From the NCBI RefSeq assembly GCF_039545095.1, contig NZ_BAABRS010000001.1:1488001-1552000 (forward strand): a stretch of DNA of 64,000 nt, read 5' to 3'. The notes below the pieces were generated by a model, which saw nothing but the letters and a program-made list of their open reading frames with translations, made no database searches and was not told the origin of the DNA. The translations under genes were made by a program, and so were the position numbers. Below are positions 1 through 64,000 of this stretch, piece after piece. The DNA is from Fodinibius salicampi (GTDB lineage Bacteria; Bacteroidota; Rhodothermia; Balneolales; Balneolaceae). Each line of letters starts with the position of its first letter. The first letter of the stretch is position 1.

Positions 1-177
1 GAAGTACCCGGTAATTATTATGTACAGGAGGCCTATCACGATGCTCACACCAATAATATGGTTACGGTTGTATTAGGAGATTATCGTAGTATTGATACGC
101 TTGGAGAACAAATTGTAATCTTTACGGCAGGTATGATCTGCTTTCTGCTTTTGAGAAAACACAGGGAAGACGAATGA
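1..177 (+). CDS. MbhE/MrpA C-terminal-like antiporter subunit (5' truncated)
   Basis: Only the last 58 codons are in the window; the gene starts upstream. The tail reads NMVTVVLGDYRSIDTLGEQI followed by one hydrophobic helix and a charged end. This V(T/N)xILxDFRxxDTLGE pattern is typical of the C-terminal part of MrpA or the free-standing MbhE subunit. The protein is membrane-bound and part of a cation/proton antiporter complex. Its stop overlaps the mrpB start (ATGA), so the two are translationally coupled. Because a separate small subunit ends here and a NuoL-like protein lies further downstream, MrpA appears to be split in this operon (inference). Confidence 0.7.
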   Translation, partial: EVPGNYYVQEAYHDAHTNNMVTVVLGDYRSIDTLGEQIVIFTAGMICFLLLRKHREDE

Positions 178-611
178 AAAAACGTGTAGCAAGCCCAATT
201 GTATTATTAGGCTCACGACTTTTAAGCCCTTACATCATGGTTTTTGGACTCTATGTGATCTTTCACGGTCACTATAGTCCCGGTGGTGGTTTTCAGGGTG
301 GTACTCTTCTGGCAGCCTCTCTGCTTCTCATACGTATTTCAAGCGGTCGTCGTATTTCGCGCATTCAATTCAGTGATTATCTCACTACTCCCCTGGCGGT
401 TGTTGGGGTACTCATATATTTTGGTACGGGTTTAGTTGCCCTATTTGCCGGCGGATATTTCCTTGATTATGGTCAATTGCCAATTCCAGGCCTCGATGGG
501 GCTGAATTAAGGTACTGGGGAATTTTAATTATTGAACTGGGTATTGGCCTAACCGTTATGGCAGTACTTGTATCTATTTTTGATGATATGGTTAGAGGAG
601 AAGACGAATGA
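174..611 (+). CDS. mrpB: Na+/H+ antiporter subunit MrpB (MnhB)
   Basis: 145 residues with about four membrane helices, matching the usual size of MnhB/MrpB. The family signature HGHYSPGGGFQGGTLLA lies at about residues 31-47. MrpB is a small integral subunit of the multisubunit cation/proton antiporter that exports Na+ in exchange for protons and supports pH and salt tolerance. The start overlaps the preceding stop by four bases, and the stop overlaps the next start by four bases. These overlaps fix the start and show a tightly coupled operon. Confidence 0.88.
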   Translation: MKKRVASPIVLLGSRLLSPYIMVFGLYVIFHGHYSPGGGFQGGTLLAASLLLIRISSGRRISRIQFSDYLTTPLAVVGVLIYFGTGLVALFAGGYFLDYGQLPIPGLDGAELRYWGILIIELGIGLTVMAVLVSIFDDMVRGEDE

Positions 612-976
612 TTGATTTTGTACTCGGACACTACGCTTACTGGTTCACAATTATCCTGTTGGCTATCGGACTCTATGGGATGCTTATAAAAGATAACCTT
701 GTCAAAAAAATAATTGGATTATCCATCTTTCAAACCGGGGTTATCTTATTTTTTGTTTCTGTCGCTAGCAAATGGGATGCAACGGTACCGGTTAAAAGTG
801 AAGCGTTCCCTATAACAGAGGTTAGTAATTACATGAATCCTCTACCCCATACCCTCATGCTTACAGCTATTGTAGTGGGAGTTGCAACACTAGGCGTAGC
901 CTTTGCACTGCTTATTACGATCTACAACCGCTACGAGACCCTGAACGAACAAGAACTGTTAGAGAAGATTCAATGA
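608..976 (+). CDS. mrpC: Na+/H+ antiporter subunit MrpC (MnhC, NuoK-like)
   Basis: 122 residues, three predicted membrane helices, related to the NuoK subunit of complex I. A periplasmic insertion between helices two and three includes NPLPHTLMLTAIVVGVATLG, a segment highly typical of MnhC proteins. In Mrp complexes MrpC sits next to the antiporter-like subunits and contributes to the proton path. Both ends overlap their neighbours by four bases, consistent with stoichiometric co-translation. Confidence 0.9.
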   Translation: MIDFVLGHYAYWFTIILLAIGLYGMLIKDNLVKKIIGLSIFQTGVILFFVSVASKWDATVPVKSEAFPITEVSNYMNPLPHTLMLTAIVVGVATLGVAFALLITIYNRYETLNEQELLEKIQ

Positions 977-2472
977 TCGGATCAGATATACCGGCTTTAA
1001 TTCCTTTTACATTTCTGGCATTTGCTATCCTAATTCCTCTTTTAGGGCTATGGAAACGGCAACTATCCTATTATTGGGCTGTACTTGGTGCAGCTATTGC
1101 TACGGGCTTATCTGGGTATGGTTTCTATAACTATGTGACCGAAACAGAAACTATTCGTTATTTCTTCGGGGGTTGGGAACCACCCATAGGCATTGAGTTT
1201 GTATATGACGGACTGTCCGGCTTTATAGTGTTGGTCATAAATGCCATTGCCCTTTTTGTTCTTATCCATTCCCGGATGATCGGAAAAACAGAATTCCCTG
1301 GTAAGGTAACAGGCTACTATTCAGTTACCATGCTGTTAATGCTTGGTTTTAATGGCATGGTTTTAACGGGAGATCTCTTTAATCTCTATGTTTTCCTTGA
1401 AATTTCTTCACTTGCCAGCTATGCCCTTATCGGGATTGGAGAGAAACGAGCTCCCTATGCTGCCTTCCGCTATTTAATTATTGGTACCGTTGGCGGATCG
1501 CTATACTTATTGGGAGTCGGATTTTTATACACCATTACCGGCACGCTTAACATCATTGATATGACCGCTATGTTGCCAGAGGTTATATCAAATTCAGCTG
1601 TTATAACAGCCTTGGTATTAATAGTAGCCGGCATAGGGGTAAAAGCGGCACTCTTCCCTCTGCATGGATGGCTGCCCGATTCCTATACTTATGCCTCTTC
1701 GACTTCTTCCGCTCTTATTGCACCTATTGGCACTAAAGTTGCGGCCTATGTTCTTCTTCGAGTCGTGCTTTATCTGTTTGGAGTCGATATTGTTGATACG
1801 GCTATTCCCATTACTGAAATTATCGGTGTTCTGGCCGGAATCGGTATTTTATATGGATCAATTATGGCGATTGCCCAAAGCGAACTTAAAAAAATGCTGG
1901 CATACAGCAGTATTTCGCAAATTGGGTATATAATCATGGGCATTAGCCTTGCCAATCCATTTGGATTTATCGGAGCGGTACTCCATGTACTTAACCATGC
2001 TTTAATGAAGGCCTGTCTCTTTTTAGTAGCTGGCAATTTGAGATTGAAAGAAGGACATTCAGATATAACGAAATTTGATGAAAGCTATCGAAAAAAATAT
2101 CCATGGACTATGCTGGCCTTTACAACAGCGGCATTGTCGATGGTGGGCCTGCCTCCCCTGGCTGGATTTTTCAGTAAGTGGTACCTGGCGCTTGGAACCA
2201 TTGAAAACGGAAGCTGGCTGCTACTGGCAGTTATACTTTTAAGCTCGTTGCTTAATGCAGTATACTTTTTCCGAATTCTTGAAAAAGTGTACCTGCGTAA
2301 TCCCGAATCGGATGAAGATAAGGCAGGCATCCTGTCTTCTTTGCGTTCTAATGAGGTCAAACCCTCTATGCTTTGGACCACTTCTGTAATTGCAGTCGGT
2401 ATATTGGCTGTAGGCCTGCTGAATGCATTTATCGTTTCTGCAATTGTAACCATGTTTCCCGCTGGATTATAA
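973..2472 (+). CDS. mrpD: Mrp antiporter subunit D (MnhD), first copy
   Basis: 499 residues with about 14 membrane helices, a member of the NuoL/M/N-MrpA/D family. The residues required for ion translocation are present: the TM5 glutamate in FLEISSLASY (E143), the TM7 lysine in GIGVKAALFPLHGWLPDSYT (K224), and the LNHALMKACLF segment further on. It would carry one of the proton/cation channels of the complex. It is coupled to mrpC by a four-base overlap and followed after 21 bp by a second antiporter-like subunit. It resembles MrpD more than MrpA because it lacks the long C-terminal extension. Confidence 0.9.
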   Translation: MIGSDIPALIPFTFLAFAILIPLLGLWKRQLSYYWAVLGAAIATGLSGYGFYNYVTETETIRYFFGGWEPPIGIEFVYDGLSGFIVLVINAIALFVLIHSRMIGKTEFPGKVTGYYSVTMLLMLGFNGMVLTGDLFNLYVFLEISSLASYALIGIGEKRAPYAAFRYLIIGTVGGSLYLLGVGFLYTITGTLNIIDMTAMLPEVISNSAVITALVLIVAGIGVKAALFPLHGWLPDSYTYASSTSSALIAPIGTKVAAYVLLRVVLYLFGVDIVDTAIPITEIIGVLAGIGILYGSIMAIAQSELKKMLAYSSISQIGYIIMGISLANPFGFIGAVLHVLNHALMKACLFLVAGNLRLKEGHSDITKFDESYRKKYPWTMLAFTTAALSMVGLPPLAGFFSKWYLALGTIENGSWLLLAVILLSSLLNAVYFFRILEKVYLRNPESDEDKAGILSSLRSNEVKPSMLWTTSVIAVGILAVGLLNAFIVSAIVTMFPAGL

Positions 2473-2493
2473 ACCAAGAAATTAATATTAGTA

Positions 2494-3978
2494 ATGGAGC
2501 TTACTTTCGTACCCCTATATGCTGTACTCGCATCGCTTGCCGCGGTGCCATTTATTTTGTTGAGTTCCAACAAACCTAATCTGCGTGAATTCTGGACTAT
2601 TCTGGCTGGGGTAGTTAAATTCTTACTAGTCTTAACGCTTATCCCTACTGCTTTAGAGGGTCGTACCGTTGAACTCACCCTGTTTGAAATTGCGCCGAAC
2701 CTTCCTATTGAACTTCATGCCGATCCTTTTGGAGTCTTCTTTGCGATCATAGCCTCTGGTTTGTGGATTTTCACGTCCTTCTATTCCATCGGCTACATGC
2801 GGGGACATAAAGAGAAGAAGCAAACCCGCTATTTTGCAAGTTTTGCCGTATGCCTGTCTTCAACCATAGGTATCGCTTTTTCCGGAAACCTGTTAACCTT
2901 CCTCCTCTTTTATGAGATGCTGACTATTGCTACCTATCCGCTCGTTATACACAGTGAAAACAAAGAGGCAATCCGCGCGGGACGGAAATATTTGGCTTAT
3001 ACGTTAACAGCAGGTCTGTTGCTTATTGCAGCGGTAGGGATTACCTATTCCCTAACAGGAACCCTTGAATTCCAGCCCGGCGGTATTTTTGGAGATGTGG
3101 ATCTCAGTAATACCATGGCGGTCTCTTTGTTTCTGCTTTACCTAGGCGGAGTGGGGGTTAAAGCTGGTATTATGCCAATCCACAGTTGGCTACCGTCAGC
3201 TATGGCTGCTCCTACGCCAGTTAGTGCCCTTTTACATGCGGTTGCAGTCGTAAAATCGGGTGTATTCGGAATCATTCGCGTAGTTCACTATGTGTTCGGC
3301 CCGGAAGTAATGGGCAACTTTGGATTGAATGAAATTCTTATTGTTATTGCAGGCTTTACCATCATTGTTGCTTCACTACTGGCCTTTGCCCAAGATAACC
3401 TCAAAAGACGGCTGGCTTATTCAACAGTGGGACACCTTTCCTATATTGTATTAGGAGCCGCCCTGCTCACTCCATTGGGACTCACCGGTAGTATTATGCA
3501 TATATCTGCCCATGCCACGATGAAGATTACGCTTTTCTTCTGTGCAGGTGCAATTATGGTCAATCTTCATAAAAAGAATATCAGCGACTTGAATGGCATT
3601 GCTAAGGTAATGCCTTGGACCATGGGGGCATTTGTCATTGGCTCAATGGGGCTTGCGGGAATTCCTCCTATAAATGGTTTTGTAAGTAAATGGTTTTTAG
3701 GTGCAGGTGTACTGGAGGGTGGCATGATACTCCCTCTGATCATTCTAATTATAAGCGGCTTACTTAATGTGGGATATTTCTTCCCCATCATTCATCGTGC
3801 CTACTTTAAGAAAGGCGGAAAGGAATTAGAGGGGCATACGGAGGCTTCTCCCTTTATGGTTGTCCCCATTGTGATAACGGCAACCGCTTCTGTTATCTTT
3901 GGACTGTTTCCGGATCTCTTTTTCCACTTTTTCGAGCTGGCATCCAATATAGCTGAAACTGTTTTTAATACCCTGTAA
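2494..3978 (+). CDS. MrpD/NuoN-like antiporter subunit, second copy
   Basis: 494 residues, about 14 membrane helices, another NuoL/M/N-MrpD family member. The TM5 glutamate (FYEMLTIATYP, E141) and the TM7 lysine (GGVGVKAGIMPIHSWLPSAM, K223) are both kept, so it should be an active ion-translocating subunit. The sequence is clearly different from the first copy, so this is an old paralogue and not a recent duplication. It lies in the same operon, 21 bp after mrpD and 2 bp before a small membrane protein. Operons with several D-type subunits occur in Mrp-like clusters outside the classic seven-gene mrpA-G layout. Confidence 0.85.
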   Translation: MELTFVPLYAVLASLAAVPFILLSSNKPNLREFWTILAGVVKFLLVLTLIPTALEGRTVELTLFEIAPNLPIELHADPFGVFFAIIASGLWIFTSFYSIGYMRGHKEKKQTRYFASFAVCLSSTIGIAFSGNLLTFLLFYEMLTIATYPLVIHSENKEAIRAGRKYLAYTLTAGLLLIAAVGITYSLTGTLEFQPGGIFGDVDLSNTMAVSLFLLYLGGVGVKAGIMPIHSWLPSAMAAPTPVSALLHAVAVVKSGVFGIIRVVHYVFGPEVMGNFGLNEILIVIAGFTIIVASLLAFAQDNLKRRLAYSTVGHLSYIVLGAALLTPLGLTGSIMHISAHATMKITLFFCAGAIMVNLHKKNISDLNGIAKVMPWTMGAFVIGSMGLAGIPPINGFVSKWFLGAGVLEGGMILPLIILIISGLLNVGYFFPIIHRAYFKKGGKELEGHTEASPFMVVPIVITATASVIFGLFPDLFFHFFELASNIAETVFNTL

Positions 3979-3980
3979 CT

Positions 3981-4196
3981 ATGAAAAAATGGCACTGGAT
4001 ATTACTTGGAATTCTGGCAGTGATTAGCCTCATTGTTGAATTCACTATGGTAGAACACCACGGAGATTACTGGTGGAGCCATATTCCGGCATTTTATATT
4101 ATCCTGGGATTTGTTGGTTCTGTTATTGTCATATTTCTCTCCAAGTGGCTGGGAAAATTAATCATCTTAAGCGACGAAGATTATTATGATCGTTGA
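3981..4196 (+). CDS. Small two-helix membrane protein in the Mrp operon
   Basis: 71 residues with two hydrophobic helices (about 5-24 and 36-60) separated by a His/Trp-rich periplasmic loop (EHHGDYWWSHIP). It starts 2 bp after the second D-type subunit and its 3' end overlaps the next gene by 11 bp, so it belongs to the operon. I do not recognise a named family. Small proteins of this type recur in Mrp clusters with several D subunits and may be an assembly or linker subunit (inference). Confidence 0.7.
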   Translation: MKKWHWILLGILAVISLIVEFTMVEHHGDYWWSHIPAFYIILGFVGSVIVIFLSKWLGKLIILSDEDYYDR

Positions 4197-5916
4197 ACTT
4201 TTTACTATACCGGCTCTCATTTTAATCGCCGGAGCATTTATATTGCCGTTACTTCCCCGGCAAACGCGGGGGACAGCATTTATACTGTTTCCAACCATAG
4301 CTCTGGGCATTCTATGGATGCTTCCTGAAGGAAGTTTATTGCAGGCAACATTAGCGAATTATGAACTTCACCTACTCAAGGTCGATGCCCTAAGCCGGAT
4401 TTTTGGTACCATCTTCGCCCTCATTACCATCGTAGGTGGTATCTATGCCCTTCACATGAAAGAACTAGGGCAGCAGACGTCCGCCCTTGCTTATGCCGGT
4501 GGTGCTCTGGGCGTTACTTTTGCGGGAGACTTTTTTACCCTCATTGTCTATTGGGAAATCATGGCCGTGACTTCTTCTTACCTAATTTGGGCCCGGCGTA
4601 CAGAAGATTCCGATAAGGCAGGAATGCGTTATATCTTGGTCCATGCCTTTGGCGGTGGACTGTTACTCAGTGGCATATTGCTTCACTTATCGGAGGGAGG
4701 TTCATTGTTGTTAAGTCCTTTAGCTCCGGAATATACGCCATCAAGCACTTTGATACTGATCGGTGTAGCTATCAACTCCGCTATTCCTCCGCTACATGCC
4801 TGGCTGGCGGATGCTTATCCCAAAGCAACCATTACAGGCGCGGTTTTTATGTGTGCCCTTACAACTAAATCAGCGGTCTATGTATTAATCCGTCTGTTCC
4901 CTGGTTGGGATATCCTGATTTGGGCTGGCCTGGTAATGGCTATATGGGGGACTATTTATGCTTTGCTTGCCAACGATATTCGTGAGATTCTTGCCTATAG
5001 TATCATCAGTCAGATTGGTTACATGGTCACGGGTATAGGCATCGGTACCGAGATGGCTCTTAACGGGGCTGCGGCACATGCATTCAGCCATATACTGTAT
5101 AAATCGCTGCTCTTTATGGGCGCCGGCGCCGTCATGTATGCCACCGGTAAAAACAAACTCTCTGAACTTGGAGGTTTTGCGAAAAAAATGCCCCTGGTTG
5201 TGATTCTTTATATCATCGGGGGATTGGCCATTTCGGGAGCTCCACTGTTTAATGGCTTTATAAGCAAGTCAATGATTATCAGCGCTGTCGGTAATGCGCA
5301 TATGGAAACGGCTACCATAATACTGCTTTTAGCTTCTATAGGTACTTTCCTGCATACGGGACTAAAACTGCCCTACTTCACTTGGTTTGGACAGGCTAAA
5401 AGTGAATTTGCCGTTAGCAAAATACCCATCAATATGAAAATCGCTATGGGAATCGCTGCCTTTTTCTGTGTTTTATTCGGCATCTTTCCTTCTCTACTGT
5501 ATAATCATCTTCCTTATCCAGTAGCATATCATCCATATACAGCTTACCACCTTGTGGAGATGACCCAAATATTAATATTCGGATTTATTGGTTTTTGGTT
5601 TTTGAAAGATAAACTTAACACTGCTCCCAATATCTCACTCGATCTGGATTGGTTTTATCGCCGGCCAGCTCACCTCGTCCGAGCTATTTTTGTACAACTA
5701 CCGGATCGTATTTTTGCTGTTGCAGAAAATATAATGCTGGATACTGCTCAAAAGATAAGCCGTATTTCCCGTAACCCACGAAAGTATCTTTATTATGGTG
5801 ATACCGATTCTACCGGTCAGCCTGTGAAAACGGATGGATTCACCACCCCTATTCACACAGCTATGGCTTTTATACTTCTGGGATTTATTGTAGTCGCCTT
5901 ATTTGTATTGATATAA
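4186..5916 (+). CDS. NuoL/MrpA-type antiporter subunit, third copy, without the TM7 lysine
   Basis: 576 residues with about 15 membrane helices, longer than the two D-type copies because of a C-terminal extension that includes a soluble stretch (about 470-550) and a last helix. The TM5 glutamate (YWEIMAVTSSY, E124) is present. In the TM7 motif, however, the lysine is replaced by asparagine: VAINSAIPPLHAWLADAYPK has N197 where the two paralogues have K. The later HILYKSLLFMGAGAV segment keeps its lysine. It is the last gene of the operon. It may be an ion-channel subunit with altered coupling, or a structural one. Confidence 0.83.
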   Translation: MIVELFTIPALILIAGAFILPLLPRQTRGTAFILFPTIALGILWMLPEGSLLQATLANYELHLLKVDALSRIFGTIFALITIVGGIYALHMKELGQQTSALAYAGGALGVTFAGDFFTLIVYWEIMAVTSSYLIWARRTEDSDKAGMRYILVHAFGGGLLLSGILLHLSEGGSLLLSPLAPEYTPSSTLILIGVAINSAIPPLHAWLADAYPKATITGAVFMCALTTKSAVYVLIRLFPGWDILIWAGLVMAIWGTIYALLANDIREILAYSIISQIGYMVTGIGIGTEMALNGAAAHAFSHILYKSLLFMGAGAVMYATGKNKLSELGGFAKKMPLVVILYIIGGLAISGAPLFNGFISKSMIISAVGNAHMETATIILLLASIGTFLHTGLKLPYFTWFGQAKSEFAVSKIPINMKIAMGIAAFFCVLFGIFPSLLYNHLPYPVAYHPYTAYHLVEMTQILIFGFIGFWFLKDKLNTAPNISLDLDWFYRRPAHLVRAIFVQLPDRIFAVAENIMLDTAQKISRISRNPRKYLYYGDTDSTGQPVKTDGFTTPIHTAMAFILLGFIVVALFVLI

Positions 5917-6354
5917 TCTTATCTATTGAGATATTGGCGCCCAAACAAATTGTTTGACGTGTTGTGTTCCTCACGCTTTATTCCTATTAACTCATGAGCA
6001 CAAGTAGTATTGGGAAATCTGTCTATTATTTTGATCTCAAATAATAACTTTCTCATATCTTTATTCAGAAGTAGACTAAACTAGTATGCTTCTCCAATAA
6101 ACTATGCATCAAGTGAGGCCTTTATCCGCAAAAATTTTCCAGACAGCCTATAATTTAAATAAATCAACATTACCTTAAACCGTTACTCCTACTCAGTTTA
6201 AGCTTCGTTTAGAAAAGGCTACTCCTACTTTTAAGCGATAGGTAAAGGGATCCTTTATTTAAAAGATCGCTAATAGTTAGTCGAGAAAAGGTAAAAGATC
6301 CTTTTCATTGGGAATTGAATGTCAGCCATTTCTGGTAAAAATATTTTTAGAATA
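5917..6354. other. Convergent intergenic region with short tandem repeats
   Basis: Non-coding gap between the end of the Mrp operon and the end of nuoK. It is AT-rich and has no open frame worth reporting. Two pairs of imperfect direct repeats stand out. One is GGTAAAGGGATCCTTT (6241-6256) against GGTAAAAGATCCTTTT (6290-6305). The other is a TACTCCTACT...TTTAAGC element near 6184-6204 and again near 6219-6235. No classic hairpin-plus-T-run terminator was found. Confidence 0.5.
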
Positions 6355-6657
6355 TCACCAGCGAAGTAAATTAACTCTGCTGATATCAACCGAAAGATTA
6401 TTCCGGAATATGGCAATAATGATTGCAAGACCTACAACCGCTTCGGCTGCCGCAACGGCCAAAGCAAAAAATACCAAAATTTGTCCGTCTATATTGCCAT
6501 AGTGACTACTAAAGGAAATGAGAGATAAGTTAACAGCATTAAGCATTAACTCCACACACATAAAAATAACAATTGCATTCTTACGAATAAGTACTCCTAT
6601 CATACCAATACAGAATAGGATAGCGCTAAGTGCTAAATACCAATCTATGCCAAGCAT
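6355..6657 (-). CDS. nuoK: NADH-quinone oxidoreductase subunit K
   Basis: 100 residues from the ATG at 6657, three membrane helices. The two conserved membrane glutamates are at E36 ([12 protein letters not shown]) and E72 ([11 protein letters not shown]), the same positions as in E. coli NuoK. It is part of the proton-pumping membrane arm of complex I. The start at 6657 is preferred over an in-frame ATG 39 bases upstream because it gives the normal NuoK length and lies one base after the nuoJ stop. Unusually, nuoL/M/N do not follow. Confidence 0.9.
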
Positions 6658-6658
6658 T

Positions 6659-7186
6659 TTATTCTTCTCTAGCAGGTTTAATTTTATGTTGTGCAACGAT
6701 GAGAGCTCCTACAACGGCAGCTGTCAATAGAATTGCTGTTAGTTCAAAGGGCAACAAGTACTTGGTAAATAATACATCCCCAACGGCTTCTACCGTCCCA
6801 ACCTGTGCCATTTTCTCCGATACTACGGGTAGTGTGTTTGAGAAACTTCCGATACTATAAATAAGTTGCGTAAATACTCCAACGCCAAATAGAAAAGCGA
6901 CAAAGTATTTAATACGGAACTTGTTAAATAAACTTTGTTCATCATCTACATTGAGAAGCATGATCACAAAAAGAAACAGTACCATAATAGCTCCGGCGTA
7001 AACCAAAACCTGAATAACGGCCATAAATTGTGCCTGAAGCAATAAATATAACCCAGAAAGGGATACCATATTCAATACCAGGAAAAGGGCACTGTTAACC
7101 GTATTCTTGCTTATAACCATTGCCAGTCCCGATGCAATAGCTAAAACAGCCAGAAAAATGAAGAAATAAGTAATCATATCATCCAA
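6659..7186 (-). CDS. nuoJ: NADH-quinone oxidoreductase subunit J
   Basis: 175 residues with five membrane helices. The family segment [20 protein letters not shown] is present around residues 57-76, which includes the pi-bulge helix of NuoJ. It belongs to the complex I membrane arm between NuoH/A and NuoK. A Bacteroidetes-type promoter ends about 17 bp upstream of the ATG, so the nuoJK pair appears to be its own transcription unit. Neither flank carries other nuo genes, so the complex I genes must be split across the chromosome. Confidence 0.9.
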
Positions 7187-7202
7187 TTTGTTTTAGTGGC
7201 TT

Positions 7203-7233
7203 CAAAGGTAGATAAATTTAAAAACGGCATCAA
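7203..7233 (-). promoter_or_regulatory. Promoter of nuoJK
   Basis: On the minus strand a TTG (7233-7231) is followed by 20 bases and then TACCTTTG (7210-7203), matching the Bacteroidetes consensus TTG-N19/20-TAnnTTTG. Transcription would begin within about ten bases of the nuoJ ATG, leaving a very short leader. Confidence 0.6.
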
Positions 7234-7303
7234 CTTAAATTACGAATTTTCAACTTTTTAAATCCACTCTATGTAATACTTCTGTTGCTTTAGGTAATAA
7301 GGG

Positions 7304-8119
7304 TTACCAGAATGAAATGAGACCGATAATCCCTATGGCCCAGCAATACCAGGCAAAGGGATGAATCCCTTTATGACGGAGTAATATAATTAAGTATTTA
7401 AGTGCGAAATAGCCGGATATGAAAGAAGTGATAAATCCGACAATAAGTCCCCACATCGTTTCAAAAGGAACTCCTACTTCGATCATTTCAATAGTTTTTA
7501 ACAGCATAGCTCCGCCAATGACCGGGATAACCATTAAAAAAGAAAAATTCGCTACTTCTTCGCGCTTGATACCTAAATATAATCCAAGTGAAATAGTAGA
7601 ACCGGAACGACTTATCCCCGGTAAAATAGCAAAAGCCTGAGCCAAACCTATACCAAAAGCACTTCCTTTTGTAAGCCTGTTCGGATATTCTTTTCTGAAG
7701 CTGGTGCTAAATAAAATTGCCCCCGTAACTAATAACATTATTGAAACAGGAAATGGACTCAAAAAGGTTTCTTCAATCAAATCTTCCATTGTGATTCCTA
7801 CTATCATAGCCGGAATCATACTGATCAAAATAAACCAACTGAGTTTTATATTTCTATCGTCTTCATAACGTTCACTTAATTCGGCAGGATTTTTTAATAA
7901 TTCCCAGATTGATAATAGAATAGCACCAATCTCTTTTTTATAATAAAGGAGAATGCTGCACAAGGTGCCAAAATGAACAACGACTTCAAATGTAATATTT
8001 TTTTCAAAGTCTCCTCCTAATAGCTCTTTTCCTAAGACAAGATGCCCCGAACTGCTTATAGGCAAAAATTCTGTAAGTCCCTGTATAAGTCCTAATATAA
8101 AAGAATCTATGATTTCCAT
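7304..8119 (-). CDS. uppP: Undecaprenyl-diphosphate phosphatase
   Basis: 271 residues, about eight membrane helices, the usual UppP/BacA length. The two signature motifs are present: EFLPISSSGHL at residues 17-27 and the PGISRSGSTI segment near the middle. The enzyme removes a phosphate from undecaprenyl diphosphate so the lipid can carry new peptidoglycan or surface-polysaccharide units; overproduction gives bacitracin resistance. It is divergent from moxR (86 bp between starts) and is followed by the nuoJK promoter, so it is probably monocistronic. Confidence 0.95.
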   Translation of the reverse strand: MEIIDSFILGLIQGLTEFLPISSSGHLVLGKELLGGDFEKNITFEVVVHFGTLCSILLYYKKEIGAILLSIWELLKNPAELSERYEDDRNIKLSWFILISMIPAMIVGITMEDLIEETFLSPFPVSIMLLVTGAILFSTSFRKEYPNRLTKGSAFGIGLAQAFAILPGISRSGSTISLGLYLGIKREEVANFSFLMVIPVIGGAMLLKTIEMIEVGVPFETMWGLIVGFITSFISGYFALKYLIILLRHKGIHPFAWYCWAIGIIGLISFW

Positions 8120-8205
8120 TTATTAACTTTAGTCGTTTATATTTACAGCGCAAGAAAATAGGTATTACATTATCAAAATCTAAATCAACGGAAAAAAAAA
8201 TTATC

Positions 8206-9213
8206 ATGGACAACACTCCATCATCCGTAAACATGCAAGCATTGGGCGAACGGATTCAACAATCCAGCGCTTTTATTGAAGATATTTATTCAGAATTAAA
8301 CAAAGTCATTGTTGGCCAACAATACATGATAGACCGGCTGCTGGTCGGATTGTTAGCAGACGGCCATGTACTCCTTGAAGGTGTTCCCGGACTTGCTAAA
8401 ACCCTTACCGTCTCATCACTTGCTAAAGTGATTAACACGAAGTTTCAGCGCCTTCAGTTTACACCCGACCTTTTGCCGGCCGACCTTATTGGTACACTCA
8501 TTTATAATCAAAAAGAAGCGGAATTTACTGTAAAGAAGGGGCCTATCTTTTCGAATATCATTCTGGCAGATGAAATTAACCGTTCCCCTGCCAAGGTACA
8601 AAGTGCATTGCTCGAGGCAATGCAGGAATTACAGGTCACAATAGGAGAAACTACTTATCCATTGGAGGAACCGTTTTTAGTATTGGCGACACAGAATCCC
8701 GTTGAGCAGGAAGGGACCTATCCCCTGCCTGAGGCTCAGGTAGATCGTTTTATGATGAAAATAAAGATTGACTATCCCAGTGAAAGTGAAGAGTTGGAAA
8801 TTATGCGTCGCATGGCTCAGACGGGTGAAAAACAGAAATTAAAACCAGTCGTAAGCACACAAAAAGTCCTCGAAGCACGCGAGGTTATTAATCAAATTTA
8901 TATTGATGAAAAAGTTGAGCAGTATATTATTGATCTGGTATTTACTACGCGAAAACCCAGTCGCTACGATCTCGATGATTTAACGGAGCTGATTAACTTC
9001 GGTGCCTCACCCCGCGCTTCTATAAATCTCAATCTTGCGGCTCGGGCTCATGCCTTCATGCAGCATCGGGCTTATGTTACTCCCGAAGATGTTAGAACGA
9101 TTGCTATGGATGTTCTCCGCCACCGGATCATCCCAACTTTCGAAGCAGAGGCTGAAAATATTACTTCCGAAGATATTATAGAGAAAATAATGTCAACGGT
9201 ACAGGTACCATAG
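8206..9213 (+). CDS. MoxR-family AAA+ ATPase
   Basis: 335 residues. The Walker A motif GVPGLAKT is at 59-66 and Walker B LADEIN at 120-125, followed by the MoxR segments SPAKVQSALLEAMQE and TQNPVEQEGTYPLPEAQVDR. MoxR ATPases act as chaperones that load or activate partner proteins, usually von Willebrand A-domain proteins encoded directly downstream. Here the gene stands alone: the strong terminator at 9258 and the convergent rpsA follow, with no DUF58 or VWA gene. The partner must be encoded elsewhere. The ATG at 8206 gives a normal N-terminus. Confidence 0.92.
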   Translation: MDNTPSSVNMQALGERIQQSSAFIEDIYSELNKVIVGQQYMIDRLLVGLLADGHVLLEGVPGLAKTLTVSSLAKVINTKFQRLQFTPDLLPADLIGTLIYNQKEAEFTVKKGPIFSNIILADEINRSPAKVQSALLEAMQELQVTIGETTYPLEEPFLVLATQNPVEQEGTYPLPEAQVDRFMMKIKIDYPSESEELEIMRRMAQTGEKQKLKPVVSTQKVLEAREVINQIYIDEKVEQYIIDLVFTTRKPSRYDLDDLTELINFGASPRASINLNLAARAHAFMQHRAYVTPEDVRTIAMDVLRHRIIPTFEAEAENITSEDIIEKIMSTVQVP

Positions 9214-9257
9214 TCGGTTATCTTTTTTTCTCTCACGAGCTAAAAGCTTATCAATAA

Positions 9258-9290
9258 AAAAGGCTCAGCGTTTTGAACGCTGAGCCTTTT
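9258..9290. terminator. Bidirectional terminator between moxR and rpsA
   Basis: Perfect 15 bp stem, AAAAGGCTCAGCGTT (9258-9272) against its complement (9276-9290), with a three-base loop. The A-run and T-run on either side make it work in both directions, ending moxR and rpsA. Confidence 0.95.
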
Positions 9291-9326
9291 AATTTTATAA
9301 AAGATGAAAGAGAAATCTAGAAGCTG

Positions 9327-11330
9327 TTATTCCTGCTCATCAGCAACCTCTTCTTCCTCTCCCTCGTCCTCATCAGCTTTATGCAGTTTTCTAGCTGCTT
9401 CAGCTTTTTCCTTTTCAGCCATCTGCTCTTTAAGATCAGCAAGGCCAGACATTTCACCGAGTGTTGGTGTACCAGTCTGCGGTGTAGGCTGATCTGAAGA
9501 AGAAGATCTGCTTTTCTTTGTCTTCTTCTCGGATGATTCGGCTTTCTTAACGTCTTGTTCTCGCTGACTGAGCGTAATATTCTTATTTGATTCATCAAGC
9601 TCAATTACGAATGCCTCAACGCTATCGCCTTCAGAGAAATTCTCTTCCGGCTCACCATCTTCAGCAGTTTTACTTGCGGGTAGGAAACCTTCAAGTCCAA
9701 ATGGCAGGTTAACAAAGACTCCTTTATCGGTTGTCTTGATAACTTCGCCCTCGACCTGACTGGTTCCGCTGTATTCCTCTGCGAATTTCTCCCAGGGATT
9801 CTCCTCAATCTGCTTATGACCCAATGTAATTCGACGGTTTTCAAAGTCAATCGCCAGAATCACAACTTCAATTTCATCATCCTTATCGATAATCTCGTTA
9901 GGATGATTGACTTTTTCGGTCCAGCTCAGATCAGAGATATGGATGAGTCCGTCAATACCGGGTTCGAGTTCAACAAACACACCGAAGTTGGTGAGATTGC
10001 GAACGGTTCCGGTATGCTTGGATCCAACGGGATATCGTTTGTCGATATCCTCCCATGGATCTTTCTCAAGCTGCTTGACACCGAGTGAGATTTTCTTCTC
10101 GGGCTCATTCACATTAAGAACTACACAGTCAATGATATCATCCTTGCTAACCAGCTGTGACGGATGCTTAATATGCTGCGTCCATGACATCTCACTGATG
10201 TGGATAAGTCCTTCAACGCCTTTCTCAAGCTCAATAAAGGCCCCGTAATCAGCAATAGAAACAACCCGGCCCTGAACCTGAATATTCTCAGGATATTTAA
10301 GATCAATCTCATCCCAGGGATGCGGCTGTAATTGCTTCAATCCGAGAGAGACACGTTTGGTCTCATCATCAAAATCGATAACTGCGACATTAAGGTGTTG
10401 ATCCAAAGAAACAATCTCTTCGGGATGCTCCACACGTCCCCATGAGAGATCCGTAATGTGCAACAGGCCGTCCACTCCACCTAGATCGATAAAGACTCCA
10501 AAGTCGGTAATATTTTTGACGATACCTTCAAGAACCTGTCCTTCTTCAATCGTTGAGAGAATTTCTTCGCGCTGCTCTTCAAGATCAGACTCGATAAGAG
10601 CACGGTGAGAAACGACAACGTTTTCGGCATGCATATTGAGTTTCACAACCTGAAACTCCATGGTTTTACCTACATAGGCGTCAAAATCGCGTACCGGTCG
10701 TACATCGATCTGCGAGCCGGGCAGGAATGCATCTATGCCCATAATATCCGCAACCATTCCACCTTTTATACGTCGTTTAATATATCCTTCAATAACTTCG
10801 CCTGTTTCAGCAGCACGTTCAATAGTCTCCCAGGCATGGAGAATATCTGCTTTGCGACGCGAAAGGATCAGTTGTCCTTCCTGATCTTCAACCTTATCCA
10901 GAAACACATCAACTTCATCTCCCGGAGCAAGGTTTTCTACAACTTCATCAGGAAATTCATTTGCCTGAACAATACCTTCTGATTTAAATCCTATATCAAC
11001 AATTACATAATCTTCATCTACTGAAACAACACGCCCGGTAACAATTTCCTTCTCTTCTATCTCATTAAGCGTGTCTTCATACATTCCTTCCATCTGATGA
11101 AACTCCTCATCAGTATAATCCTCCGATGCAGCCTGCAGCTGGTCATAGGTATAGGTTTCATCTTCATCGATTTCACCGGTAAATGAGGGTACAGATTCTT
11201 CTTCTGGTTCTACCCGCACCTCTTCTTCAGTAACAGCATCAACTGCTGTGTCTTCGGTTGCCTCCTCGGCAGTTGTGACCTGTGCTTCTTTTTCTTCTTG
11301 GTTTTCTTCTTGTTTTAGTTCTTCTGTCAT
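9327..11330 (-). CDS. rpsA: 30S ribosomal protein S1
   Basis: 667 residues with six S1 (OB-fold) repeats between about residues 90 and 590, including repeated D(Y/F)GVF(I/V)(D/E)L and GL(L/I)HIS(D/E)(L/M)SW motifs. S1 binds mRNA on the small subunit and helps initiate translation of messages with weak Shine-Dalgarno sites. An N-terminal tail of about 75 residues is extremely acidic. The C-terminal tail (about 75 residues) goes from Lys/Ser-rich to a run of Glu/Asp. Both are longer than in E. coli S1 (557 residues). It follows cmk by 79 bp, the widely conserved cmk-rpsA pair. Confidence 0.97.
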   Translation of the reverse strand: MTEELKQEENQEEKEAQVTTAEEATEDTAVDAVTEEEVRVEPEEESVPSFTGEIDEDETYTYDQLQAASEDYTDEEFHQMEGMYEDTLNEIEEKEIVTGRVVSVDEDYVIVDIGFKSEGIVQANEFPDEVVENLAPGDEVDVFLDKVEDQEGQLILSRRKADILHAWETIERAAETGEVIEGYIKRRIKGGMVADIMGIDAFLPGSQIDVRPVRDFDAYVGKTMEFQVVKLNMHAENVVVSHRALIESDLEEQREEILSTIEEGQVLEGIVKNITDFGVFIDLGGVDGLLHITDLSWGRVEHPEEIVSLDQHLNVAVIDFDDETKRVSLGLKQLQPHPWDEIDLKYPENIQVQGRVVSIADYGAFIELEKGVEGLIHISEMSWTQHIKHPSQLVSKDDIIDCVVLNVNEPEKKISLGVKQLEKDPWEDIDKRYPVGSKHTGTVRNLTNFGVFVELEPGIDGLIHISDLSWTEKVNHPNEIIDKDDEIEVVILAIDFENRRITLGHKQIEENPWEKFAEEYSGTSQVEGEVIKTTDKGVFVNLPFGLEGFLPASKTAEDGEPEENFSEGDSVEAFVIELDESNKNITLSQREQDVKKAESSEKKTKKSRSSSSDQPTPQTGTPTLGEMSGLADLKEQMAEKEKAEAARKLHKADEDEGEEEEVADEQE

Positions 11331-11409
11331 TATTAGTTTTTGATTAAAATTACCGCATCCTTACGATCGGGATGGGATTAGTGTTAAGGTTATAGTTAAA
11401 TCATATTGT

Positions 11410-12066
11410 TCAACTATTTAGTCTTTCGCGTATTTCTAAACAAATTTTATCGACTTGTTGTTCAAAACTTAAGTTGGTCGTATCAACTTCAATAGCATCT
11501 ACTGCTTTTTTGAGCGGATCAGTTTCCCTGTTCGAATCCTTATGGTCCCGCTCTTCGATATTCTGTTTCACTTGTTCAAGTGTTAACTCCGGATTGTCGG
11601 TCTTTCGCTCTTCATATCTGCGCCGGGCTCTTTCTTCAATATCAGCCGACATATAAAACTTTAAATCAGCATCTGGAAAAACGGCCGTACCCAGATCTCG
11701 TCCTTCCGCTATATATGTGCCGCGATCCACGACATCGCGCATCAAATCATTTACGAACTGACGAACATGGGGTCTTGCTGCTACCTCGGAAACATATTCA
11801 GCTACTTCTATCGTTCGAATACGGCTGGTAACCGACTCCCCTTCAATAGCAACATGGAAACATCCATTGCTATAATGGAATGTAATCGTTTTATCCTGCA
11901 ACAACTTAAAGAACAACTCTTCGTTCCGGTCAGCCTCCAAATAAAGCAGGGTTGCTGTTCTATAAAGCGCTCCGGAATCCAAATATTCGATATCTAACTT
12001 GTCGGCAACGGCGCGTGCTGTAGAGCTTTTACCAGACCCTGCCGGTCCATCGATCACTATGATCAT
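11410..12066 (-). CDS. cmk: Cytidylate kinase
   Basis: 218 residues. The P-loop GPAGSGKSS is at 7-15, and EYLDSGALYRTAT, YIAEGRDLGTAVFPDADLKF and YMSADIEERARRR follow as in bacterial CMP kinases. It phosphorylates CMP and dCMP with ATP in the cytosol. A good Shine-Dalgarno AGGAG (12081-12077) lies ten bases before the ATG, which fixes the start. It is cotranscribed with rpsA and divergent from rpsT. Confidence 0.96.
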   Translation of the reverse strand: MIIVIDGPAGSGKSSTARAVADKLDIEYLDSGALYRTATLLYLEADRNEELFFKLLQDKTITFHYSNGCFHVAIEGESVTSRIRTIEVAEYVSEVAARPHVRQFVNDLMRDVVDRGTYIAEGRDLGTAVFPDADLKFYMSADIEERARRRYEERKTDNPELTLEQVKQNIEERDHKDSNRETDPLKKAVDAIEVDTTNLSFEQQVDKICLEIRERLNS

Positions 12067-12117
12067 AATGGAAAGTCTCCTAAATTACCCTTCTTTTGTT
12101 AATTTTTCAATGATTTC

Positions 12118-12148
12118 TTGTTTTCTGATTCCAGAAATTTTAACTTTG
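12118..12148 (+). promoter_or_regulatory. Promoter of rpsT
   Basis: TTG (12118-12120), 20 bases, then TAACTTTG (12141-12148) fit the Bacteroidetes promoter consensus. It reads toward rpsT and leaves an untranslated leader of about 65 bases. Confidence 0.6.
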
Positions 12149-12219
12149 GCCTCCTTCTGAAATGGCGAAGAAGATAATACGAATTAATTTGAAGAACTGA
12201 TAAGAAACTCTCAAAAAAT

Positions 12220-12471
12220 ATGCCACAACATAAATCAGCAGTTAAGCGAGTACGACAAAACGAAAAACGCCGGCAACGTAATCAGCCCAAACGCTCAAAA
12301 TTAAAGACGCTGGTAAAAAAAGCTCTCGACACAACCGAAAAAGAAGAGGCCAAAGAAGCTGTGAAAGAAGCCACCTCTTATTTAGATAAGATGGCGGCCA
12401 AAGGATTGATCCATGAGAACTTTGCAGCCAGAAAAAAATCCAAGCTGGCACAGCATGTAAATAACCTCTAA
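12220..12471 (+). CDS. rpsT: 30S ribosomal protein S20
   Basis: 83 residues, highly basic, beginning MPQHKSAVKRVRQNEKRRQR, the typical S20 N-terminus. The rest is the expected helical Lys/Ala-rich body with KGLIHENFAARKKSKLAQHV at the end. It binds 16S rRNA early in 30S assembly. It is separated from gpmI by only 18 bp, so the two are likely cotranscribed. Confidence 0.95.
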   Translation: MPQHKSAVKRVRQNEKRRQRNQPKRSKLKTLVKKALDTTEKEEAKEAVKEATSYLDKMAAKGLIHENFAARKKSKLAQHVNNL

Positions 12472-12489
12472 ATAAATATCCCCTTTACT

Positions 12490-14010
12490 TTGGCCGATTC
12501 AACATCTAAAGCACTTTTGGTCATATTGGACGGCTACGGGCTTGCAGAAAATCCCGATGTTAGTGCAATAGACCGCGCGGATACTCCTTTTATTGACTCT
12601 CTATTCCGCGACAATCCCCATTCTAAGCTGAAAGCCAGTGAGGAAAAAGTGGGGCTGCCGGAGGGACAATTTGGCAACTCAGAGGTCGGTCATTTAAATA
12701 TTGGAGCCGGACGTATTGTCCCCCAAGAACTTACCCGGGTCAACACTTCTATAGAGGACGGTTCTTTCTTTGAAAATGAGGTGCTCACTACCGCCGTTGA
12801 AAAGGCTAAGGAAAATGGTCGTATCCATATAATGGGGCTCTTTTCGGATGGCGGCGTTCATAGTCACAACGAGCACCTGTTTGCGCTCCTAAGATTAATG
12901 AAAAAAGAGGACGTACCTAATACCTATGTCCATGCTTTTACTGATGGCAGGGATACCGATCCGCACGAAGGCCTAAACTACGTAGAGGAGTTTAAAAAAC
13001 AGGCTAAAGAAATTGGCGTAGGTACCATCGCCTCTATTGTTGGCCGATACTACGCTATGGATCGGGATAATCGCTGGGACCGTACCAAGTTAGCCTATGA
13101 TCTGCTAGTCCATGGCGAGGGAGAAACGTATAACACCCCTCAAGAGGCTCTTCAGGCATCTTATGATGATGAGGTTACTGATGAATTTGTTACGCCCAAA
13201 CTGATCGACCAGGATCCGGATTCGCGCATCCAAAAAGGGGATGTCGTTATCTTTTATAACATACGGGGCGATCGCGCACGACAGATCACCCGCGCTCTTA
13301 CCGAAAAGAATTTTGACAAGTTTGACGTCGAAAAGGATCTCGACCTACACTATGCTACGTTTACCTCCTATGATGATACCTTCGATGTAGAAGTCGCTTA
13401 TCCTCCCCTGCCGCTTACCAATACATTGGGAGAAGTCGTTAGCAGGCATCAACTTAAGCAGCTGCGAATTGCCGAGACCGAAAAGTATCCGCATGTAACG
13501 TACTTTTTTAACGGTGGTGAAGAAATCGCTTTTGAAGGTGAAGATCGCAAACTGATTCCAAGTCCCAAAGTAGCTACTTATGATCTTCAGCCGGAAATGA
13601 GTGCTGTAGAAGTGGCAGATACTTTATGTAAACAGCTAAGCACCGAAAAATATCATCTTTGCGTATTAAATTTTGCCAATCCGGATATGGTTGGCCATAC
13701 CGGCGATATGGAAGCAACCATCAAAGCAGTTGAAACGATCGACCGACAGTTAAAAAAAGTAGTTGAGACGGCAACAAAGCATGGATATAAGATACTCATT
13801 ATTGCTGACCACGGAAATGCAGATAAGCTTATTGACGAAAAAGGAAATCCCCATACCGCGCACACTACGGCGATGGTTCCCGCACTAATTTTAAATGAAG
13901 AAAAAGTACGAACGATGAATGACGGGATTTTAGCAGATGTGGCTCCTACCCTTCTCAAACTTATGGGACTTCCACAGCCAAACGAAATGACTGGCGACCC
14001 TCTGTTTTAA
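12490..14010 (+). CDS. gpmI: 2,3-bisphosphoglycerate-independent phosphoglycerate mutase
   Basis: 506 residues, the normal length. Metal-binding DGYG at 14-17, the catalytic serine in GNSEVGHLNIGAGR (S64), DGRDTDP further on and the C-terminal IADHGNADKL motif are all present. It interconverts 3- and 2-phosphoglycerate in glycolysis with two Mn2+ ions. The start appears to be TTG at 12490: no in-frame ATG or GTG lies between the rpsT stop and the conserved N-terminus, and translation from TTG gives MADSTSKALLVILDGYG as in homologues. Confidence 0.95.
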   Translation: MADSTSKALLVILDGYGLAENPDVSAIDRADTPFIDSLFRDNPHSKLKASEEKVGLPEGQFGNSEVGHLNIGAGRIVPQELTRVNTSIEDGSFFENEVLTTAVEKAKENGRIHIMGLFSDGGVHSHNEHLFALLRLMKKEDVPNTYVHAFTDGRDTDPHEGLNYVEEFKKQAKEIGVGTIASIVGRYYAMDRDNRWDRTKLAYDLLVHGEGETYNTPQEALQASYDDEVTDEFVTPKLIDQDPDSRIQKGDVVIFYNIRGDRARQITRALTEKNFDKFDVEKDLDLHYATFTSYDDTFDVEVAYPPLPLTNTLGEVVSRHQLKQLRIAETEKYPHVTYFFNGGEEIAFEGEDRKLIPSPKVATYDLQPEMSAVEVADTLCKQLSTEKYHLCVLNFANPDMVGHTGDMEATIKAVETIDRQLKKVVETATKHGYKILIIADHGNADKLIDEKGNPHTAHTTAMVPALILNEEKVRTMNDGILADVAPTLLKLMGLPQPNEMTGDPLF

Positions 14011-14227
14011 CGGCCGACTACCCCTTTCCTGCAATTTATCACCTATCTTTTGGGCAAAAATTGAGTGAGAATTAAAAAAATACTGTTTGAGCAGTAAATC
14101 CTTCCGTTTTAGTTTGCTTTTGCACAACGCCAATACTACTTTCGATAGTGAGTATGAACTAAATTCCCGACTCACTCGTTAAAGCCATTGACAGATAACC
14201 CAAAAAAGTTAAGAAGGTTCGTTTTTT

Positions 14228-16834
14228 ATGGAGGGTAATTTTTCAAGCAAAGTTCGAGACGTCATCCAGTTCAGCCGCGAGGAAGCTCTGCGGTTGGGGC
14301 ATGATTATATCGGCACTGAACATTTAATCTTAGGAATTGTACGCCTCGGCGAAGGTGTTGCCGTTAAGATTCTAAAAAATCTTAACTGTGACCTTTTCAA
14401 ACTGAAAAAAACCGTAGAAGATACGGTCCGTGGAACCGGAGGCTCTGTGAAAGTGGGCAACATTCCGCTCACGAAACAGGCAGAAAAGGTCTTACGCATC
14501 ACCTATCTGGAAGCGAAGCTCTACAAAAGTGATACGATTGGCACTGAACACCTGCTGTTATCTTTGTTGCGTGATGACGAAAATATCGCTGCGCAGATTT
14601 TGCAGCAATTTAATGTGTCGTACGATGCAGTTCGAGAAGAGCTGGACCTTATTATTTCAGGTAAGTCACCAGACAGTGGAAACCGGCAGGACTCTCGTTC
14701 GGTTTCAGCCAGTCTCTCGTCTTCATCAAAAGGTTCAAAATCATCCGGAAGTTCACGAGAAAAGAAGATGGAAAAATCAAAAACACCAGTACTTGACAAC
14801 TTTGGTCGCGATTTAACACAAATGGCCGAAGAAGGTAAACTCGATCCAATTATCGGTCGAGAAGATGAAATTGAACGCGTGGCCCAGGTCTTAAGCCGAC
14901 GCAAAAAGAACAATCCAGTACTCATCGGGGAACCCGGTGTAGGAAAAACAGCTATTGCTGAAGGGTTGGCAACACGCATTATGGAGCGTAAGGTTTCCCG
15001 TGTTTTATATGACAAACGCGTGGTAGCCCTCGATCTGGCTGCACTGGTTGCTGGTACAAAGTACCGGGGACAATTCGAGGAACGCATCAAGGCCGTAATG
15101 AATGAACTTGAAAAAACGGATGACATCATCCTGTTCATTGACGAACTTCATACGATTGTAGGAGCCGGAGGCGCGAGCGGTTCTCTGGATGCATCCAATA
15201 TGCTCAAGCCTGCGCTGGCCCGAGGAGAAGTTCAGGCGATTGGGGCAACAACACTCAACGAATATCGCCAACACATTGAAAAAGATGGCGCTCTGGAACG
15301 ACGGTTCCAAAAAATTATGGTCGATCCCACTACTCCGGAAGAGACTATTGAGATTCTTTCCCAGATTAAAGATAAATATGAGCAGCATCACAGCGTTGCT
15401 TACTCAAAAGAAGCTATTGATGCCTGTGTAAAATTAACGGATCGCTATGTAACCGATCACTTTTTACCGGATAAAGCTATTGATGCGCTTGATGAAGCTG
15501 GCGCACGTGTACACTTATCCAATATTCACGTTCCACAGCACATTATTGATCTGGAAGAGGAAATTGAGGAAACAAGTAAAGAGAAAAACGGAATGGTCAA
15601 AAAGCAACGCTTTGAAGAAGCGGCCAGACTCCGTGATAAAGAAAAACGATTAACAGAAGAGCTTGAACAAGCCCAGGATGAGTGGGAAAAGCAAGCTGAA
15701 GAAATCATTTATGATGTTGAGGAAGAAGACGTTGCCAAAGTAGTAGGCATGATGAGTGGCGTTCCTGTCAGCAAAATAAATCAAAGCGAGAGTAAAAAAC
15801 TCGTGAAGATGAAGGAAGAACTTTCAAAGCAGGTGATCGGACAGAATGAGGCGGTTGTTAAGCTTACAAAAGCGATTAAACGTACCCGCGCGGGTCTTAA
15901 AGATCCTACACGTCCGATCGGTTCATTCATCTTCCTCGGCCCCACTGGCGTAGGGAAAACGGAAATGGCCAAAGTACTTGCTCAGTATTTATTTGATAAG
16001 GAAGATGCGCTCATACGAATTGATATGAGTGAGTATATGGAAAAGTTCTCGGTCTCTCGCCTGGTTGGTGCGCCTCCGGGTTATGTCGGATATGAGGAAG
16101 GCGGCATGCTCACTGAAAAGGTACGCCGAAAACCGTACAGCGTTGTGCTTCTTGATGAAATTGAAAAGGCTCATCCGGATGTATTCAATATTCTTCTGCA
16201 GGTATTGGATGATGGTATTCTTACCGATAGCTTAGGACGGAAAGTAGATTTCCGTAATACTATCATCATTATGACATCCAACATCGGGGCCCGGGATATC
16301 AGAAATCTGGGTCAGGGCATCGGATTTACGCCTGGCGACAGTAGTTTGGATTACGAGAAGATGAAGTCAACTATTCAGGACGCTTTGAAAAAAGTCTTCA
16401 ATCCTGAGTTTCTTAATCGTATTGATGATGTGATTACTTTCCGTGCACTCGAGAAAGAAGATATCTTCCAAATTATCGACTTGCTCTCTGACGACCTCTT
16501 TGAACGCATTCGTGATCTCGGCTATGAAATTGAGGTTACGGACGGAGCCAAAGATTTCCTCAGTGACAAGGGATTTGATCAGAAATATGGGGCACGTCCG
16601 CTTAAACGTGCTATCCAAAAATATGTAGAAGAGCCACTGGCGGAAGAGCTCCTTGAGGGAGAGCATCCTGAAGGCTCGCATATTAAGATCAAAATGAATA
16701 AATCCCGCGACGGACTTACTTTCAGTTGGTCAGAATCGGAGGAAGATGAGGTATCATCATCTGCCAATGAAGAAGAAACCGATAATAATTCTGATTCGAA
16801 AGAGAATAAGGAATCAACTGAAGCAAAAGCGTAA
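14228..16834 (+). CDS. clpC: ATP-dependent Clp protease ATP-binding subunit ClpC
   Basis: 868 residues with the full ClpC order: two Clp-N repeats (about 1-145), a Ser-rich linker, AAA-1 with Walker A GEPGVGKT (234-241), a UVR/coiled-coil middle region, AAA-2 with Walker A GPTGVGKT (about 571-578), and a C-terminal D2-small domain. It unfolds substrates and feeds them to ClpP. The last 35 residues are Ser/Glu-rich and unusually acidic. AAGAAGG before the ATG is a plausible ribosome site. An inverted repeat AGTGAGT/ACTCACT (14147-14176) upstream might be an operator. A strong terminator follows. Confidence 0.96.
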
Positions 16835-16854
16835 TTTAACAACAACTTACAAAT

Positions 16855-16884
16855 AAAAAGGCCTCCCTGATCGGAGGCCTTTTT
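16855..16884 (+). terminator. Terminator of clpC
   Basis: Perfect 12 bp stem, AAAAAGGCCTCC against GGAGGCCTTTTT, with a six-base loop and a T-run, 20 bp after the clpC stop. The A-run on the other side means it could also end transcription of the convergent gene at 16944. Confidence 0.93.
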
Positions 16885-16943
16885 TGTTTTAGGTAAAAAT
16901 AGATTTTAAGAATGAATGTTTATATTCCAGTTTACTTTTCAAC

Positions 16944-18074
16944 CTAAAAATTTACACCAATCGTTAATTCCTTATTTGCCCCTTTCAATTTATATTGATT
17001 GGCAGAAAGCCTGTCAATATCTATTTTAAAATCTTCATAAAAGCCTAATGCTTCCGATAAGCTGTTGCTCACAATATCGCGACGGGCTAAATCCACGGCC
17101 TTTAGTTCTATGTTATTCAGGATCCCTGAGGTTTCAGAATAACGGCCGCTTAGAATAACAATCATTTGATCCTCGGGGAAAAAATCTGCATAAAAGACCG
17201 GATCTTGTATACTTGTACTACCCAGGCGCTCCCCGCTCAGGACATTATGCACACGAACCCGCTTGGAGGAAAAAACTGTAATATGTCTGGCGTCTTTTGA
17301 CAGTTGTGCTCCTTCCAATTGCTCTCCGGGAGAAAAAAACCCGATCTCATTACCATATCTATCCATAACCAAAACCCGGTCATTGGCTCCTTCCGCCCCG
17401 GTAATAATAGTTACCCAATTGCCATCTTCTGATACTTCCAACTCTTTTATAAACCGTTCTTCATGTTCAAAAATTCGTCTCAGCTGGTTATCCATTCCCA
17501 GTAAACCTGCTTTCGAACCAATTTTTTCACCTCTCTTAATTTTAGGGGTGAAGATAATTGTAGTTGCTCCATCTGCACTACTTCTTACTTCAGAAATAGT
17601 TTCTCCTTCCTCACTGTTACTTCCACTTGTTATGGTAGTGCCTGTATTTCCATAACCATCGTGCATGGCAAAATTCATAATATTACTGCGTAATAGTAAT
17701 TTACCAGAGTTGAAAGGGTAAACAGCCAATGACGGATCATTCGGCTTAATTGAGATAGAAGAATAATTATTCAATGTATCTCCGTTGGCAGAAAGCAAGG
17801 TAATCTCTGCTGATTCGCCGGTATAGTCCAGTAAACTTATTATGGAACGATCAGGAGAAAATCCTGCAGAAAGATGACTACTAACAGACTTTCCAGAATC
17901 CAAAAAAGTTATTGCACTAGATTGAATTTCAACTTTAGCATCCCCGGATAATGAAAAAACAGTCGGGCTATTATTAGCGGTTTTACCTGCAGAGGAAAAA
18001 TGGAGTGATTGTCCCAAAACTCCTATAGGTAACAAAAAAAGAATGAAAAAATACGATAAACTAATACGACTCAT
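16944..18074 (-). CDS. Secreted protein of unknown function, probable beta-propeller
   Basis: 376 residues beginning with a signal peptide (hydrophobic stretch 4-20, likely cleavage after VLG). The mature part is rich in short beta-strand repeats of the type (V/I)xVxSxDGxx(V/I)(T/I)(V/I)xxxxG, for example EVSEDGNWVTIITG and QLSKDARHITVFSS, which resemble WD40/TolB-type blades. No catalytic motif was seen. It would be periplasmic or outer-surface. It is monocistronic, convergent with clpC and divergent from a glycosyltransferase. I cannot assign a function; the propeller fold is inferred from repeat spacing. Confidence 0.65.
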   Translation of the reverse strand: MSRISLSYFFILFLLPIGVLGQSLHFSSAGKTANNSPTVFSLSGDAKVEIQSSAITFLDSGKSVSSHLSAGFSPDRSIISLLDYTGESAEITLLSANGDTLNNYSSISIKPNDPSLAVYPFNSGKLLLRSNIMNFAMHDGYGNTGTTITSGSNSEEGETISEVRSSADGATTIIFTPKIKRGEKIGSKAGLLGMDNQLRRIFEHEERFIKELEVSEDGNWVTIITGAEGANDRVLVMDRYGNEIGFFSPGEQLEGAQLSKDARHITVFSSKRVRVHNVLSGERLGSTSIQDPVFYADFFPEDQMIVILSGRYSETSGILNNIELKAVDLARRDIVSNSLSEALGFYEDFKIDIDRLSANQYKLKGANKELTIGVNF

Positions 18075-18213
18075 AAAACTATATTATTACTCAGCAATTA
18101 AAAATAAGAAGGTTCAAGAACGTAAATATTTAATACAGATGCAGAAAAATAGATCTCATTTTCTACCATATTCTTTGTAGATTTTGCCTACTTTGAATTT
18201 GAACAGAATAAGC

Positions 18214-19173
18214 ATGTATTTTTCAATTATTATACCGGTTTATAACCGACCTCAGGAAGTAGATGAGCTCTTGGAAAGTCTTTGCAAACAGAGCTACACA
18301 AATTTTGAAACACTTATTATTGAAGATGGTTCCGATAAAAGCTGTAAAAATATCGTTGATAAATATATAGATCGGCTTAATATCCGGTATTATTACAAGG
18401 AAAACTCGGGACAAGGTTTTAGCCGGAATTATGGCTTCGAACGGGCGGAGGGGGATTATTTTGTGGTCTTTGATTCTGACTGTATCATCCCCCCGCACTA
18501 TTTTGAGACTGTCAACCGGTTCCTTCTAGAGCATCCGGTAGATGCTTACGGCGGGCCAGATCGTGCTCATCCTGACTTTACACCTGTTCAAAAAGCGATA
18601 AGCTATGCTATGACTTCTCCTCTAAGTACCGGTGGAACAAGGGGAAATAAAAAACATGTAGGTATTTTTCATCCCAGAAGCTTTAACATGGGCATTTCTT
18701 GTGAAGTATATGAGCAAACCGGCGGATACCGGATTACCCGAATGGGAGAAGATATCGAATTCAGTATCCGAATAATAGAGTCAGGATTTTCTACCGCCCT
18801 TATTGAGAATGCCTTTGTTTACCATAAAAGACGGTCAAACATGATACAGTTTTTTAAACAGCTCCACTTCTTTGGACGAGCCCGTATCAATATTAGCCGG
18901 TTTTATCCAAATAAAGTAAAATTCATTCATTTTCTACCTGCACTCTTTACCCTTGGGATAATCTTTTTTTTCTCGCTCCCCTTTTGGAATCTATCTCTCT
19001 TTAAACTCCTCTCCGTTCCTTTTCTAGCATTCATTGCACTTATTTTATTCCATGCCTCATATAAAAATAAGAGTCTTAATATTGGAATACTGAGCGTAGT
19101 CGCAGTATTTACACAACTAACAGCCTATGGGATAGGTTTTTTACAGGAATTATGGACAAAGACTAGAAAATAA
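18214..19173 (+). CDS. Family-2 glycosyltransferase, membrane-associated
   Basis: 319 residues from the ATG at 18214. The N-terminal GT-A domain has FSIIIPVYNRP, IIEDGS, GFSRNYG and the DSD metal/nucleotide-sugar motif at 87-89, then MGEDIEFSIR near the acceptor site. Two or three hydrophobic helices follow after residue 235. It would transfer a sugar to a lipid or glycan on the cytoplasmic face. An in-frame TTG lies 30 bases upstream, but the ATG gives the standard GT2 N-terminus. No polysaccharide cluster is nearby, so the acceptor is unknown. Confidence 0.85.
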   Translation: MYFSIIIPVYNRPQEVDELLESLCKQSYTNFETLIIEDGSDKSCKNIVDKYIDRLNIRYYYKENSGQGFSRNYGFERAEGDYFVVFDSDCIIPPHYFETVNRFLLEHPVDAYGGPDRAHPDFTPVQKAISYAMTSPLSTGGTRGNKKHVGIFHPRSFNMGISCEVYEQTGGYRITRMGEDIEFSIRIIESGFSTALIENAFVYHKRRSNMIQFFKQLHFFGRARINISRFYPNKVKFIHFLPALFTLGIIFFFSLPFWNLSLFKLLSVPFLAFIALILFHASYKNKSLNIGILSVVAVFTQLTAYGIGFLQELWTKTRK

Positions 19174-19190
19174 ATTCATTTCAATTTGAA

Positions 19191-19222
19191 ATTGATTTGG
19201 GTTAACAAGACTCTTATATTTG
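19191..19222 (+). promoter_or_regulatory. Promoter of the tRNA cluster
   Basis: TTG (19192-19194), 20 bases, then TATATTTG (19215-19222), a full match to the Bacteroidetes -7 element TAnnTTTG. The first tRNA begins 22 bases further on. Confidence 0.65.
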
Positions 19223-19243
19223 ACATCTTTCTGAGAAGAAATT

Positions 19244-19317
19244 CGGGGAGTAGCGCAGTCCGGTAGCGCATTCGCTTTGGGAGCGAAGGGTCGCAGGTTC
19301 AAATCCTGTCTCCCCGA
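19244..19317 (+). tRNA. tRNA-Pro (UGG)
   Basis: Complete cloverleaf. Acceptor CGGGGAG pairs with CTCCCCG, the anticodon stem TTCGC/GCGAA encloses the loop TTTGGGA with anticodon TGG, and the T-arm AGGTTCAAATCCT is present. The 3' CCA is not encoded. It is first in a run of four tRNA genes. Confidence 0.97.
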
Positions 19318-19412
19318 CACATAAAATCGATATCTTCTCAAAAGATTGTTTTTTGAAATACTGCTTTGCGAAGCGTTTTTGATTTCAGCAGGCTTCGGAC
19401 GCTTCTTTCTAA

Positions 19413-19486
19413 GCGCCCGTAGCTCAACTGGATAGAGCAACGGCCTTCTAAGCCGTAGGTTACAGGTTCGATTCCTGTCGGGCGTA
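19413..19486 (+). tRNA. tRNA-Arg (UCU)
   Basis: Acceptor GCGCCCG pairs with CGGGCGT (one G-U pair). The anticodon loop CTTCTAA gives TCT, and the T-arm is ACAGGTTCGATTCCTGT. The CCA end is not encoded. The preceding spacer of about 95 bases has no other feature. Confidence 0.97.
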
Positions 19487-19499
19487 CTGGATAAAAATT

Positions 19500-19570
19500 G
19501 GCGACATGGCCGAGTGGTTAGGCAGAGGTCTGCAAAACCTCGTACGGCGGTTCGAATCCGCCTGTCGCCT
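19500..19570 (+). tRNA. tRNA-Cys (GCA)
   Basis: Acceptor GGCGACA pairs with TGTCGCC. The anticodon loop CTGCAAA gives GCA, and the discriminator base is T as expected for tRNA-Cys. It starts only 13 bases after the tRNA-Arg, indicating a shared transcript. Confidence 0.97.
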
Positions 19571-19651
19571 CAATTTTGAAATAAACTATTAGGAGCTAAT
19601 TTTACGCTAGTAGTTTTATCCACTCTACAGTTTTAAGATACGACAATTAAT

Positions 19652-19724
19652 GCCGCGTTCGTCTAGGGGTTTAGGACGCCGCCCTTTCACGGCGGTAGCA
19701 CGGGTTCGAATCCCGTACGCGGTA
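19652..19724 (+). tRNA. tRNA-Glu (UUC), copy 1
   Basis: Acceptor GCCGCGT pairs with ACGCGGT. Anticodon stem CCGCC/GGCGG with loop CTTTCAC gives TTC. All 73 bases are identical to the tRNA-Glu at 41081, which has the same orientation. The accessory gene block lies between the two copies. Confidence 0.97.
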
Positions 19725-19735
19725 CCATACTTATA

Positions 19736-19762
19736 GCCCTTGCATCCGGCAGATGCAAGGGC
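19736..19762 (+). terminator. Terminator of the tRNA cluster
   Basis: 11 bp perfect stem GCCCTTGCATC/GATGCAAGGGC with a five-base loop, followed by ATATTTATT. A related hairpin (GCCCTTGCA stem) follows the second tRNA-Glu copy. The rest of the gap to 20024 shows no gene. Confidence 0.8.
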
Positions 19763-20023
19763 ATATTTATTGGACAAAATGACGTATCGCGTTAAAGCGG
19801 CAAGTACTAATAAAGCCGCACTTAATTGATTGTTTTGAATATTCTTGTGTATCCAACTTAACAGTAAAATAAAGACTGGTGTTATATTTCCATTTTCTTT
19901 CTGTAAAGTTTGGAAAGATTATCTAATAACGAAGGCTAAAAACCTTTGAGTTGCAAAATAACATACAAGGTGTATCTTATGGGTACTTTAAGGACTAATC
20001 CAAATTAATCTAAAAATACTATA

Positions 20024-20446
20024 ATGAAATCTTTCGTCCCTTTTTTGTTAGTGGTCCCTCTCCTCCTTATACTCTCGGCTTACTCAACTGAACAACCGAA
20101 CGAACAAAAAATTGAAAGCCAGTCCACTAACATGCTACAGCATACCGTATATTTTTACCTAAATTCAGAAGTAACCACTGAGGAAAAAGAACAGTTTGAA
20201 CAAGGATTAGAGGAGCTTCTAGAAATCTCTGCAATTCATAAAGCAGAGTTAGGGATTCCCGCCGAAACCGAAGAGCGTGAGGTAACTGATCACGATTTTG
20301 CTTACGCCATTTATACTTGGTTTGAAACCATGGAGGATTATAAGACCTATGCCGATCATCCCGATCACCTCGAATTTATTGATAAATACAATGATTTATG
20401 GGCGGATGTAAAAGTGTACGATGCAAACCTTATCGATACTAAGTAA
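20024..20446 (+). CDS. Dabb (stress-responsive alpha/beta barrel) domain protein with signal sequence
   Basis: 140 residues. A hydrophobic signal (3-18) precedes a Dabb domain starting near MLQHTVYFYLNSEVTTEEKE, with the family's DFAYAIYTWFETMEDYKTYADHPDH segment. Dabb proteins are ferredoxin-like dimers; some bind small hydrophobic molecules, but most are uncharacterised. The signal ends LLLILSAYS, which looks like a lipobox whose cysteine is tyrosine (TAC instead of TGC), so lipidation seems lost. The gene stands alone at the start of the accessory block, convergent with the next gene. Confidence 0.75.
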   Translation: MKSFVPFLLVVPLLLILSAYSTEQPNEQKIESQSTNMLQHTVYFYLNSEVTTEEKEQFEQGLEELLEISAIHKAELGIPAETEEREVTDHDFAYAIYTWFETMEDYKTYADHPDHLEFIDKYNDLWADVKVYDANLIDTK

Positions 20447-20449
20447 AAA

Positions 20450-20806
20450 TTATCCTGTAGTCTCAATTACATACGATAACATCTCTGTAATTTGGGGGTT
20501 CTTGAATCCACTAAACTTGTAGACATCACAAAATGCAAACGCTTTATCTTCACCCGGTATCTTCATAATACCGTTGACGGAGGCTTCTTTCCCATGGGTT
20601 ATGATATGGTGGATTGTTAGCTCCATGGGTTTCTCCGTCTCCATCTCTTTTAATGCCCTGGTAAATGCCTTCTTGCCTTCTATCGTTTGATCGCCGACAA
20701 TTTGCCACCGAATAGTGTCTGTAACATGGTCGGCAATAAAATCCGTATCGCTGCGGGCAAAGGCTTGGTTCAATTCCTCTAAAAATTCCTGATTCTTTGT
20801 TTTCAT
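20450..20806 (-). CDS. SnoaL-like / NTF2-fold protein
   Basis: 118 residues with the SnoaL-like pattern: an N-terminal helix LEELNQAFARSDTDFIADHVTDTIRWQIVGDQTIEGKKAF broken by short loops, then curved sheet segments ending YVIETTG. Members of this cone-shaped NTF2 superfamily include isomerases, polyketide cyclases and many unassigned small-molecule binders. No catalytic residues can be named. It is last in line with the minus-strand genes from 24034 downward but separated from them by about 300 bases, so cotranscription is uncertain. Confidence 0.72.
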   Translation of the reverse strand: MKTKNQEFLEELNQAFARSDTDFIADHVTDTIRWQIVGDQTIEGKKAFTRALKEMETEKPMELTIHHIITHGKEASVNGIMKIPGEDKAFAFCDVYKFSGFKNPQITEMLSYVIETTG

Positions 20807-20895
20807 AGCATTTTTAATTTGGTGTCTATATTAGTTCACATTCTTTATTAAGAATAGCTGTTCCAAAATATTAAACCTATCAGATCTGGATTCAT

Positions 20896-21083
20896 TTAAG
20901 TTTTATAATAATATTCCATCATCACTAAGCCATCTGGAAAAGCCTGACTATTCATAAACTCCAGCTCTGGTTTTTCTACAGCTCATTAAAATGCTGATGC
21001 AACTCTTCTCCAGATACATCCACTTAATTTTATATCCAGGTCTTCGATATATCCATCACCATCAATAGAGACCAGTTGGGGGG
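20896..21083 (-). pseudogene. Decayed remnant of an unidentified gene
   Basis: In the 304-base gap between two minus-strand genes, coding-like sequence is scattered over two frames: QLVSIDGDGYIEDLDIKLSG, then in another frame VDVSGEELHQHFNEL, then back in the first frame VEKPELEFMNSQAFPDGL and on to a stop at 20898. In-frame stops interrupt all readings. I do not recognise the family. This is best explained as a small gene broken by at least two indels; chance coding appearance cannot be ruled out. Confidence 0.35.
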
Positions 21084-21110
21084 ATTATTTTTCCTCATTA
21101 GATTAGTGGA

Positions 21111-21548
21111 TTATTCCTCCGCCAATCTCTTCAATTTCTCCAGGGCTTTCGGCCACATATCTAGGAACATCTCTTCGTGCTCTTCTTCGATGTCCATGTC
21201 GACGGCTACCGTTGTTCTTCCATTTTCCTCAGTAAAAATGTAATTTTCAAATGCGGGCGCCCACTTTTGGGCTTCCTCGCTCTCGGTATCTTCTACACCG
21301 TCCTGTATGATGCCAATATGCTTGATGGAAATAAATTCATGCGGCCGGTTCTCCGCGATAGTAGATACCATGCCCTGACCGTTTGCGTCAAGGAAAAGAA
21401 TCTTTTCTCCTTCCTCCCAGCTTCCCTCAAAATGCGAGCCTTCGGTAAAAGCCATAGTCCACTGCCGGTAGGTTTTGTCTTCAAGCATCGTACTCCAGAC
21501 CTTTTCTTTCGGTGCGTTGATCGTTTTTGAAAAATGCAGTGTTATCAT
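21111..21548 (-). CDS. SRPBCC / AHSA1-like domain protein
   Basis: 145 residues fitting the START-like helix-grip fold. It opens ITLHFSKTINAPKEKVWSTMLEDKTYRQWTMAF, with the family's INAPxExVWxxM signature, and ends MWPKALEKLKRLAEE. These proteins bind hydrophobic ligands in a central cavity; the substrate of this subgroup is unknown. It lies 20 bp after a two-domain VOC protein and appears to belong to the operon starting at 24034. Confidence 0.82.
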   Translation of the reverse strand: MITLHFSKTINAPKEKVWSTMLEDKTYRQWTMAFTEGSHFEGSWEEGEKILFLDANGQGMVSTIAENRPHEFISIKHIGIIQDGVEDTESEEAQKWAPAFENYIFTEENGRTTVAVDMDIEEEHEEMFLDMWPKALEKLKRLAEE

Positions 21549-21568
21549 GATTTCTCCCTTTTTGATGA

Positions 21569-22501
21569 TTACTTGTTTCCTTCAAACGCTTCCCGCAGCT
21601 TTTGGATGTCAAACTTTTTCATCTGCAGAAAAGCATTCGTTACGCGTTCTACTTTTTCGGAATCCGAATCGTTCAGCATTTCGAAAAGTTGGGTTGGTGC
21701 TACCTGCCAAAAAACTCCGAACTTATCTTTCAGCCAGCCGCACTGCTCGGCCGCAGGTACGGCTGACAAACTCCAAAAGTGATCAATTTCTTCCTGAGTA
21801 TCGCACTGGATAAGCAACGATACGGCCTCATTAAACGTAAAACCAGCATGCTCTGGAGAGCTGTCCATGACCATAAACACCTCTCCATCGTTCAGGCGAA
21901 ACTGGGCGTGCATAACGCTGCCCTCCGGCTGATCTTCACCCGGACCATAGCGCAATATTCCGGTGATGTCCGAATCATCGAAAAGTGAAGTATAGAGATT
22001 TACCGCTTCCTCGGCCTGACCTTCTTCATCAACAAACATCAGGGAGGGAACAATTTTTTGTCCGTGCACATCTTTCAGATTGCCGAGGGAAATCTGCCAG
22101 GTGAGTCCGTACTGGTCCTGTACCCAGCCGTATTTTTCACTCCATTCATATTTATCGAGCGGCATCATTGGAGAGCCGCCTTCAGATAGCTTCTGCCAAA
22201 TTTTTTCTACTTCCTCCTCTGTTTTACAGGTCACATAGAAAGAAATGGCCGGGGTAAAACTGAAGTGTGGTCCGCCGTTGAGGGCGATCATTTTATAGCC
22301 TGCAAGATCAAAATCCACCGTCATTACGGTCCCAGCTTTCTGGCCATGAAATTCCTTTCCGGCTTCTCCGTATCGGGAGACACTTCCGATTGTTGAATCC
22401 TCAAAAAGCGAGGTATAAAAATTAACGGCTTCTTCGGCCTTATCATCGAACCACAGATGTGGTATAATTTTTTGAGTATGCTCTTTATTTTCGTTTGACA
22501 T
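21569..22501 (-). CDS. Tandem VOC (PhnB-like) protein
   Basis: 310 residues from the ATG at 22501, which has GGAGAG nine bases upstream; an in-frame ATG five codons earlier overlaps that site and is less likely. Two PhnB-like VOC modules follow each other: about 10-145 (KIIPHLWFDDKAEEAVNFYT, ending DQYGLTWQIS) and about 150-280 (KIVPSLMFVDEEGQAEEAVN, ending DKFGVFWQVA). A C-terminal helix MKKFDIQKLREAFEGN completes it. The VOC superfamily includes glyoxalases and resistance proteins; the metal-ligand set of true glyoxalases is not evident, so the activity is unknown. Confidence 0.82.
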   Translation of the reverse strand: MSNENKEHTQKIIPHLWFDDKAEEAVNFYTSLFEDSTIGSVSRYGEAGKEFHGQKAGTVMTVDFDLAGYKMIALNGGPHFSFTPAISFYVTCKTEEEVEKIWQKLSEGGSPMMPLDKYEWSEKYGWVQDQYGLTWQISLGNLKDVHGQKIVPSLMFVDEEGQAEEAVNLYTSLFDDSDITGILRYGPGEDQPEGSVMHAQFRLNDGEVFMVMDSSPEHAGFTFNEAVSLLIQCDTQEEIDHFWSLSAVPAAEQCGWLKDKFGVFWQVAPTQLFEMLNDSDSEKVERVTNAFLQMKKFDIQKLREAFEGNK

Positions 22502-22562
22502 AATATCTCTCTCCATCTTTTTATTTTCTTTTAATTTTTAGTGAAGTGTCCATTATTAATTT

Positions 22563-22964
22563 TTACTTTCCATTATAGAATACATTCCATTTATGGCCGT
22601 CAAGGTCTGCAAAACCACAGCCATACCATTTTTCCATAATTGCCTGGGGTTCACTGAATACAGTACCGCCCGCCTTTTTAACTGCTTCCGCCCATTCATC
22701 AACTTCTTCTTTACTATCAGCCGAAAGGGTGAACATTACTTCATTACCTTGGTCTAAATCGGCTATTTCACCATCGATACTCCACTTAAATCTTTTCTCC
22801 TCAAAAAAGTGAACCACAAAGTCATCCTGCCCGACTAAAAAACTGGCCAGCCCATTTTCTTTGGAAAATTCTCCATTGGGCCTAAATCCCAACTTTGTAT
22901 AGAACACGTGGGTTTGTTCAAGATCTTTTACCGATAAATTTGCCCAGACCAGCTTTGTTTTCAT
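22563..22964 (-). CDS. VOC family protein
   Basis: 133 residues from ATG at 22964, preceded by AAGAGAAAGAAA as a weak ribosome site; a longer in-frame start 14 codons upstream gives a Lys-rich tail absent from relatives. One VOC module: KLVWANLSVKDLEQTHVFYT at the start, EVMFTLSADSKEEVDEWAEAV in the middle, and GFADLDGHKWNVFY at the end. It is the third gene of the operon from 24034. The ligand is unknown. Confidence 0.8.
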   Translation of the reverse strand: MKTKLVWANLSVKDLEQTHVFYTKLGFRPNGEFSKENGLASFLVGQDDFVVHFFEEKRFKWSIDGEIADLDQGNEVMFTLSADSKEEVDEWAEAVKKAGGTVFSEPQAIMEKWYGCGFADLDGHKWNVFYNGK

Positions 22965-22989
22965 AATGTTTCTTTCTCTTTTGATTATT

Positions 22990-23403
22990 TTATTGTTTTT
23001 TATCAAAGTTTAGCATCCATACCTTACCAAACTTATCTTGTACAACTCCGAACAAGGCACCCCATGATTTTTCTCCTAAAGGATCAATGATGTTTCCTTC
23101 CCTGGAAAGTGTGGAAAAGCACCTGTCTATTTCTTCTTCGTGATCAAAGTTTAGAGAAATCGCCATATCATTCCCTGTGATGAATTCATCCGCCTGAGTC
23201 ATATCCGTTGCCATTAACAAAAAGTCGCCATTGACAAGACTTGAATGCATAATCTGATCTTGCATGCCCGCCGGACATTGGTCAGCAATAGGTGTTTCAG
23301 CAATGGTTTGCAAAGTTAGTTCACCACCGAAACAATCCCGGTAGAATGTCATGGCTTCGCGGCAGTTGCCGTCAAATGTCAAATACGGATTTGCTTGTAT
23401 CAT
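22990..23403 (-). CDS. PhnB-like VOC family protein
   Basis: 137 residues with the PhnB-like pattern: NPYLTFDGNCREAMTFYRDC at the start and GVVQDKFGKVWMLNFDKK at the end. PhnB-like proteins have the glyoxalase/bleomycin-resistance fold but usually lack the metal site, and their role is unknown. It is the second gene in the operon from 24034, 31 bp after the reductase-like gene. Confidence 0.82.
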   Translation of the reverse strand: MIQANPYLTFDGNCREAMTFYRDCFGGELTLQTIAETPIADQCPAGMQDQIMHSSLVNGDFLLMATDMTQADEFITGNDMAISLNFDHEEEIDRCFSTLSREGNIIDPLGEKSWGALFGVVQDKFGKVWMLNFDKKQ

Positions 23404-23434
23404 AGCATTCGGTTTATTAGTAAGTTATTTTGCA

Positions 23435-24034
23435 TTATGAAAAAGAGCCGAGCTTGATCTCACCGTCTCTTTTGTAAGAAGCAATTATTACACCGCTTGG
23501 TGACGACTTTGATTCGATTAGTTTGAAGGCGGCGGGAATGGTCCCCTTGCCAAATAACTGCTTGCCTTTCCCCAGCGTAATAGGAAATATTTTTAACCAC
23601 AGTTCATCGACTAAATCATTTGCCAATAAAGTTTGTACAAAGTTACCGCTGCCATATACCTGTAAATCGGGCCCATCCCCTGCTTTTAGCTCTTTTATTT
23701 CCTCTACGACATTACCCTCCAATTGAATCGAGTTCTCCCAGGTGAATTCCATGGGTTCGTGTGAGGCTACATATTTAGTTGCTTCGTTGATGCCCGGCCA
23801 TTCATCAGCATGCTCGGGCCAGTAAGAAGCGAATATTTCGTAGGTAACTCTGCCAAGAAGTAAATCAAACGGCTTACTCATCTGTTTATTCATGACATTG
23901 CCTAATAATTTATCAAAGTAGGGCACCGTCCATCCTTCAAGATCAAAACCACCGGAGGGATCTTCTCCTTCTCCTCCGGGTGCCTGAATAACGCCATCAA
24001 GTGATATAAATGTTAAAACTACCAGCTTTCTCAT
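23435..24034 (-). CDS. Dihydrofolate reductase-family (RibD C-terminal-like) protein
   Basis: 199 residues of the DHFR/RibD reductase fold. RKLVVLTFISLDGVIQAPGG at the start binds the pteridine/nicotinamide region in true DHFR, LLLGRVTYEIFASYWP follows, and GSGNFVQTLLANDLVDELWL and PITLGKGKQLF mark the C-terminal part. These proteins (often annotated YwjB/YyaP-like) probably bind NADPH, but the substrate is unknown. It is first in an operon with three VOC genes and an SRPBCC gene. The promoter region carries the 44 bp element at 24108. Confidence 0.84.
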   Translation of the reverse strand: MRKLVVLTFISLDGVIQAPGGEGEDPSGGFDLEGWTVPYFDKLLGNVMNKQMSKPFDLLLGRVTYEIFASYWPEHADEWPGINEATKYVASHEPMEFTWENSIQLEGNVVEEIKELKAGDGPDLQVYGSGNFVQTLLANDLVDELWLKIFPITLGKGKQLFGKGTIPAAFKLIESKSSPSGVIIASYKRDGEIKLGSFS

Positions 24035-24107
24035 GATTTTAATGTTTTACTTAGGTGTTCCCTTAATTTAATTTCTGATAGTAATATAGTATCTAAATAA
24101 ACAGGGT

Positions 24108-24151
24108 GCGTGGTGTTAATACGCCATTCTTACCGGTTGAATGCGACAAAC
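24108..24151 (-). promoter_or_regulatory. Candidate operator, shared with 26998-27041
   Basis: A 44-base element, 37/44 identical to 26998-27041 and in the same orientation. It contains the dyad TGGTGT-N4-ACGCCA and a conserved GGTTGA.TGCGACAAAC tail. It lies 74 bases upstream of the reductase-like gene at 24034, nearly the same distance as the second copy lies from its gene. It is likely bound by the GlxA-like regulator at 27134 (inference). Confidence 0.6.
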
Positions 24152-24189
24152 CATTCTTGTAGATGGTGATCTGAATACAAAATGTAGTC

Positions 24190-24447
24190 TTAAATTAATC
24201 GATCACTCCGGAACCCAAGATTTGATACTTTTTTATCTATCAGCTTTGCTTCGAAATGGGGATGACATTCAATGCGCAATACATTATCCCGATCATCCAA
24301 ATCTATATCCACCTGGTAAACATTATCTAGTTCCATAAGTTCTTTCTTTGTCTGCTCTACTTTGATCGGTGTATTTATGTTTGAACTAAATACCAGCACT
24401 TTCAGATTCTCCGAAATAATATTATTTCCCTTCACAGATTGTTGCAT
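24190..24447 (-). CDS. Small HMA-like (heavy-metal-associated fold) protein without CxxC
   Basis: 85 residues from the ATG at 24447. The core LKVLVFSSNINTPIKVEQTKKELMELDNVYQVDIDLDDRDNVLRIECHPH follows the beta-alpha-beta-beta order and spacing of HMA domains (split here only for description), but the metal-binding CxxC is replaced by SSNIN. It is therefore unlikely to carry copper. An in-frame ATG at 24486 is closer to the 16 bp dyad at 24491 and would leave no leader, so 24447 is preferred. It is probably controlled through that dyad by the WYL regulator at 39682. Confidence 0.6.
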   Translation of the reverse strand: MQQSVKGNNIISENLKVLVFSSNINTPIKVEQTKKELMELDNVYQVDIDLDDRDNVLRIECHPHFEAKLIDKKVSNLGFRSDRLI

Positions 24448-24490
24448 TTTTTTATAATAATTTGCTTTTCCTGAGTATAGCAGCAAGTAT

Positions 24491-24506
24491 TGACAACCCT
24501 ATGTCA
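24491..24506. promoter_or_regulatory. 16 bp dyad operator, copy 1 (candidate WYL-regulator site)
   Basis: TGACAACCCTATGTCA, with inverted TGACA/TGTCA arms. It is identical over all 16 bases to 39637-39652. It lies 44 bases before the ATG of the HMA-like gene at 24447. The second copy is next to the WYL-domain regulator gene, which makes that protein the obvious candidate binder. Confidence 0.6.
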
Positions 24507-24665
24507 CAGTTTCTCTAATAAATTGAACTATATAGATATGTTTTTACCCTATAATCAGTACTTGTAACTACAATTAATTTTATAAATGCGACATGAATTA
24601 ATGCTCTTGGAATAGTTTTACACTTGTGGAATGATTCCAAGTATGCTCATTATGCTTTGCTCTTC

Positions 24666-25442
24666 TTAGTCCTCATCATATTCATCCGGATAACGAATTT
24701 TATCACTACCCGCCTGGGCACCAAGCCCGGTGGCACGCCCTTTGGGCTCTTCCCATTCTTCTTGTCGGCCGAGGGCAGTCATATCCAGAAAATAATAGGC
24801 CCCACCCACCTGTTCTCCTCCGCGTCCATACGTGGAATAGGTGTGATAAACGATATCATCTACCTGCAAAAAACAACTTATGCCCGGTTGTTCACCTTCA
24901 GTGTGATAATGCTGCCCGAGATGTTCCAGTGTGGCTTTATCGCGATAGTTATAGATTATCGGTCTGACGGATTCATCCTGGGTTACATGAAAATCATAAT
25001 TGAAATCGCTGCCGTACGAAGAATACCACGGTATCTTCCAGCCCATTCTTTCCTTAAAAGCGGTAATTTTATCCAGCGGGGCGCGTGAAACCAAGGCTAA
25101 TGTGGTAGAACGAGCGTGCAAGTGGTTAAGATGCCCTCTTGCAATGTGATCCGCCCAGGCCGAACAGCTTGGGCATCCCTCGTCCCAATCCGGATCAAAC
25201 ATAAAATGATACACGATAAGCTGCATACGGTCTTTAAAAAGATCGAATAGTGTTTTCTTCCCGTCCGGACTTTCAAACTCGTAGTCTTTTTTAATCTCTA
25301 CCATCGACAGGCGGCGGCGTTCGGCATTTAGCTGATCCCGTGCCCGCGTGAGTTTCTTCTCCCTTTTGAGTAGCTTTTTACGTTCTTTCAACCACTCTTC
25401 CCGTGAGACCACTTCGGGTAATGTTATTTCTGTTTCCATCAT
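24666..25442 (-). CDS. DUF899 thioredoxin-fold protein
   Basis: 258 residues, full-length for DUF899. The N-terminus (TLPEVVSREEWLKERKKLLK) and the sequence MFDPDWDEGCPSCSAWADHI, which holds a CxxC-type pair in a thioredoxin-like context, are typical. Relatives are annotated as predicted dithiol-disulfide oxidoreductases, but no reaction is established. It is last in the minus-strand group 26928-24666 (DinB, two VOC, DUF899), with gaps of 34-78 bp between genes. Confidence 0.85.
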   Translation of the reverse strand: MMETEITLPEVVSREEWLKERKKLLKREKKLTRARDQLNAERRRLSMVEIKKDYEFESPDGKKTLFDLFKDRMQLIVYHFMFDPDWDEGCPSCSAWADHIARGHLNHLHARSTTLALVSRAPLDKITAFKERMGWKIPWYSSYGSDFNYDFHVTQDESVRPIIYNYRDKATLEHLGQHYHTEGEQPGISCFLQVDDIVYHTYSTYGRGGEQVGGAYYFLDMTALGRQEEWEEPKGRATGLGAQAGSDKIRYPDEYDED

Positions 25443-25520
25443 AATACCTCTTTTGTTGATTTATTAGACTTTTAAAACCTGGAAAGCCTCAAAATCTCCA
25501 GGTTTTAAGTTTTCGAACTC

Positions 25521-25952
25521 CTAGGCAAAATCCACATCTCCGGTATAGTTAACCATCCACTGGATACCAAATTTATCGGTAAGTGCACCATACCTTTCGG
25601 CCCACTCAGTTTCCACTAGTGGTATCTGAATTTTCCCACCATCTGAAAGCTTATTAAACAATTCTTCGGCTTCATCAGCACTGTCGACCTCAAGGGTAAT
25701 GGAAAAATTATTACCGATTGTGAGCTTCTGGTCCATTGAGTCCAGTACATCCGTTCCCATCAATACAGTACCTCCAGTAAGAGGGAGCACGATATTTGCG
25801 ATCTTATCCAGGTCTTCCCCTGTGGCTCCCATATTGTCAGCCATGTCTTTGAATCGCGTTATTTGAAGCTCTCCGCTAAAAATAGATTGATAAAACTCAA
25901 AAGCTTCTTCGCAGTTTCCGTTAAAGTTGAGGTAGGGATTTACAGATTTCAT
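25521..25952 (-). CDS. PhnB-like VOC family protein
   Basis: 143 residues. NPYLNFNGNCEEAFEFYQSI at the N-terminus and RYGALTDKFGIQWMVNY at the C-terminus are the standard PhnB-like ends. It resembles the protein at 22990 in layout but is a distinct paralogue. No glyoxalase metal ligands can be identified with confidence. Third gene in the operon starting at 26928. Confidence 0.83.
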   Translation of the reverse strand: MKSVNPYLNFNGNCEEAFEFYQSIFSGELQITRFKDMADNMGATGEDLDKIANIVLPLTGGTVLMGTDVLDSMDQKLTIGNNFSITLEVDSADEAEELFNKLSDGGKIQIPLVETEWAERYGALTDKFGIQWMVNYTGDVDFA

Positions 25953-25986
25953 AACTAATTAGTTGTTAGCAGTTAATAATTATTTT

Positions 25987-26400
25987 TTACTCTTGATCAT
26001 TTTCAACTGCCTCCATATCCATCCACAGCACTTCCCAGATATGTCCATCGGGATCACTAAAGCTTCGGCTGTACATAAACCCGAGATCCTGGGTTTCTCC
26101 GGCTTCCTTCCCACCGTTATTCAAGGCTTTATCAACGAATTCATCAACCATCTCTTTGCTTTGGGTACTCAAGGCATTGAGCACTTCCGTGGTTTCATGG
26201 GCATCCGCTATCTTCTTTGATGTAAACTGTTTAGCCTTCTCATGTGTTAGTAACATCACATAAATAGTGTCAGAAATCACCACACAAGCTGCAGTTTCAT
26301 CGGTGAATTGGGGATTGATAGAAAAACCAAGCTGCTTATAGAAGGTCTTTGATATTTCGAGGTTTTTAACCGGAAGATTTACAAAAATTTGAGTATCCAT
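25987..26400 (-). CDS. VOC family protein (glyoxalase-like)
   Basis: 137 residues, one VOC module: QIFVNLPVKNLEISKTFYKQ at the start, then TKKIADAHETTEVLNALST-like middle helices, and MYSRSFSDPDGHIWEVLWMD at the end, where the ExxW region matches the metal-ligand Glu of related lactoylglutathione-lyase-like proteins. It is second in the operon from 26928. The substrate is unknown. Confidence 0.83.
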   Translation of the reverse strand: MDTQIFVNLPVKNLEISKTFYKQLGFSINPQFTDETAACVVISDTIYVMLLTHEKAKQFTSKKIADAHETTEVLNALSTQSKEMVDEFVDKALNNGGKEAGETQDLGFMYSRSFSDPDGHIWEVLWMDMEAVENDQE

Positions 26401-26439
26401 AATATTCGGGTTTTGTTTTTTTATTTATTGATTAATGAT

Positions 26440-26928
26440 TTAGTCAAAACTCATGGGCGGCTTTCCAAAAGCTCGCCGCAAAATTCCAATCTGACCAATA
26501 TGATAGGATGTATGATGATTGATAAAAGCCCAGAGCTCTCCAACAGTTTCTGCTACTTGATTGAAAGGTGTCGGTGGCACTTGATTGAGTATTTCTGGGG
26601 TTAACTCTTTCAATCCGTCGCGGGTGGGTTCATACAACTGATTCCACTCAGATTTGATCTCTTTGATATCAGGATATTCAATATCATCTTTAGCCTCTGA
26701 ATGTCCCATTACGGCAAAAAGATCGTTCCATTTTAACTGCGGATCTAAGCCAGCAATCATCGCCAGTCCGTATTGCGAATTCAGCAGATGTCCGGCCAAG
26801 TATTTTACATGATTTATTTTTTGGTCACCATAAAGCCGTTGATTGGTTTCTTCATCCGTAAAACCGTCCAGCACGTTATTATATAACCGCTGGTGCAGGT
26901 CAAATTGAGTTAATAAGGCGTTATTCAT
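26440..26928 (-). CDS. DinB-family protein
   Basis: 162 residues forming a four-helix DinB/YfiT-type bundle. The three metal-binding histidines are placed as in the family: NHVKYLAGHLLNSQYG near residue 40, and HHTSYHIGQIGILRR near residue 140. Some members are thiol-dependent S-transferases, but most are uncharacterised. It is the first gene of a four-gene minus-strand operon. The 44 bp element at 26998 lies 70 bases upstream, and the GlxA-like regulator is divergent. Confidence 0.83.
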   Translation of the reverse strand: MNNALLTQFDLHQRLYNNVLDGFTDEETNQRLYGDQKINHVKYLAGHLLNSQYGLAMIAGLDPQLKWNDLFAVMGHSEAKDDIEYPDIKEIKSEWNQLYEPTRDGLKELTPEILNQVPPTPFNQVAETVGELWAFINHHTSYHIGQIGILRRAFGKPPMSFD

Positions 26929-26997
26929 AATCCCTTTCTGCTTTCTCTATCAGTTTATTTGTTCTGTAAATAAGTATAATTGTAAAACAGCTCCCCT

Positions 26998-27041
26998 GCG
27001 TGGTGTATTTACGCCATTTTCACAGGTTGATTGCGACAAAC
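26998..27041. promoter_or_regulatory. Candidate operator between dinB-like gene and glxA-like regulator
   Basis: Second copy of the 44-base element seen at 24108-24151 (37/44 identical), again with TGGTGT-N4-ACGCCA and the TTGATTGCGACAAAC tail. It sits 70 bases before the DinB gene (26928) and 93 before the regulator gene (27134), a position suited to control of one or both. Confidence 0.6.
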
Positions 27042-27133
27042 TCTTTTAGTAGCATTAATTGTTAGTTGTTCGTTATCGATAGCATAAACAGTAATAACGA
27101 ATAGCCGCTACCTTTTAATTAATTGCCTTTATC

Positions 27134-28117
27134 ATGAAACATATATCCATACTCATACCGCGCGGACATACCAGTGTGGTCAATATTGGCGGAACCCATC
27201 AAATTTTTAACCAAGTCAATGGAATACTCGCCGAAAAGGGAAAAAATCCGGTTTTTGATATTCATCTTGTGGGGCTTGAAAAAGAAATAAGGCAGTCAAC
27301 AGGACTCTTTGCCGTGAATGCGGACTGCCTGGTTGGGGATGTCGATAAAACAGATCTGATCATTATTCCTGCAATACACGACGACCCACGTCAAGGAATT
27401 GAAGAAAACAAAGACTTTATCCCCTGGATTGTAGATCAATATAAAGCGGGCGCGGAAGTAGCCAGCTTATGTGTCGGAGCTTTTTTTCTAGCGGCTACAG
27501 GTCTGCTGAACGGTAAACAATGCGCTACACACTGGATGCATGCTGACAACTTCAGAAAAATGTATCCTGAGGTTGATGTTGTAGATGAGAAGATTATGAC
27601 CGAAGAAGACGGCATTTATACCAGTGGAGGCGCCTATGCTTTTACAAATCTGTTGCTGCATATTATAGAAAAATATGCCGGACGTGAAGCGGCTATCTTG
27701 GCTTCCAAAGCATTCTCACTTGATATTGACCGTGACAGTCAGTCCGCATTTATCATATTTGAGGGCCAAAAAGATCATGAAGATGAAAAGATTATACAGG
27801 CACAAAAGTATATCGAAAGTCACTATGAGGATGATATCAAGGTCAACCAGCTGGCCGAGGAATTAGCTATGAGTCGACGGACCCTTGAACGACGATTTAA
27901 AAAGGCAACTCATAATACGGTGACCGAATATAAGCAGCGCGTAAAAGTGGAAGCCGCAAAAAAAGACTTAGAAACTACCCGTAAGAATATTTCAGAAGTT
28001 ATGTATGATGTCGGTTACTCAGATACTAAGTCTTTCCGCAATTTGTTTAAAAGAATAACCGGACTCACTCCTATTGAATACCGGGATAAGTATAACAAAG
28101 AAGCAGTTGCTGTATAA
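27134..28117 (+). CDS. GlxA-family transcriptional regulator (DJ-1/PfpI + AraC)
   Basis: 327 residues. Residues 1-190 form a DJ-1/PfpI-like domain with the nucleophile-elbow cysteine in SLCVGAFFLA (C113). Residues 220-320 are an AraC-type double helix-turn-helix (INVNQLAEELAMSRRTLERRF-like first helix, then VGYSDTKSFRNLFKRITG and PIEYR). Such regulators sense small metabolites and usually activate divergent genes. It is divergent from the DinB-VOC-VOC-DUF899 operon, with a 44 bp candidate operator between, and may also control the operon at 24034. Confidence 0.87.
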   Translation: MKHISILIPRGHTSVVNIGGTHQIFNQVNGILAEKGKNPVFDIHLVGLEKEIRQSTGLFAVNADCLVGDVDKTDLIIIPAIHDDPRQGIEENKDFIPWIVDQYKAGAEVASLCVGAFFLAATGLLNGKQCATHWMHADNFRKMYPEVDVVDEKIMTEEDGIYTSGGAYAFTNLLLHIIEKYAGREAAILASKAFSLDIDRDSQSAFIIFEGQKDHEDEKIIQAQKYIESHYEDDIKVNQLAEELAMSRRTLERRFKKATHNTVTEYKQRVKVEAAKKDLETTRKNISEVMYDVGYSDTKSFRNLFKRITGLTPIEYRDKYNKEAVAV

Positions 28118-28374
28118 AAGCTCCCAAAATACTTAGAGATTTTTTTATCAAAGGAGTATTTCTGAGATAGGGAAGTTATTTGCGGTATAATATACTATGA
28201 AGTAGTGCTCCAGATGAGGGTGTAAATCTAACTTTGCCCAAGTTTTGTAACCTCAAACTGACTACACTATCTGGAATATTTCGACCAAGCTCATTTTGTG
28301 AAAAATTCCAAGTCCATAGTGGGGAGAACGCTTACAGAATACGCAGAAGCCAGGCATCCCAAAAGCTAAAGCGA

Positions 28375-28944
28375 TCAATCTACTTCAGAAACCTGTTCAA
28401 CAATTGAACCCACTAGCCCATATTCCTTTGCTTCTTCGGCAGTGAGCCAAAAATTACGTTGTGTATCTTCCGCTACTTTTTCGATCGGTTTACCTGTAGC
28501 TTCAGCAATAATCTTGTTCAATCGCTCCCTCATTTTTACAATTTCTTCTGCCTCTATAGCAATATCACTACCACTTCCCTTTGCTCCCCCGCTGGGTTGA
28601 TGTAAAAGGAAACGCGTATTGGGCAGACAATATCGATCTTCCTTGGGCACTGAAACATAGATTAACGCGCCTGCACTTGCTACCCAGCCATTACCTACCA
28701 TACGGACACGTGCATCTATGAACCGTATAGCATCGTAAATAGCGTGACCAGAGTCGACATGGCCGCCCTGTGAGTGAATAAACAAGGTAATTGGTTCGTT
28801 GGATTCCGAGGAAAGAGCTAAAAGTTGTCCCGCAACATTACCTACTAACTCTTGAGTTATCTCCCCATTAATGATAATGATACGTGATTTAAAAAGACGG
28901 TTTGCTACCGTTTGATGGAATGAGGTCTTGTTATCAGATCCCAT
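28375..28944 (-). CDS. ClpP-family serine protease (paralogue)
   Basis: 189 residues of the ClpP fold. The catalytic triad is readable: Ser in [11 protein letters not shown] (S90), His in [10 protein letters not shown] (H115), and Asp in [15 protein letters not shown]. The nucleophile region reads VASAG rather than the common AASMG, and the N-terminus lacks the processing segment of main ClpP. It may be a second ClpP that pairs with an unfoldase such as the ClpC in this window, or a stand-alone peptidase. Its gene stands alone, with no clpX nearby. Confidence 0.87.
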
Positions 28945-29180
28945 AACAAGTATGCTCTTATTTTTATTATGTTAAAAATAGCTTCCCGATTTAGAGCTCT
29001 TATTCTTAGATAATTATAAAAAAGTGTATCGGTAGTTAAACTTAGAGTTCCGGAGTCAGAATACAAAAGAATTCTTTATATTTGATATGCCAAATCCCCA
29101 TCATTCTTCAAATATTGATAAAAGACTTATTACGGATGGTAGAATTCTCAATTGGTAATATAAAACGAATATCTGACGTA

Positions 29181-29531
29181 CTACTTACCTATTTTTATCT
29201 CTAAAAACGTAATCTCCGGATATTCGGAACCCCACCCCCTGGTTGTAGTCTCTCCGGTAAGCTTAATATCTGCAATAACCTGAACCTGATTCTTATTTTC
29301 AGGAAAGTAATCATTATAATCTTCCCTGTTCCCGGGAGCGCCATAGGTTTTACTTTTCGTCTCAAATAAAATACCTGCACCATCTGCAGCGGGAGGACCA
29401 TTCCATGATAATGTACCCGTCTGGTCAAAAAGAACATCTTCCGAGGAATTTGAGCCAAATATTGAACAGGCCTGGAAAAGCAATCCTCCTATTAAGAATA
29501 GGATAATTAGTTTGGGAGTTTTCAAATTCAT
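29181..29531 (-). CDS. Small lipoprotein of unknown function
   Basis: 116 residues. The signal peptide ends in the lipobox LFQAC (C22), so the mature protein should be lipid-anchored. The remaining ~90 residues contain YNDYFPENKNQVQVIADIKL and a C-terminal GSEYPEITFLEIKIGK, with alternating beta-strand character. No family is recognised. The gene stands alone next to the broken alkA, with about 200 bp of non-coding sequence on each side. Confidence 0.7.
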   Translation of the reverse strand: MNLKTPKLIILFLIGGLLFQACSIFGSNSSEDVLFDQTGTLSWNGPPAADGAGILFETKSKTYGAPGNREDYNDYFPENKNQVQVIADIKLTGETTTRGWGSEYPEITFLEIKIGK

Positions 29532-29725
29532 TTATTTTTACCTAAAACAAGTTTCTGGTTCATTCTTTATTACACTTCTATCGCATTAAGTACCTACTTG
29601 CCAGGTTTATTTCTATATAAAAATTATATACCCCATTCCTATTATCGGTCCTATTCTCCGATCTACCATATAATCCAATCAACTCCTAAAGAGAATTCGG
29701 GGACATTTAAATTAAAGTAGTATTT

Positions 29726-30642
29726 ATGGATTCCCGATCTTAGGCTCAAGCCCAAAACAGAATATACATCCCAAAGCCCGATATCTTTTCGTTTGCCGAA
29801 TGTCTCCATTTCCTGGATCGCGGTTATGACGACTGCCTCTATTCCATTGAAAGTGATCATCTCCTTAAGCCCTTATGTATTGAAGGGCAAAATATTCTCC
29901 TGAAAGTAACTGAGGAGCCAGCATTTTTAATTGTACAACCCTTATTTCCAAATGTAGTTTCGGAACAGACACTCAAGCAAGCGACAACCTATGTCCGCAA
30001 ATGGTTCGATCTAAAACGCAATCTAAATCCTTTTTATCACCTCCTCGACGACCGGGAATCGCTCTCCTTTATGCAGAACCAGTACTATGGACTCCGATGA
30101 TGGGGATACCAGACCTTTTTGAGGCCCTTTGCTGGTGTGTAATCGGTCAACAGATTAACCTGACATTTGCCTACCGGTTGAAACGTCGACTGGTAGAGAG
30201 ATACGGAACCTCCATCACCTATAAATTACAGCGGCACCACTTCTTCCCAAAGCCGAAGATTCTAGCCCAGATAACGATAGATGAACTCCGAGAGATGCAG
30301 TTTTCACGCAGGAAGGCGGAATATATTATTGGAATAGTCCAACAGTTTGCAGAAGAAAAGTTATCAAAATCATTCTTAGCGAACCTTCCAAACAAACAAC
30401 AACGGCTAAAAAGCCTGATAAAAATCAGAGGCGTAGGAGAATGGACCGCCAATTATGTATTAATGAAATCATTAAAACAGATGAACTGCATTACCTATGG
30501 AGATACCGGATTGCAAAGCGCCGTTTTCTCCCTTCTTAATCTTAAACGCAAACCCACCCGTAAAGAGATTGAGGACTTTTTTGAGCCTTTTACCGGGTGG
30601 AAGTCGTATCTGAATATCTATCTCTGGAGAACCTTGAGTTAA
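29726..30642 (+). pseudogene. alkA: alkA (DNA-3-methyladenine glycosylase II) pseudogene
   Basis: Two frames together give a full-length AlkA-like protein (about 305 codons). Frame 2 encodes the N-terminal domain from about 29744 (IPKPDIFSFAECLHFLDRGY) to YYGLR at 30099, where TGA follows. Frame 1 then continues MMGIPDLFEALCWCVIGQQI with the HhH-GPD domain: hairpin IKIRGVGEWTANY and the catalytic aspartate in YGDTGLQSAV. One missing base near 30100 explains the switch. The 5' end is also damaged: the in-frame ATG at 29726 is followed five codons later by TAG, and no other usual start codon precedes the conserved sequence. The normal enzyme excises alkylated purines. Confidence 0.8.
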
Positions 30643-30729
30643 ATATCCGCTTCTACCCACGATAAAACTCTGGTAGCCTACTACCAAGTAAATTACAAGT
30701 GAGCCGAGTTATTACTGATAGTCTATCGA

Positions 30730-30911
30730 TTATTCATCTTTAAAAAAGACCCGGTTCTCAGGATTCATACGCTCGCCGGACCCGCAATCAATCGTCCATA
30801 GATTTTAAGTTTACGATTGCCTGCTAATGCAACGTTTCCATTTTTGACAAACTTTCGGATTTCTATTTTCCGCTTGTTTTCAGTGGTACCTAGCTCGGTG
30901 TGCCTAATCAT
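30730..30911 (-). pseudogene. Ada-type zinc-binding (sunset-domain) small protein, frameshifted
   Basis: The ATG at 30911 overlaps the end of the ada/ogt gene by eight bases. The frame reads MIRHTELGTTENKRKIEIRK and on to NRKLKIYGRLIAGPASV, then stops. Shifting one base after KIYGRLI restores the family consensus: CGSGERMNPENRVFFKDE, as in small Ada metal-binding proteins (KIYGxLxCxSGKRM...ENRVFF). A T lost from ATTTGC would explain both the frameshift and the missing first cysteine. The usual GFRPCGHC end is also absent because of a stop at 30732. Confidence 0.6.
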
Positions 30912-31740
30912 TTTTTACATCCGTAATCTGTGACGCTTCCCATCCTATGATAGCCTGCTTTCGAATATCGCCCCATCGGTATTTCCCAATACCTCCCACC
31001 TTTCGAATTACCCGATGGCAAGGAATCAGGTACGCAATAGGATTATTAGCCAATGCGGTACCAACAGCACGGGAAGCTTTGGGATTCTCAATTGCTTCTG
31101 CTACATCGGAGTATGAAACCAGCTGACCAACAGGAATTTTCAAAAGAGCCTCCCACACTTTCAGCTGGAATTCAGTTCCTCGAATATGCAATTTAACTTC
31201 ATCCAAATCCTGCCAGTCATTTGCTAAGATCTCTTCCAGATCTTGGATATGCTTATCTTTGCTTTGGGTAACATTGGCATTCGCCCAGCTTTTTCTGATA
31301 ATTTCCTCTCCTCCCTCTTCGTCTTCTATAAAACTCAAATTACAAATACCTTTACCGGTAGAGGCTATCAACATTTTACCAAATGGACTTTTACTGAAAT
31401 CATATCGAATATTTAGGTTATCACCTCTCTTTTTATATTCGCCGGGTGTCATCCCTTCAATATTGACAAAAAGGTCATGTAGTCTGCTGGTACTCGAAAG
31501 CCCGGTATGAAAGGTAGCTTCTTCGATAGACTCATTCTTTTTTAACAGTTCTTTGGCATAATTCAAACTAATATATTGCAGGAATTCTTTAGGAGTCACC
31601 CCTGCCCACTCTTTAAACATCCGGTGAAAATGATATGGACTGAGATGCACTGCCTTAGCAATAGCATCCAGATTGGGCTGCTCAACGGAATGTTCTTTAA
31701 TGTAAGTGATGGCTTTGGCCACTCGCTGGTAGTCTGTCAT
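30904..31740 (-). CDS. ada: Bifunctional AraC-type regulator / methylated-DNA--cysteine methyltransferase (Ada-like)
   Basis: 278 residues. An AraC helix-turn-helix domain (about 5-103) is joined to an O6-methylguanine-DNA methyltransferase domain (about 110-268). The active-site motif is PCHRV with acceptor Cys241, and the DNA-binding helix SRAVGTALANNP is intact. It repairs O6-methylguanine in one irreversible step. Compared with E. coli Ada it lacks the N-terminal zinc domain that senses methylphosphotriesters. A separate small zinc-domain gene follows directly but is broken. It converges with the alkA pseudogene. Confidence 0.92.
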   Translation of the reverse strand: MTDYQRVAKAITYIKEHSVEQPNLDAIAKAVHLSPYHFHRMFKEWAGVTPKEFLQYISLNYAKELLKKNESIEEATFHTGLSSTSRLHDLFVNIEGMTPGEYKKRGDNLNIRYDFSKSPFGKMLIASTGKGICNLSFIEDEEGGEEIIRKSWANANVTQSKDKHIQDLEEILANDWQDLDEVKLHIRGTEFQLKVWEALLKIPVGQLVSYSDVAEAIENPKASRAVGTALANNPIAYLIPCHRVIRKVGGIGKYRWGDIRKQAIIGWEASQITDVKND

Positions 31741-32430
31741 CGTGTTCTTGCTCTATTATGTTTAATACAAACATATTAGGTATACACAATAGAAAAAATC
31801 CGATACTTGCGGAACTTGTTTTAAAATCTGTATGAAAAAAAATGCTGTAGCAGAATGCTAATCATTACTTTAATAGCAGAATCCTAGTATTTAATAAATA
31901 TACCTCTATTATTTATTAACACTCATCCTTAGTTCTGCACAATTTTGATGGTTCCAACTTCTTTATCTCGGACATATTTATTACTAAGGCCATGAAAACT
32001 TTTTTTAGTGGAAATTAAATTTATGCTCAGGTAAAACAGAAGAGGACATCCCTTTTGCAGTTTTTTACTATAAAATTTGCTCATTAACCCCATCCTAACA
32101 TAGATGGCATCTCTTCGAAACACGCTGTACAATCTTACTGACACTGATAACTTCTGTTTACGACTATATTTTATTGCTATAAACTTAGTTGCTAATTGTT
32201 ATTGAAAATTATAGAAAAACTTTCATTAAGGCTTGCAGTCAATTCTTACATTGGATTTTCAATAGTCATTGCCTGAAATAATACCTACCTTTGCCCGCTT
32301 TGAAACTCCCATTACCCAAAGACTTAACGGGATAACAAAAATATTTCATGAACTATATTTTCTGTTTTACAGACAAAATGTAGGCTGAAATCAAGGTATT
32401 CACTTATAGCTTTGAACTTTAACACTACGA
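31741..32430. other. Non-coding interval upstream of sulP
   Basis: 690 bases of AT-rich sequence between the starts of ada (minus) and sulP (plus). Only short open frames without recognisable content are present. Two isolated -7-like elements occur on the plus strand, TACCTTTG (32286-32293) and TAGCTTTG (32407-32414), but neither has a TTG at the right distance. I see no RNA gene, repeat or mobile element. Confidence 0.5.
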
Positions 32431-33969
32431 ATGGTTTTTGTCGAACAACTTAAAAAGACTGATTTTAATCTTAAGAACGAAGTACTATCCGGCTTAACAG
32501 TATCCCTGGCCCTTGTACCCGAAGCCGTTGCTTTTTCGCTTATTGCAGAAGTAAGTCCCCTGGTAGGGCTGTACTCTGCCTTTATTATCGGACTGATTAC
32601 TGCTGTTCTGGGTGGACGTCCCGGTATGATCTCGGGCGCCACCGGAGCCATCGCCGTCGTGATCATCAGTCTGGTGGCTCGTCATGGTATTGAGTACCTG
32701 TTTGCCGCTGTAGTATTAATGGGTATCATCCAAATGATAATCGGAGCATTACGGCTGGGTAAATTTATCCGTCTTGTCCCGCATGCTGTCATGTATGGCT
32801 TTGTCAATGGGCTGGCAGTAGTAATATTTATGGCACAGTTTAAACAGTTTCAATACGAAGCCGCCGATGGTGCTATGTATTGGTTAACCGGTATGCCACT
32901 GTGGATTATGCTGGGATTTGTACTACTTACGATGGCCATTATTCACTACATGCCTAAGTTAACCAAAGCGGTTCCGGCATCACTTACTGCAATTTTAGTA
33001 GTATCCGGTATCATTATTTCTTTTGGTATTTCCACTAAAACCGTAGGCGATATTGCATCTATTTCAGGCGGACTTCCCTCTTTCCATATCCCGGATATCC
33101 CGTTCAACCTGGAAACCCTTATGATTGTATTTCCCTACTCACTCATTATGGCGCTGGTAGGTTTAATTGAAAGCTTACTTACTCTGGCCGTAGTGGATGA
33201 GATGACAGAAACAAGAGGACGTGGAAATAAAGAAAGCGTAGCCCAGGGCATTGCCAACACCGTCTGCGGATTTTTCGGTGGAATGGGGGGTTGTGCAATG
33301 ATTGGTCAAAGTATTATAAATGTCAGTTCGGGCGGCCGGAATCGTATATCAGGCATCGTGGCTGCAGTTATGTTGCTACTTTTTATACTGATGGGTTCAT
33401 CACTTATTGAACAGGTGCCAATGGCTGCATTAGTCGGACTTATGTTTATGGTAGCTATCGGAACCTTCGAATGGGCTAGCCTGCGGATGTTTAAGAATGT
33501 CCCTCATACCGACTTCATTGTAATGATAACGGTGGCATTAGTTACGGTAATTTTTCACAATCTTGCTATAGCAGTGCTAATCGGAGTTGTTATTTCGGCC
33601 TTGAAATTTGCCTGGGAGAATGCTCTGCGTATTCGAGCCCGTAAGAGAATAGACGAAGACGGAATCAAGCACTACGAGATCTACGGCCCGTTATTTTTTG
33701 GATCTGTTGGTTTATTCCAGGAAAAGTTTAAGATAGAGGAAGATCCTGATGAAATTATTATTGATTTTGAGGAGTCGCGCGTGGTTGATCATTCAGCAAT
33801 TGAAGCATTAAATAAAGTTACTGAACGTTATGCCAAGGTGGGCAAGAAAGTTCATCTAAAGCACCTCAGCTCCGATTGCAGAAATATGCTCGATAATGCT
33901 TCTGCAATTATTGATGTGAACTATTGGGAAGATCCCAAATACAAGTTAGTTTCGGATAAGCTTGCATAA
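32431..33969 (+). CDS. SulP-family anion transporter
   Basis: 512 residues. The SulP transporter domain begins at once (LKNEVLSGLTVSLALVPEAV) and contains the family signature segment GLYSAFIIGLITAVLGGRPG with GAIAVV following. A STAS domain occupies about 410-512 (IIIDFEESRVVDHSAIEALN). Members move sulfate, bicarbonate or other anions with Na+ or H+. The sequence does not tell which anion. The protein is slightly shorter than typical SulP but complete. It has its own long upstream region and converges with an SRPBCC gene. Confidence 0.9.
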   Translation: MVFVEQLKKTDFNLKNEVLSGLTVSLALVPEAVAFSLIAEVSPLVGLYSAFIIGLITAVLGGRPGMISGATGAIAVVIISLVARHGIEYLFAAVVLMGIIQMIIGALRLGKFIRLVPHAVMYGFVNGLAVVIFMAQFKQFQYEAADGAMYWLTGMPLWIMLGFVLLTMAIIHYMPKLTKAVPASLTAILVVSGIIISFGISTKTVGDIASISGGLPSFHIPDIPFNLETLMIVFPYSLIMALVGLIESLLTLAVVDEMTETRGRGNKESVAQGIANTVCGFFGGMGGCAMIGQSIINVSSGGRNRISGIVAAVMLLLFILMGSSLIEQVPMAALVGLMFMVAIGTFEWASLRMFKNVPHTDFIVMITVALVTVIFHNLAIAVLIGVVISALKFAWENALRIRARKRIDEDGIKHYEIYGPLFFGSVGLFQEKFKIEEDPDEIIIDFEESRVVDHSAIEALNKVTERYAKVGKKVHLKHLSSDCRNMLDNASAIIDVNYWEDPKYKLVSDKLA

Positions 33970-34005
33970 CAAGTCAAACTTCAAAAATCCCAACTGCCAG
34001 GTTTT

Positions 34006-34539
34006 TTATATTTTTCCTCTATATTCTTGCTCCATTCGGTTATGAACCGACCAGAATCCCCGGGGAGTTCGGCCATTAAGGCGATCAACCAATATATCCA
34101 TGTGCGTATGCCAACCGCTGGCCACGCTAATGAGTATATCGGGATCATCGCCAAGCCGACGATGTGTTAATACAAGCCGAACCTTCTCTCCTTCAGGCGT
34201 CAGTTCAAAGGTAACTTCAGATTCTTCGCCCGTACCTTCTCCCCAGGTGTAACTAAGCAGGCGGGGTGGATCCCATTCGGTAACGCGCCCTTCGAAATAA
34301 GTTCCACCTTCCATATGCTTATATTTTTCCGGTATGGGTTCGTCGGTTTCAGATAAATCGCTGTGCTTGAATTTAAATTCTACTCTTCCGCCTACACGGG
34401 GCTCCACCACGCCGGCGGCCAGCCACTTTGCCTTCTTATCGGATTCTATCAAATAGGCCCACACCCGCTCAATCGGCCCGGGTAGAAGCCGTTCAAACTG
34501 AACGATACCCGGTTCTGGAAAGATGCCATAATTATCCAT
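34006..34539 (-). CDS. SRPBCC / AHSA1-like domain protein
   Basis: 177 residues: IVQFERLLPGPIERVWAYLI at the N-terminus and the ESDKKAKWLAAGVVEPRVGG segment are typical of AHSA1-like proteins, followed by RVTEWDPPRLLSYTWGEG. It is last in a row of minus-strand genes that begins with arsR at 36261 (arsR, SRPBCC, VOC, SRPBCC, SRPBCC). AHSA1-like proteins next to an ArsR regulator are a common bacterial pairing of unknown function. Confidence 0.84.
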   Translation of the reverse strand: MDNYGIFPEPGIVQFERLLPGPIERVWAYLIESDKKAKWLAAGVVEPRVGGRVEFKFKHSDLSETDEPIPEKYKHMEGGTYFEGRVTEWDPPRLLSYTWGEGTGEESEVTFELTPEGEKVRLVLTHRRLGDDPDILISVASGWHTHMDILVDRLNGRTPRGFWSVHNRMEQEYRGKI

Positions 34540-34555
34540 GGGGTTTCCTCATGTG

Positions 34556-34984
34556 TTAAAAGTTGCGTTCCTGAAAGGGAATGCCTTTTCCTTCTTCGCA
34601 ATACCGTTTCAAGCTGTACAGAAAAAATGCCCAGTTGTAGTTACACCAGCGGTAGAATTCTGTTATTTCTTTCCATTTTTTTTGTTTAATAGTTACAGAC
34701 GTCTTGCCGTTATTCTCTTCCAGCTCAAAAATTATGGTCGTTCCAACCCATTCGGGATCAGACTCGATGCAAAACCAGCGTATTTCTTTATTGGCTAAAA
34801 GTTCGTCAATCCGGAATTTAGTTGGACTCTCATCTCCAAATTCAAACACATTGATGGATCCCTTTTCATTCGCAACATTACATTGCCGTGTCCACGTTTC
34901 AGAGAGCCCTTTCTTGCTTGTAAGAGCCTGATGCACCACTCGGGGAGACACATTCAAATAGTTAGTAATTTCAATATCTGCCAT
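34556..34984 (-). CDS. SRPBCC / AHSA1-like domain protein
   Basis: 142 residues with the START-like pattern: IEITNYLNVSPRVVHQALTS at the start, SETWTRQCNVANEKGSINVFEFGDES-type middle, then an amphipathic C-terminal helix NWAFFLYSLKRYCEEGKG. It has 14 bp to the VOC gene upstream and 16 bp to the next SRPBCC gene, so it is firmly within the arsR-led operon. No ligand can be deduced. Confidence 0.8.
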   Translation of the reverse strand: MADIEITNYLNVSPRVVHQALTSKKGLSETWTRQCNVANEKGSINVFEFGDESPTKFRIDELLANKEIRWFCIESDPEWVGTTIIFELEENNGKTSVTIKQKKWKEITEFYRWCNYNWAFFLYSLKRYCEEGKGIPFQERNF

Positions 34985-34998
34985 AGTTTGTACTTTTT

Positions 34999-35376
34999 TT
35001 AAATTTGCACCAACTGAATGTAATTGCCACAGGTATCATCAAGAATTGCCTCATATCCCCAATCTGTCTGCGTAGGCTCCTTCCTGAACTCCACCCCGGC
35101 TTTTTGGAGACGTTCAAACTCTTTTTGTATATCTTCCACACCGAAAACTATAGCCGGAATACCTTGCTCGTATAATCCTTCTTTATAGTTTTTTGCGATA
35201 GGATTATCGCTGGGCTCTAAAAGCAGGGCCGTTCCTTCCGGATCTTCAGGCGAAACTACAATGGCCACATATGCATCAGGCATGTACATCTGCTCCTCAA
35301 AGCCCAGTATTTCTGTATAGAATTCAAAGGCTTTAATCGAATCGTCTACGTGCACGCTGGTGAGCTGTATTTTCAT
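34999..35376 (-). CDS. VOC family protein
   Basis: 125 residues from the ATG at 35376; a start 19 codons earlier adds a basic tail not seen in relatives. One VOC module: KIQLTSVHVDDSIKAFEFYT, then PEGTALLLEPSDNPIAKNY, and a C-terminal DDTCGNYIQLVQI where the DxxGNxxQL end matches the family. It is the third gene in the arsR-led operon. Confidence 0.83.
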   Translation of the reverse strand: MKIQLTSVHVDDSIKAFEFYTEILGFEEQMYMPDAYVAIVVSPEDPEGTALLLEPSDNPIAKNYKEGLYEQGIPAIVFGVEDIQKEFERLQKAGVEFRKEPTQTDWGYEAILDDTCGNYIQLVQI

Positions 35377-35462
35377 GGTAGTTATTTTTGTATTAAGCTT
35401 TTGTTGATAAAAAACTGATAATTTGCCCCGCATAGGTTTATCCTTCCTTCTCTGGTAGCTAT

Positions 35463-35933
35463 CTATATATTTGGTTTGTGATCGCTTATCAGGTTCAAAT
35501 TAATCCCATATTCCAGCCATGCTTTCATGGCCGAGAGTACTAAAGCCCAGCCTTCAGTTTGACCCGCAATCTTATTGATCAGCTGTTCATCATTTTTGTC
35601 AAACTCACTTTCAATAACCTGTACAAAGGTAGTTCCCCCTGCTTTCGATTCAAATGATAACCTAACCGTTCTATAGGCGGATTCTTCTTCACCGGAGGGC
35701 CATTGAAATTGGATCAGCTTATTATCCTCGATCTTAGTTACCGTTATATCTGCGCTAACGCCAAACTGTCCCCAAGTCCATGTCACAGTTTTACCTTCTT
35801 CCAGCCGACCACTGCTCTTGGTAAACCAAAATTGGGTTGTCACATCAGGATTAACCAAGGCTTCAAACACTTCGCCCGTGGACCGCCGAATGAGCATTCC
35901 TGATTTCGCATTAAGTTGAGCTTGTGAAGACAT
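35463..35933 (-). CDS. SRPBCC / AHSA1-like domain protein
   Basis: 156 residues, AHSA1-like: LIRRSTGEVFEALVNPDVTT at the start, FWFTKSSGRLEEGKTVTWTW and the C-terminal helix GWALVLSAMKAWLEYGINLN. It follows arsR by 13 bp, the frequent ArsR-AHSA1 gene pair. Such proteins often bind hydrophobic molecules; the actual ligand is unknown. Confidence 0.85.
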   Translation of the reverse strand: MSSQAQLNAKSGMLIRRSTGEVFEALVNPDVTTQFWFTKSSGRLEEGKTVTWTWGQFGVSADITVTKIEDNKLIQFQWPSGEEESAYRTVRLSFESKAGGTTFVQVIESEFDKNDEQLINKIAGQTEGWALVLSAMKAWLEYGINLNLISDHKPNI

Positions 35934-35946
35934 GATCTATTTGAAC

Positions 35947-36261
35947 CTATTTTTCATTTTCTTCTTGCAATAAGGCTTCCAATGCATCCAGTTTCTGAGA
36001 CCAGAATCTCCGATAGCGCGCCGCCCATTCCGCTACCTCTTGCAGCTTCCGGGGATCGGACCGATACAATCGCTTTCGACCTTTTTGTCGAATCACAACC
36101 AATCCGCACTCATCCAAAATTTTCAGATGTTTGGAAACGGCCGGCCGGGACATTTCAAAGTTGCTGGCTACCTCTTTAACCGGCAGCGACTGATCGGCCA
36201 ACAGATCAATGATCTCCCTCCTGGTCGGATCGGCAATCGCCTGAAATACATCTCGTTGCAT
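35947..36261 (-). CDS. ArsR-family transcriptional regulator
   Basis: 104 residues. Winged helix-turn-helix: VFQAIADPTRREIIDLLADQ, then VKEVASNFEMSRPAVSKHLK and the wing GLVVIRQKGRKRLYR. The metal-binding cysteines of true ArsR/SmtB proteins are missing, so it probably senses something other than a metal, as do related SdpR-like regulators. It is the first gene of a five-gene operon. Two identical-arm dyads, GTAAC-N6-GTTAC, lie 26-67 bases upstream of its ATG and suggest autoregulation. Confidence 0.9.
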   Translation of the reverse strand: MQRDVFQAIADPTRREIIDLLADQSLPVKEVASNFEMSRPAVSKHLKILDECGLVVIRQKGRKRLYRSDPRKLQEVAEWAARYRRFWSQKLDALEALLQEENEK

Positions 36262-36286
36262 ATAAGTACCAAGTTTATCAATTTAT

Positions 36287-36302
36287 GTAACTGTTTGGTT
36301 AC
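36287..36302. promoter_or_regulatory. ArsR operator candidate, proximal
   Basis: GTAAC-N6-GTTAC (16 bp), 26 bases before the arsR ATG. The same arms and spacing recur at 36313-36328. Confidence 0.62.
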
Positions 36303-36312
36303 TAATTTAAGT

Positions 36313-36328
36313 GTAACCGATCAGTTAC
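36313..36328. promoter_or_regulatory. ArsR operator candidate, distal
   Basis: GTAAC-N6-GTTAC (GTAACCGATCAGTTAC), 26 bp centre-to-centre from the proximal copy, a little over two helical turns. Two dimers could bind on nearly the same DNA face. Confidence 0.62.
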
Positions 36329-36348
36329 GCAAATATCTTTTTTAAAAC

Positions 36349-37088
36349 TTAGACCTTTTTTGGGTTCCTCATTGCATATTTAAGAATCCATTGGGTATGC
36401 TCGTTCTCCGAGCTTCTCCAATCGGAGATAAATCCCTCCACCGCAGTAGGATTGACTTTTAAATAATCGGCAATATGATTGGCAACCGATTTTTTAACAA
36501 AAAGAACCGTGTCTTCTTTTAGGAACTCCAGAATATCAAATACCGGTTCCGGCTGGTTGATAAACAATTCCAGTTTAGTCGCCCAGGGCAATTTGGGACG
36601 AAGCCCTTCCAAAGCAAGTCGACGCAGATGAAAATTTTCGGATGTTGCCCATATCTTCATCTGCCGTAGCGTCTGATCAGGATATGCTCGGATAAAAGGT
36701 CGAATGGCATATTCCCCGGTATTTCGTTTCGTTATCTCTCCTATGGCCTCCATTGAAGTAGAAAAGTGGCTCAAACCATACTTTTCTATATATTTGGCGA
36801 TGGGCATGACCCAATAAAAGCGGGAGAACATGCCCGTTTCCTCTTCGTTTTCGGGACCCAATATTTGAATCAACAGCGCTACGGATTCTTGGTAATCATC
36901 AGGAAGATACCAGTAGAGTTGATCCGCAATCAATTCAACGCGCTCTTTTAGGCTTTTGCCGTTACAACCAATAGCCACTTGCTGAACAAAAGATATATAG
37001 TCAAATCCTCATAGACTGATTTTATTTTTTTACCGAGTAACCCAGCGAGCTCTTCGTCAAAATATTCTGTCGGACGTTTATACGTCAT
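36349..37088 (-). pseudogene. AlkD-like DNA alkylation repair protein, frameshifted near the 5' end
   Basis: The ATG at 37088 overlaps the VOC stop (ATGA). The first frame reads TYKRPTEYFDEELAGLLGKK and continues to VYEDL. The matching sequence then moves one base: FDYISFVQQVAIGCNGKSLK, followed by ERVELIADQLYWYLPDDYQE and HEAT-like helices to the end. A missing T in GATTTTGAC restores one frame of 246 codons, a typical length. The intact 209-residue downstream frame lacks the first HEAT helix. AlkD-type enzymes excise positively charged alkylated purines. Whether the shift is real or a sequencing error cannot be told from this sequence. Confidence 0.75.
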
Positions 37089-37465
37089 GGCTGATGGTAT
37101 TCTACGATATCAATACCCACACCATTGGGATCTTCAATGGCAAAATGGCGGTCGCCCCACAGCTCATCGCGCAACGCTATTTTAATATCAGCTCCCTTCC
37201 CTTTCAGCTCCTTAAATTTTTGATCTACATCCTCAACTTCAATGGTAAGAAACATCCCCTGTCCCTGAAAAGCATCCTGGAAGAGCGGCTGCTGTGAAGG
37301 ATGATCAGGCAACAGAAAGCTAATTTCCGCCTGCTTGTTTGGCGTATGCATGAGCAGGTAAAAGTCGTTTTCAAAGGTTACATCAAAGTCAAGCAGCTCT
37401 GAGTAAAAAGCCTTGCTTTCTTCCATTTTGGAGGTAACAACACCAGCATATAATTTCATTTTCAT
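37085..37465 (-). CDS. VOC family protein
   Basis: 126 residues: MKLYAGVVTSKMEESKAFYS at the start, GMFLTIEVEDVDQKFKELKG in the middle, and RHFAIEDPNGVGIDIVEYHQ at the end, where the DPxGxxxxxxE motif supplies a possible metal-ligand Glu. It is translationally coupled to the AlkD-like gene by an ATGA overlap, an unusual partner for a VOC protein. Confidence 0.84.
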   Translation of the reverse strand: MKMKLYAGVVTSKMEESKAFYSELLDFDVTFENDFYLLMHTPNKQAEISFLLPDHPSQQPLFQDAFQGQGMFLTIEVEDVDQKFKELKGKGADIKIALRDELWGDRHFAIEDPNGVGIDIVEYHQP

Positions 37466-37548
37466 AGGACATTTTCTATTAGTGAGAACGTTGAAATAAA
37501 AACCTATGGAATTTCATCTCCCGGGTATTGTAAAAAACGGACAAAATA

Positions 37549-38360
37549 TCACCTCTTTAATGCTTTGGACGGGAGCTGACCATACAGCGCTTCAAACTCT
37601 TTGATAAAGTGCGACTGATCGTAATATCCGGCATCAAAGAAGTGACTCCTTCGTACATTATGATATGTTTTTGCTGTTCTCAGGACATGTTGAAAACGAA
37701 TAATCCTGCTGAACGTTTTAGGTGATCCTCCGACGTCTTGATTAAATAACCTGCGCAGTTGACGTGGACTAAGTCCCGGATCCAGATCTCTTGCAAGCTG
37801 AAGATCTCCACCGTTCGCTAAAATCGTATGGAGTGCCCGACAGACTCTCGGGTCCCTCTTAACGGGGGCATGGCGGATGTGATTCAGAAAATAGCCGTCC
37901 AAAATCGACTTTTGTTCTTGAAACGTTAATGCAGGATGAAAACTTAGAGAAATAAATGCAGCCGCCCCTGAATCTACGCTATCCAGTGCTTCACACCGGT
38001 TTGTCAACTCCAAGGCAGTCATCCTAAAAAGCCGTGAGAATGCCGACGGCAAAAAACGAATCCCCACATAGTTAAACGATCTGCCAAGCGGAAATTCGGT
38101 ATAACGGGAAGCCAAACCCATTACAAAGGATCTTTGGGAATTTTTTAGCTCAAAAAAATATCGATGCATCCATCGGCTACGACCCGATAGCGGAAGGAAT
38201 CCTCCAGTTTGTCAGTCGTCTTAAGCTGCCAGTAGCAATAGATAAACTCCTGCCCCTCTTCATCGGGAGGCAGCTCTTTATAGGTTATGCTACCGTTCGT
38301 TCCGGAAACGGTTGGCTGCAATGGCTGGTAGAGCTTATGGATGTTGAATTGTTTATCCAT
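37549..38360 (-). pseudogene. AraC-family regulator broken at a T7 tract
   Basis: The first frame (38360 to 38145) encodes an N-terminal AraC-associated domain, with FIYCYWQLKTTDKLEDSFRY and VADGCIDIF before a stop. From the same point, one base shifted, FFELKNSQRSFVMGLASRYT continues into a second domain and a C-terminal helix-turn-helix (DPGLSPRQLRRLFNQDVGGS, then YYDQSHFIKEFEALYGQLP). The join lies in ATTTTTTTGAG (forward 38152-38158), where eight Ts instead of seven would give one frame of about 270 codons. It could be a pseudogene, a phase-variable gene or a sequence error. Confidence 0.75.
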
Positions 38361-38381
38361 AGTTATTTTTCATGTTCATCA

Positions 38382-38888
38382 TCAGGCAATCTCGTATAAG
38401 TAAAAGATATAATCCGTTGGTACGCCGGCCTGCCCTTGTTGTCGGAGCATGGCAGTAATATTCCCCCTATGATAGGTTCCGTGATTAACTACATGTTTTA
38501 CCAGATCCGCAACGGGCGTTTCAAGGCTTCCATATTTGGGATGATTGATACTAATAACTTTACTTAGATCTCCACAATCATCAAAAAATGTCTTGTATTC
38601 TTTGGCAAGCTCGGTATAGAGTTGCTGCATATGACCAAGACTCCGATCCGCGACTCTTTCTTTTAACTGATCGATTACGGACATGGTTTCTTCAAACGAA
38701 TCGCCTGACATCACGCTCAGCCACATACCATCCGTTTGGTAGATATGGACAATCACTTCGGCGACGGATGAAAAGACACTTTGTATTTCCTTTTCGTACA
38801 CTTTATCCGGAAGTTCTACCAGATGTTCAAAAAACCTGTTATTCGCCCATTGGTGGTAATCGTATTCCTGCTTAGTACGGTTCCCCAT
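38382..38888 (-). CDS. DinB-family protein
   Basis: 168 residues from the ATG at 38888 (an in-frame ATG 19 codons earlier adds a segment not seen in relatives). The four-helix bundle carries the DinB metal histidines: EVIVHIYQTDGMWLSVMSGD near residue 50, and KHVVNHGTYHRGNITAMLRQ near residue 140. It ends TDYIFYLYEIA. It lies 21 bp after the frameshifted AraC gene's start and may share its regulation. Confidence 0.82.
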   Translation of the reverse strand: MGNRTKQEYDYHQWANNRFFEHLVELPDKVYEKEIQSVFSSVAEVIVHIYQTDGMWLSVMSGDSFEETMSVIDQLKERVADRSLGHMQQLYTELAKEYKTFFDDCGDLSKVISINHPKYGSLETPVADLVKHVVNHGTYHRGNITAMLRQQGQAGVPTDYIFYLYEIA

Positions 38889-39016
38889 AGTAATTTCAAT
38901 TGTTTTATTTACAGATATTAAATAGATTCCCGGTGCTTTTAGCACCAGGAACTTTCGGTTTCTTTATGCTAATTTCTTTAACCCGGTTTATTCAACAAAG
39001 TTGAACTATATTGTAT

Positions 39017-39031
39017 TTTGTCAAAGACAAA
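39017..39031. promoter_or_regulatory. Short dyad TTTGTC-AAA-GACAAA
   Basis: Perfect six-base arms around three bases, in the gap between two DinB genes and about 130 bases upstream of the one at 38888. It could be an operator or a weak hairpin. No T-run follows, so a terminator is less likely. Confidence 0.3.
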
Positions 39032-39083
39032 TATTAACAAAGTCTTAAACTATTGTGATACATAGTTTTGTAAATAATTCGGG

Positions 39084-39578
39084 CTAAAAACTTTGCTCAT
39101 CTGCACTGGGACCATAACTGCCAGGAATCGGGATATCCAGCAGACGCAGATAAACCCCCAATTGAGCGCGATGATGAATAATCTGGCTTAGCGAGTGACG
39201 AATAATTTCGTGCCTGGGCATTACCATCAGTATCTGATCACCGTTTTTCATCGTCCAGTCAGGCAACAGATCGTCTTCGCTGGCTCCATTCAAGGCTTCT
39301 TTTGACTTCTGCACCGATTGTTCCAAAAGCTCTATCAAATCGTTCGAATTTTCTACAGGCGTCGGCTCGTATCCATCCGCAAAATCCAGTACATCTTGAT
39401 TGAGAACCGTCTCGATCCAGCCGGGTATTTCGGCAATATGAACGGTTAGCTCCTTGAGTGTCATACTCTTTTGATGGGGGTTCCAGTCAAACTTCTCATC
39501 AGGAACAAGTTTAAGAAATTTTTGGGTTGTCTCGGCTTCCTGCTCCAGCTCATTAGAAAATAGAGGTACCAGTTCCAT
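39084..39578 (-). CDS. DinB-family protein
   Basis: 164 residues. The N-terminal helix pair NELEQEAETTQKFLKLVPDE is followed by MTLKELTVHIAEIPGWIETV and, near residue 130, IIRHSLSQIIHHRAQLGVYL, which contain the three DinB metal histidines. It ends with YGPSADEQSF, a sequence seen in many small DinB proteins. The 16 bp dyad at 39637 is 58 bases upstream, and the WYL regulator gene lies just behind, so this is a likely target of that regulator. Confidence 0.86.
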   Translation of the reverse strand: MELVPLFSNELEQEAETTQKFLKLVPDEKFDWNPHQKSMTLKELTVHIAEIPGWIETVLNQDVLDFADGYEPTPVENSNDLIELLEQSVQKSKEALNGASEDDLLPDWTMKNGDQILMVMPRHEIIRHSLSQIIHHRAQLGVYLRLLDIPIPGSYGPSADEQSF

Positions 39579-39636
39579 TGTAATATCAGTTTTGAGATTA
39601 AGATTATTATCTATTTTACAATGTAACAGCGGCTTG

Positions 39637-39652
39637 TGACAACCCTATGTCA
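39637..39652. promoter_or_regulatory. 16 bp dyad operator, copy 2 (candidate WYL-regulator site)
   Basis: TGACAACCCTATGTCA, identical to 24491-24506. It lies between the end of the WYL regulator gene (39682) and the start of the DinB gene (39578) that it probably controls. Confidence 0.6.
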
Positions 39653-39681
39653 ATGGCAAAGAATTTAAGAATGATGAGGAT

Positions 39682-40638
39682 TCACGAGTTGTGATGCTGG
39701 TACAACTCTTTACTCAACTCTCTTACCCGCTCCTTGAGTTGCTTAGATTGATGGACGATAACACCATCCCCCCACATCAGCAGCCAGCGGGCGAAATATT
39801 CTACCGAAGAAGTAAGGAAGGTCATTTTGACTCCACCATCGACTCTTTCTTCTGAGGTCCACCCCCGGTAATGCTTTTGGTCGCCCAGATAGCGAACCAT
39901 CTCTTCATCGAACTGAACGACCACTTCCTTCAGGTCTTTCTCTTCACGCAGACTCTGCTCCGAAAACTCTTGCAGAGTATGCTCCGGCAATTCTGGTAAT
40001 TGCTCTCCTGTTTTTTTATAGCTTTCTATCCGGTCAACGCGGAACATCCGATAGTCGGTGCGCAACCGGCACCAAGCCGCAAGATACCAATAATTGTCAC
40101 GTATTAGCAGGCCAAGGGGCTCTACATCACGTTGAGTATATTGATCTTTGTAAGGCGAATAATATTCCAACGATATGACCGAACCCCGAACAACCGCATC
40201 CTGAAGGAAAACAAAGATGAGGTAATCAGTTTCGACCTGTCGTTCATCCGAATGGGTAAATGTTTTAATGTGTTGGTCAAGCGTATCGAGATATTTCTTT
40301 TCGCGGGAATGCAATACCGCCCGGATTTTATCTAAGGCAGAAAGGTAAGATTCACTGAGCTTGGTCTCTTTCCATTTTTGCATCAGGCGCTCACCAGCCA
40401 GCAAAGCCGCAGCTTCATCCTTATCAAACATGACCGGGGGCAGGTGATATCCTTTTACAATAAAATATCCCTTTCCCTCTTCAGATCCGATAGGTACCCC
40501 AGCCTCTTGGAGGGCGCGTAAATCACGGTAGACCGTACGAGTACTGATGTCATACCGATCGGCCAGCTCATCTACCGTGATCCGGTGATGTCCCTGCAGA
40601 TAAATAATAATAGCTGTAAGCCGATCAATACGATTCAT
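39682..40638 (-). CDS. YafY/WYL-domain transcriptional regulator
   Basis: 318 residues. An N-terminal HTH_11 domain (RLTAIIIYLQGHHRITVDEL, YDISTRTVYRDLRALQEAGV) is followed by a WYL domain (about 140-220; LEYYSPYKDQYTQRDVEPLG and DNYWYLAAWCRLRTDYRMFR) and a C-terminal WCX-like extension. WYL domains bind nucleic acid or small ligands and often control stress genes. It is placed directly upstream of the DinB gene on the same strand and likely regulates it and the distant HMA-like gene through the shared dyad. Confidence 0.92.
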   Translation of the reverse strand: MNRIDRLTAIIIYLQGHHRITVDELADRYDISTRTVYRDLRALQEAGVPIGSEEGKGYFIVKGYHLPPVMFDKDEAAALLAGERLMQKWKETKLSESYLSALDKIRAVLHSREKKYLDTLDQHIKTFTHSDERQVETDYLIFVFLQDAVVRGSVISLEYYSPYKDQYTQRDVEPLGLLIRDNYWYLAAWCRLRTDYRMFRVDRIESYKKTGEQLPELPEHTLQEFSEQSLREEKDLKEVVVQFDEEMVRYLGDQKHYRGWTSEERVDGGVKMTFLTSSVEYFARWLLMWGDGVIVHQSKQLKERVRELSKELYQHHNS

Positions 40639-40753
40639 AAGTAAACGAATGAACTACTAATTAATGCAATAAGTAAATAGATATTGATACTAACCTATCT
40701 ATAATTTCATACAATTTATGTCATATAAAATTTCATTTCCACAGATAAAATTT

Positions 40754-40784
40754 ATTGAAATCCCCATATTATTCCGTATATTTG
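40754..40784 (+). promoter_or_regulatory. Promoter upstream of tRNA-His
   Basis: ATTG (40754-40757), 19 bases, then TATATTTG (40777-40784): an ideal Bacteroidetes promoter. The predicted start is about 105 bases before the tRNA, so the transcript has an unusually long 5' leader. Confidence 0.65.
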
Positions 40785-40849
40785 GAGCCTTGATTTAGGC
40801 GGTATTACTGGCAACTTTAATACACTTATTGTATCAGGATATATAAAGA

Positions 40850-40881
40850 GATGCACTGCTTTCTTAAGCAGATATTGCATC
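40850..40881 (+). other. Hairpin in the tRNA-His leader
   Basis: GATGCA-CTGCTT, TCTT loop, AAGCAG, a four-base bulge ATAT, then TGCATC: twelve base pairs in two segments. It sits between the promoter and the tRNA. It could be a processing site, an attenuator or a small RNA; the sequence alone does not decide. Confidence 0.4.
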
Positions 40882-40896
40882 TTATTAAATTGTTAC

Positions 40897-40971
40897 GGAG
40901 CCTGTAGCTCAGTTGGTTAGAGCGCCAGGTTGTGGCCCTGGAGGCCGTGGGTTCAAATCCCATCAGGCTCC
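40897..40971 (+). tRNA. tRNA-His (GUG)
   Basis: Cloverleaf with an encoded extra G at position -1 (40897) facing discriminator C (40971), the tRNA-His hallmark. Acceptor GAGCCTG pairs with CAGGCTC. The anticodon loop TTGTGGC gives GTG. Confidence 0.97.
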
Positions 40972-41034
40972 CTTTTCTCATATTAGAGTGCTTGGAATAG
41001 AATAAAAATTATTGTATTCTCAGGCACTCAAATC

Positions 41035-41069
41035 AGCTTTGCTGAACAGCTGTTCGGTAAGGCTTTTTT
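41035..41069 (+). terminator. Imperfect terminator after tRNA-His
   Basis: AGCTTTGCTGAACAG pairs imperfectly (several G-U) with CTGTTCGGTAAGGCT, followed by T6. It lies just before the second tRNA-Glu. Confidence 0.45.
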
Positions 41070-41080
41070 ACTGAATATTT

Positions 41081-41153
41081 GCCGCGTTCGTCTAGGGGTT
41101 TAGGACGCCGCCCTTTCACGGCGGTAGCACGGGTTCGAATCCCGTACGCGGTA
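41081..41153 (+). tRNA. tRNA-Glu (UUC), copy 2
   Basis: All 73 bases are identical to 19652-19724 and in the same orientation; one flanking base on each side also matches, making a 75-base direct repeat. Anticodon TTC. The two copies bound the accessory block. Confidence 0.97.
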
Positions 41154-41156
41154 CTC

Positions 41157-41189
41157 AAGCCCTTGCAAGTCCTTGACTTGCAAGGGCTT
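41157..41189 (+). terminator. Terminator after tRNA-Glu copy 2
   Basis: Perfect 15 bp stem AAGCCCTTGCAAGTC/GACTTGCAAGGGCTT with a three-base loop and TATTTATT after it. The lower stem resembles the terminator after tRNA-Glu copy 1. Confidence 0.88.
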
Positions 41190-41255
41190 ATTTATTTCAT
41201 CCTGCTGGAACCTGCGAAGGAAGCCTTCCCGTTCAGATTATCATCCTTTATTTCT

Positions 41256-41675
41256 CTATTTCTCAAATTCATCGTTTACCTCAACCCAATATCCATCGGG
41301 ATCCGTAAAAAATATTTGCCTGATACCATCCGGACGTATATTGACCTCTCCCTCATTGCCATCGGAATCAGAATACACCAATCCGTGAGCACTAATTTTC
41401 TCAATAAAAGCATCCAGATCCTCGACGCTAAAACAAAAGTGAGTACTTCTATTATGGGAGGTTCTTTGATCAGCTGCTTTGATAACATGGAGCTGGGCTC
41501 CCCCCAGATCAAACCAGGCATGACGCCCCTCTTTAAAAGGTTCAGGTATTTGTCTGAGACCAAGAACATCCCTGTAGAATGCTTCACTTTCTGACAAATC
41601 AGTAACTGCAATAGCAATGTGATTTATATTCGACTTTATAGATGGAGAGTTTTTTTTGTCGGATGGTTTCGCCAT
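41256..41675 (-). CDS. VOC family protein (glyoxalase-like)
   Basis: 139 residues. After a Ser/Lys tail, INHIAIAVTDLSESEAFYRD begins the VOC module. AWFDLGGAQLHVIKA, STHFCFSVEDLDAFIEKI and FFTDPDGYWVEVND complete it. Metal-ligand positions (H near the start, H in the middle, E at the end) are compatible with a lactoylglutathione lyase-type active site, more than in the other VOC proteins of this window. It stands alone just past the second tRNA-Glu. Confidence 0.86.
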   Translation of the reverse strand: MAKPSDKKNSPSIKSNINHIAIAVTDLSESEAFYRDVLGLRQIPEPFKEGRHAWFDLGGAQLHVIKAADQRTSHNRSTHFCFSVEDLDAFIEKISAHGLVYSDSDGNEGEVNIRPDGIRQIFFTDPDGYWVEVNDEFEK

Positions 41676-41876
41676 AGTTCCTTAAAAGGTTATTCAATTA
41701 TTCTTTTCACTAAGAATGAACTTATCATAGTTACATTCAACACATAAATATCTTCTTCTTTTAGACTTAAATAAAAGAATAAAATTCATCTTTTGGAGAA
41801 ACTTTCAGGATGTATATCCTGATCTCCTAGTTATTATTAAATTGAAAATATAAATCTCAATTAAGAGTAAATAAAA

Positions 41877-41905
41877 AAAGGTGACCTAAAATTTAGGTCA
41901 CCTTT
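41877..41905. terminator. Terminator downstream of the azurin gene
   Basis: AAAGGTGACCTAAA pairs perfectly with TTTAGGTCACCTTT across a single central base. On the minus strand it lies 27 bases past the azurin stop and ends in a run of T (forward A-run), fitting termination of the nirK1 operon. Confidence 0.85.
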
Positions 41906-41931
41906 AGAAGTATAATTATGCAATTCCTAAG

Positions 41932-42384
41932 TTATTTAACCGTGAGTATCCCCTTCATGCCGGCTGCATAGTGTCCGGGAAATGAACAGATATATTCGTA
42001 ATCTCCTTTATCTTCTGGAACGGTAAACGTTACCTCTACGGTTTCACCACCACCGGCAAGGCCTGTTGCAGCAACGATCTGGTCCTCATAGTCGGGAGCC
42101 AAATATTCGTTATCCCGAGCTCGTGCGGAAGCGTTGGCAAAGGCATCTACTTCTGTATCTTTATCTAAGACAACTACATTGTGGGCCATTGCCTGCTTAG
42201 GAATCTGACTTTTGGTCGTCAGCTTAATTGTGATTTCTTCCCCTGGAGTAGCTTCAATGGTTGTTACATCGAACTTCATGTTATCAGTTCCAATGATCTC
42301 TATTGTTCTTTGTGCCATTGCCGAAGAAATAACTCCAGTGAATAAAACGGCCAGTATTAATGTTATTTTCGTAAGTGTTTTCAT
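41932..42384 (-). CDS. Azurin-like type-1 copper protein
   Basis: 150 residues with a signal peptide (cleavage after SAMA, about residue 24). The cupredoxin ligands are clear: His in QAMAHNVVV, then Cys, His and Met in YICSFPGHYAAGMKG. Azurins are periplasmic one-electron carriers and classic donors to copper nitrite reductase. It is last in the five-gene nirK1-nirV-SCO-cupredoxin-azurin group, which supports that role here. Confidence 0.9.
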   Translation of the reverse strand: MKTLTKITLILAVLFTGVISSAMAQRTIEIIGTDNMKFDVTTIEATPGEEITIKLTTKSQIPKQAMAHNVVVLDKDTEVDAFANASARARDNEYLAPDYEDQIVAATGLAGGGETVEVTFTVPEDKGDYEYICSFPGHYAAGMKGILTVK

Positions 42385-42420
42385 AATAGGTCCTCGTTAG
42401 GATTTATTTGTATTGTTTAT

Positions 42421-42894
42421 TTAAAAAATATTCGTTTTTATATTTAAAACCTTCAGTACTGTCTCGGGAATACCTTCATCAGGATAGTCTGGGATAACAT
42501 CAACAGAACCTGCAATAATGCGCCCTGCGTGTCCCATTCTTTCATGAGGCAGGCAGAAATAATCGTACACTCCGGCTGAAGAAATATTCAAAAGCCAAAT
42601 ATCACCACTTTTCAACAACCCGGAGTCAAAAGATTCAACGTGATCGGGTATTCTAAGAGGTCTCCGGTTATCTGGATGATAAGAGGTCACTGTATGCAAC
42701 CCTTCCCGTACTACAAATTTGATCACATCGCCGGGATTTATTTTTGTAATGACCGGATCAAATCGCGGATTTTCACTTGTCCCCAGAACCTCCACCCTAA
42801 CCGTGTCCTTATAAAGGTGTTGAGATTGGCTGGCAAGCGCTTCCGTGCCCATCCATAAACAGCTAAAGAAAAGGAATATTGTGGAGTATCTCAT
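42421..42894 (-). CDS. Plastocyanin-like cupredoxin
   Basis: 157 residues with a signal peptide (about 1-22, ending EALA). The mature part has DPVITKINPGDVIKFVVREG, the ligand His in LHTVTSYH, and the Cys/His/Met loop in YDYFCLPHERMGHAGRI. The C-terminal tail (PDYPDEGIPETVLKVLNIKT) is unusual for small cupredoxins. It starts 4 bp after the SCO stop and probably acts as an electron carrier or copper carrier for NirK1. Confidence 0.82.
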   Translation of the reverse strand: MRYSTIFLFFSCLWMGTEALASQSQHLYKDTVRVEVLGTSENPRFDPVITKINPGDVIKFVVREGLHTVTSYHPDNRRPLRIPDHVESFDSGLLKSGDIWLLNISSAGVYDYFCLPHERMGHAGRIIAGSVDVIPDYPDEGIPETVLKVLNIKTNIF

Positions 42895-42898
42895 AACT

Positions 42899-43501
42899 CT
42901 ATTTCCTCATTAGAATAGAATTTATCACCGCTGCAGCTTCTCCCATTGGCTGGTTTAGCCCTTCCATACGTATGGCAATCTTTCCTTCTTTATCCAATAC
43001 CGTAACAAGATTGGAATGTGCGAAGTGACCGTCGCTCTTTTTTGAGTATTGCACACCCAGCATCATGGCAAGGCTACGAACGGTAGCATTTTTCGAGATC
43101 ATAAAATGCCAGCCGGGGATATCCAGTTGTTCATATTTTGCATAGTTATTTAATACTTCTGGTGTATCATTTTCAGTGTCAAAGCTTACTGCCAGAACAT
43201 TAACATCACCACGGACTGATTCATCCACACTGCTGTATAATCGCCAAGCATCCTGAATTAAAATAGGGCACACTTCCATGCAGTTGCCATAAAACATTAC
43301 AACAATAACAGGTGATCCTCGAAAATCGCTAAGCTTGACGGTTTCATCCCGATGGTTTGTCCACTGGGCATCCAAATGATAGAGTGAGTGCTCAGCACTT
43401 ATTTTACCTGCACCCAGTTCACCATCAGCCGCGTGATGATGCTGTGCGTTCAGGCTTGTTACCAAAAACAGGCTAAGCAATATGATTGAAATCATTTTCA
43501 T
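42899..43501 (-). CDS. SCO1/SenC-family copper chaperone, copy 1
   Basis: 200 residues with a signal peptide followed by a His-rich start (QHHHAADGELG). The thioredoxin fold contains the metal site CxxxC in FYGNCMEVCP and the distal His in DGHFAHSNLV. SCO proteins carry copper or reduce cysteine pairs during assembly of copper enzymes. Its ATG overlaps the nirV stop by four bases, which supports a role in loading NirK1. A second SCO gene lies in the nirK2 module at 51497. Confidence 0.9.
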   Translation of the reverse strand: MKMISIILLSLFLVTSLNAQHHHAADGELGAGKISAEHSLYHLDAQWTNHRDETVKLSDFRGSPVIVVMFYGNCMEVCPILIQDAWRLYSSVDESVRGDVNVLAVSFDTENDTPEVLNNYAKYEQLDIPGWHFMISKNATVRSLAMMLGVQYSKKSDGHFAHSNLVTVLDKEGKIAIRMEGLNQPMGEAAAVINSILMRK

Positions 43502-44325
43502 AATTCTTCCTCTTCCAGTTTAAATTTGGAATCGATATCGTCATAGGCGCAACGAAATCCTATCATACTGGTAGAACTTCGGGGATTATAACTCATCCGG
43601 GTAATGTAGCGGATAGAGGCGGCATAGCTATATGCATTGCCAAGTTGTTGCATTCTTCCCACTGTTCCACAATCCAGAGAAAGTTCATCAGCAACGGGTG
43701 GTTTAAAGTCCTCTACCCATTCCATGATTAATCCAAACTGATCTTTAACGCCGACGCGGGTTTTAATACCGGTAGATCCTACCTCTCCTATGTTTTTGGT
43801 ATCCACACTCGAATACCAACTGACTAATTTCGTGGTAAATTCATTTATTTCTGTGGAGGAATCAAAATCCATAAGTTGGGCGGAGTATTCCCATTCATTC
43901 AATGTAGGTAACCGTCCCCCAGCCCATTGACAGTACGCATTTGCAGCAAACCATGACACATTCGTAACGGGACGTTCACGACCAACATCTTCATAGTCAG
44001 GTCTCTGTCCTTCTTCTTTCCAATGTTTCAAATATCCTTTATTTGTAAATACGGCAGGTACTTCATTTGGCTGCCAATTTTTATTTTGATCTAAGAACTT
44101 TTCAAACTTTTCGTTGGTAACAGCTGTAACATCCAGATAGAAAGTATTTACCTTTACGGCTTCTCCTTCCACTTCGGGCATCACAGAATGAAATGAACCT
44201 GACGGAACCAACACCCGATTCTGCTGAGCCCAGGCGATATCCGCTGCGAAGCTCAACAAAGCCACCATAATAGTCCATCTGGACAGTACCGTGGCAACAG
44301 ATGCTATGTTCGTCAGGAGTTTCAT
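43498..44325 (-). CDS. nirV: NirV-like SUMF1/FGE-domain protein, copy 1
   Basis: 275 residues with a signal sequence ending about residue 33 (DIAWAQ). The formylglycine-enzyme fold is clear from VTNVSWFAANAYCQWAGGRL, PTLNEWEYSAQL, LIMEWVEDF and IGFRCAYDD. The two catalytic cysteines of true formylglycine-generating enzymes are missing at the aligned positions (RYITRMSYNPRSS), so it should not modify sulfatases. This family is found next to nirK as NirV in denitrifiers such as Rhodobacter sphaeroides. It is likely a periplasmic accessory protein for NirK1. It starts 43 bp after nirK1. Confidence 0.86.
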   Translation of the reverse strand: MKLLTNIASVATVLSRWTIMVALLSFAADIAWAQQNRVLVPSGSFHSVMPEVEGEAVKVNTFYLDVTAVTNEKFEKFLDQNKNWQPNEVPAVFTNKGYLKHWKEEGQRPDYEDVGRERPVTNVSWFAANAYCQWAGGRLPTLNEWEYSAQLMDFDSSTEINEFTTKLVSWYSSVDTKNIGEVGSTGIKTRVGVKDQFGLIMEWVEDFKPPVADELSLDCGTVGRMQQLGNAYSYAASIRYITRMSYNPRSSTSMIGFRCAYDDIDSKFKLEEEEL

Positions 44326-44368
44326 TTCAATGTTGACTAATTTTTTACTTAGTTATTCGTATGTTTAT

Positions 44369-45499
44369 TTATTTACGCGGACCGGCTTTCAAGGTACCCG
44401 TGGCACCCTTTTCTGCGTCGGCAAATTCGTGATCGATCAGGATGTATTTACCTTCTTCAGGCACGATAAAGTCGATAGTGGCAGAACTAGAGGCTCCTAA
44501 AAGTACAGTCTGCATTCCGCGCATTTCATTAAAGGGGTGGCCTTCCAACCAAACACGATCAAATATAGCACCAATTACGTGGAAGCTTGATGTTCCGCTG
44601 GGACCGTTGTTTGATACATGAAGACGAACGCGATCGCCGGCATTGGCCTCCAGAGGCTGATCATGCAGAATAGTCTGGTGCCCGTTGAATACCACATGCG
44701 ATGGGTTTACACTTTGAGCCGCTTCAAAATCGTACTGGTACAAGTCGCCGGCACCTTTTTTCAGGTAATATTCGGATTGGACCACTACAAATTCCTTGTC
44801 GACTTCGTAATCTGTGCCGTAACCGTCCTTGGGTGATACAACAACCACTCCATGCTGCCCCATAGCCGTGTGCATAAGTACACTGGGCGTACCACAGTGA
44901 TAGATATAGGAACCTGGATAGTTAGCAACCCAATCGAACTTGATAGATTCACCTGGAGAAATACTTCTCCATTTGTCATCTTTTGCAACGGTTCCCGCAT
45001 GGAAATCCATGGAGTGCGGCATAGGCATTGTGCCTGGTTGGGCTTTCATAAAGTTGTTTTCAGCAACCTGCTGCATAAAAGGAGAACCCTCTTTTGTAGG
45101 TTCGGTAATTGTAACTTCTTCATCCGAACGATTCTTCATAACAAAAGTAATTTTATCACCTTCTTTTACATGCAACACTGGGCCGGGTACGGTACCACCG
45201 AATGTCCATGCTTTATATTTGACCCCGTCGGCCACTTCTATTTCCTGAGCGACAATATCAATCCGTACCTCATGATGTTTGTTGCCTTCATAATCCAATG
45301 GCTTAAGATTGGGTAGCATCGTCAGATATTCCCCTACAACCGGAGGACCATCATAGTCTTCGGTGAAAACTTCAGCTTCCGGCATGCCAAAAGTCATTCC
45401 GTCTAGTTTGTATTCTTCCGTTTGGGCATAGGCAAAATTAGCCAAACCAGTGAATAGCAATCCAATTAAAAAGGATAACGTTATTTTTGAAATGTTCAT
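44369..45499 (-). CDS. nirK: Copper nitrite reductase NirK-like, type-1 axial Met replaced by Gln
   Basis: 376 residues with a signal peptide (cleavage about residue 25, AYAQ). Two cupredoxin domains. Type-2 copper ligands H167, H201 and H357, catalytic D165 (PHSMDFHAG), H307 and I309 (SFHVIG) are in place. Type-1 ligands H162, C202 and H210 are present, but the expected axial Met position (H+5) is Gln215: MHTAMGQHG; the only nearby Met is M213. An insertion of roughly 28 residues (about 127-155) precedes the PHSMDFHAG motif. It would reduce nitrite to NO in the periplasm. First gene of a five-gene operon. Confidence 0.85.
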   Translation of the reverse strand: MNISKITLSFLIGLLFTGLANFAYAQTEEYKLDGMTFGMPEAEVFTEDYDGPPVVGEYLTMLPNLKPLDYEGNKHHEVRIDIVAQEIEVADGVKYKAWTFGGTVPGPVLHVKEGDKITFVMKNRSDEEVTITEPTKEGSPFMQQVAENNFMKAQPGTMPMPHSMDFHAGTVAKDDKWRSISPGESIKFDWVANYPGSYIYHCGTPSVLMHTAMGQHGVVVVSPKDGYGTDYEVDKEFVVVQSEYYLKKGAGDLYQYDFEAAQSVNPSHVVFNGHQTILHDQPLEANAGDRVRLHVSNNGPSGTSSFHVIGAIFDRVWLEGHPFNEMRGMQTVLLGASSSATIDFIVPEEGKYILIDHEFADAEKGATGTLKAGPRK

Positions 45500-45527
45500 G
45501 GTATTAGAGATTTACAGTTATTATATG

Positions 45528-45597
45528 TTAAGACAATTTTTTTATAACCTTATCTGCCTGTTCCTATAGCAAGAACAATTTAAGACAAGTTTGTCTT
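45528..45597. promoter_or_regulatory. Candidate operator sites upstream of nirK1
   Basis: TTAAGACAA occurs twice in the same orientation, at 45528-45536 and 45580-45588, 52 bases apart (five helical turns). The second copy is part of a perfect dyad AAGACAA-GT-TTGTCTT (45582-45597). They lie 29-98 bases upstream of the nirK1 ATG. The Crp/Fnr protein at 57836 is a possible binder (inference); the motif is not the usual TTGAT-N4-ATCAA box. Confidence 0.45.
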
Positions 45598-45886
45598 TTT
45601 TTGTTTACATATATACTTATAGCAATCGGCGTGCCAACTTTTCTATTTACTGGAAAAATATCTTTTATGAGTACTTGAGGTGCTTCTTTTACCTAAAAGG
45701 TGTGCTTAATCTAATTTCTTATGCAAAATTGCAACTGCTAATTAGGGCAATCTTGCATGCTTGCAATAGGTATTTCATACCTCAGGTAAGAGATAGCAGG
45801 AGGAAAATATTTTAAGGAAATTGACGGATAAATAACCTGCGATCTTCATACTCCTTTCAAAAAAGCGGCCTACTATATGGTCAGCA

Positions 45887-45894
45887 TATCTTTG
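45887..45894 (+). promoter_or_regulatory. Possible -7 element of lplA
   Basis: TATCTTTG fits TAnnTTTG and lies 25 bases before the lplA ATG, but no TTG is found at the matching -33 position. The remainder of the 45500-45919 interval has no gene I can support. Confidence 0.35.
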
Positions 45895-45919
45895 ATATAA
45901 CAATACCTAATTTTATTCT

Positions 45920-46921
45920 ATGATCTTCATCCATAATGAACATAACACTGATCCACATCTCAATTTAGCTCTTGAAGAATACGCGCTACGCAACTTTGAC
46001 CATGATTATGATTATCTACTATTCTACATAAACAGTCCCTCTATTATCATCGGACGCAATCAAAATACGCTCGAAGAGATTAACCATGAATATGTAGAGG
46101 ACAATGAGATCAATGTGGTACGGCGTATTTCCGGTGGCGGAGCTGTTTACCACGATACCGGGAATCTGAACTTCAGTTTTATCACGAACTATGACAAAAA
46201 GAACCTAAATAATTTTCGAAAGTTTACCTCTCCCATCATACGTGTGCTTCAGTCCCTTGGAGTAAATGCTGAATTACAGGGTCGTAATGATATTGTGGCA
46301 AATGACCGAAAAATATCGGGCAATGCACAATACTCTACTGTTAAACGGATGTTTAGCCACGGTACCCTGCTATTTGACACGGACCTGGCCGAAGTAAGCA
46401 AAGCACTGGATGTGAAGATGAATAAGATAGAATCAAAGGGACATAAGTCAGTGCGCAGCCGGGTCGCTAACATCTCTGAATTTTTAACAGAAGAAATGAA
46501 TATTCACACTTTTCGGGAAAAACTACTTGAGGGACTATATAAAGACCGAGAAAAATTTGAGACCTATCATTTAACTAATAGTGAGTGGGATGCCGTTTAT
46601 GAGTTAAAAGAGAAAAAGTATAGCCAGTGGGACTGGAACTTTGGGAAATCACCGAAATTTAATATTCAGCGGGAACGACGTTTTGATATCGGCGAAATTG
46701 ATCTTCGGTTAGATGTTGCAAAAGGATATATAAAAAATCTGAAAATTTACGGGGATTTCTTTGGGAATAAACCGATAAAACAGCTGGAAGATCACCTCCA
46801 GGGAGCTCGATATCACCGGCAAGATCTTTCTCAAAGATTAAAAGATGTGGATATAGAACAATATTTTGGAATGATATCCAAAGCAAATTTTCTTGAGCTA
46901 CTTTATGGTTCAGATAAGTAA
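45920..46921 (+). CDS. lplA: Lipoate-protein ligase A
   Basis: 333 residues. The LplA/BirA-like domain has DPHLNLALEEYALRNFDHDY, GRNQNTLEEIN, the RISGGGAVYHDTGNLNFSF lipoate-binding motif, and a lysine-containing DRKISGNAQYS. The C-terminal ligase accessory domain extends from about residue 245. It activates and attaches lipoate to E2 and GcvH proteins in the cytosol. It is the only plus-strand gene between the two nirK modules and is convergent with the mevalonate operon. Confidence 0.94.
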   Translation: MIFIHNEHNTDPHLNLALEEYALRNFDHDYDYLLFYINSPSIIIGRNQNTLEEINHEYVEDNEINVVRRISGGGAVYHDTGNLNFSFITNYDKKNLNNFRKFTSPIIRVLQSLGVNAELQGRNDIVANDRKISGNAQYSTVKRMFSHGTLLFDTDLAEVSKALDVKMNKIESKGHKSVRSRVANISEFLTEEMNIHTFREKLLEGLYKDREKFETYHLTNSEWDAVYELKEKKYSQWDWNFGKSPKFNIQRERRFDIGEIDLRLDVAKGYIKNLKIYGDFFGNKPIKQLEDHLQGARYHRQDLSQRLKDVDIEQYFGMISKANFLELLYGSDK

Positions 46922-46971
46922 TTATCCAAAGCCAATCCCTAAAATTGTGTAATCCACAAATAAGTGAGGGA

Positions 46972-49296
46972 TCATACCTCTTTAGAAACTGAAGGTTTAA
47001 TACTCGTAATAAGGGCATCATAGCCTGCGCTATGCATTTGGTGCTGAATTTTCTGCTGCGAAGATTCGGAATCACAGAGTGCGATCATGGCTCCGCCTCC
47101 TCCCCCTCCGGTTAGTTTTGCTCCCAGCGCGCCGTTTTCCCTGGCAATGCTAATAAGTTCCTCCACCTCGGGAGATGATACATTCAGTGCATTCAAGTAA
47201 CCATGGTTCAGGTTCATAATGCGCCCCAACCTTTTGAGATCAAACTCTTCAATGGCTTCCTTTGATTCCAGCGCCAACTTATCCATTTTATGAAAAATTT
47301 CTCCATACCAGTCGGGCTGTTGCTCGTATTCCTCCCGAACACGCCGTACCATTTTTGCCGTCATGCTTTCCACACCACTTAAGCCAATCACAATTGGAAT
47401 GGGCTCTTCAAGATTTAGTGTTTCCATCTCTGGGGGAGTCCCCTTCTGAAACATCAAAAGATTGCCGTAAGTCGAAACGGTATTATCAATTCCCGATGCT
47501 CCGCCATGTACAATATTTTCAGACTCATAGGATAACTCCCGCACTTCATTGTCGGACAGCCCAATTTGGAAATGTCGATCCAGTGCTCGGATAATTGCCA
47601 CGGCCAATGCGGCTGATCCGCCCATTCCCATCGCCCGGGGGACCTCCGGTACAACCTCAATATTCATTCCCCGGTCTCTGAGCTCCAGCCGATCCAGAAT
47701 CATCTCCAAAGATTTATAAATAGAATATTCGTGATCCTCTCCAAATTTAAGCGTTTGTTCCACTCCCCAGCGCGGAATAATAAGCTGTACATCTTTATCC
47801 GCCGCCCAAACTTTAGCTTTCATAGTGAGCGTAATGGGAGCAGCAACGGCATGCGTACCATGGACAACGGAATGTTCTCCGGTTAAAATAATTTTCCCGT
47901 AGCCAAAGGCCATATCCTCGGCTGTTTCTGATTTGGATGTCTGGACTTTTTTCTGATGTTGTTTGCGCTGGATTTCCTCAATAATTTCTTCGGCCTTCCA
48001 TACCTTTATTTCTCCGCTTTCCACCAGCCGTTCCAGCACCTGGTCAAAAATATCGGCCGGCGCACCTGCCGTACTGGCAACACTGCGGGCATGGAGCGTC
48101 ATGTGTCCCCGCTGGATGCCTTCGGTACCGAGAGAGCGAAGAGCTGAAAAATTTTGAGCTAAGCCCACCGCTCCCATGACCTGGGCTAATTCCGTAGCCG
48201 ACTCTACTCCTAAAATATGATGCGCAATCTCCACCGCTTTGTTAGATTTAAGCGATCCTCCAACAATTCCCACTTTCATAGGGATATCGATGGTCCCAAC
48301 TAAATCCCCCTCATCATTTTTAAACCAGTTTGTAAGCGACGTATAGTGACTACCCCGCGCGGCATAAGCATGGGCTGCGGCTTCAATGGCGCGCCAATCG
48401 TTACCGGTGGCAATAGCAACCGGATCGATGCCATTCATAATTCCTTTATTATGCGTGGATGCACGATAAGGGTCAATAGCAGCAAATTCAGCAGCCCGGA
48501 TAATTCCATCACGCACTTCCTTTCCGGATGCCTCATTAAAATCCAGGTAGTCGACTGGAATTTCACATCGGGCCCTTACCATCGCGCGATCCGTCAAATT
48601 GGATAAAATGCGCAAATAAACCTTTGCGTTAGTAATTTTTTCGATCAGCGGCGCCACTCCTTCGCACATGCTGTTAACGAGGTTAGCACCCATGGCATCA
48701 CAGGTATTTACCAGCAGATGAACGACTACCATACTCCCCGGATGTCGCGATTGCGGATAAATCATTACTTCTATATCTACAGCGCCGCCGCCCCGCTCTA
48801 CCATATTGGGATGCAAACTGTTAGCCAAGTTTATGATCTCTTCCTTTTTCTGCAGCAGCAGGTGCTGGACCTTCATAGGATGGTCGACATCCACCAGCTG
48901 TATTTGCCCGATAAGAATTGGATCATCGGCATCCGCTGTAAATCCTCCTGATTTACGTACTACTTTAGCTGCCGAACTCACAGCTGCCAGTATAGAGGGC
49001 TCTTCCACCACCATAGGTACTATATAAGGCTGGTCATTTATGACAAAATTGAGACCCAACCCCATTGGCAAGCCAAAGACGCCAACCACATTTTCAATCA
49101 TTTTGTCTGCCTCTTCCCGAGACAAAATTTGCTGCTGACTCAGAAGAGTTGTTAGCTGCTCCCGGGTAATAAGGTTCTTCTCGCGAAGTAAATGTAATCG
49201 TTCTTCAATACTTCGCTTATAGAATTTGGGAATACGAGATTGATCGGCAGAATTTTCTGTAGAGGATTTCTTGCTATTTATATTAGCCGATTCCAT
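46972..49296 (-). CDS. Fused HMG-CoA reductase (class II) - mevalonate kinase
   Basis: 774 residues, two enzymes in one chain. Residues 1-445 are a class II HMG-CoA reductase: VEEPSI with the catalytic Glu (98-99), cofactor region DAMGANLVN, K284 in HNKGIMNGIDP, D300 in TGNDWRA and H402 in MTLHARSVA. A Lys/Gln-rich linker (about 445-460) leads to a GHMP mevalonate kinase: GYGKIILTGEHSVVHG, MGMGGSAALAVA (about 556-567) and TGGGGGGAMIAL near the end. It would make mevalonate and then phosphomevalonate. It overlaps the next upstream gene by 14 bp in an operon. I know of no widely described HMGR-MK fusion. Confidence 0.9.
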   Translation of the reverse strand: MESANINSKKSSTENSADQSRIPKFYKRSIEERLHLLREKNLITREQLTTLLSQQQILSREEADKMIENVVGVFGLPMGLGLNFVINDQPYIVPMVVEEPSILAAVSSAAKVVRKSGGFTADADDPILIGQIQLVDVDHPMKVQHLLLQKKEEIINLANSLHPNMVERGGGAVDIEVMIYPQSRHPGSMVVVHLLVNTCDAMGANLVNSMCEGVAPLIEKITNAKVYLRILSNLTDRAMVRARCEIPVDYLDFNEASGKEVRDGIIRAAEFAAIDPYRASTHNKGIMNGIDPVAIATGNDWRAIEAAAHAYAARGSHYTSLTNWFKNDEGDLVGTIDIPMKVGIVGGSLKSNKAVEIAHHILGVESATELAQVMGAVGLAQNFSALRSLGTEGIQRGHMTLHARSVASTAGAPADIFDQVLERLVESGEIKVWKAEEIIEEIQRKQHQKKVQTSKSETAEDMAFGYGKIILTGEHSVVHGTHAVAAPITLTMKAKVWAADKDVQLIIPRWGVEQTLKFGEDHEYSIYKSLEMILDRLELRDRGMNIEVVPEVPRAMGMGGSAALAVAIIRALDRHFQIGLSDNEVRELSYESENIVHGGASGIDNTVSTYGNLLMFQKGTPPEMETLNLEEPIPIVIGLSGVESMTAKMVRRVREEYEQQPDWYGEIFHKMDKLALESKEAIEEFDLKRLGRIMNLNHGYLNALNVSSPEVEELISIARENGALGAKLTGGGGGGAMIALCDSESSQQKIQHQMHSAGYDALITSIKPSVSKEV

Positions 49297-50362
49297 AAGG
49301 TTCTGTAGAGTTTACATCTTCGGTCTGAACTGATAGATTAAGCAATTCAAAAGAGCTTTCTTCTATAGCTTCTGAAATAGACTTGCATGTTTCGGAACTG
49401 CGACAAAACGCGGTTCCAATATCTCCTCCGCCTGCGCCGGATGGCTTGTAATAGCCACCTTTGTTTATAACTATCTTTGCAATTTGTTCATGAACGGAAG
49501 AAAAGATATCTGCTTTGCTATGGTTGGTTAATTTTCGTTCAATATTTCCAAAAGCTTCTATAACATCGAGAAACTTTTTAGTATTACCCAAACGAAAAGC
49601 CCGGCATCCGGCTTCAGATAAGTCAGCCATTTCGTTCATTATACCTTTATACATCGCTGTTTCTTTCATTCGAAAAGTACGCATTTTGCGTACCATCGTA
49701 CGGGTAGATACAGATTTATCCGTCCATATGGAAAGCATATACAAATCATTAGGCCAGTGCACTTGCTGGATTTCTTCATTTGTCCCTTCAATAAGTTCTG
49801 GCATCCGATATTGTATGATCCCTCCGGTTGAGCTAGCTGCAATATCTACTCCGCTGCCAATCTTACCCTGTGCATACCGATGTGCGTGTAACGCTTTTTG
49901 AAAAAAATCAGTACTCGAGAAGGTGCTATTGAGCAGTTCCTCGATAGCGGATAGCAAGGCCACAGTTAGTGCGGCGCTTGAGCCCAACCCCATTTTTTTA
50001 CCACTAATCGGATGAAAGAAATCGGCGGTATCAATACTGATATCAAAAGCGGGAACATTCTTATCCAGTTTCTGGCGGATGTATTTTAAAACCGACAAAA
50101 CAAAATTCAACTGATTTCGCTGTAATTCTGTATGTCCATTGGTCAAGGAAATATCACCCTTTTCAGAAAGTAGAAAAGAGAAGTCCGGTATATCTAAATT
50201 CGGAGCCTCAATACGAAAAACATCATTTTGACTGGGACGTAGTTTAATCGTACAAAATTTATTAACGGTAGCAACAAGTGCAGGCGCTTGTTCGAGTACC
50301 GCATACTCCCCAAGCAAAATTAGCTTTCCGGGGGTTTTAACCGTAATTGTAGAATCAGCCAT
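49283..50362 (-). CDS. Phosphomevalonate kinase
   Basis: 359 residues, GHMP kinase fold. KTPGKLILLGEYAVLEQAPA at the start, GKKMGLGSSAALTVALLSA (ATP site) in the middle and KPSGAGGGDIGTAFC near the end match phosphomevalonate kinases. It converts phosphomevalonate to diphosphomevalonate. It lies between mevalonate diphosphate decarboxylase and the HMGR-MK fusion, and its 3' end overlaps the fusion gene by 14 bp, which supports the assignment over mevalonate kinase. Confidence 0.88.
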   Translation of the reverse strand: MADSTITVKTPGKLILLGEYAVLEQAPALVATVNKFCTIKLRPSQNDVFRIEAPNLDIPDFSFLLSEKGDISLTNGHTELQRNQLNFVLSVLKYIRQKLDKNVPAFDISIDTADFFHPISGKKMGLGSSAALTVALLSAIEELLNSTFSSTDFFQKALHAHRYAQGKIGSGVDIAASSTGGIIQYRMPELIEGTNEEIQQVHWPNDLYMLSIWTDKSVSTRTMVRKMRTFRMKETAMYKGIMNEMADLSEAGCRAFRLGNTKKFLDVIEAFGNIERKLTNHSKADIFSSVHEQIAKIVINKGGYYKPSGAGGGDIGTAFCRSSETCKSISEAIEESSFELLNLSVQTEDVNSTEPYGIG

Positions 50363-50372
50363 ATATTAAAAT

Positions 50373-51398
50373 TTATTTCTTTACTTCTGTTACTTTCGCA
50401 TCGTCCCCAATGCCACTGGTTATAACTTTTTGCAGGCCTGTTACCGAAGTCAATGCCTGCTGAACATCCTCTATATCAGCCGGTTTACACAGTACTTTAA
50501 TCTGGGGACCCGCATCAATAGTAATATACGCTTCGATACCTCTTTTGCGTAAGTCCCGAATCTTATGAATACTTTCCAAGGTGGCAGCATTCCAATATAA
50601 AATTGCAGGACGTGCAGACATAGCCAATCCATGCATCTTCAAGGCGCTATGCTCCGCTAATTCCCCCATTTGGGTAAAATCTCTTTTTGCCAGTGCATCC
50701 CGCATCCCTTCAAGGTCTTGTTCTGTAGAAGTAATCCAGGAATCATAATAAGGAGCCGTTTTTCGGCTGCGCTCCATTCCTTCAGTTGACCCAATTTTTT
50801 TAGGAGTAGCATCGGTGATACCTATAACTACCCGTAAATCCCAGTAATCTTTGCCATAAAGGGTGGCTGCATAATCTTCGCTTCCGGATAAATCCTTTCC
50901 ACTCTTCATTTCCACAAATCCCCCGAATATAGAACGAGCAGCTGATCCCGATCCGCGTCGTGCGAGGGAGGACAATATCGATCGATCAGTTGGTTTATTC
51001 CACACTTTAGCTGCAGCTATGGTAAGAGCAGCAAAACCTGAAGCCGAAGAAGCAAGTCCCGCAGCGGTAGGAAACGAATTCTTACTGGTAATATAGGCCC
51101 GATCCCGTTCTTCCGTACCAACAATGATATCCAAAAAGTCAGAGATGCGCTTTAATCCCTCTCCGGAAACAGGCTTTCCATCCAGCTCGAAATAATCCTT
51201 TTGAAAGCTGGAATCTATCCGGATTTCTGTTTCTGTTTTCAGGGCATCCAAGGTCAGTGAAATAGATCCGGTAGCTGCCAAATTCTTTTCTAATGAGCGT
51301 TTTCCCCAATACTTGACCAAGGCAATGTTTGCATGGGCTTCCGCTTTTACCTGGCAATCCGCAGATTCTCGGGAACCTATTTTCGTTTTATTATCCAC
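50373..51398 (-). CDS. mvaD: Diphosphomevalonate decarboxylase
   Basis: 341 residues. AHANIALVKYWGKRSLEKNL at the N-terminus, TGSISLTLD, FPTAAGLASSASGFAAL (ATP loop), GSGSAARSIFGGFVEM and TIDAGPQIKVLC all match MVD. It decarboxylates mevalonate diphosphate with ATP to isopentenyl diphosphate. DAGP is usually followed by N; here it is Q. It is the first gene of the operon and ends 10 bp before the phosphomevalonate kinase start. Confidence 0.94.
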   Translation of the reverse strand: MDNKTKIGSRESADCQVKAEAHANIALVKYWGKRSLEKNLAATGSISLTLDALKTETEIRIDSSFQKDYFELDGKPVSGEGLKRISDFLDIIVGTEERDRAYITSKNSFPTAAGLASSASGFAALTIAAAKVWNKPTDRSILSSLARRGSGSAARSIFGGFVEMKSGKDLSGSEDYAATLYGKDYWDLRVVIGITDATPKKIGSTEGMERSRKTAPYYDSWITSTEQDLEGMRDALAKRDFTQMGELAEHSALKMHGLAMSARPAILYWNAATLESIHKIRDLRKRGIEAYITIDAGPQIKVLCKPADIEDVQQALTSVTGLQKVITSGIGDDAKVTEVKK

Positions 51399-51496
51399 TA
51401 AAGGGAATTCTAAACTTTCTGAATATTAAGCTTATAAAGATACAGTTATTTCACGAAGATGTGTAATAGCGTGAGTAACTCTACCCTATATAACCT

Positions 51497-52168
51497 TTAA
51501 CTGCCGGCTGCCTGTTCGATAGCTGCAATTATCCGCGGATGCTGATCTTCAAGCTTTTTCCGCTGATGAACCACTTCTCCTTCTTTATTTAATACAGTAA
51601 TCATGTTGGAATGGGTAAAGTCAGTATCACTGATCCGTTTGTATTTTACCCCTAGAAGAGCCGCTATCTCCAATACATCTCCCTGATCTCCGTTCAATAA
51701 CGTCCATTTATCTTCAGACAGATTATTTTCATAGGCAAAATTGGTGAGGCGCTGGGGTGTATCCCGCTCAGGATCAATGGAAATAATAGCAAAATTAGTC
51801 TGTGATAATATCTCTTCAGACAAGTTATCCCGGATACGCTTCATATCAGCCAAAATACGGGGGCAAGCATGTTCACAATGGGTATATACCATTGCAACGA
51901 GCTGTACCTTCCCACGCAATCTATCCAAGGCTACGATCTCTCCATGACGGTTTTTCCATTGGCTACTCACATTATAAATTGACTCATCGGTCGGTTCAAT
52001 AGCGTCCATTTCCATATCCGCGTGAGCTGCGTGCTCATCACCCGCCATAGCCATTTGACCTGATTGAGATTGAGCGGTTTGTTGTTTCTCACCACTGCTA
52101 CAAACTCCCAGAAGAAGTGCGACAACTGCGAAGAAAAAGCCAATGCTTTGATAGCTATATGTCTTCAT
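51497..52168 (-). CDS. SCO1/SenC-family copper chaperone, copy 2
   Basis: 223 residues with an N-terminal signal; the LLLGVCSSG segment near residue 20-25 resembles a lipobox, so the protein may be lipid-anchored. The linker is His/Met-rich (GDEHAAHADMEMDA). The SCO site is CxxxC in YTHCEHACPR and the distal His in FTHSNMITVL. It is 12 bp after nirV2, the same order as nirV-SCO in the first module. It probably supplies copper to NirK2. Confidence 0.9.
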   Translation of the reverse strand: MKTYSYQSIGFFFAVVALLLGVCSSGEKQQTAQSQSGQMAMAGDEHAAHADMEMDAIEPTDESIYNVSSQWKNRHGEIVALDRLRGKVQLVAMVYTHCEHACPRILADMKRIRDNLSEEILSQTNFAIISIDPERDTPQRLTNFAYENNLSEDKWTLLNGDQGDVLEIAALLGVKYKRISDTDFTHSNMITVLNKEGEVVHQRKKLEDQHPRIIAAIEQAAGS

Positions 52169-52180
52169 ATTTAATGATGT

Positions 52181-52960
52181 TTATTCCTTATCCTTGGCGC
52201 ATCGAAATCCTAAATTCCCCACCGAGAAATCAGCTTCCAGACTGCCCCGAAAAGCATAACGCAAAAAAGCGGCATAATTCTCCTTGTCAGAATCTGTTGC
52301 AGCCGAACTTCCCGCGGCACAATAGAACTGTTTAAGCTCGCCCTGATCTGCCCGCGATTCTCCGCTTATAAATACGGTATTAAAGTCTTGCACCCACTCC
52401 CATATCAACCCATGCATATCATATATCCCATGGTAATTGGGCTCACCTTCTCCCACAGAGGGCATCTGATCTGGATTCGGCCGACTGTACCAATCCAATA
52501 TTTGCTGAGCGAATACTTTATCACGACTGGCGAGTGGTTTGGATGCACTGGCTGAAGCTATGTATTCCCATTCATACAATGTTGGCAAGCGTTTCCCTTT
52601 CCATTTGGCATAAGCACGGGCAGCAAACCAGGTTACATTTGTTACAGGTGCATTGGGATTGATATTCCCCAGCTCCAATACTCCTTTCCAGTGCCGGAGG
52701 TAATCTTCACCAGCAAAAACGCTCTTGACCTGTGATCGTCTCCACTTTTCGTTTTCCTCTACAAATTCCAGGAATTCGGCGTTCGTGACCTGGTGCGTGT
52801 CCATATAAAAGGATTCTACTGTGGTACTATCATCAGTAGAGCTAGAAAAAGGCATAAAGGTTCCTTTTTCTACCGCAACCATCCCCTCCGGCTGTCCTAC
52901 AGCACAAAGAGTTAACCCCCAGATTATGATAATTAAGAGCGATAAAAATTTTTGACACAT
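52181..52960 (-). CDS. nirV: NirV-like SUMF1/FGE-domain protein, copy 2
   Basis: 259 residues with a signal peptide ending near residue 22 (LCAVGQ). The FGE fold shows GTFMPFSSS, NVTWFAARAYAKWKGKRLPT, LYEWEYIASA, GLIWEWVQDF and NLGFRCAKD. The FGE catalytic cysteines are again missing at the aligned positions (LRYAFRGSLEADFSV), so this is a NirV-type accessory protein and not a formylglycine generator. It lies 31 bp after nirK2. It is a distant paralogue of the copy at 43498. Confidence 0.86.
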   Translation of the reverse strand: MCQKFLSLLIIIIWGLTLCAVGQPEGMVAVEKGTFMPFSSSTDDSTTVESFYMDTHQVTNAEFLEFVEENEKWRRSQVKSVFAGEDYLRHWKGVLELGNINPNAPVTNVTWFAARAYAKWKGKRLPTLYEWEYIASASASKPLASRDKVFAQQILDWYSRPNPDQMPSVGEGEPNYHGIYDMHGLIWEWVQDFNTVFISGESRADQGELKQFYCAAGSSAATDSDKENYAAFLRYAFRGSLEADFSVGNLGFRCAKDKE

Positions 52961-52991
52961 ATTACTAAATGCGAGCTATCATTTATCTAAC

Positions 52992-54437
52992 TTATTCAAT
53001 TGGTCCTTCCTCTCGAACGCGCTCTACATCTTCGGGGGTCACCCGGCCGCCCTCATTATCAAAACTATTGAGAAGATAAGTTGTTACGTTAGCGACCTCT
53101 TCGTTCGTAAGGTTTTGTCGGGGCATTACGCCATCATAAGTTTCCCCATTGACCGTAATTTCACCCGAAAGTCCGTGTACAATCGCGCTTATCCCACGAT
53201 CTGGATTTTCATTCAAATAATCAGACTTTGCCACTGGTGGGAAAGCCCCTTCAATACCCGATCCATCTTTCATATGACACGATTGACATACGGAAGAATA
53301 AACTGACTTGCCCCTTTCGATACGTTCCTCAATTGTCTGTGCTGCAGGTTCCTCACGTTTTTCTTGCGGAATAGTTTGTACTGCACCGCCTTCGGGTTGA
53401 TATACCTGTTCCAGCTGTTGTCCGGTATATATATTTTCGTCTTCTTCACCCGAAACAGACAACGTTGCAAGTGCTCCTTTGTTAAAAGCGCGGAAGATCG
53501 CGTGATCTACCAGGATATAATCGCCTGGCACTTCCGTTTCAAACTCAACAATTGCAGAACCACCTGCGGGTACGGATGTTGTTTGTACATTTTTCTGTAT
53601 CCGATCGCCTCCCTCATAATGTACTCGATCAAAAATTTCGCCAATTACATGAAACGAAGAAGTTAGGTTTGGACCGCCATTCCCAACAAAAAGACGAACA
53701 TCATCACCGGGATTAGAGGTAATCGCATTATCACCAGTCGTTGATCCAACAGAACCATTAAACACCACGTATTCCGGATCTTCTTTAATCGCACGATCCA
53801 TATCAAATGGCTGCAGGCCGCGTTCCCCGTAGTCTCCCTCGGTATAAAATTCACTCTGCATTACATAGTATTCCTGATCCACTTCCGAAAGTCCTTCGGC
53901 TGGTTCAATTAAGATAAGTCCGTACATGCCGTTGGCTATGTGCATCCCGACCGGGGCCGTAGCACAATGATATACGTACAGTCCCGGATTTAATGCTCTA
54001 AATGTAAATACCGTTTCCCTACCAGGGGCGGTAAATGTAGATTCGGCTCCACCGCCCGGTCCGTTTACGGCATGCAAATCAATATTATGAGGCAATTTAT
54101 TATCCGGATGATTCTGCAGGTGAAATTCGATCATATCTCCTTCACGCGCCCGGATAAATTTACCGGGCACTTCTCCACCGAAGGTCCACATAGTGTAAGT
54201 AACTCCATCCGCCAACCGTTTTTCTTCCTCGGTAACCTCCATATTTACAACAAGTTTTGTCGCATGATCTCGATCAATGGGTGGAGGCACATTGGGCGGT
54301 AACGTTAATTCAGCCTTTTCTTCACCAACTATTTCAGCTGTTTTCGGATCAAAATTATCTCCAGATGAGCATCCAAATAATATGCTGACTATTAAAAGAG
54401 TACCACATACCTTGATCATTTTGTTGTAAAAAACCAT
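52992..54437 (-). CDS. nirK: Copper nitrite reductase fused to C-terminal cytochrome c (NirK2)
   Basis: 481 residues from the ATG at 54437, which has AGGG five bases upstream; longer and shorter in-frame starts (54491, 54419) exist. A lipoprotein signal ends LFGC (C23). Two cupredoxin domains carry type-1 ligands H117, C158, H166 and M171 (HCATAPVGMHIANGM), type-2 ligands H122, H157 and H312, and catalytic D120 and H263. A cytochrome c domain follows with CQSCH (384-388) and a likely Met ligand in GVMPRQ. NO is formed in the periplasm with electrons through the fused heme. AniA-like in its core. Confidence 0.93.
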   Translation of the reverse strand: MVFYNKMIKVCGTLLIVSILFGCSSGDNFDPKTAEIVGEEKAELTLPPNVPPPIDRDHATKLVVNMEVTEEEKRLADGVTYTMWTFGGEVPGKFIRAREGDMIEFHLQNHPDNKLPHNIDLHAVNGPGGGAESTFTAPGRETVFTFRALNPGLYVYHCATAPVGMHIANGMYGLILIEPAEGLSEVDQEYYVMQSEFYTEGDYGERGLQPFDMDRAIKEDPEYVVFNGSVGSTTGDNAITSNPGDDVRLFVGNGGPNLTSSFHVIGEIFDRVHYEGGDRIQKNVQTTSVPAGGSAIVEFETEVPGDYILVDHAIFRAFNKGALATLSVSGEEDENIYTGQQLEQVYQPEGGAVQTIPQEKREEPAAQTIEERIERGKSVYSSVCQSCHMKDGSGIEGAFPPVAKSDYLNENPDRGISAIVHGLSGEITVNGETYDGVMPRQNLTNEEVANVTTYLLNSFDNEGGRVTPEDVERVREEGPIE

Positions 54438-54491
54438 AATCCCTAATTGTATTATAATTATTTTAAAATCCTGAAAGGCACTATTACTCAT

Positions 54492-54516
54492 TATATCCCC
54501 TTAGAAATGGGGTATA
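54492..54516. promoter_or_regulatory. Imperfect dyad upstream of nirK2
   Basis: TATATCCCC and GGGGTATAA face each other across eight bases, about 55-80 bases upstream of the nirK2 start. Candidate operator. It does not match the TTAAGACAA sites at nirK1. Confidence 0.35.
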
Positions 54517-54703
54517 ATGAAAATCGAGTTGTGATGTATAATCTTTAAAAAACCATCCTCAATCCTTTAGGTAAGGAATATTGTTAAAAGAAAGCAGAGT
54601 GTAAAATCAAACAAACAATTTAGACCTTATCAAAGTAGGTCCAGAAATAATAAATTAGGCCGATAGGACTACCATCAGATCTAGTAACCAAAAATAATAA
54701 TAT

Positions 54704-54733
54704 TTGGAGGTTAAGTTTCTCATCAACTTCCAA
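54704..54733 (-). terminator. Terminator after the CRTAC/UnbV-like gene
   Basis: On the minus strand TTGGAAGTT pairs with AACCTCCAA (one G-U) across a 12-base loop, followed by ATATTATTATTTTT. It lies 47 bases past the stop of the gene ending at 54780. The remainder of 54517-54779 shows no gene. Confidence 0.55.
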
Positions 54734-54779
54734 CTAAAGAGTAAAGAATATTTAAACCCCAGGAGTTGCTCTTCCATCT

Positions 54780-56522
54780 TTACTCTATTATATGGAGCGT
54801 TGTATCAACAGGGATATCTTTTAAGTTTTGGGTATGACCGGAAGGCCAGCGGATGGATAGTTGTTTAACTTCTTCTTTACCCAATCCAAAGAAAAGAGAT
54901 TTGGTACTGCTGCTTTGATAAGAGCCTCCGGCTTTCACTTCCTGGATGATGATATGCCCGTCAGTTTGCTCAAGGGTTACCCGCGCTCCTATGGCATCCC
55001 GGTTCGAAACAGTGCCTTCCAACTTTAATTTTAACCAATGGTTTTGATTTTGGGTACTGTTTAATAACAACTGTGGACTGCCTCCATCAATATTGGAAAT
55101 CACTAAATCCGGCTTGCCGTTGTTCAAAATGTCGATGAGTGCAAGTCCCCTGGAAACATTATTATTTTGAAAGGTTCCTGAGGAGTGTGTTGCATCTTCA
55201 AATCGACCGTTCCCTTGATTCCTAAAGAAAAGATTCTCGGTACCTGTTGGGTTTACATCCCAGACCGGACCTGCGGCCATTACCAGGTCAAGGTGACCAC
55301 TGTGATTAAAATCTGCAAATTCAATTCCCCAGCCGGATGATCGCCGACTGGGATTTAATCCGGAATAATTTGTTGCGTAATCAAATCGTAGGTCACCGTA
55401 ATTACGAAAAAGAGAGATCATGGATCCCTCCAGGTTTGTAGTGACCAGATCGAAACTACCGCTGTTATTAAAATCAGCTGTATTGACTCCCATGCTACTT
55501 TTAACTTCATTCACTTTAGCAACGGCTCCAAGTTCAGCAAATGTTCCGTCCTCGTTATTGAGATAAAGTCGGTTGCGGCTCAAGTCATTAGCAACGTATA
55601 GATCTGGCCAGCCATTGTTGCTGAAGTCAAGCCAGACGGCTGACAAACCTTTACCTCCTTCATTATTAACCCCGGATTCTTTTGTTACATTAGTAAACGT
55701 CCCGTCCCCATTGCTTTTAAAGAGGAAAGACTCCTGTGCATCAAAAAAAGCGGGAAAAAGCTGTCGCTCGCCATAATGTTCAGGATTATTGACATCCCAA
55801 CCCACATTATTGACGATAAAAAGGTCGAGGTGTCCATCACGGTTATAATCGGCCGCAGATGCAGCCGCACTTAAACAGGGATATTCACCACAAAGTCCTT
55901 TAAGATTTAATCCTGAAACTTCGGTAACATCTGTAAAGGTATTTCCATTGTTACGGAATAGTTGTCCACCGTCATAGGAAGCAATATATAAATCCTGGCG
56001 GCCATCATTATTATAATCGAAAAAAAGTACGCCCTGTGCATAGCCCTTAATATCACTTAATCCCATCTCTTCCGTAATATCTTTAAATGTACTATCTCCC
56101 ATGTTTTTGTATAGGCTGGGTGGGGAAACTGTTTCATCGGAGTGCTCATCAAAGGAAGGCATACTTATAAAAAAGATATCTTCGTAGTCGTCCCCATCCA
56201 CATCGCCTACAGCCATCCCCCCTGCCATTACCTCCAGGTAGGAAGGATTCGAACTATTCACTTTTGCACGTTTAAAGTTGTTAAGCCCGGCTTGTTTGGT
56301 AATATCTTCGAAAGTAAAGGTTTGCCCAGCTTCCGCTGAGAGAGCATTTCGGTTTGTCTCTTCAGCAGAAATCCAGGGTTCATCGAAAACCAGGTTTAGA
56401 ACCGGTAATTCGTGTGGACCATAGTTATTAATTGCAAAAAGAAGCTGAGCAAAGAGAAAGAGAGTACCAAAAACTTTCACTTTTGTTGGCAGGGTACCGT
56501 TATTCATGAGTTGGTTATCCAT
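54780..56522 (-). CDS. FG-GAP/VCBS repeat protein with ASPIC/UnbV domain (CRTAC1-like)
   Basis: 580 residues with an N-terminal hydrophobic signal segment (about 12-30). Seven FG-GAP blades carry calcium-site loops such as DVDGDDYEDIF, DYNNDGRQDLYIA, DYNRDGHLDLFIV and DFSNNGWPDLYVA. The C-terminal ASPIC/UnbV domain spans about 500-580 (GARVTLEQTDGH, SIRWPSGHTQNL). It should be an exported calcium-binding beta-propeller. Such genes are often found near copper nitrite reductases in this phylum, but no function has been shown. It overlaps the permease gene by 8 bp. Confidence 0.88.
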   Translation of the reverse strand: MDNQLMNNGTLPTKVKVFGTLFLFAQLLFAINNYGPHELPVLNLVFDEPWISAEETNRNALSAEAGQTFTFEDITKQAGLNNFKRAKVNSSNPSYLEVMAGGMAVGDVDGDDYEDIFFISMPSFDEHSDETVSPPSLYKNMGDSTFKDITEEMGLSDIKGYAQGVLFFDYNNDGRQDLYIASYDGGQLFRNNGNTFTDVTEVSGLNLKGLCGEYPCLSAAASAADYNRDGHLDLFIVNNVGWDVNNPEHYGERQLFPAFFDAQESFLFKSNGDGTFTNVTKESGVNNEGGKGLSAVWLDFSNNGWPDLYVANDLSRNRLYLNNEDGTFAELGAVAKVNEVKSSMGVNTADFNNSGSFDLVTTNLEGSMISLFRNYGDLRFDYATNYSGLNPSRRSSGWGIEFADFNHSGHLDLVMAAGPVWDVNPTGTENLFFRNQGNGRFEDATHSSGTFQNNNVSRGLALIDILNNGKPDLVISNIDGGSPQLLLNSTQNQNHWLKLKLEGTVSNRDAIGARVTLEQTDGHIIIQEVKAGGSYQSSSTKSLFFGLGKEEVKQLSIRWPSGHTQNLKDIPVDTTLHIIE

Positions 56523-57681
56523 AATAAGTCATCAGGTATTCAACAGTTAAGCCCGTAGCAATTCCCATCAGGAATGTAGCCACCATCAGCAATAAAGGTG
56601 CGGCATGTCCCACATCTTTCTTAAGCATAAAGTAGCTGACGATGCTGACCGATGGAGCCGTAACTATAAGTGCCGTGGCAGGTCCTAAACCCATCCCAAT
56701 AAACAGAAAACCCAATACTAAGGGTATTTCAAAAAGCGTGGGGATTGCTATCATAGTCCCAAATGCCGACACCACAATAATTGCAAAAAAACCACTCCCG
56801 AGATATGTTTCTACTACTCCTGGGGGAAGCATTAAACGTATTATTGCTGCCAGGAACATAGCACCCGTCATCGGTAAAAACAGCCGATAGGCAATCTCTA
56901 CACTGCTATTCCACCAATTTTTCAAGGCTAATAATCCAGCTTCTGTCCATCCCAGATTATCTTGTCCACCGTCCAGGACTGTACAGCTTTGGAGATTAGC
57001 AGAATCGGCTTTTTTTTCAAGGTAGTCCGAAGAAGAAATAAGTTTCCAGCTGTTTCTGTAATAAACAGCAAGTTTTACGACCAGTGGAGTTAAAACAACC
57101 ACCAGAAGTATTGAGGCTACGATTCTTCCCCATGCTGCCGGACCGGGAAATAAAACAAATATGGTAGTTAAGCCCATGATATTCAGCAGTGCCGCTCCCA
57201 TTACCACTCCCAGTGTAGTTTCGGGATTGGCTCCACGCTCTTTCCAACCGAGCGCTACAGGTACCGAGCAGGCACTACACATCATAAGAGGTGCACCGAG
57301 CAGTCCACCGTACGTAGAACCTTTGGTTCCTTTGGAATTTAACAATCTCCTAATCAGCCCCTGGGGTAAAACAAGGCTGGTAATAGCACCGCCGATTAGA
57401 AATGCGAAAGCCATTCCTATGGCATTGTTATCGGTCATGTTTATCCCGGTTGGTATCCATGAAAGCCAATAAGGCCAACCATCACGCGATACAATTTCTG
57501 TAAACGTATTTGGTGCACCCGTCGCCAGTACTGTAAGTATCTCAGACTTTGCCTGTACTGCTGGCCAGCGGGTATAATGCATAAAAATCCACCAGAGAAA
57601 AAGAGTGATCCCAATCCCAAACCATGTTTGTTTCGGGACAGCATATATTCCCCTCACCGCCTTAGAATAAAGTGACTGCAT
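56515..57681 (-). CDS. ArsP/DUF318-type permease
   Basis: 388 residues with about ten membrane helices. The family motif MMCSACSVPVALGWKERGAN contains the paired cysteines, and PTLFEIPLVLGFLFIGMGLG and APSVSIVSYF follow. Relatives include ArsP, an organoarsenical exporter, and other poorly known permeases. Here it is translationally coupled to an exported calcium-binding protein and lies beside nirK2. The substrate is therefore unlikely to be arsenic alone, and the real cargo is unknown. Confidence 0.85.
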   Translation of the reverse strand: MQSLYSKAVRGIYAVPKQTWFGIGITLFLWWIFMHYTRWPAVQAKSEILTVLATGAPNTFTEIVSRDGWPYWLSWIPTGINMTDNNAIGMAFAFLIGGAITSLVLPQGLIRRLLNSKGTKGSTYGGLLGAPLMMCSACSVPVALGWKERGANPETTLGVVMGAALLNIMGLTTIFVLFPGPAAWGRIVASILLVVVLTPLVVKLAVYYRNSWKLISSSDYLEKKADSANLQSCTVLDGGQDNLGWTEAGLLALKNWWNSSVEIAYRLFLPMTGAMFLAAIIRLMLPPGVVETYLGSGFFAIIVVSAFGTMIAIPTLFEIPLVLGFLFIGMGLGPATALIVTAPSVSIVSYFMLKKDVGHAAPLLLMVATFLMGIATGLTVEYLMTYYG

Positions 57682-57835
57682 TGCAATAAAACATATTTAA
57701 GAGTATTTTATATTAAATATAGATTAACCAGATATCTTAATCAACAAAAATAAGAATATTTAAAACTCAACGTTCGGCCTAGATAAAATAGCTAATTTAC
57801 TGGTACCTGAATTTACTTCAATTAATCCACTTGAT

Positions 57836-58459
57836 ATGAAATTCCCCAATAACCTCTCTTCTCCGCAAATTCCTTTAGAAGATCACCAAAAATTATCTGA
57901 TTTGGGAATTATCAAAAGCTTTAGTGCCGGAAAAACAATTGTCAATGAGAACGCTCACATTCGCTCGGTGCCCATCGTACTTGAAGGAAGTGTTAAAGTC
58001 ATGCAATCGGATGACGAGCTAAAGGAGATGGTTTTATATTATTTACGTCCCGGTGAAACGTGCGTGATGTCGGTACTGGCCGGATTATATCAGGATACCA
58101 GTAAAGTAAAGGCTATTGCTGAAGAGGATTGTAAAGTTTTGTTTATTCCCGTTAATACCTTTAATGATCTCATCCGAAAAAATCCTGGATGGCTAAACTA
58201 CATTTTCCAAATTTACCATAAACGCTTTGAAGAACTGCTTGGCGTTGTTGATGCTGTAGCATTTAAGAATATGGATGAACGGCTACTTAAGTTCCTGGAG
58301 AAAAGAGCTGATTTATCAAATTCAAGGACCTTATCCATGACACATGAACAGCTGGCCCAAGAACTTGGTACAGCCCGTGAAGTGATATCACGCCTGTTAA
58401 AAAAGATGGAAGCAGAAGGCCTTGTAGAGCTCGGTAGAAATAAAATTACTCTTATGTAA
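57836..58459 (+). CDS. Crp/Fnr-family transcriptional regulator
   Basis: 207 residues. A cyclic-nucleotide-binding-type beta barrel (about 10-120) is followed by a long helix and a C-terminal winged helix-turn-helix with MTHEQLAQELGTAREVISRLL. The N-terminal cysteine cluster of FNR is absent, so it does not bind [4Fe-4S] in the FNR manner. Its location beside the nirK2 module and ahead of redox genes suggests control of nitrite/NO or redox response (inference). It is divergent from the permease (154 bp). Confidence 0.9.
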   Translation: MKFPNNLSSPQIPLEDHQKLSDLGIIKSFSAGKTIVNENAHIRSVPIVLEGSVKVMQSDDELKEMVLYYLRPGETCVMSVLAGLYQDTSKVKAIAEEDCKVLFIPVNTFNDLIRKNPGWLNYIFQIYHKRFEELLGVVDAVAFKNMDERLLKFLEKRADLSNSRTLSMTHEQLAQELGTAREVISRLLKKMEAEGLVELGRNKITLM

Positions 58460-58528
58460 CAATTGTCACTGACATTGTTGGTTTGAAGATGTAATTTCTG
58501 ATGAAATGAAATTATAAAACGATATTTA

Positions 58529-58789
58529 ATGCAAACCAGAACCAAACAATCTTTTTTTTCAAACTGGCATTTAAGGCGGTGGGTGGCACTGATTGTTGGA
58601 ATATTTTTTATGATCCAGGCTATCCGGTTTTCAGATATAATCTCCGGAATAGCGGGGGCTTTCTTCCTATTCCAGACATATACCGATAGTGGTTGCTTGG
58701 TCGGAAATTCTTGTACCCCACCCTCAGCTGATCACAATAAAGATGAGCAAAACAAAATTGAAGAGATTGAATTTACCGAAATAAAATAA
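58529..58789 (+). CDS. Small membrane protein with DUF2892-like core
   Basis: 86 residues. The middle, NWHLRRWVALIVGIFFMIQA followed by IISGIAGAFFLFQ, is the two-helix pattern of YgaP-type/DUF2892-like membrane proteins. The tail has two cysteines, GCLVGNSCTPP, then a Glu/Lys-rich cytoplasmic end. The gene is 69 bp after the Crp/Fnr gene and 8 bp before thioredoxin, so it probably shares their transcript. The family name is a guess from the helix pair. Confidence 0.62.
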   Translation: MQTRTKQSFFSNWHLRRWVALIVGIFFMIQAIRFSDIISGIAGAFFLFQTYTDSGCLVGNSCTPPSADHNKDEQNKIEEIEFTEIK

Positions 58790-58797
58790 CCGTAATC

Positions 58798-59121
58798 ATG
58801 ACTACCGAAAAACAAAAAATTACTTTCTCGGATGTGATAAACAGCGATACACCGGTACTGGTAGACTTTTATGCCGATTGGTGTGGTCCATGTAAAATGA
58901 TGTCCCCAATTCTCAAAAAGTTGAAAAATGAGATGGGCGATAAACTCAATATCATCAAAATAGATACGGAAAAAAACGCTGATGCCGCTATTAAATACCA
59001 AGTGCGGGGCGTCCCTACCCTTATACTGTTTCACAAGGGACGTATTCTCTGGCAGCAATCGGGAGTTGTACAGCTCCATCAGCTTAAACAGGTTCTAAAT
59101 CAAAAACTACAGGAATTATGA
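58798..59121 (+). CDS. Thioredoxin
   Basis: 107 residues, standard thioredoxin. Active site WCGPCKM in DFYADWCGPCKMM, cis-proline in RGVPTLILFHKG, and no signal peptide, so it is cytosolic. It reduces disulfides of target proteins. It overlaps the OsmC gene by four bases (ATGA) and follows the small membrane protein by 8 bp, making it part of a redox operon. Confidence 0.93.
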   Translation: MTTEKQKITFSDVINSDTPVLVDFYADWCGPCKMMSPILKKLKNEMGDKLNIIKIDTEKNADAAIKYQVRGVPTLILFHKGRILWQQSGVVQLHQLKQVLNQKLQEL

Positions 59122-59570
59122 GCAGCCAGGAACACTTTTATAATGTAGACCTTAACTGGAAAGAAGGACGAACCGGAATTCTCTCGTCTCCCAAACTATC
59201 TGAGGAGATTGAAGTCGTTACTCCACCTGAGTTTGAGGGCGGTATCGAAGGTAAATGGTCGCCCGAGCACTTGTTTGTAGCTTCCATAAGTAGCTGTTTG
59301 ATGACAACCTTTGCGGCCATTGCTCAATATTCAAAACTCTCATATGAGTCGCTCATGATTAGGGCAACCGGAAAAATGTCTAAAAATGAGGATGGAAAAT
59401 TTATGATGAGCGAAATAGTATTGAAACCTGAACTTATGATTTCAGATGGAAAAATTTCCGACAAAGCGCAACGTATTCTAGAAAAAGCTGAATCAAATTG
59501 CTTGATTTCAAGATCCATAAAATCAAAAATAGTTTTTGAACCTAACGTTCTAATAGGCACCTTAAATTAA
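59118..59570 (+). CDS. OsmC/Ohr-family peroxiredoxin
   Basis: 150 residues. The two redox cysteines of the OsmC/Ohr family are present: ASISSCLMTTFAA near residue 58 and SNCLISRSIKSKIVFEP near residue 128. They reduce organic hydroperoxides using dihydrolipoyl or thioredoxin-type partners. The ATG overlaps the thioredoxin stop. The neighbours support a role in peroxide or NO stress. Confidence 0.9.
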   Translation: MSSQEHFYNVDLNWKEGRTGILSSPKLSEEIEVVTPPEFEGGIEGKWSPEHLFVASISSCLMTTFAAIAQYSKLSYESLMIRATGKMSKNEDGKFMMSEIVLKPELMISDGKISDKAQRILEKAESNCLISRSIKSKIVFEPNVLIGTLN

Positions 59571-59600
59571 CATTTCTATAAAATTAATAAATCTATCATT

Positions 59601-60077
59601 ATGGCAAATGTAAACGACATTGGATTAGACAAAAGTAAATCCAAAAAACTGGGAGAGAAACTAAACGAATTACTGGCCAATTACTCGGTATTTTATCAGA
59701 ATACGCGGGGCTATCACTGGAATATCAAAGGAGATACATTTTTTGAATTACATGAAAAATTCGAAGAACTCTATAACGATCTCGTCGTTAAAATAGATGA
59801 AGTCGCAGAACGTATCTTAACGCTGGGTTACACTCCGGATCACCGGTATTCCAATTATGTGGAATTATCTGATATAAAAGAGAGCACACAGGTTTCGGAT
59901 GGGAAAAAAGCGGTACACGAAATTTTAGATGCCTTTAAAGTAACGCTGAAGCTGCAGCGCGAAATTTTGGAGCTTTCTGATGACGCCGGTGATGAAGGAA
60001 CCAACGCGCTGATGAGTGACTACATACGAGAGCAGGAAAAATCGGTCTGGATGTATTCCTCATACGTTGACAAGTAA
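59601..60077 (+). CDS. Dps/ferritin-like protein
   Basis: 158 residues with the Dps four-helix pattern. The ferroxidase-type residues are in NTRGYHWNIKGDTFFELHEK (His, Asp) and EELYNDLVVKIDEVAERILT (Asp, Glu). Dps dodecamers store iron and protect DNA from peroxide. It has its own ATG 30 bp after OsmC and may be cotranscribed. The ends are slightly divergent from classic Dps, so a general 'ferritin-like' label is also possible. Confidence 0.9.
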   Translation: MANVNDIGLDKSKSKKLGEKLNELLANYSVFYQNTRGYHWNIKGDTFFELHEKFEELYNDLVVKIDEVAERILTLGYTPDHRYSNYVELSDIKESTQVSDGKKAVHEILDAFKVTLKLQREILELSDDAGDEGTNALMSDYIREQEKSVWMYSSYVDK

Positions 60078-60145
60078 TTCTTAAAACTGGATATACATCA
60101 TCAGTATGATCCATTACAATTTTAATTATCTAAACAAGTAATACT

Positions 60146-60532
60146 ATGTCATATCACTTTAGTAAAAAATTGGATCTATCCTTTGAAGAAGCCATCGACA
60201 AAACAACGGCTGCTTTAAAAGAGGAAGGGTTCGGCGTGCTAACCGAAATCGATATTAAAGCCACACTCAAAAAGAAACTGGATGTGGACTTTAAAAAGTA
60301 TCAAATTCTTGGAGCCTGCAATCCACCGTTAGCACACCAAGCCCTGAAGGCAGAGCCTCATATTGGATTAATGCTGCCGTGTAATGTTATTGTACAGGAA
60401 CATGAGAATGGTGAGGTCGAAGTCTCTGCGGTAGATCCGGTAGCCTCCATGCAGGCTATCGAAAATGATGAACTGGGCGACGTAGCCGGTGAAGTCAGCT
60501 ACCTGCTAAAAAAAGTAATCGATAGTTTATAA
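60146..60532 (+). CDS. DUF302-family protein
   Basis: 128 residues. LSFEEAIDKTTAALKEEGFG and NPPLAHQALKAEPHIGLMLP are signature segments of DUF302, followed by CNVIVQEHENGEVEVSAVDP. The fold resembles a swapped alpha/beta dimer. Its role is unknown, but it recurs in stress and redox contexts. It is last in the plus-strand run from 57836 and converges with the SDR gene 21 bp away. Confidence 0.9.
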   Translation: MSYHFSKKLDLSFEEAIDKTTAALKEEGFGVLTEIDIKATLKKKLDVDFKKYQILGACNPPLAHQALKAEPHIGLMLPCNVIVQEHENGEVEVSAVDPVASMQAIENDELGDVAGEVSYLLKKVIDSL

Positions 60533-60553
60533 CGACAACAAGCAGTTAGCTAA

Positions 60554-61225
60554 TTACGGCTGCAGAGGACGAACCTGTACATCCGTATAATGAAAATTTT
60601 GCGAACATTGCAGAATATGAATGGTTGATTCCGCCAGTTCGTCGGGCTGTAACTTATTTTTATTGGAGTCCGAAAAACCGGTATCTACCGAGCCTGGCGA
60701 CAGACAGGTAACTTTTATCCCGAAATCACGCAGCTCCTGATGCAGTGAACGGGAAATACCTACAACGGCATGTTTGGTCGCCGAATAGCAGCTCATCCCT
60801 GCAATGCCGTTGGTCCCGGCACCCGAAGATATATTGATAATATGTCCCTCTTCATGGGTTTTCATTTGTGGGATGACCAGCCGGCTTACATAGAAGATAC
60901 CGTGAACATTCAAATCGAAGAGATAGCGCCATTTTTCCGGCGGCATCTCTTCCATTAGTCCTTTATATCCCAAACCGGCATTATTTATCAGGATATGGAT
61001 CTGACCTCCAAACAATTCCTCGGTCTGTTGGTAAGCCACCTCCACCGATTCCTGTTGTGTAAGATCTGCCTTGATATGGTAAAAATGTTCATGGTGAAAA
61101 TCTTTCGGTTCAGTGCGACTCCATCCGACCACCATAACACCATTATCCAATAATGCTTTAGTAATAGCCAGTCCAATGCCTCGGCTCGCACCTGTCACAA
61201 GAGCTGTTTTATTCTCCAAATTCAT
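60554..61225 (-). CDS. Short-chain dehydrogenase/reductase
   Basis: 223 residues, classical SDR. TGASRGIG (12-19) is the cofactor motif. NNAG and the catalytic set Ser (INISSGAG) - Tyr/Lys (YSATK) are intact, and the PGSVDTG segment follows. It oxidises or reduces an alcohol/ketone with NAD(P). The substrate cannot be told. It is slightly shorter than usual at the C-terminus. Probably monocistronic, convergent with DUF302. Confidence 0.9.
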   Translation of the reverse strand: MNLENKTALVTGASRGIGLAITKALLDNGVMVVGWSRTEPKDFHHEHFYHIKADLTQQESVEVAYQQTEELFGGQIHILINNAGLGYKGLMEEMPPEKWRYLFDLNVHGIFYVSRLVIPQMKTHEEGHIINISSGAGTNGIAGMSCYSATKHAVVGISRSLHQELRDFGIKVTCLSPGSVDTGFSDSNKNKLQPDELAESTIHILQCSQNFHYTDVQVRPLQP

Positions 61226-61342
61226 AGCTGAATATCTATATATTTTAAGTCTTAGCGATATTCTGTCCTCTGGCTATATCAATACCAACCATTATCTCAA
61301 TATTTGATATCCAAGGAATAAATTGTTCCCGCACAATAATTT

Positions 61343-61771
61343 CTATGGCCAAACAGACCATGGAATACGGAGGAGAATAAGGAAGATACCAAGTCCGTAA
61401 TAAATAAGAATTTTCTTATAACGCCCAGCATCGTCTTTGCCATTTTTAGCTTTGGAATATCCTACGGTGATCAAAATGATCCCAATAATCATTGTTAATG
61501 GATGTTCCAGCATATACAATCGTGACATTGCATCTCCCATCGCTTCACCTGAAAAATTGGATATTCCCATAGGAGAAATAAAATAAAGCACCAATCCAAT
61601 CAAAAGCTGTATATGTGCCGCAATAAGCCCTGCCAGTGATATTTTACGAGCGCTTTCGGTAAATGTTTTTTTATTAATAAAATTAATGAGTGTGTAGAAA
61701 AACACACCCAATAGAACAGCAAGAACAATATAGGCTATATAGGAGTGCAGATGTTGAAAACCGATATACAT
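61343..61771 (-). CDS. Four-helix membrane protein (cytochrome-b-like family of Bacteroidetes)
   Basis: 142 residues with four hydrophobic helices. Histidines lie in GFQHLHSYIAYIV, AAHIQLLIGLVLYFISPMG and LEHPLTMIIGII, the pattern of a family often labelled 'cytochrome B' in Bacteroidetes genomes, although heme binding has not been shown here. The C-terminal WSVWP end is also typical. It is monocistronic, with 125 bp before the next upstream gene. Confidence 0.68.
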   Translation of the reverse strand: MYIGFQHLHSYIAYIVLAVLLGVFFYTLINFINKKTFTESARKISLAGLIAAHIQLLIGLVLYFISPMGISNFSGEAMGDAMSRLYMLEHPLTMIIGIILITVGYSKAKNGKDDAGRYKKILIYYGLGIFLILLRIPWSVWP

Positions 61772-61896
61772 ACAATCAGGGTTTAGATGGATGGTTTAGT
61801 TGGATGGCTCAATAATAAGAAACTGATGGGGCAACGGAAACTTTAAAGTGTTCATTAAATTTTAGGAACTTAATAGACTAAAACTTCAAAGCCATA

Positions 61897-62406
61897 TCAT
61901 TTTGTCTCTACTGAGTCAGCTAAATGCTCATTACCTTCAACAACCGACTTTAACGACTGGACGAATGCCTCCGGATCATCAGGAGAAATGACAATTTGCT
62001 CATTTTCGATCTTAATGAGCACCGTCTTATCTCTGTGCGTTACGTAGGCTGTATAATTATTTAGAATACTGTTCCTAAAATATCCGATGTAGCCAAACAT
62101 TCCTCCTATCCCCCAAGTACGGATAGATCCCATCATGGCAAGCGGTTTATATTCAATGCTTTGAATATCATTAATCAAAATATCTTTGGACCAACCCAAC
62201 CGTAGCACTTTTAACTTTCCCTCTTGAATGCTATATCCATAAACCCCAAAAACAGCACATCCCAAGATAATACTCCAGGTTATTATGGTAGGAATGGTAT
62301 TAGGAACAAAATAATTGAGTACCAACAGCATTGTGCTAATTCCTCCCGTCAGCGTAATTAGTAACCAATCCCAGGGAGCTTTAAATCGTTTTCGTGTTCC
62401 AGGCAT
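61897..62406 (-). CDS. Membrane protein with bacterial PH-like domain
   Basis: 169 residues. Two membrane helices (about 13-30 and 38-56) are followed by a soluble region with beta-strand pattern: GYSIQEGKLKVLRLGWSKDI, YVTHRDKTVLIKIENEQIVI and SPDDPEAFVQSLKSVVEG. This is the layout of bPH-type proteins. The function is unknown. The start is 16 bp after the flavin monooxygenase-like gene, so the two may be cotranscribed. Confidence 0.66.
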   Translation of the reverse strand: MPGTRKRFKAPWDWLLITLTGGISTMLLVLNYFVPNTIPTIITWSIILGCAVFGVYGYSIQEGKLKVLRLGWSKDILINDIQSIEYKPLAMMGSIRTWGIGGMFGYIGYFRNSILNNYTAYVTHRDKTVLIKIENEQIVISPDDPEAFVQSLKSVVEGNEHLADSVETK

Positions 62407-62422
62407 AACTTCTTCCTATGTT

Positions 62423-63454
62423 TTAATTATCGCCAAGTTCTTTATTCACTGCAGGAGCTACCTCAGTAGCAAAAAGCTCAATAGAACGAAGCAACTTTTT
62501 GTGAGGGATACTGCCTACACTCATCTGTAATAAAAAGCGGTCGTGACCAAATATTTCATGCTGAAACAGGATTTTATCAATTATTTCCTGGGGACTTCCG
62601 ACCACATTTGCCCCTCTAAGCGTTCGACTGGCTTCAAACTGGTCACGCGTCATCGGCGACCAGCCCCGTTCTTTTCCAATTTTGTCCATCGTAACTTTAA
62701 AAGCGGGAAAAGCAATATCCGCTGCTTCCTGTGAATCTTCAGCAACAAACCCATGTGAATTAATACTCAGTGCCGGGGTTTCTTTCCTATTTTCCCGGGC
62801 CCCTTTTTTGTGCAAATCTGCCAGGGATTTAAAACGCTCCGGCTGCCCACCTATAATGCCCAATGCCAGCGGCAATCCCAATGCACCCGCCTGATAAGCT
62901 GATTTGGGCGTGCCGCCCACCGCTTGCCAAATAGGAATTTGATCCTGATACGGTTGAGGATACACCGAGCGATTGTCAATATCCGGACGATGTTTGCCAC
63001 TCCAGGTGATTCTTTTGCTTTCTCGGAGTTCCAGCAACAAATCCAGTTTTTCTTCAAACAACTCGTCGTAATCATTGAGGTCGTATCCAAAAAGCGGAAA
63101 AGACTCCACAAAAGATCCACGCCCCACCATAATTTCAACCCGTCCTTTTGAAAGCAGATCAATGGTGGAGAACTGCTGGTATACCCGCACTGGATCTTCA
63201 GACCCAAGCACCGTTACCGCGCTACTCAGACGAATCTGTTCGGTGCGCGCCGCCGCGGCAGAAAGAATGGTAGAGGGAGCAGAAGACAAATATTCTTCAC
63301 GATGATGCTCACCGATTCCAAAGACATCAAGCCCGGCTTCATCGGCCAACTCTATCTCTTCCATCAGGTTTTCGAGTCGCTGGGCCGGGGAAAGTGTTCC
63401 GTTTATTTCGGGATGCGGGGTATTTTCAACAAAGGTATATATGCCAAATTCCAT
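62423..63454 (-). CDS. LLM-class flavin-dependent oxidoreductase
   Basis: 343 residues of the bacterial luciferase-like TIM barrel: [20 protein letters not shown] at the start, [40 protein letters not shown]-type strand, [20 protein letters not shown] and [20 protein letters not shown]. It should use FMNH2 (or F420) and O2 on an unknown substrate. It starts 48 bp after the partial gene at the right edge. Confidence 0.89.
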
Positions 63455-63502
63455 CTACACTTTCACTATTTTTCTAAATCAGTTTTATAAGTCTTTTTAT
63501 TG

Positions 63503-64000
63503 CTATACCACTTCCGGGAGAAAGTCTTCAATGGCTGCCGGCTCGCGTCCCAAGAGCTTACCCAAAGCATCGTGCGTGTAGTTCAATGCTCCGTTGACAA
63601 AAGTAGTTGCAACGCTCGTACTCAGCGCAATGGTTTCATCCGGCAACCCTGCCTTTTCCAAATTCTTTTGAAAATCAGCAATGGATAGATCGTGGTAGGT
63701 AATATCATTGCCCGTTTCTTTGCTTATCAAATCCGCAATTTCTTCGAGGTCATAAGCTTGTCCCGAGGTTATCTCATAAACCTCATCTTTGTGCTCATCC
63801 CGGCTCAACAAACCATTGGCAAGAGCTTCGGCCATCTCCGAACGCAGAGCCAGATTTATTTTCTGCCCTCCGGATGGAAAGTACCATTCGCCGGTATCCA
63901 GCGCATCTCCCAAAAACATCGGTAGAAATTCACCATAGAACGTATGGCGATAGATCGTAGAATCAATTTCTGCATTCTTAAGAATGTTTTCGGTTTCATG
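63503..64000 (-). CDS. NmrA/QorB-like NAD(P)-binding SDR-family protein (5' truncated by window edge)
   Basis: 166 codons remain; the start is beyond 64000. The visible part includes HETENILKNAEIDSTIYRHT and YGEFLPMFLGDALDTGEWYF, then INLALRSEMAEALANGLLSR and EITSGQAYDLEEIADLISKE, the C-terminal half of NmrA-like/quinone oxidoreductase 2 proteins. The Rossmann cofactor motif would be on the missing side. It is upstream of the LLM oxidoreductase on the same strand, so the pair may act together on quinone or flavin chemistry (inference). Confidence 0.8.
   Translation of the reverse strand, partial: HETENILKNAEIDSTIYRHTFYGEFLPMFLGDALDTGEWYFPSGGQKINLALRSEMAEALANGLLSRDEHKDEVYEITSGQAYDLEEIADLISKETGNDITYHDLSIADFQKNLEKAGLPDETIALSTSVATTFVNGALNYTHDALGKLLGREPAAIEDFLPEVV

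Follow-up and report, generated by a model that had tools for sequence, protein, structure and literature searches.

A direct-repeat site shared by two operons of Fodinibius salicampi and linked to a DJ-1/PfpI-AraC regulator

At the araBAD promoter AraC occupies two direct half-sites, the proximal of which abuts the -35 region, and the promoter of the divergent regulator gene is occluded. Regulators combining a GATase-1/DJ-1 domain with an AraC moiety (GATRs) are known in Pseudomonas aeruginosa, and those treated in PMC5806209 include CdhR, GbdR and the related SouR and ArgR. SphR, an AraC-family protein of the same species, is described as recognizing a pair of 15-bp half-sites in direct repeat, TGNCCSNNRNNSNCC, separated by 6-8 bp (PMC3900636). 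In the window analysed here, a whole stretch of 64,000 nt of the Fodinibius salicampi genome, a site of comparable format lies upstream of two operons, one of which is flanked by the gene of a putative GATR-type regulator. As in CdhR and other GATRs, a DJ-1/PfpI domain is joined to an AraC HTH; CdhR is likewise encoded divergently from its target operon, and its site is likewise a direct repeat with half-sites of the TCGC type (GGTCGC, 15-bp spacer, 34-bp footprint), as described in PMC5806209. The two systems differ in period (22 bp here, 21 bp, i.e. 6 + 15, in CdhR), in placement (predicted class II here, class I for CdhR), and in targets, which are VOC, DinB, RibD_C, AHSA1 and DUF899 genes here, and carnitine or glycine betaine catabolism for the P. 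aeruginosa GATRs of that report (PMC5806209). The site has in common with that of SphR the 15-bp half-sites, here 7 bp apart, and the frame (TGNC...CC), whereas target genes, the sphingosine signal and the specificity inside the half-site set SphR apart (PMC3900636).

The regulator gene (27134..28117, plus strand) is divergent from the DinB operon, and specifies a single chain matching the Pfam domains DJ-1_PfpI (2.5e-14) and HTH_18 (5e-23). Its AlphaFold2 model (mean pLDDT 88.5) matches 3er6 and isocyanide hydratase structures. Cys113 and His133 are invariant among 64 aligned sequences; in the model C113 sits between strand 108-112 and helix 115-121, and in the alignment with isocyanide hydratase it falls on the cysteine of SVCTG. 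A nucleophile-elbow cysteine is found in many, not all, DJ-1/PfpI-AraC regulators. FtrA (NF006902) is the best NCBIfam match, alike in overall length and architecture, but the score of 174 bits is far from the equivalog cut-off of 425, and by NF006902 the protein is not an FtrA orthologue; the GbdR cut-off is likewise far off (107 of 480 bits). The label GlxA-type, used in the earlier note, is thus appropriate for the domain architecture only. Similarity to the regulator is found in ten further regions of the genome: a paralogue, and nine regions matching the HTH part. The paralogue is 52% identical, with the site altered to TGTCTAAATCAAC..[AC]GTCTA, and residues E252 and K256 of the HTH changed into D and I, respectively. 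The change in HTH and site is confined to a single clade, and represents one event.

The element spans 24108-24151 (site a) and 26998-27041 (site b). The copies are equally oriented and identical at 37/44 bases, and their similarity reaches 56 nt at 80%; the next-best 44-mer in the window, on both strands, matches either copy at no more than 25/44 positions. Site a starts 74 bp 5' of the ATG at 24034(-) and site b 70 bp 5' of the ATG at 26928(-), which confirms that the pair precedes the first genes of two minus-strand operons, as had been noticed earlier. Site b is followed by genes encoding a DinB_2 family protein (26440..26928), a VOC (glyoxalase-fold) protein (25987..26400), a VOC/3-dmu-9_3-mt (PhnB-like) protein (25521..25952) and a DUF899 protein (24666..25442). 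A small ORF of 98 aa with no Pfam match (24190..24486) lies directly before site a, and has the same place in Fodinibius roseus. Site a is followed by genes encoding a RibD_C (dihydrofolate-reductase-like) protein (23435..24034), two VOC proteins (22990..23403 and 22563..22961), a double-domain VOC (3-dmu-9_3-mt) protein (21569..22516), an AHSA1/SRPBCC protein (21111..21548) and, past a gap of about 300 bp, a SnoaL_2 protein (20450..20806), possibly the last of the operon. All these genes reside on the minus strand, and domain searches upheld the assignments previously made for them and for the DJ-1_PfpI/HTH_18 regulator. A genome search, as proposed in the earlier note, was carried out with a 37-nt consensus and up to 3 mismatches: it returned the two window copies, both at promoters, and neither a third copy nor a crowd of non-promoter copies in the 3.94-Mb genome (control matches, 0). 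A looser half-site pattern hit 5 places, the 2 window copies and 3 others, versus 6 for the reversed control. No further regulon members stand above control level in the F. salicampi genome.

Read in the direction of the operons, the element forms a direct repeat with a 22-bp period, TGTCGYAWTCAACC-N8-TGKCGTAWTTACACM, and the putative operator is built like AraC-family sites. In site b, half-site 1, TGTCGCAATCAACCT (27024..27038, minus strand), is operon-distal, has its repeat partner at 22 bp, and is kept 5' of regulator orthologues; half-site 2, TGGCGTAAATACACC (27002..27016, minus strand), is proximal to the promoter of the DinB operon. The corresponding half-sites of site a are TGTCGCATTCAACCG (24134..24148, minus strand) and TGGCGTATTAACACC (24112..24126, minus strand). 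In 28 sites picked by the regulator protein and half-site 1 only, a set including window copy b, identity between the half-sites peaks at offset 22 (0.65) and does not exceed 0.35 at the other offsets from 15 to 30, and TGNCG is found at +22 in all 28. Among 72 pattern-chosen sites the values are 0.61 at offset 22 and at most 0.34 otherwise, but since the pattern served to select the 80-locus set, it accounts by construction for conservation at the bases it specifies, and for some of the 0.61 identity. Where the pattern leaves bases free (positions 7-14), the 72 sites show an identity of 0.40 for offset 22 and a higher one, 0.53, for offset 21; toward their 3' ends the half-sites are therefore repeated more loosely. 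Window copy b scores 0.53 for offset 22 and 0.47 for offset 23. The dyad TGGTGT-N4-ACGCCA, to which attention had been drawn initially, did not hold as a conserved structure: its arms pair at 5/6 in each of the window copies, but none of the 72 non-redundant pattern-chosen sites exceeds 4/6. A palindromic operator was rejected since the arms are not conserved, pairing at 5/6 being found in 0/72 pattern-chosen and 1/28 regulator-chosen sites (the latter include copy b, itself 5/6). As judged from the aligned sites, the direct repeat is the conserved feature, and the partial dyad of the window copies is incidental. A 44-mer found in two copies with a partial dyad may also call to mind a mobile or structural (REP-like) repeat, or a transcribed RNA element. 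The likelihood of this is negligible: the 3.94-Mb genome contains just two copies, each at a promoter, which rules out a REP-like or mobile repeat, and the predicted location upstream of the transcription start, as the failure of the dyad to reach 5/6 in any of the 72 sites, also argues against this explanation.

Site and regulator travel together across relatives. In 30 regulator loci fetched by protein alone, the site not being used, half-site 1 was found in 28 (at least 12/14 matches), 20-211 bp 5' of the regulator start, and pointing away from the regulator. Among 146 genomes, 29 have both, 5 the regulator only, 4 the site only, 108 neither (Fisher p 3e-21, with related genomes not being independent); neither the reversed control pattern nor a pattern with the spacer one base shorter found any match in this set. 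The regulator-bearing genomes without pattern are G004, which has a variant site, G023, G104, G110 and G119. The pattern occurs without a regulator match in G091, G078, G022 and G103, in the last two on contigs of 4-8 kb. G022 (locus L101 = L169) carries operon genes downstream of the site; its assembly yielded no match to the regulator at E <= 1e-60. The matches in G091 (L103; no box at either place, GC-rich flanks) and G078 (L099; inside a 357-codon open frame) were treated as chance, and discarded as regulon sites. Scanning the genomes of 84,980 species with the pattern yielded 88 stretches; among the 80 listed, 71 have the regulator adjacent and divergent, and of the 64 loci having 1.5 kb downstream, only 47 show homology to a gene of the window operons. 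The regulon, at first described as local, is such within the F. salicampi genome (two sites), but not overall, since the module spans a whole bacterial group.

The same 37-base paired site is found at both gene sets, and dozens of related bacteria have it adjoining the gene of one regulator; hence, both sets are very probably under a single regulator. The idea that this is the divergent DJ-1/AraC protein is supported by the linkage in protein-chosen (28/30) as well as listed pattern-chosen loci (71/80), and by the sites located away from the regulator, which mostly lie before the same gene kinds as the window operons, or DoxX-like genes. Given the ten additional genome regions matching the regulator, a different AraC-family protein might bind the sites, the adjoining regulator being a bystander. 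This is very unlikely in view of the linkage over the whole group and the co-occurrence, of a regulator-facing box that accompanies the regulator but is missing from solo sites, and of the changed site adjoining the changed paralogue.

A TATAnT-like box is located at site positions +60..65 in both window copies. The predicted -10 sequences are TATACT (26973..26978, minus strand) for the DinB/VOC/VOC/DUF899 operon and TATATT (24083..24088, minus strand) for the RibD_C/VOC/AHSA1 operon, and ACGCAG/ACGCAC are found at the predicted -35 position. A forward -7/-10 box, TAnnTTTG, occurs at +60 in 51/72 sites (mean elsewhere, 0.6), and a reverse TAnnTTTG facing the regulator at -19..-12 in 56/72 (mean elsewhere, 0.5). 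At the place of the latter site b has a predicted -10-like TAGCAT (27050..27055, plus strand; site positions -17..-12); a good regulator-facing box was not found at site a, nor a -10-like box at +60 in the F. roseus copy adjoining the regulator. Boxes are weaker in Balneolales, with at least 4/6 matches forward in 18/29 and reverse in 19/29, against a background of about 3.6. Half-site 2 at +22..36 and the box at +60 place the proximal half-site next to the predicted -35 region, at a fixed spacing from the -10/-7, as in AraC class II promoters (51/72 sites and both window copies, relative to predicted starts). The reverse box reaches 5/6 in none of the six listed solo sites with enough flank; solo sites L153 and L169 retain 4/6 of it, and three clipped loci carry it at 6/6. 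The box at +60 matches at least 4/6 in five of six solo sites, and none lies exactly at +60 in L169. The regulator is encoded elsewhere in 4/5 searched genomes with solo sites, and likewise in F. roseus.

Site a might be a decaying by-product of the duplication of a control region, devoid of function, site b alone being at work. The 56 nt shared by the copies fit such an origin, as does the fact that, of the 146 genomes, only those of F. salicampi and F. roseus have another copy behind DUF899 and the small ORF. Decay is nonetheless decidedly improbable: site a is identical to the F. roseus copy at 35/37 positions, against 38/75 in the downstream flank, it retains the TATATT box at the right distance, and G028 has a separate second site, in a like layout, before a VOC/SnoaL/RibD_C set. 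Lacking both a good regulator-facing box and an adjoining regulator, site a would be an operon-only copy, common to F. roseus.

We consider it likely that the DJ-1/PfpI-AraC regulator binds both repeats, acts as a class II activator of both operons, and occludes the promoter of its own gene. Each 44-mer would be a two-half-site operator for this protein. If the predicted -10 at +60 is real, transcription starts near +72; this would put the half-sites at about -50..-36 (proximal) and -72..-58 (distal), arranged as for a class II activator. The regulator would recruit RNA polymerase, perhaps on a signal received through Cys113, to promoters without a good -35, and both operons would be switched on together. 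The distal half-site of site b would cover about -24..-38 of the predicted promoter of the regulator, and because of this overlap binding should occlude that promoter (autoregulation). The system would share with AraC at araBAD direct half-sites, the proximal one at -35, and a divergent, occluded regulator promoter. In contrast to araBAD, nothing here points to DNA looping or to a third, distant half-site, and the sensor domain is DJ-1-like, and not a cupin. The regulator may alternatively bind both sites as a repressor of the two operons, relieved by an inducer. The position -50..-36 by itself permits occlusion, and in the model described for CdhR the protein free of ligand inhibits the gene encoding it (PMC5806209). 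Repression is however unlikely, since the fixed spacing of repeat and -7/-10 box, and ACGCAG/ACGCAC at the -35 place, better suit an activator-dependent promoter, and most solo sites retain the +60 box.

More tentatively, this class II activator may be a DJ-1-type cysteine sensor of a reactive compound, controlling an exchangeable cassette of small-fold detoxification proteins (VOC, DinB-like, AHSA1, RibD_C, DUF899, SnoaL, DUF1801, DoxX-like) throughout Bacteroidota, Ignavibacteria and Balneolota, as well as its own gene, leaderless in part of the group; we regard this wider picture as possible rather than probable. Neither a prior description of the site or regulon nor a match to the operator sequence strings was found in the open-licence PMC literature searched; the predicted regulon would be new, the regulator is of a known kind. 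To our knowledge, few activators with known binding sites are available in this bacterial group. The data provide a concrete candidate operator, a predicted promoter geometry and a candidate regulator for common, poorly understood genes (VOC, DinB_2, DUF899, RibD_C, AHSA1, DUF1801). With this operator, regulon members can be listed for each genome, solo sites in trans among them, which may guide the search for the inducing signal.

Two 44-bp segments of the window, 24108-24151 (copy a) and 26998-27041 (copy b), match in the same orientation at 37 of 44 bases and lie 74 and 70 bp ahead of the first genes of two minus-strand operons, as the earlier note had described; any other 44-mer of the window matches them at 25/44 at best. 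A genome-wide copy search with a 37-nt consensus, allowing at most 3 mismatches, found the element at these two places only in the 3.94-Mb genome, with no control matches, in keeping with the local character assigned to it earlier. The assignments of the surrounding genes hold as well. Operon a encodes RibD_C, VOC, VOC, double VOC, AHSA1 and perhaps SnoaL proteins, operon b DinB_2, VOC, VOC and DUF899 proteins, and the gene divergent from operon b (27134-28117, plus strand), here called the regulator, carries DJ-1_PfpI and AraC HTH domains. Elsewhere in the genome (C2:531973-532038), two opposed TGTC-rich repeats, L018 and L019, are located between the 3' ends of P-type ATPase and zinc-type alcohol dehydrogenase genes.

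Site and regulator are linked across genomes. A protein search that took no account of the site detected regulator homologues (E <= 1e-60) in 34 of 146 genomes, among them that of the window. Half-site 1 is present at 12/14 or better in 28 of 30 fetched regulator loci, where it faces away from the regulator and precedes the regulator's start by 20-211 bp; L043 reaches 8/14 at best and L048 11/14. The site pattern has 37 matches in 33 of the 146 genomes, one in each of 29 and two in G000, G011, G022 and G028, and control matches are zero; shortening the spacer by one base leaves 0 matches in the same genomes. G011 is Fodinibius roseus (Balneolota), of the same genus as the source genome. Regulator and site are found together in 29 genomes; 5 have just the regulator, 4 just the site and 108 have neither (Fisher p 3e-21, a guide only, because the genomes are related). 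An exact-pattern scan of one genome per species, covering 84,980 species, yielded 88 stretches, 80 of them listed, all but one from Bacteroidota, Ignavibacteria/Chlorobiota, Balneolota or Fibrobacteres, as judged by title and genus placement; the exception is a Pyrinomonadaceae MAG. Having been picked by pattern, these loci are conserved at the fixed positions by construction, which does not apply to adjacency and promoter boxes. A regulator homologue is adjacent and divergent in 71 of the 80. Among the other nine, three (L120, L136, L158) are clipped 66-193 bases upstream of the site; the remaining six are the F. roseus second copy (L173), L153 from MAG UBA4166, which also has a site plus regulator (L159), three Chitinophaga loci (L149, L163, L168) and L169. 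In seven of the eight genomes of such loci searched, F. roseus being left out, the regulator was found, the exception being the genome of L169. In G018 the regulator (L107) is broken into two frames, a possible pseudogene or assembly error.

On the operon strand both copies read TGTCGCAWTCAACC-N8-TGGCGTAWWWACACC, a pair of similar half-sites with a 22-bp period. The element had been read earlier as a dyad, TGGTGT-N4-ACGCCA. This reading has to be abandoned: pairing is 5/6 in both window copies, yet at most 4/6 across 72 non-redundant pattern-chosen sites, and reaches 5/6 in one of 28 sites picked by regulator and half-site 1 alone, a set which includes window copy b. In the latter sites, where the second half was left free, TGNCG is found at +22 (counted from the site start) in 28/28; the identity between half-sites reaches 0.65 at offset 22 vs at most 0.35 at the other offsets from 15 to 30. 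The 72 pattern-chosen sites give 0.61 at 22 vs at most 0.34 at the other offsets from 10 to 33, a figure partly built by the pattern. The unconstrained positions 7-14 of the same 72 sites score 0.40 at offset 22 vs 0.53 at 21, so the repeat is strict in TGNCGNA and looser in the 3' parts of the half-sites. Window copies score 0.53 and 0.60 at offset 22, and offset 23 comes next in copy b (0.47). Similar arrangements are described in excerpts of two reports: the SphR site has direct 15-bp half-sites with 6-8 bp between (PMC3900636), and CdhR, a regulator in the DJ-1/AraC (GATR) subfamily, recognizes a pair of GGTCGC half-sites with a 15-bp spacer (PMC5806209).

Two flanking blocks are conserved in the 72 sites. 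TAnnTTTG lies forward at +60..+67, at the exact offset in 51/72 (at least 5/6) and at +59 in 10, vs a mean of 0.6 at other offsets. Its reverse complement occupies -19..-12 in 56/72, vs a mean of 0.5 at other offsets. TAnnTTTG is the sigma-A -7 box of a flavobacterium, spanning -12 to -5, according to an excerpt of PMC9723704; this puts the predicted operon start at +72. The proximal half-site would lie at -50..-36 relative to this start and, with the regulator start predicted at site position -24, the distal one would cover -38..-24 of the regulator promoter. In Balneolales, boxes at the same places resemble TATAAT, with at least 4/6 in 18/29 forward at +60 and 19/29 reverse at -17 (background ~3.6); window copies carry TATACT and TATATT at +60..65, and ACGCAG/ACGCAC in the -35 place. 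Flanks are long enough at six listed solo sites (L149, L153, L163, L168, L169, L173), none of which has the reverse box at 5/6 or better, with 4/6 left at L153 and L169; the forward box at +60 is at least 4/6 in all but L169. The three clipped loci have the reverse box at 6/6. Balneolales sites lacking a neighbouring regulator show the reverse box in 0/7 and the forward box in 4/7, a set which overlaps the listed solo sites (L079 = L173, L101 = L169) and includes a chance match (L103) and the possibly clipped L100 (30 bases upstream) and L102 (221 bases). As far as these few cases go, the regulator-facing box accompanies the regulator gene. The F. roseus copy beside the regulator (L078 9849-10000) has no -10-like box at +60; its contig stops ~150 bases past the site start in inverted-repeat-like sequence, possibly an insertion or assembly break. 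In the 71 listed loci with a regulator, its ATG is exactly at -24 in 21, at -23 in 5 more and at -25 in 3. Position -24 is also the start predicted from the reverse -7 box, and the regulator mRNA is thus likely leaderless; such mRNAs are only 5.5% of those of a flavobacterium (excerpt of PMC9723704).

Homologues of the window operon families lie within 4 kb downstream in 47 of the 64 loci for which the sequence extends 1.5 kb or more. Of the 80 loci, 29 were picked by hand, and their operons contain 56 ORFs lacking a window homologue; a scan of 47 of these ORFs (9 omitted) matched DoxX_2 (7), Glyoxalase (7), DUF1801 (6), DinB_2 (6) and AHSA1 (5). In the window species as in F. roseus, the second site (copy a) follows DUF899 and a small ORF, and precedes RibD_C, VOC, VOC, double VOC and AHSA1 genes in the former, DinB_2, VOC, VOC, double VOC and AHSA1 genes in the latter. 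Between the two species copy a is identical at 35/37 positions (38/75 downstream; 65/100 upstream, partly coding), copy b at 34/37 (37/75 downstream, 70/100 upstream). In G028, too, the second site is arranged in this way, and VOC/SnoaL/RibD_C genes follow it. The solo sites of the three Chitinophaga species, candidate trans targets, precede DoxX_2 genes, in L163 with an intervening ORF devoid of Pfam matches. At 24190-24486 the window has a 98-aa ORF, also without Pfam match, found at the same place in F. roseus and matched more weakly at other places in relatives (L080, L082).

The genome encodes a paralogue 52% identical to the regulator (L003, C3:554990-555964), which lies divergently to one DinB_2 and one ABM gene. 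Paralogue sites start with TGTCTAAATCAACC (G000, G001, G011), TGTCTAAATCAACA (G028) or TGTCCAAATCAACC (G029), followed 22 bp later by [AC]GTCTA; a sixth locus, in G007, has TGTCGAAATCAACC. E252 and K256 of the HTH, nearly invariant, are D and I in the five paralogues, D and A in G007; residue 252 is presumably the counterpart of MarA Gln45, which contacts bases. Belonging to one clade, the HTH and site changes count as one event. L003 has an altered direct repeat of its own and may govern a small parallel regulon. The G007 paralogue (C3:8522-9409) has an in-frame TAA, and may be a pseudogene or an assembly error.

The regulator fails both the FtrA and GbdR equivalog cut-offs, and a search of open-licence PMC literature found no description of the site or regulon. 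In its structure model (mean pLDDT 88.5) the DJ-1 domain matches 3er6 and isocyanide hydratase; C113, between strand and helix, aligns to the SVCTG cysteine of the latter and, like H133, is invariant in 64 aligned sequences. A different AraC HTH fusion, to O6-alkylguanine methyltransferase, is encoded at 30904-31740 of the window. A reactive cysteine next to glyoxalase-fold and DUF899 genes suggests a putative sensor of reactive compounds. Site structure, fixed geometry, linkage and uniqueness are features of the sequences themselves, and from there we infer binding, sign of regulation, autoregulation and signal. The system is a probable GATR-type AraC regulon, in which the regulator most likely binds both direct repeats, acts as class II activator of the two operons and, at site b, would govern its own promoter.
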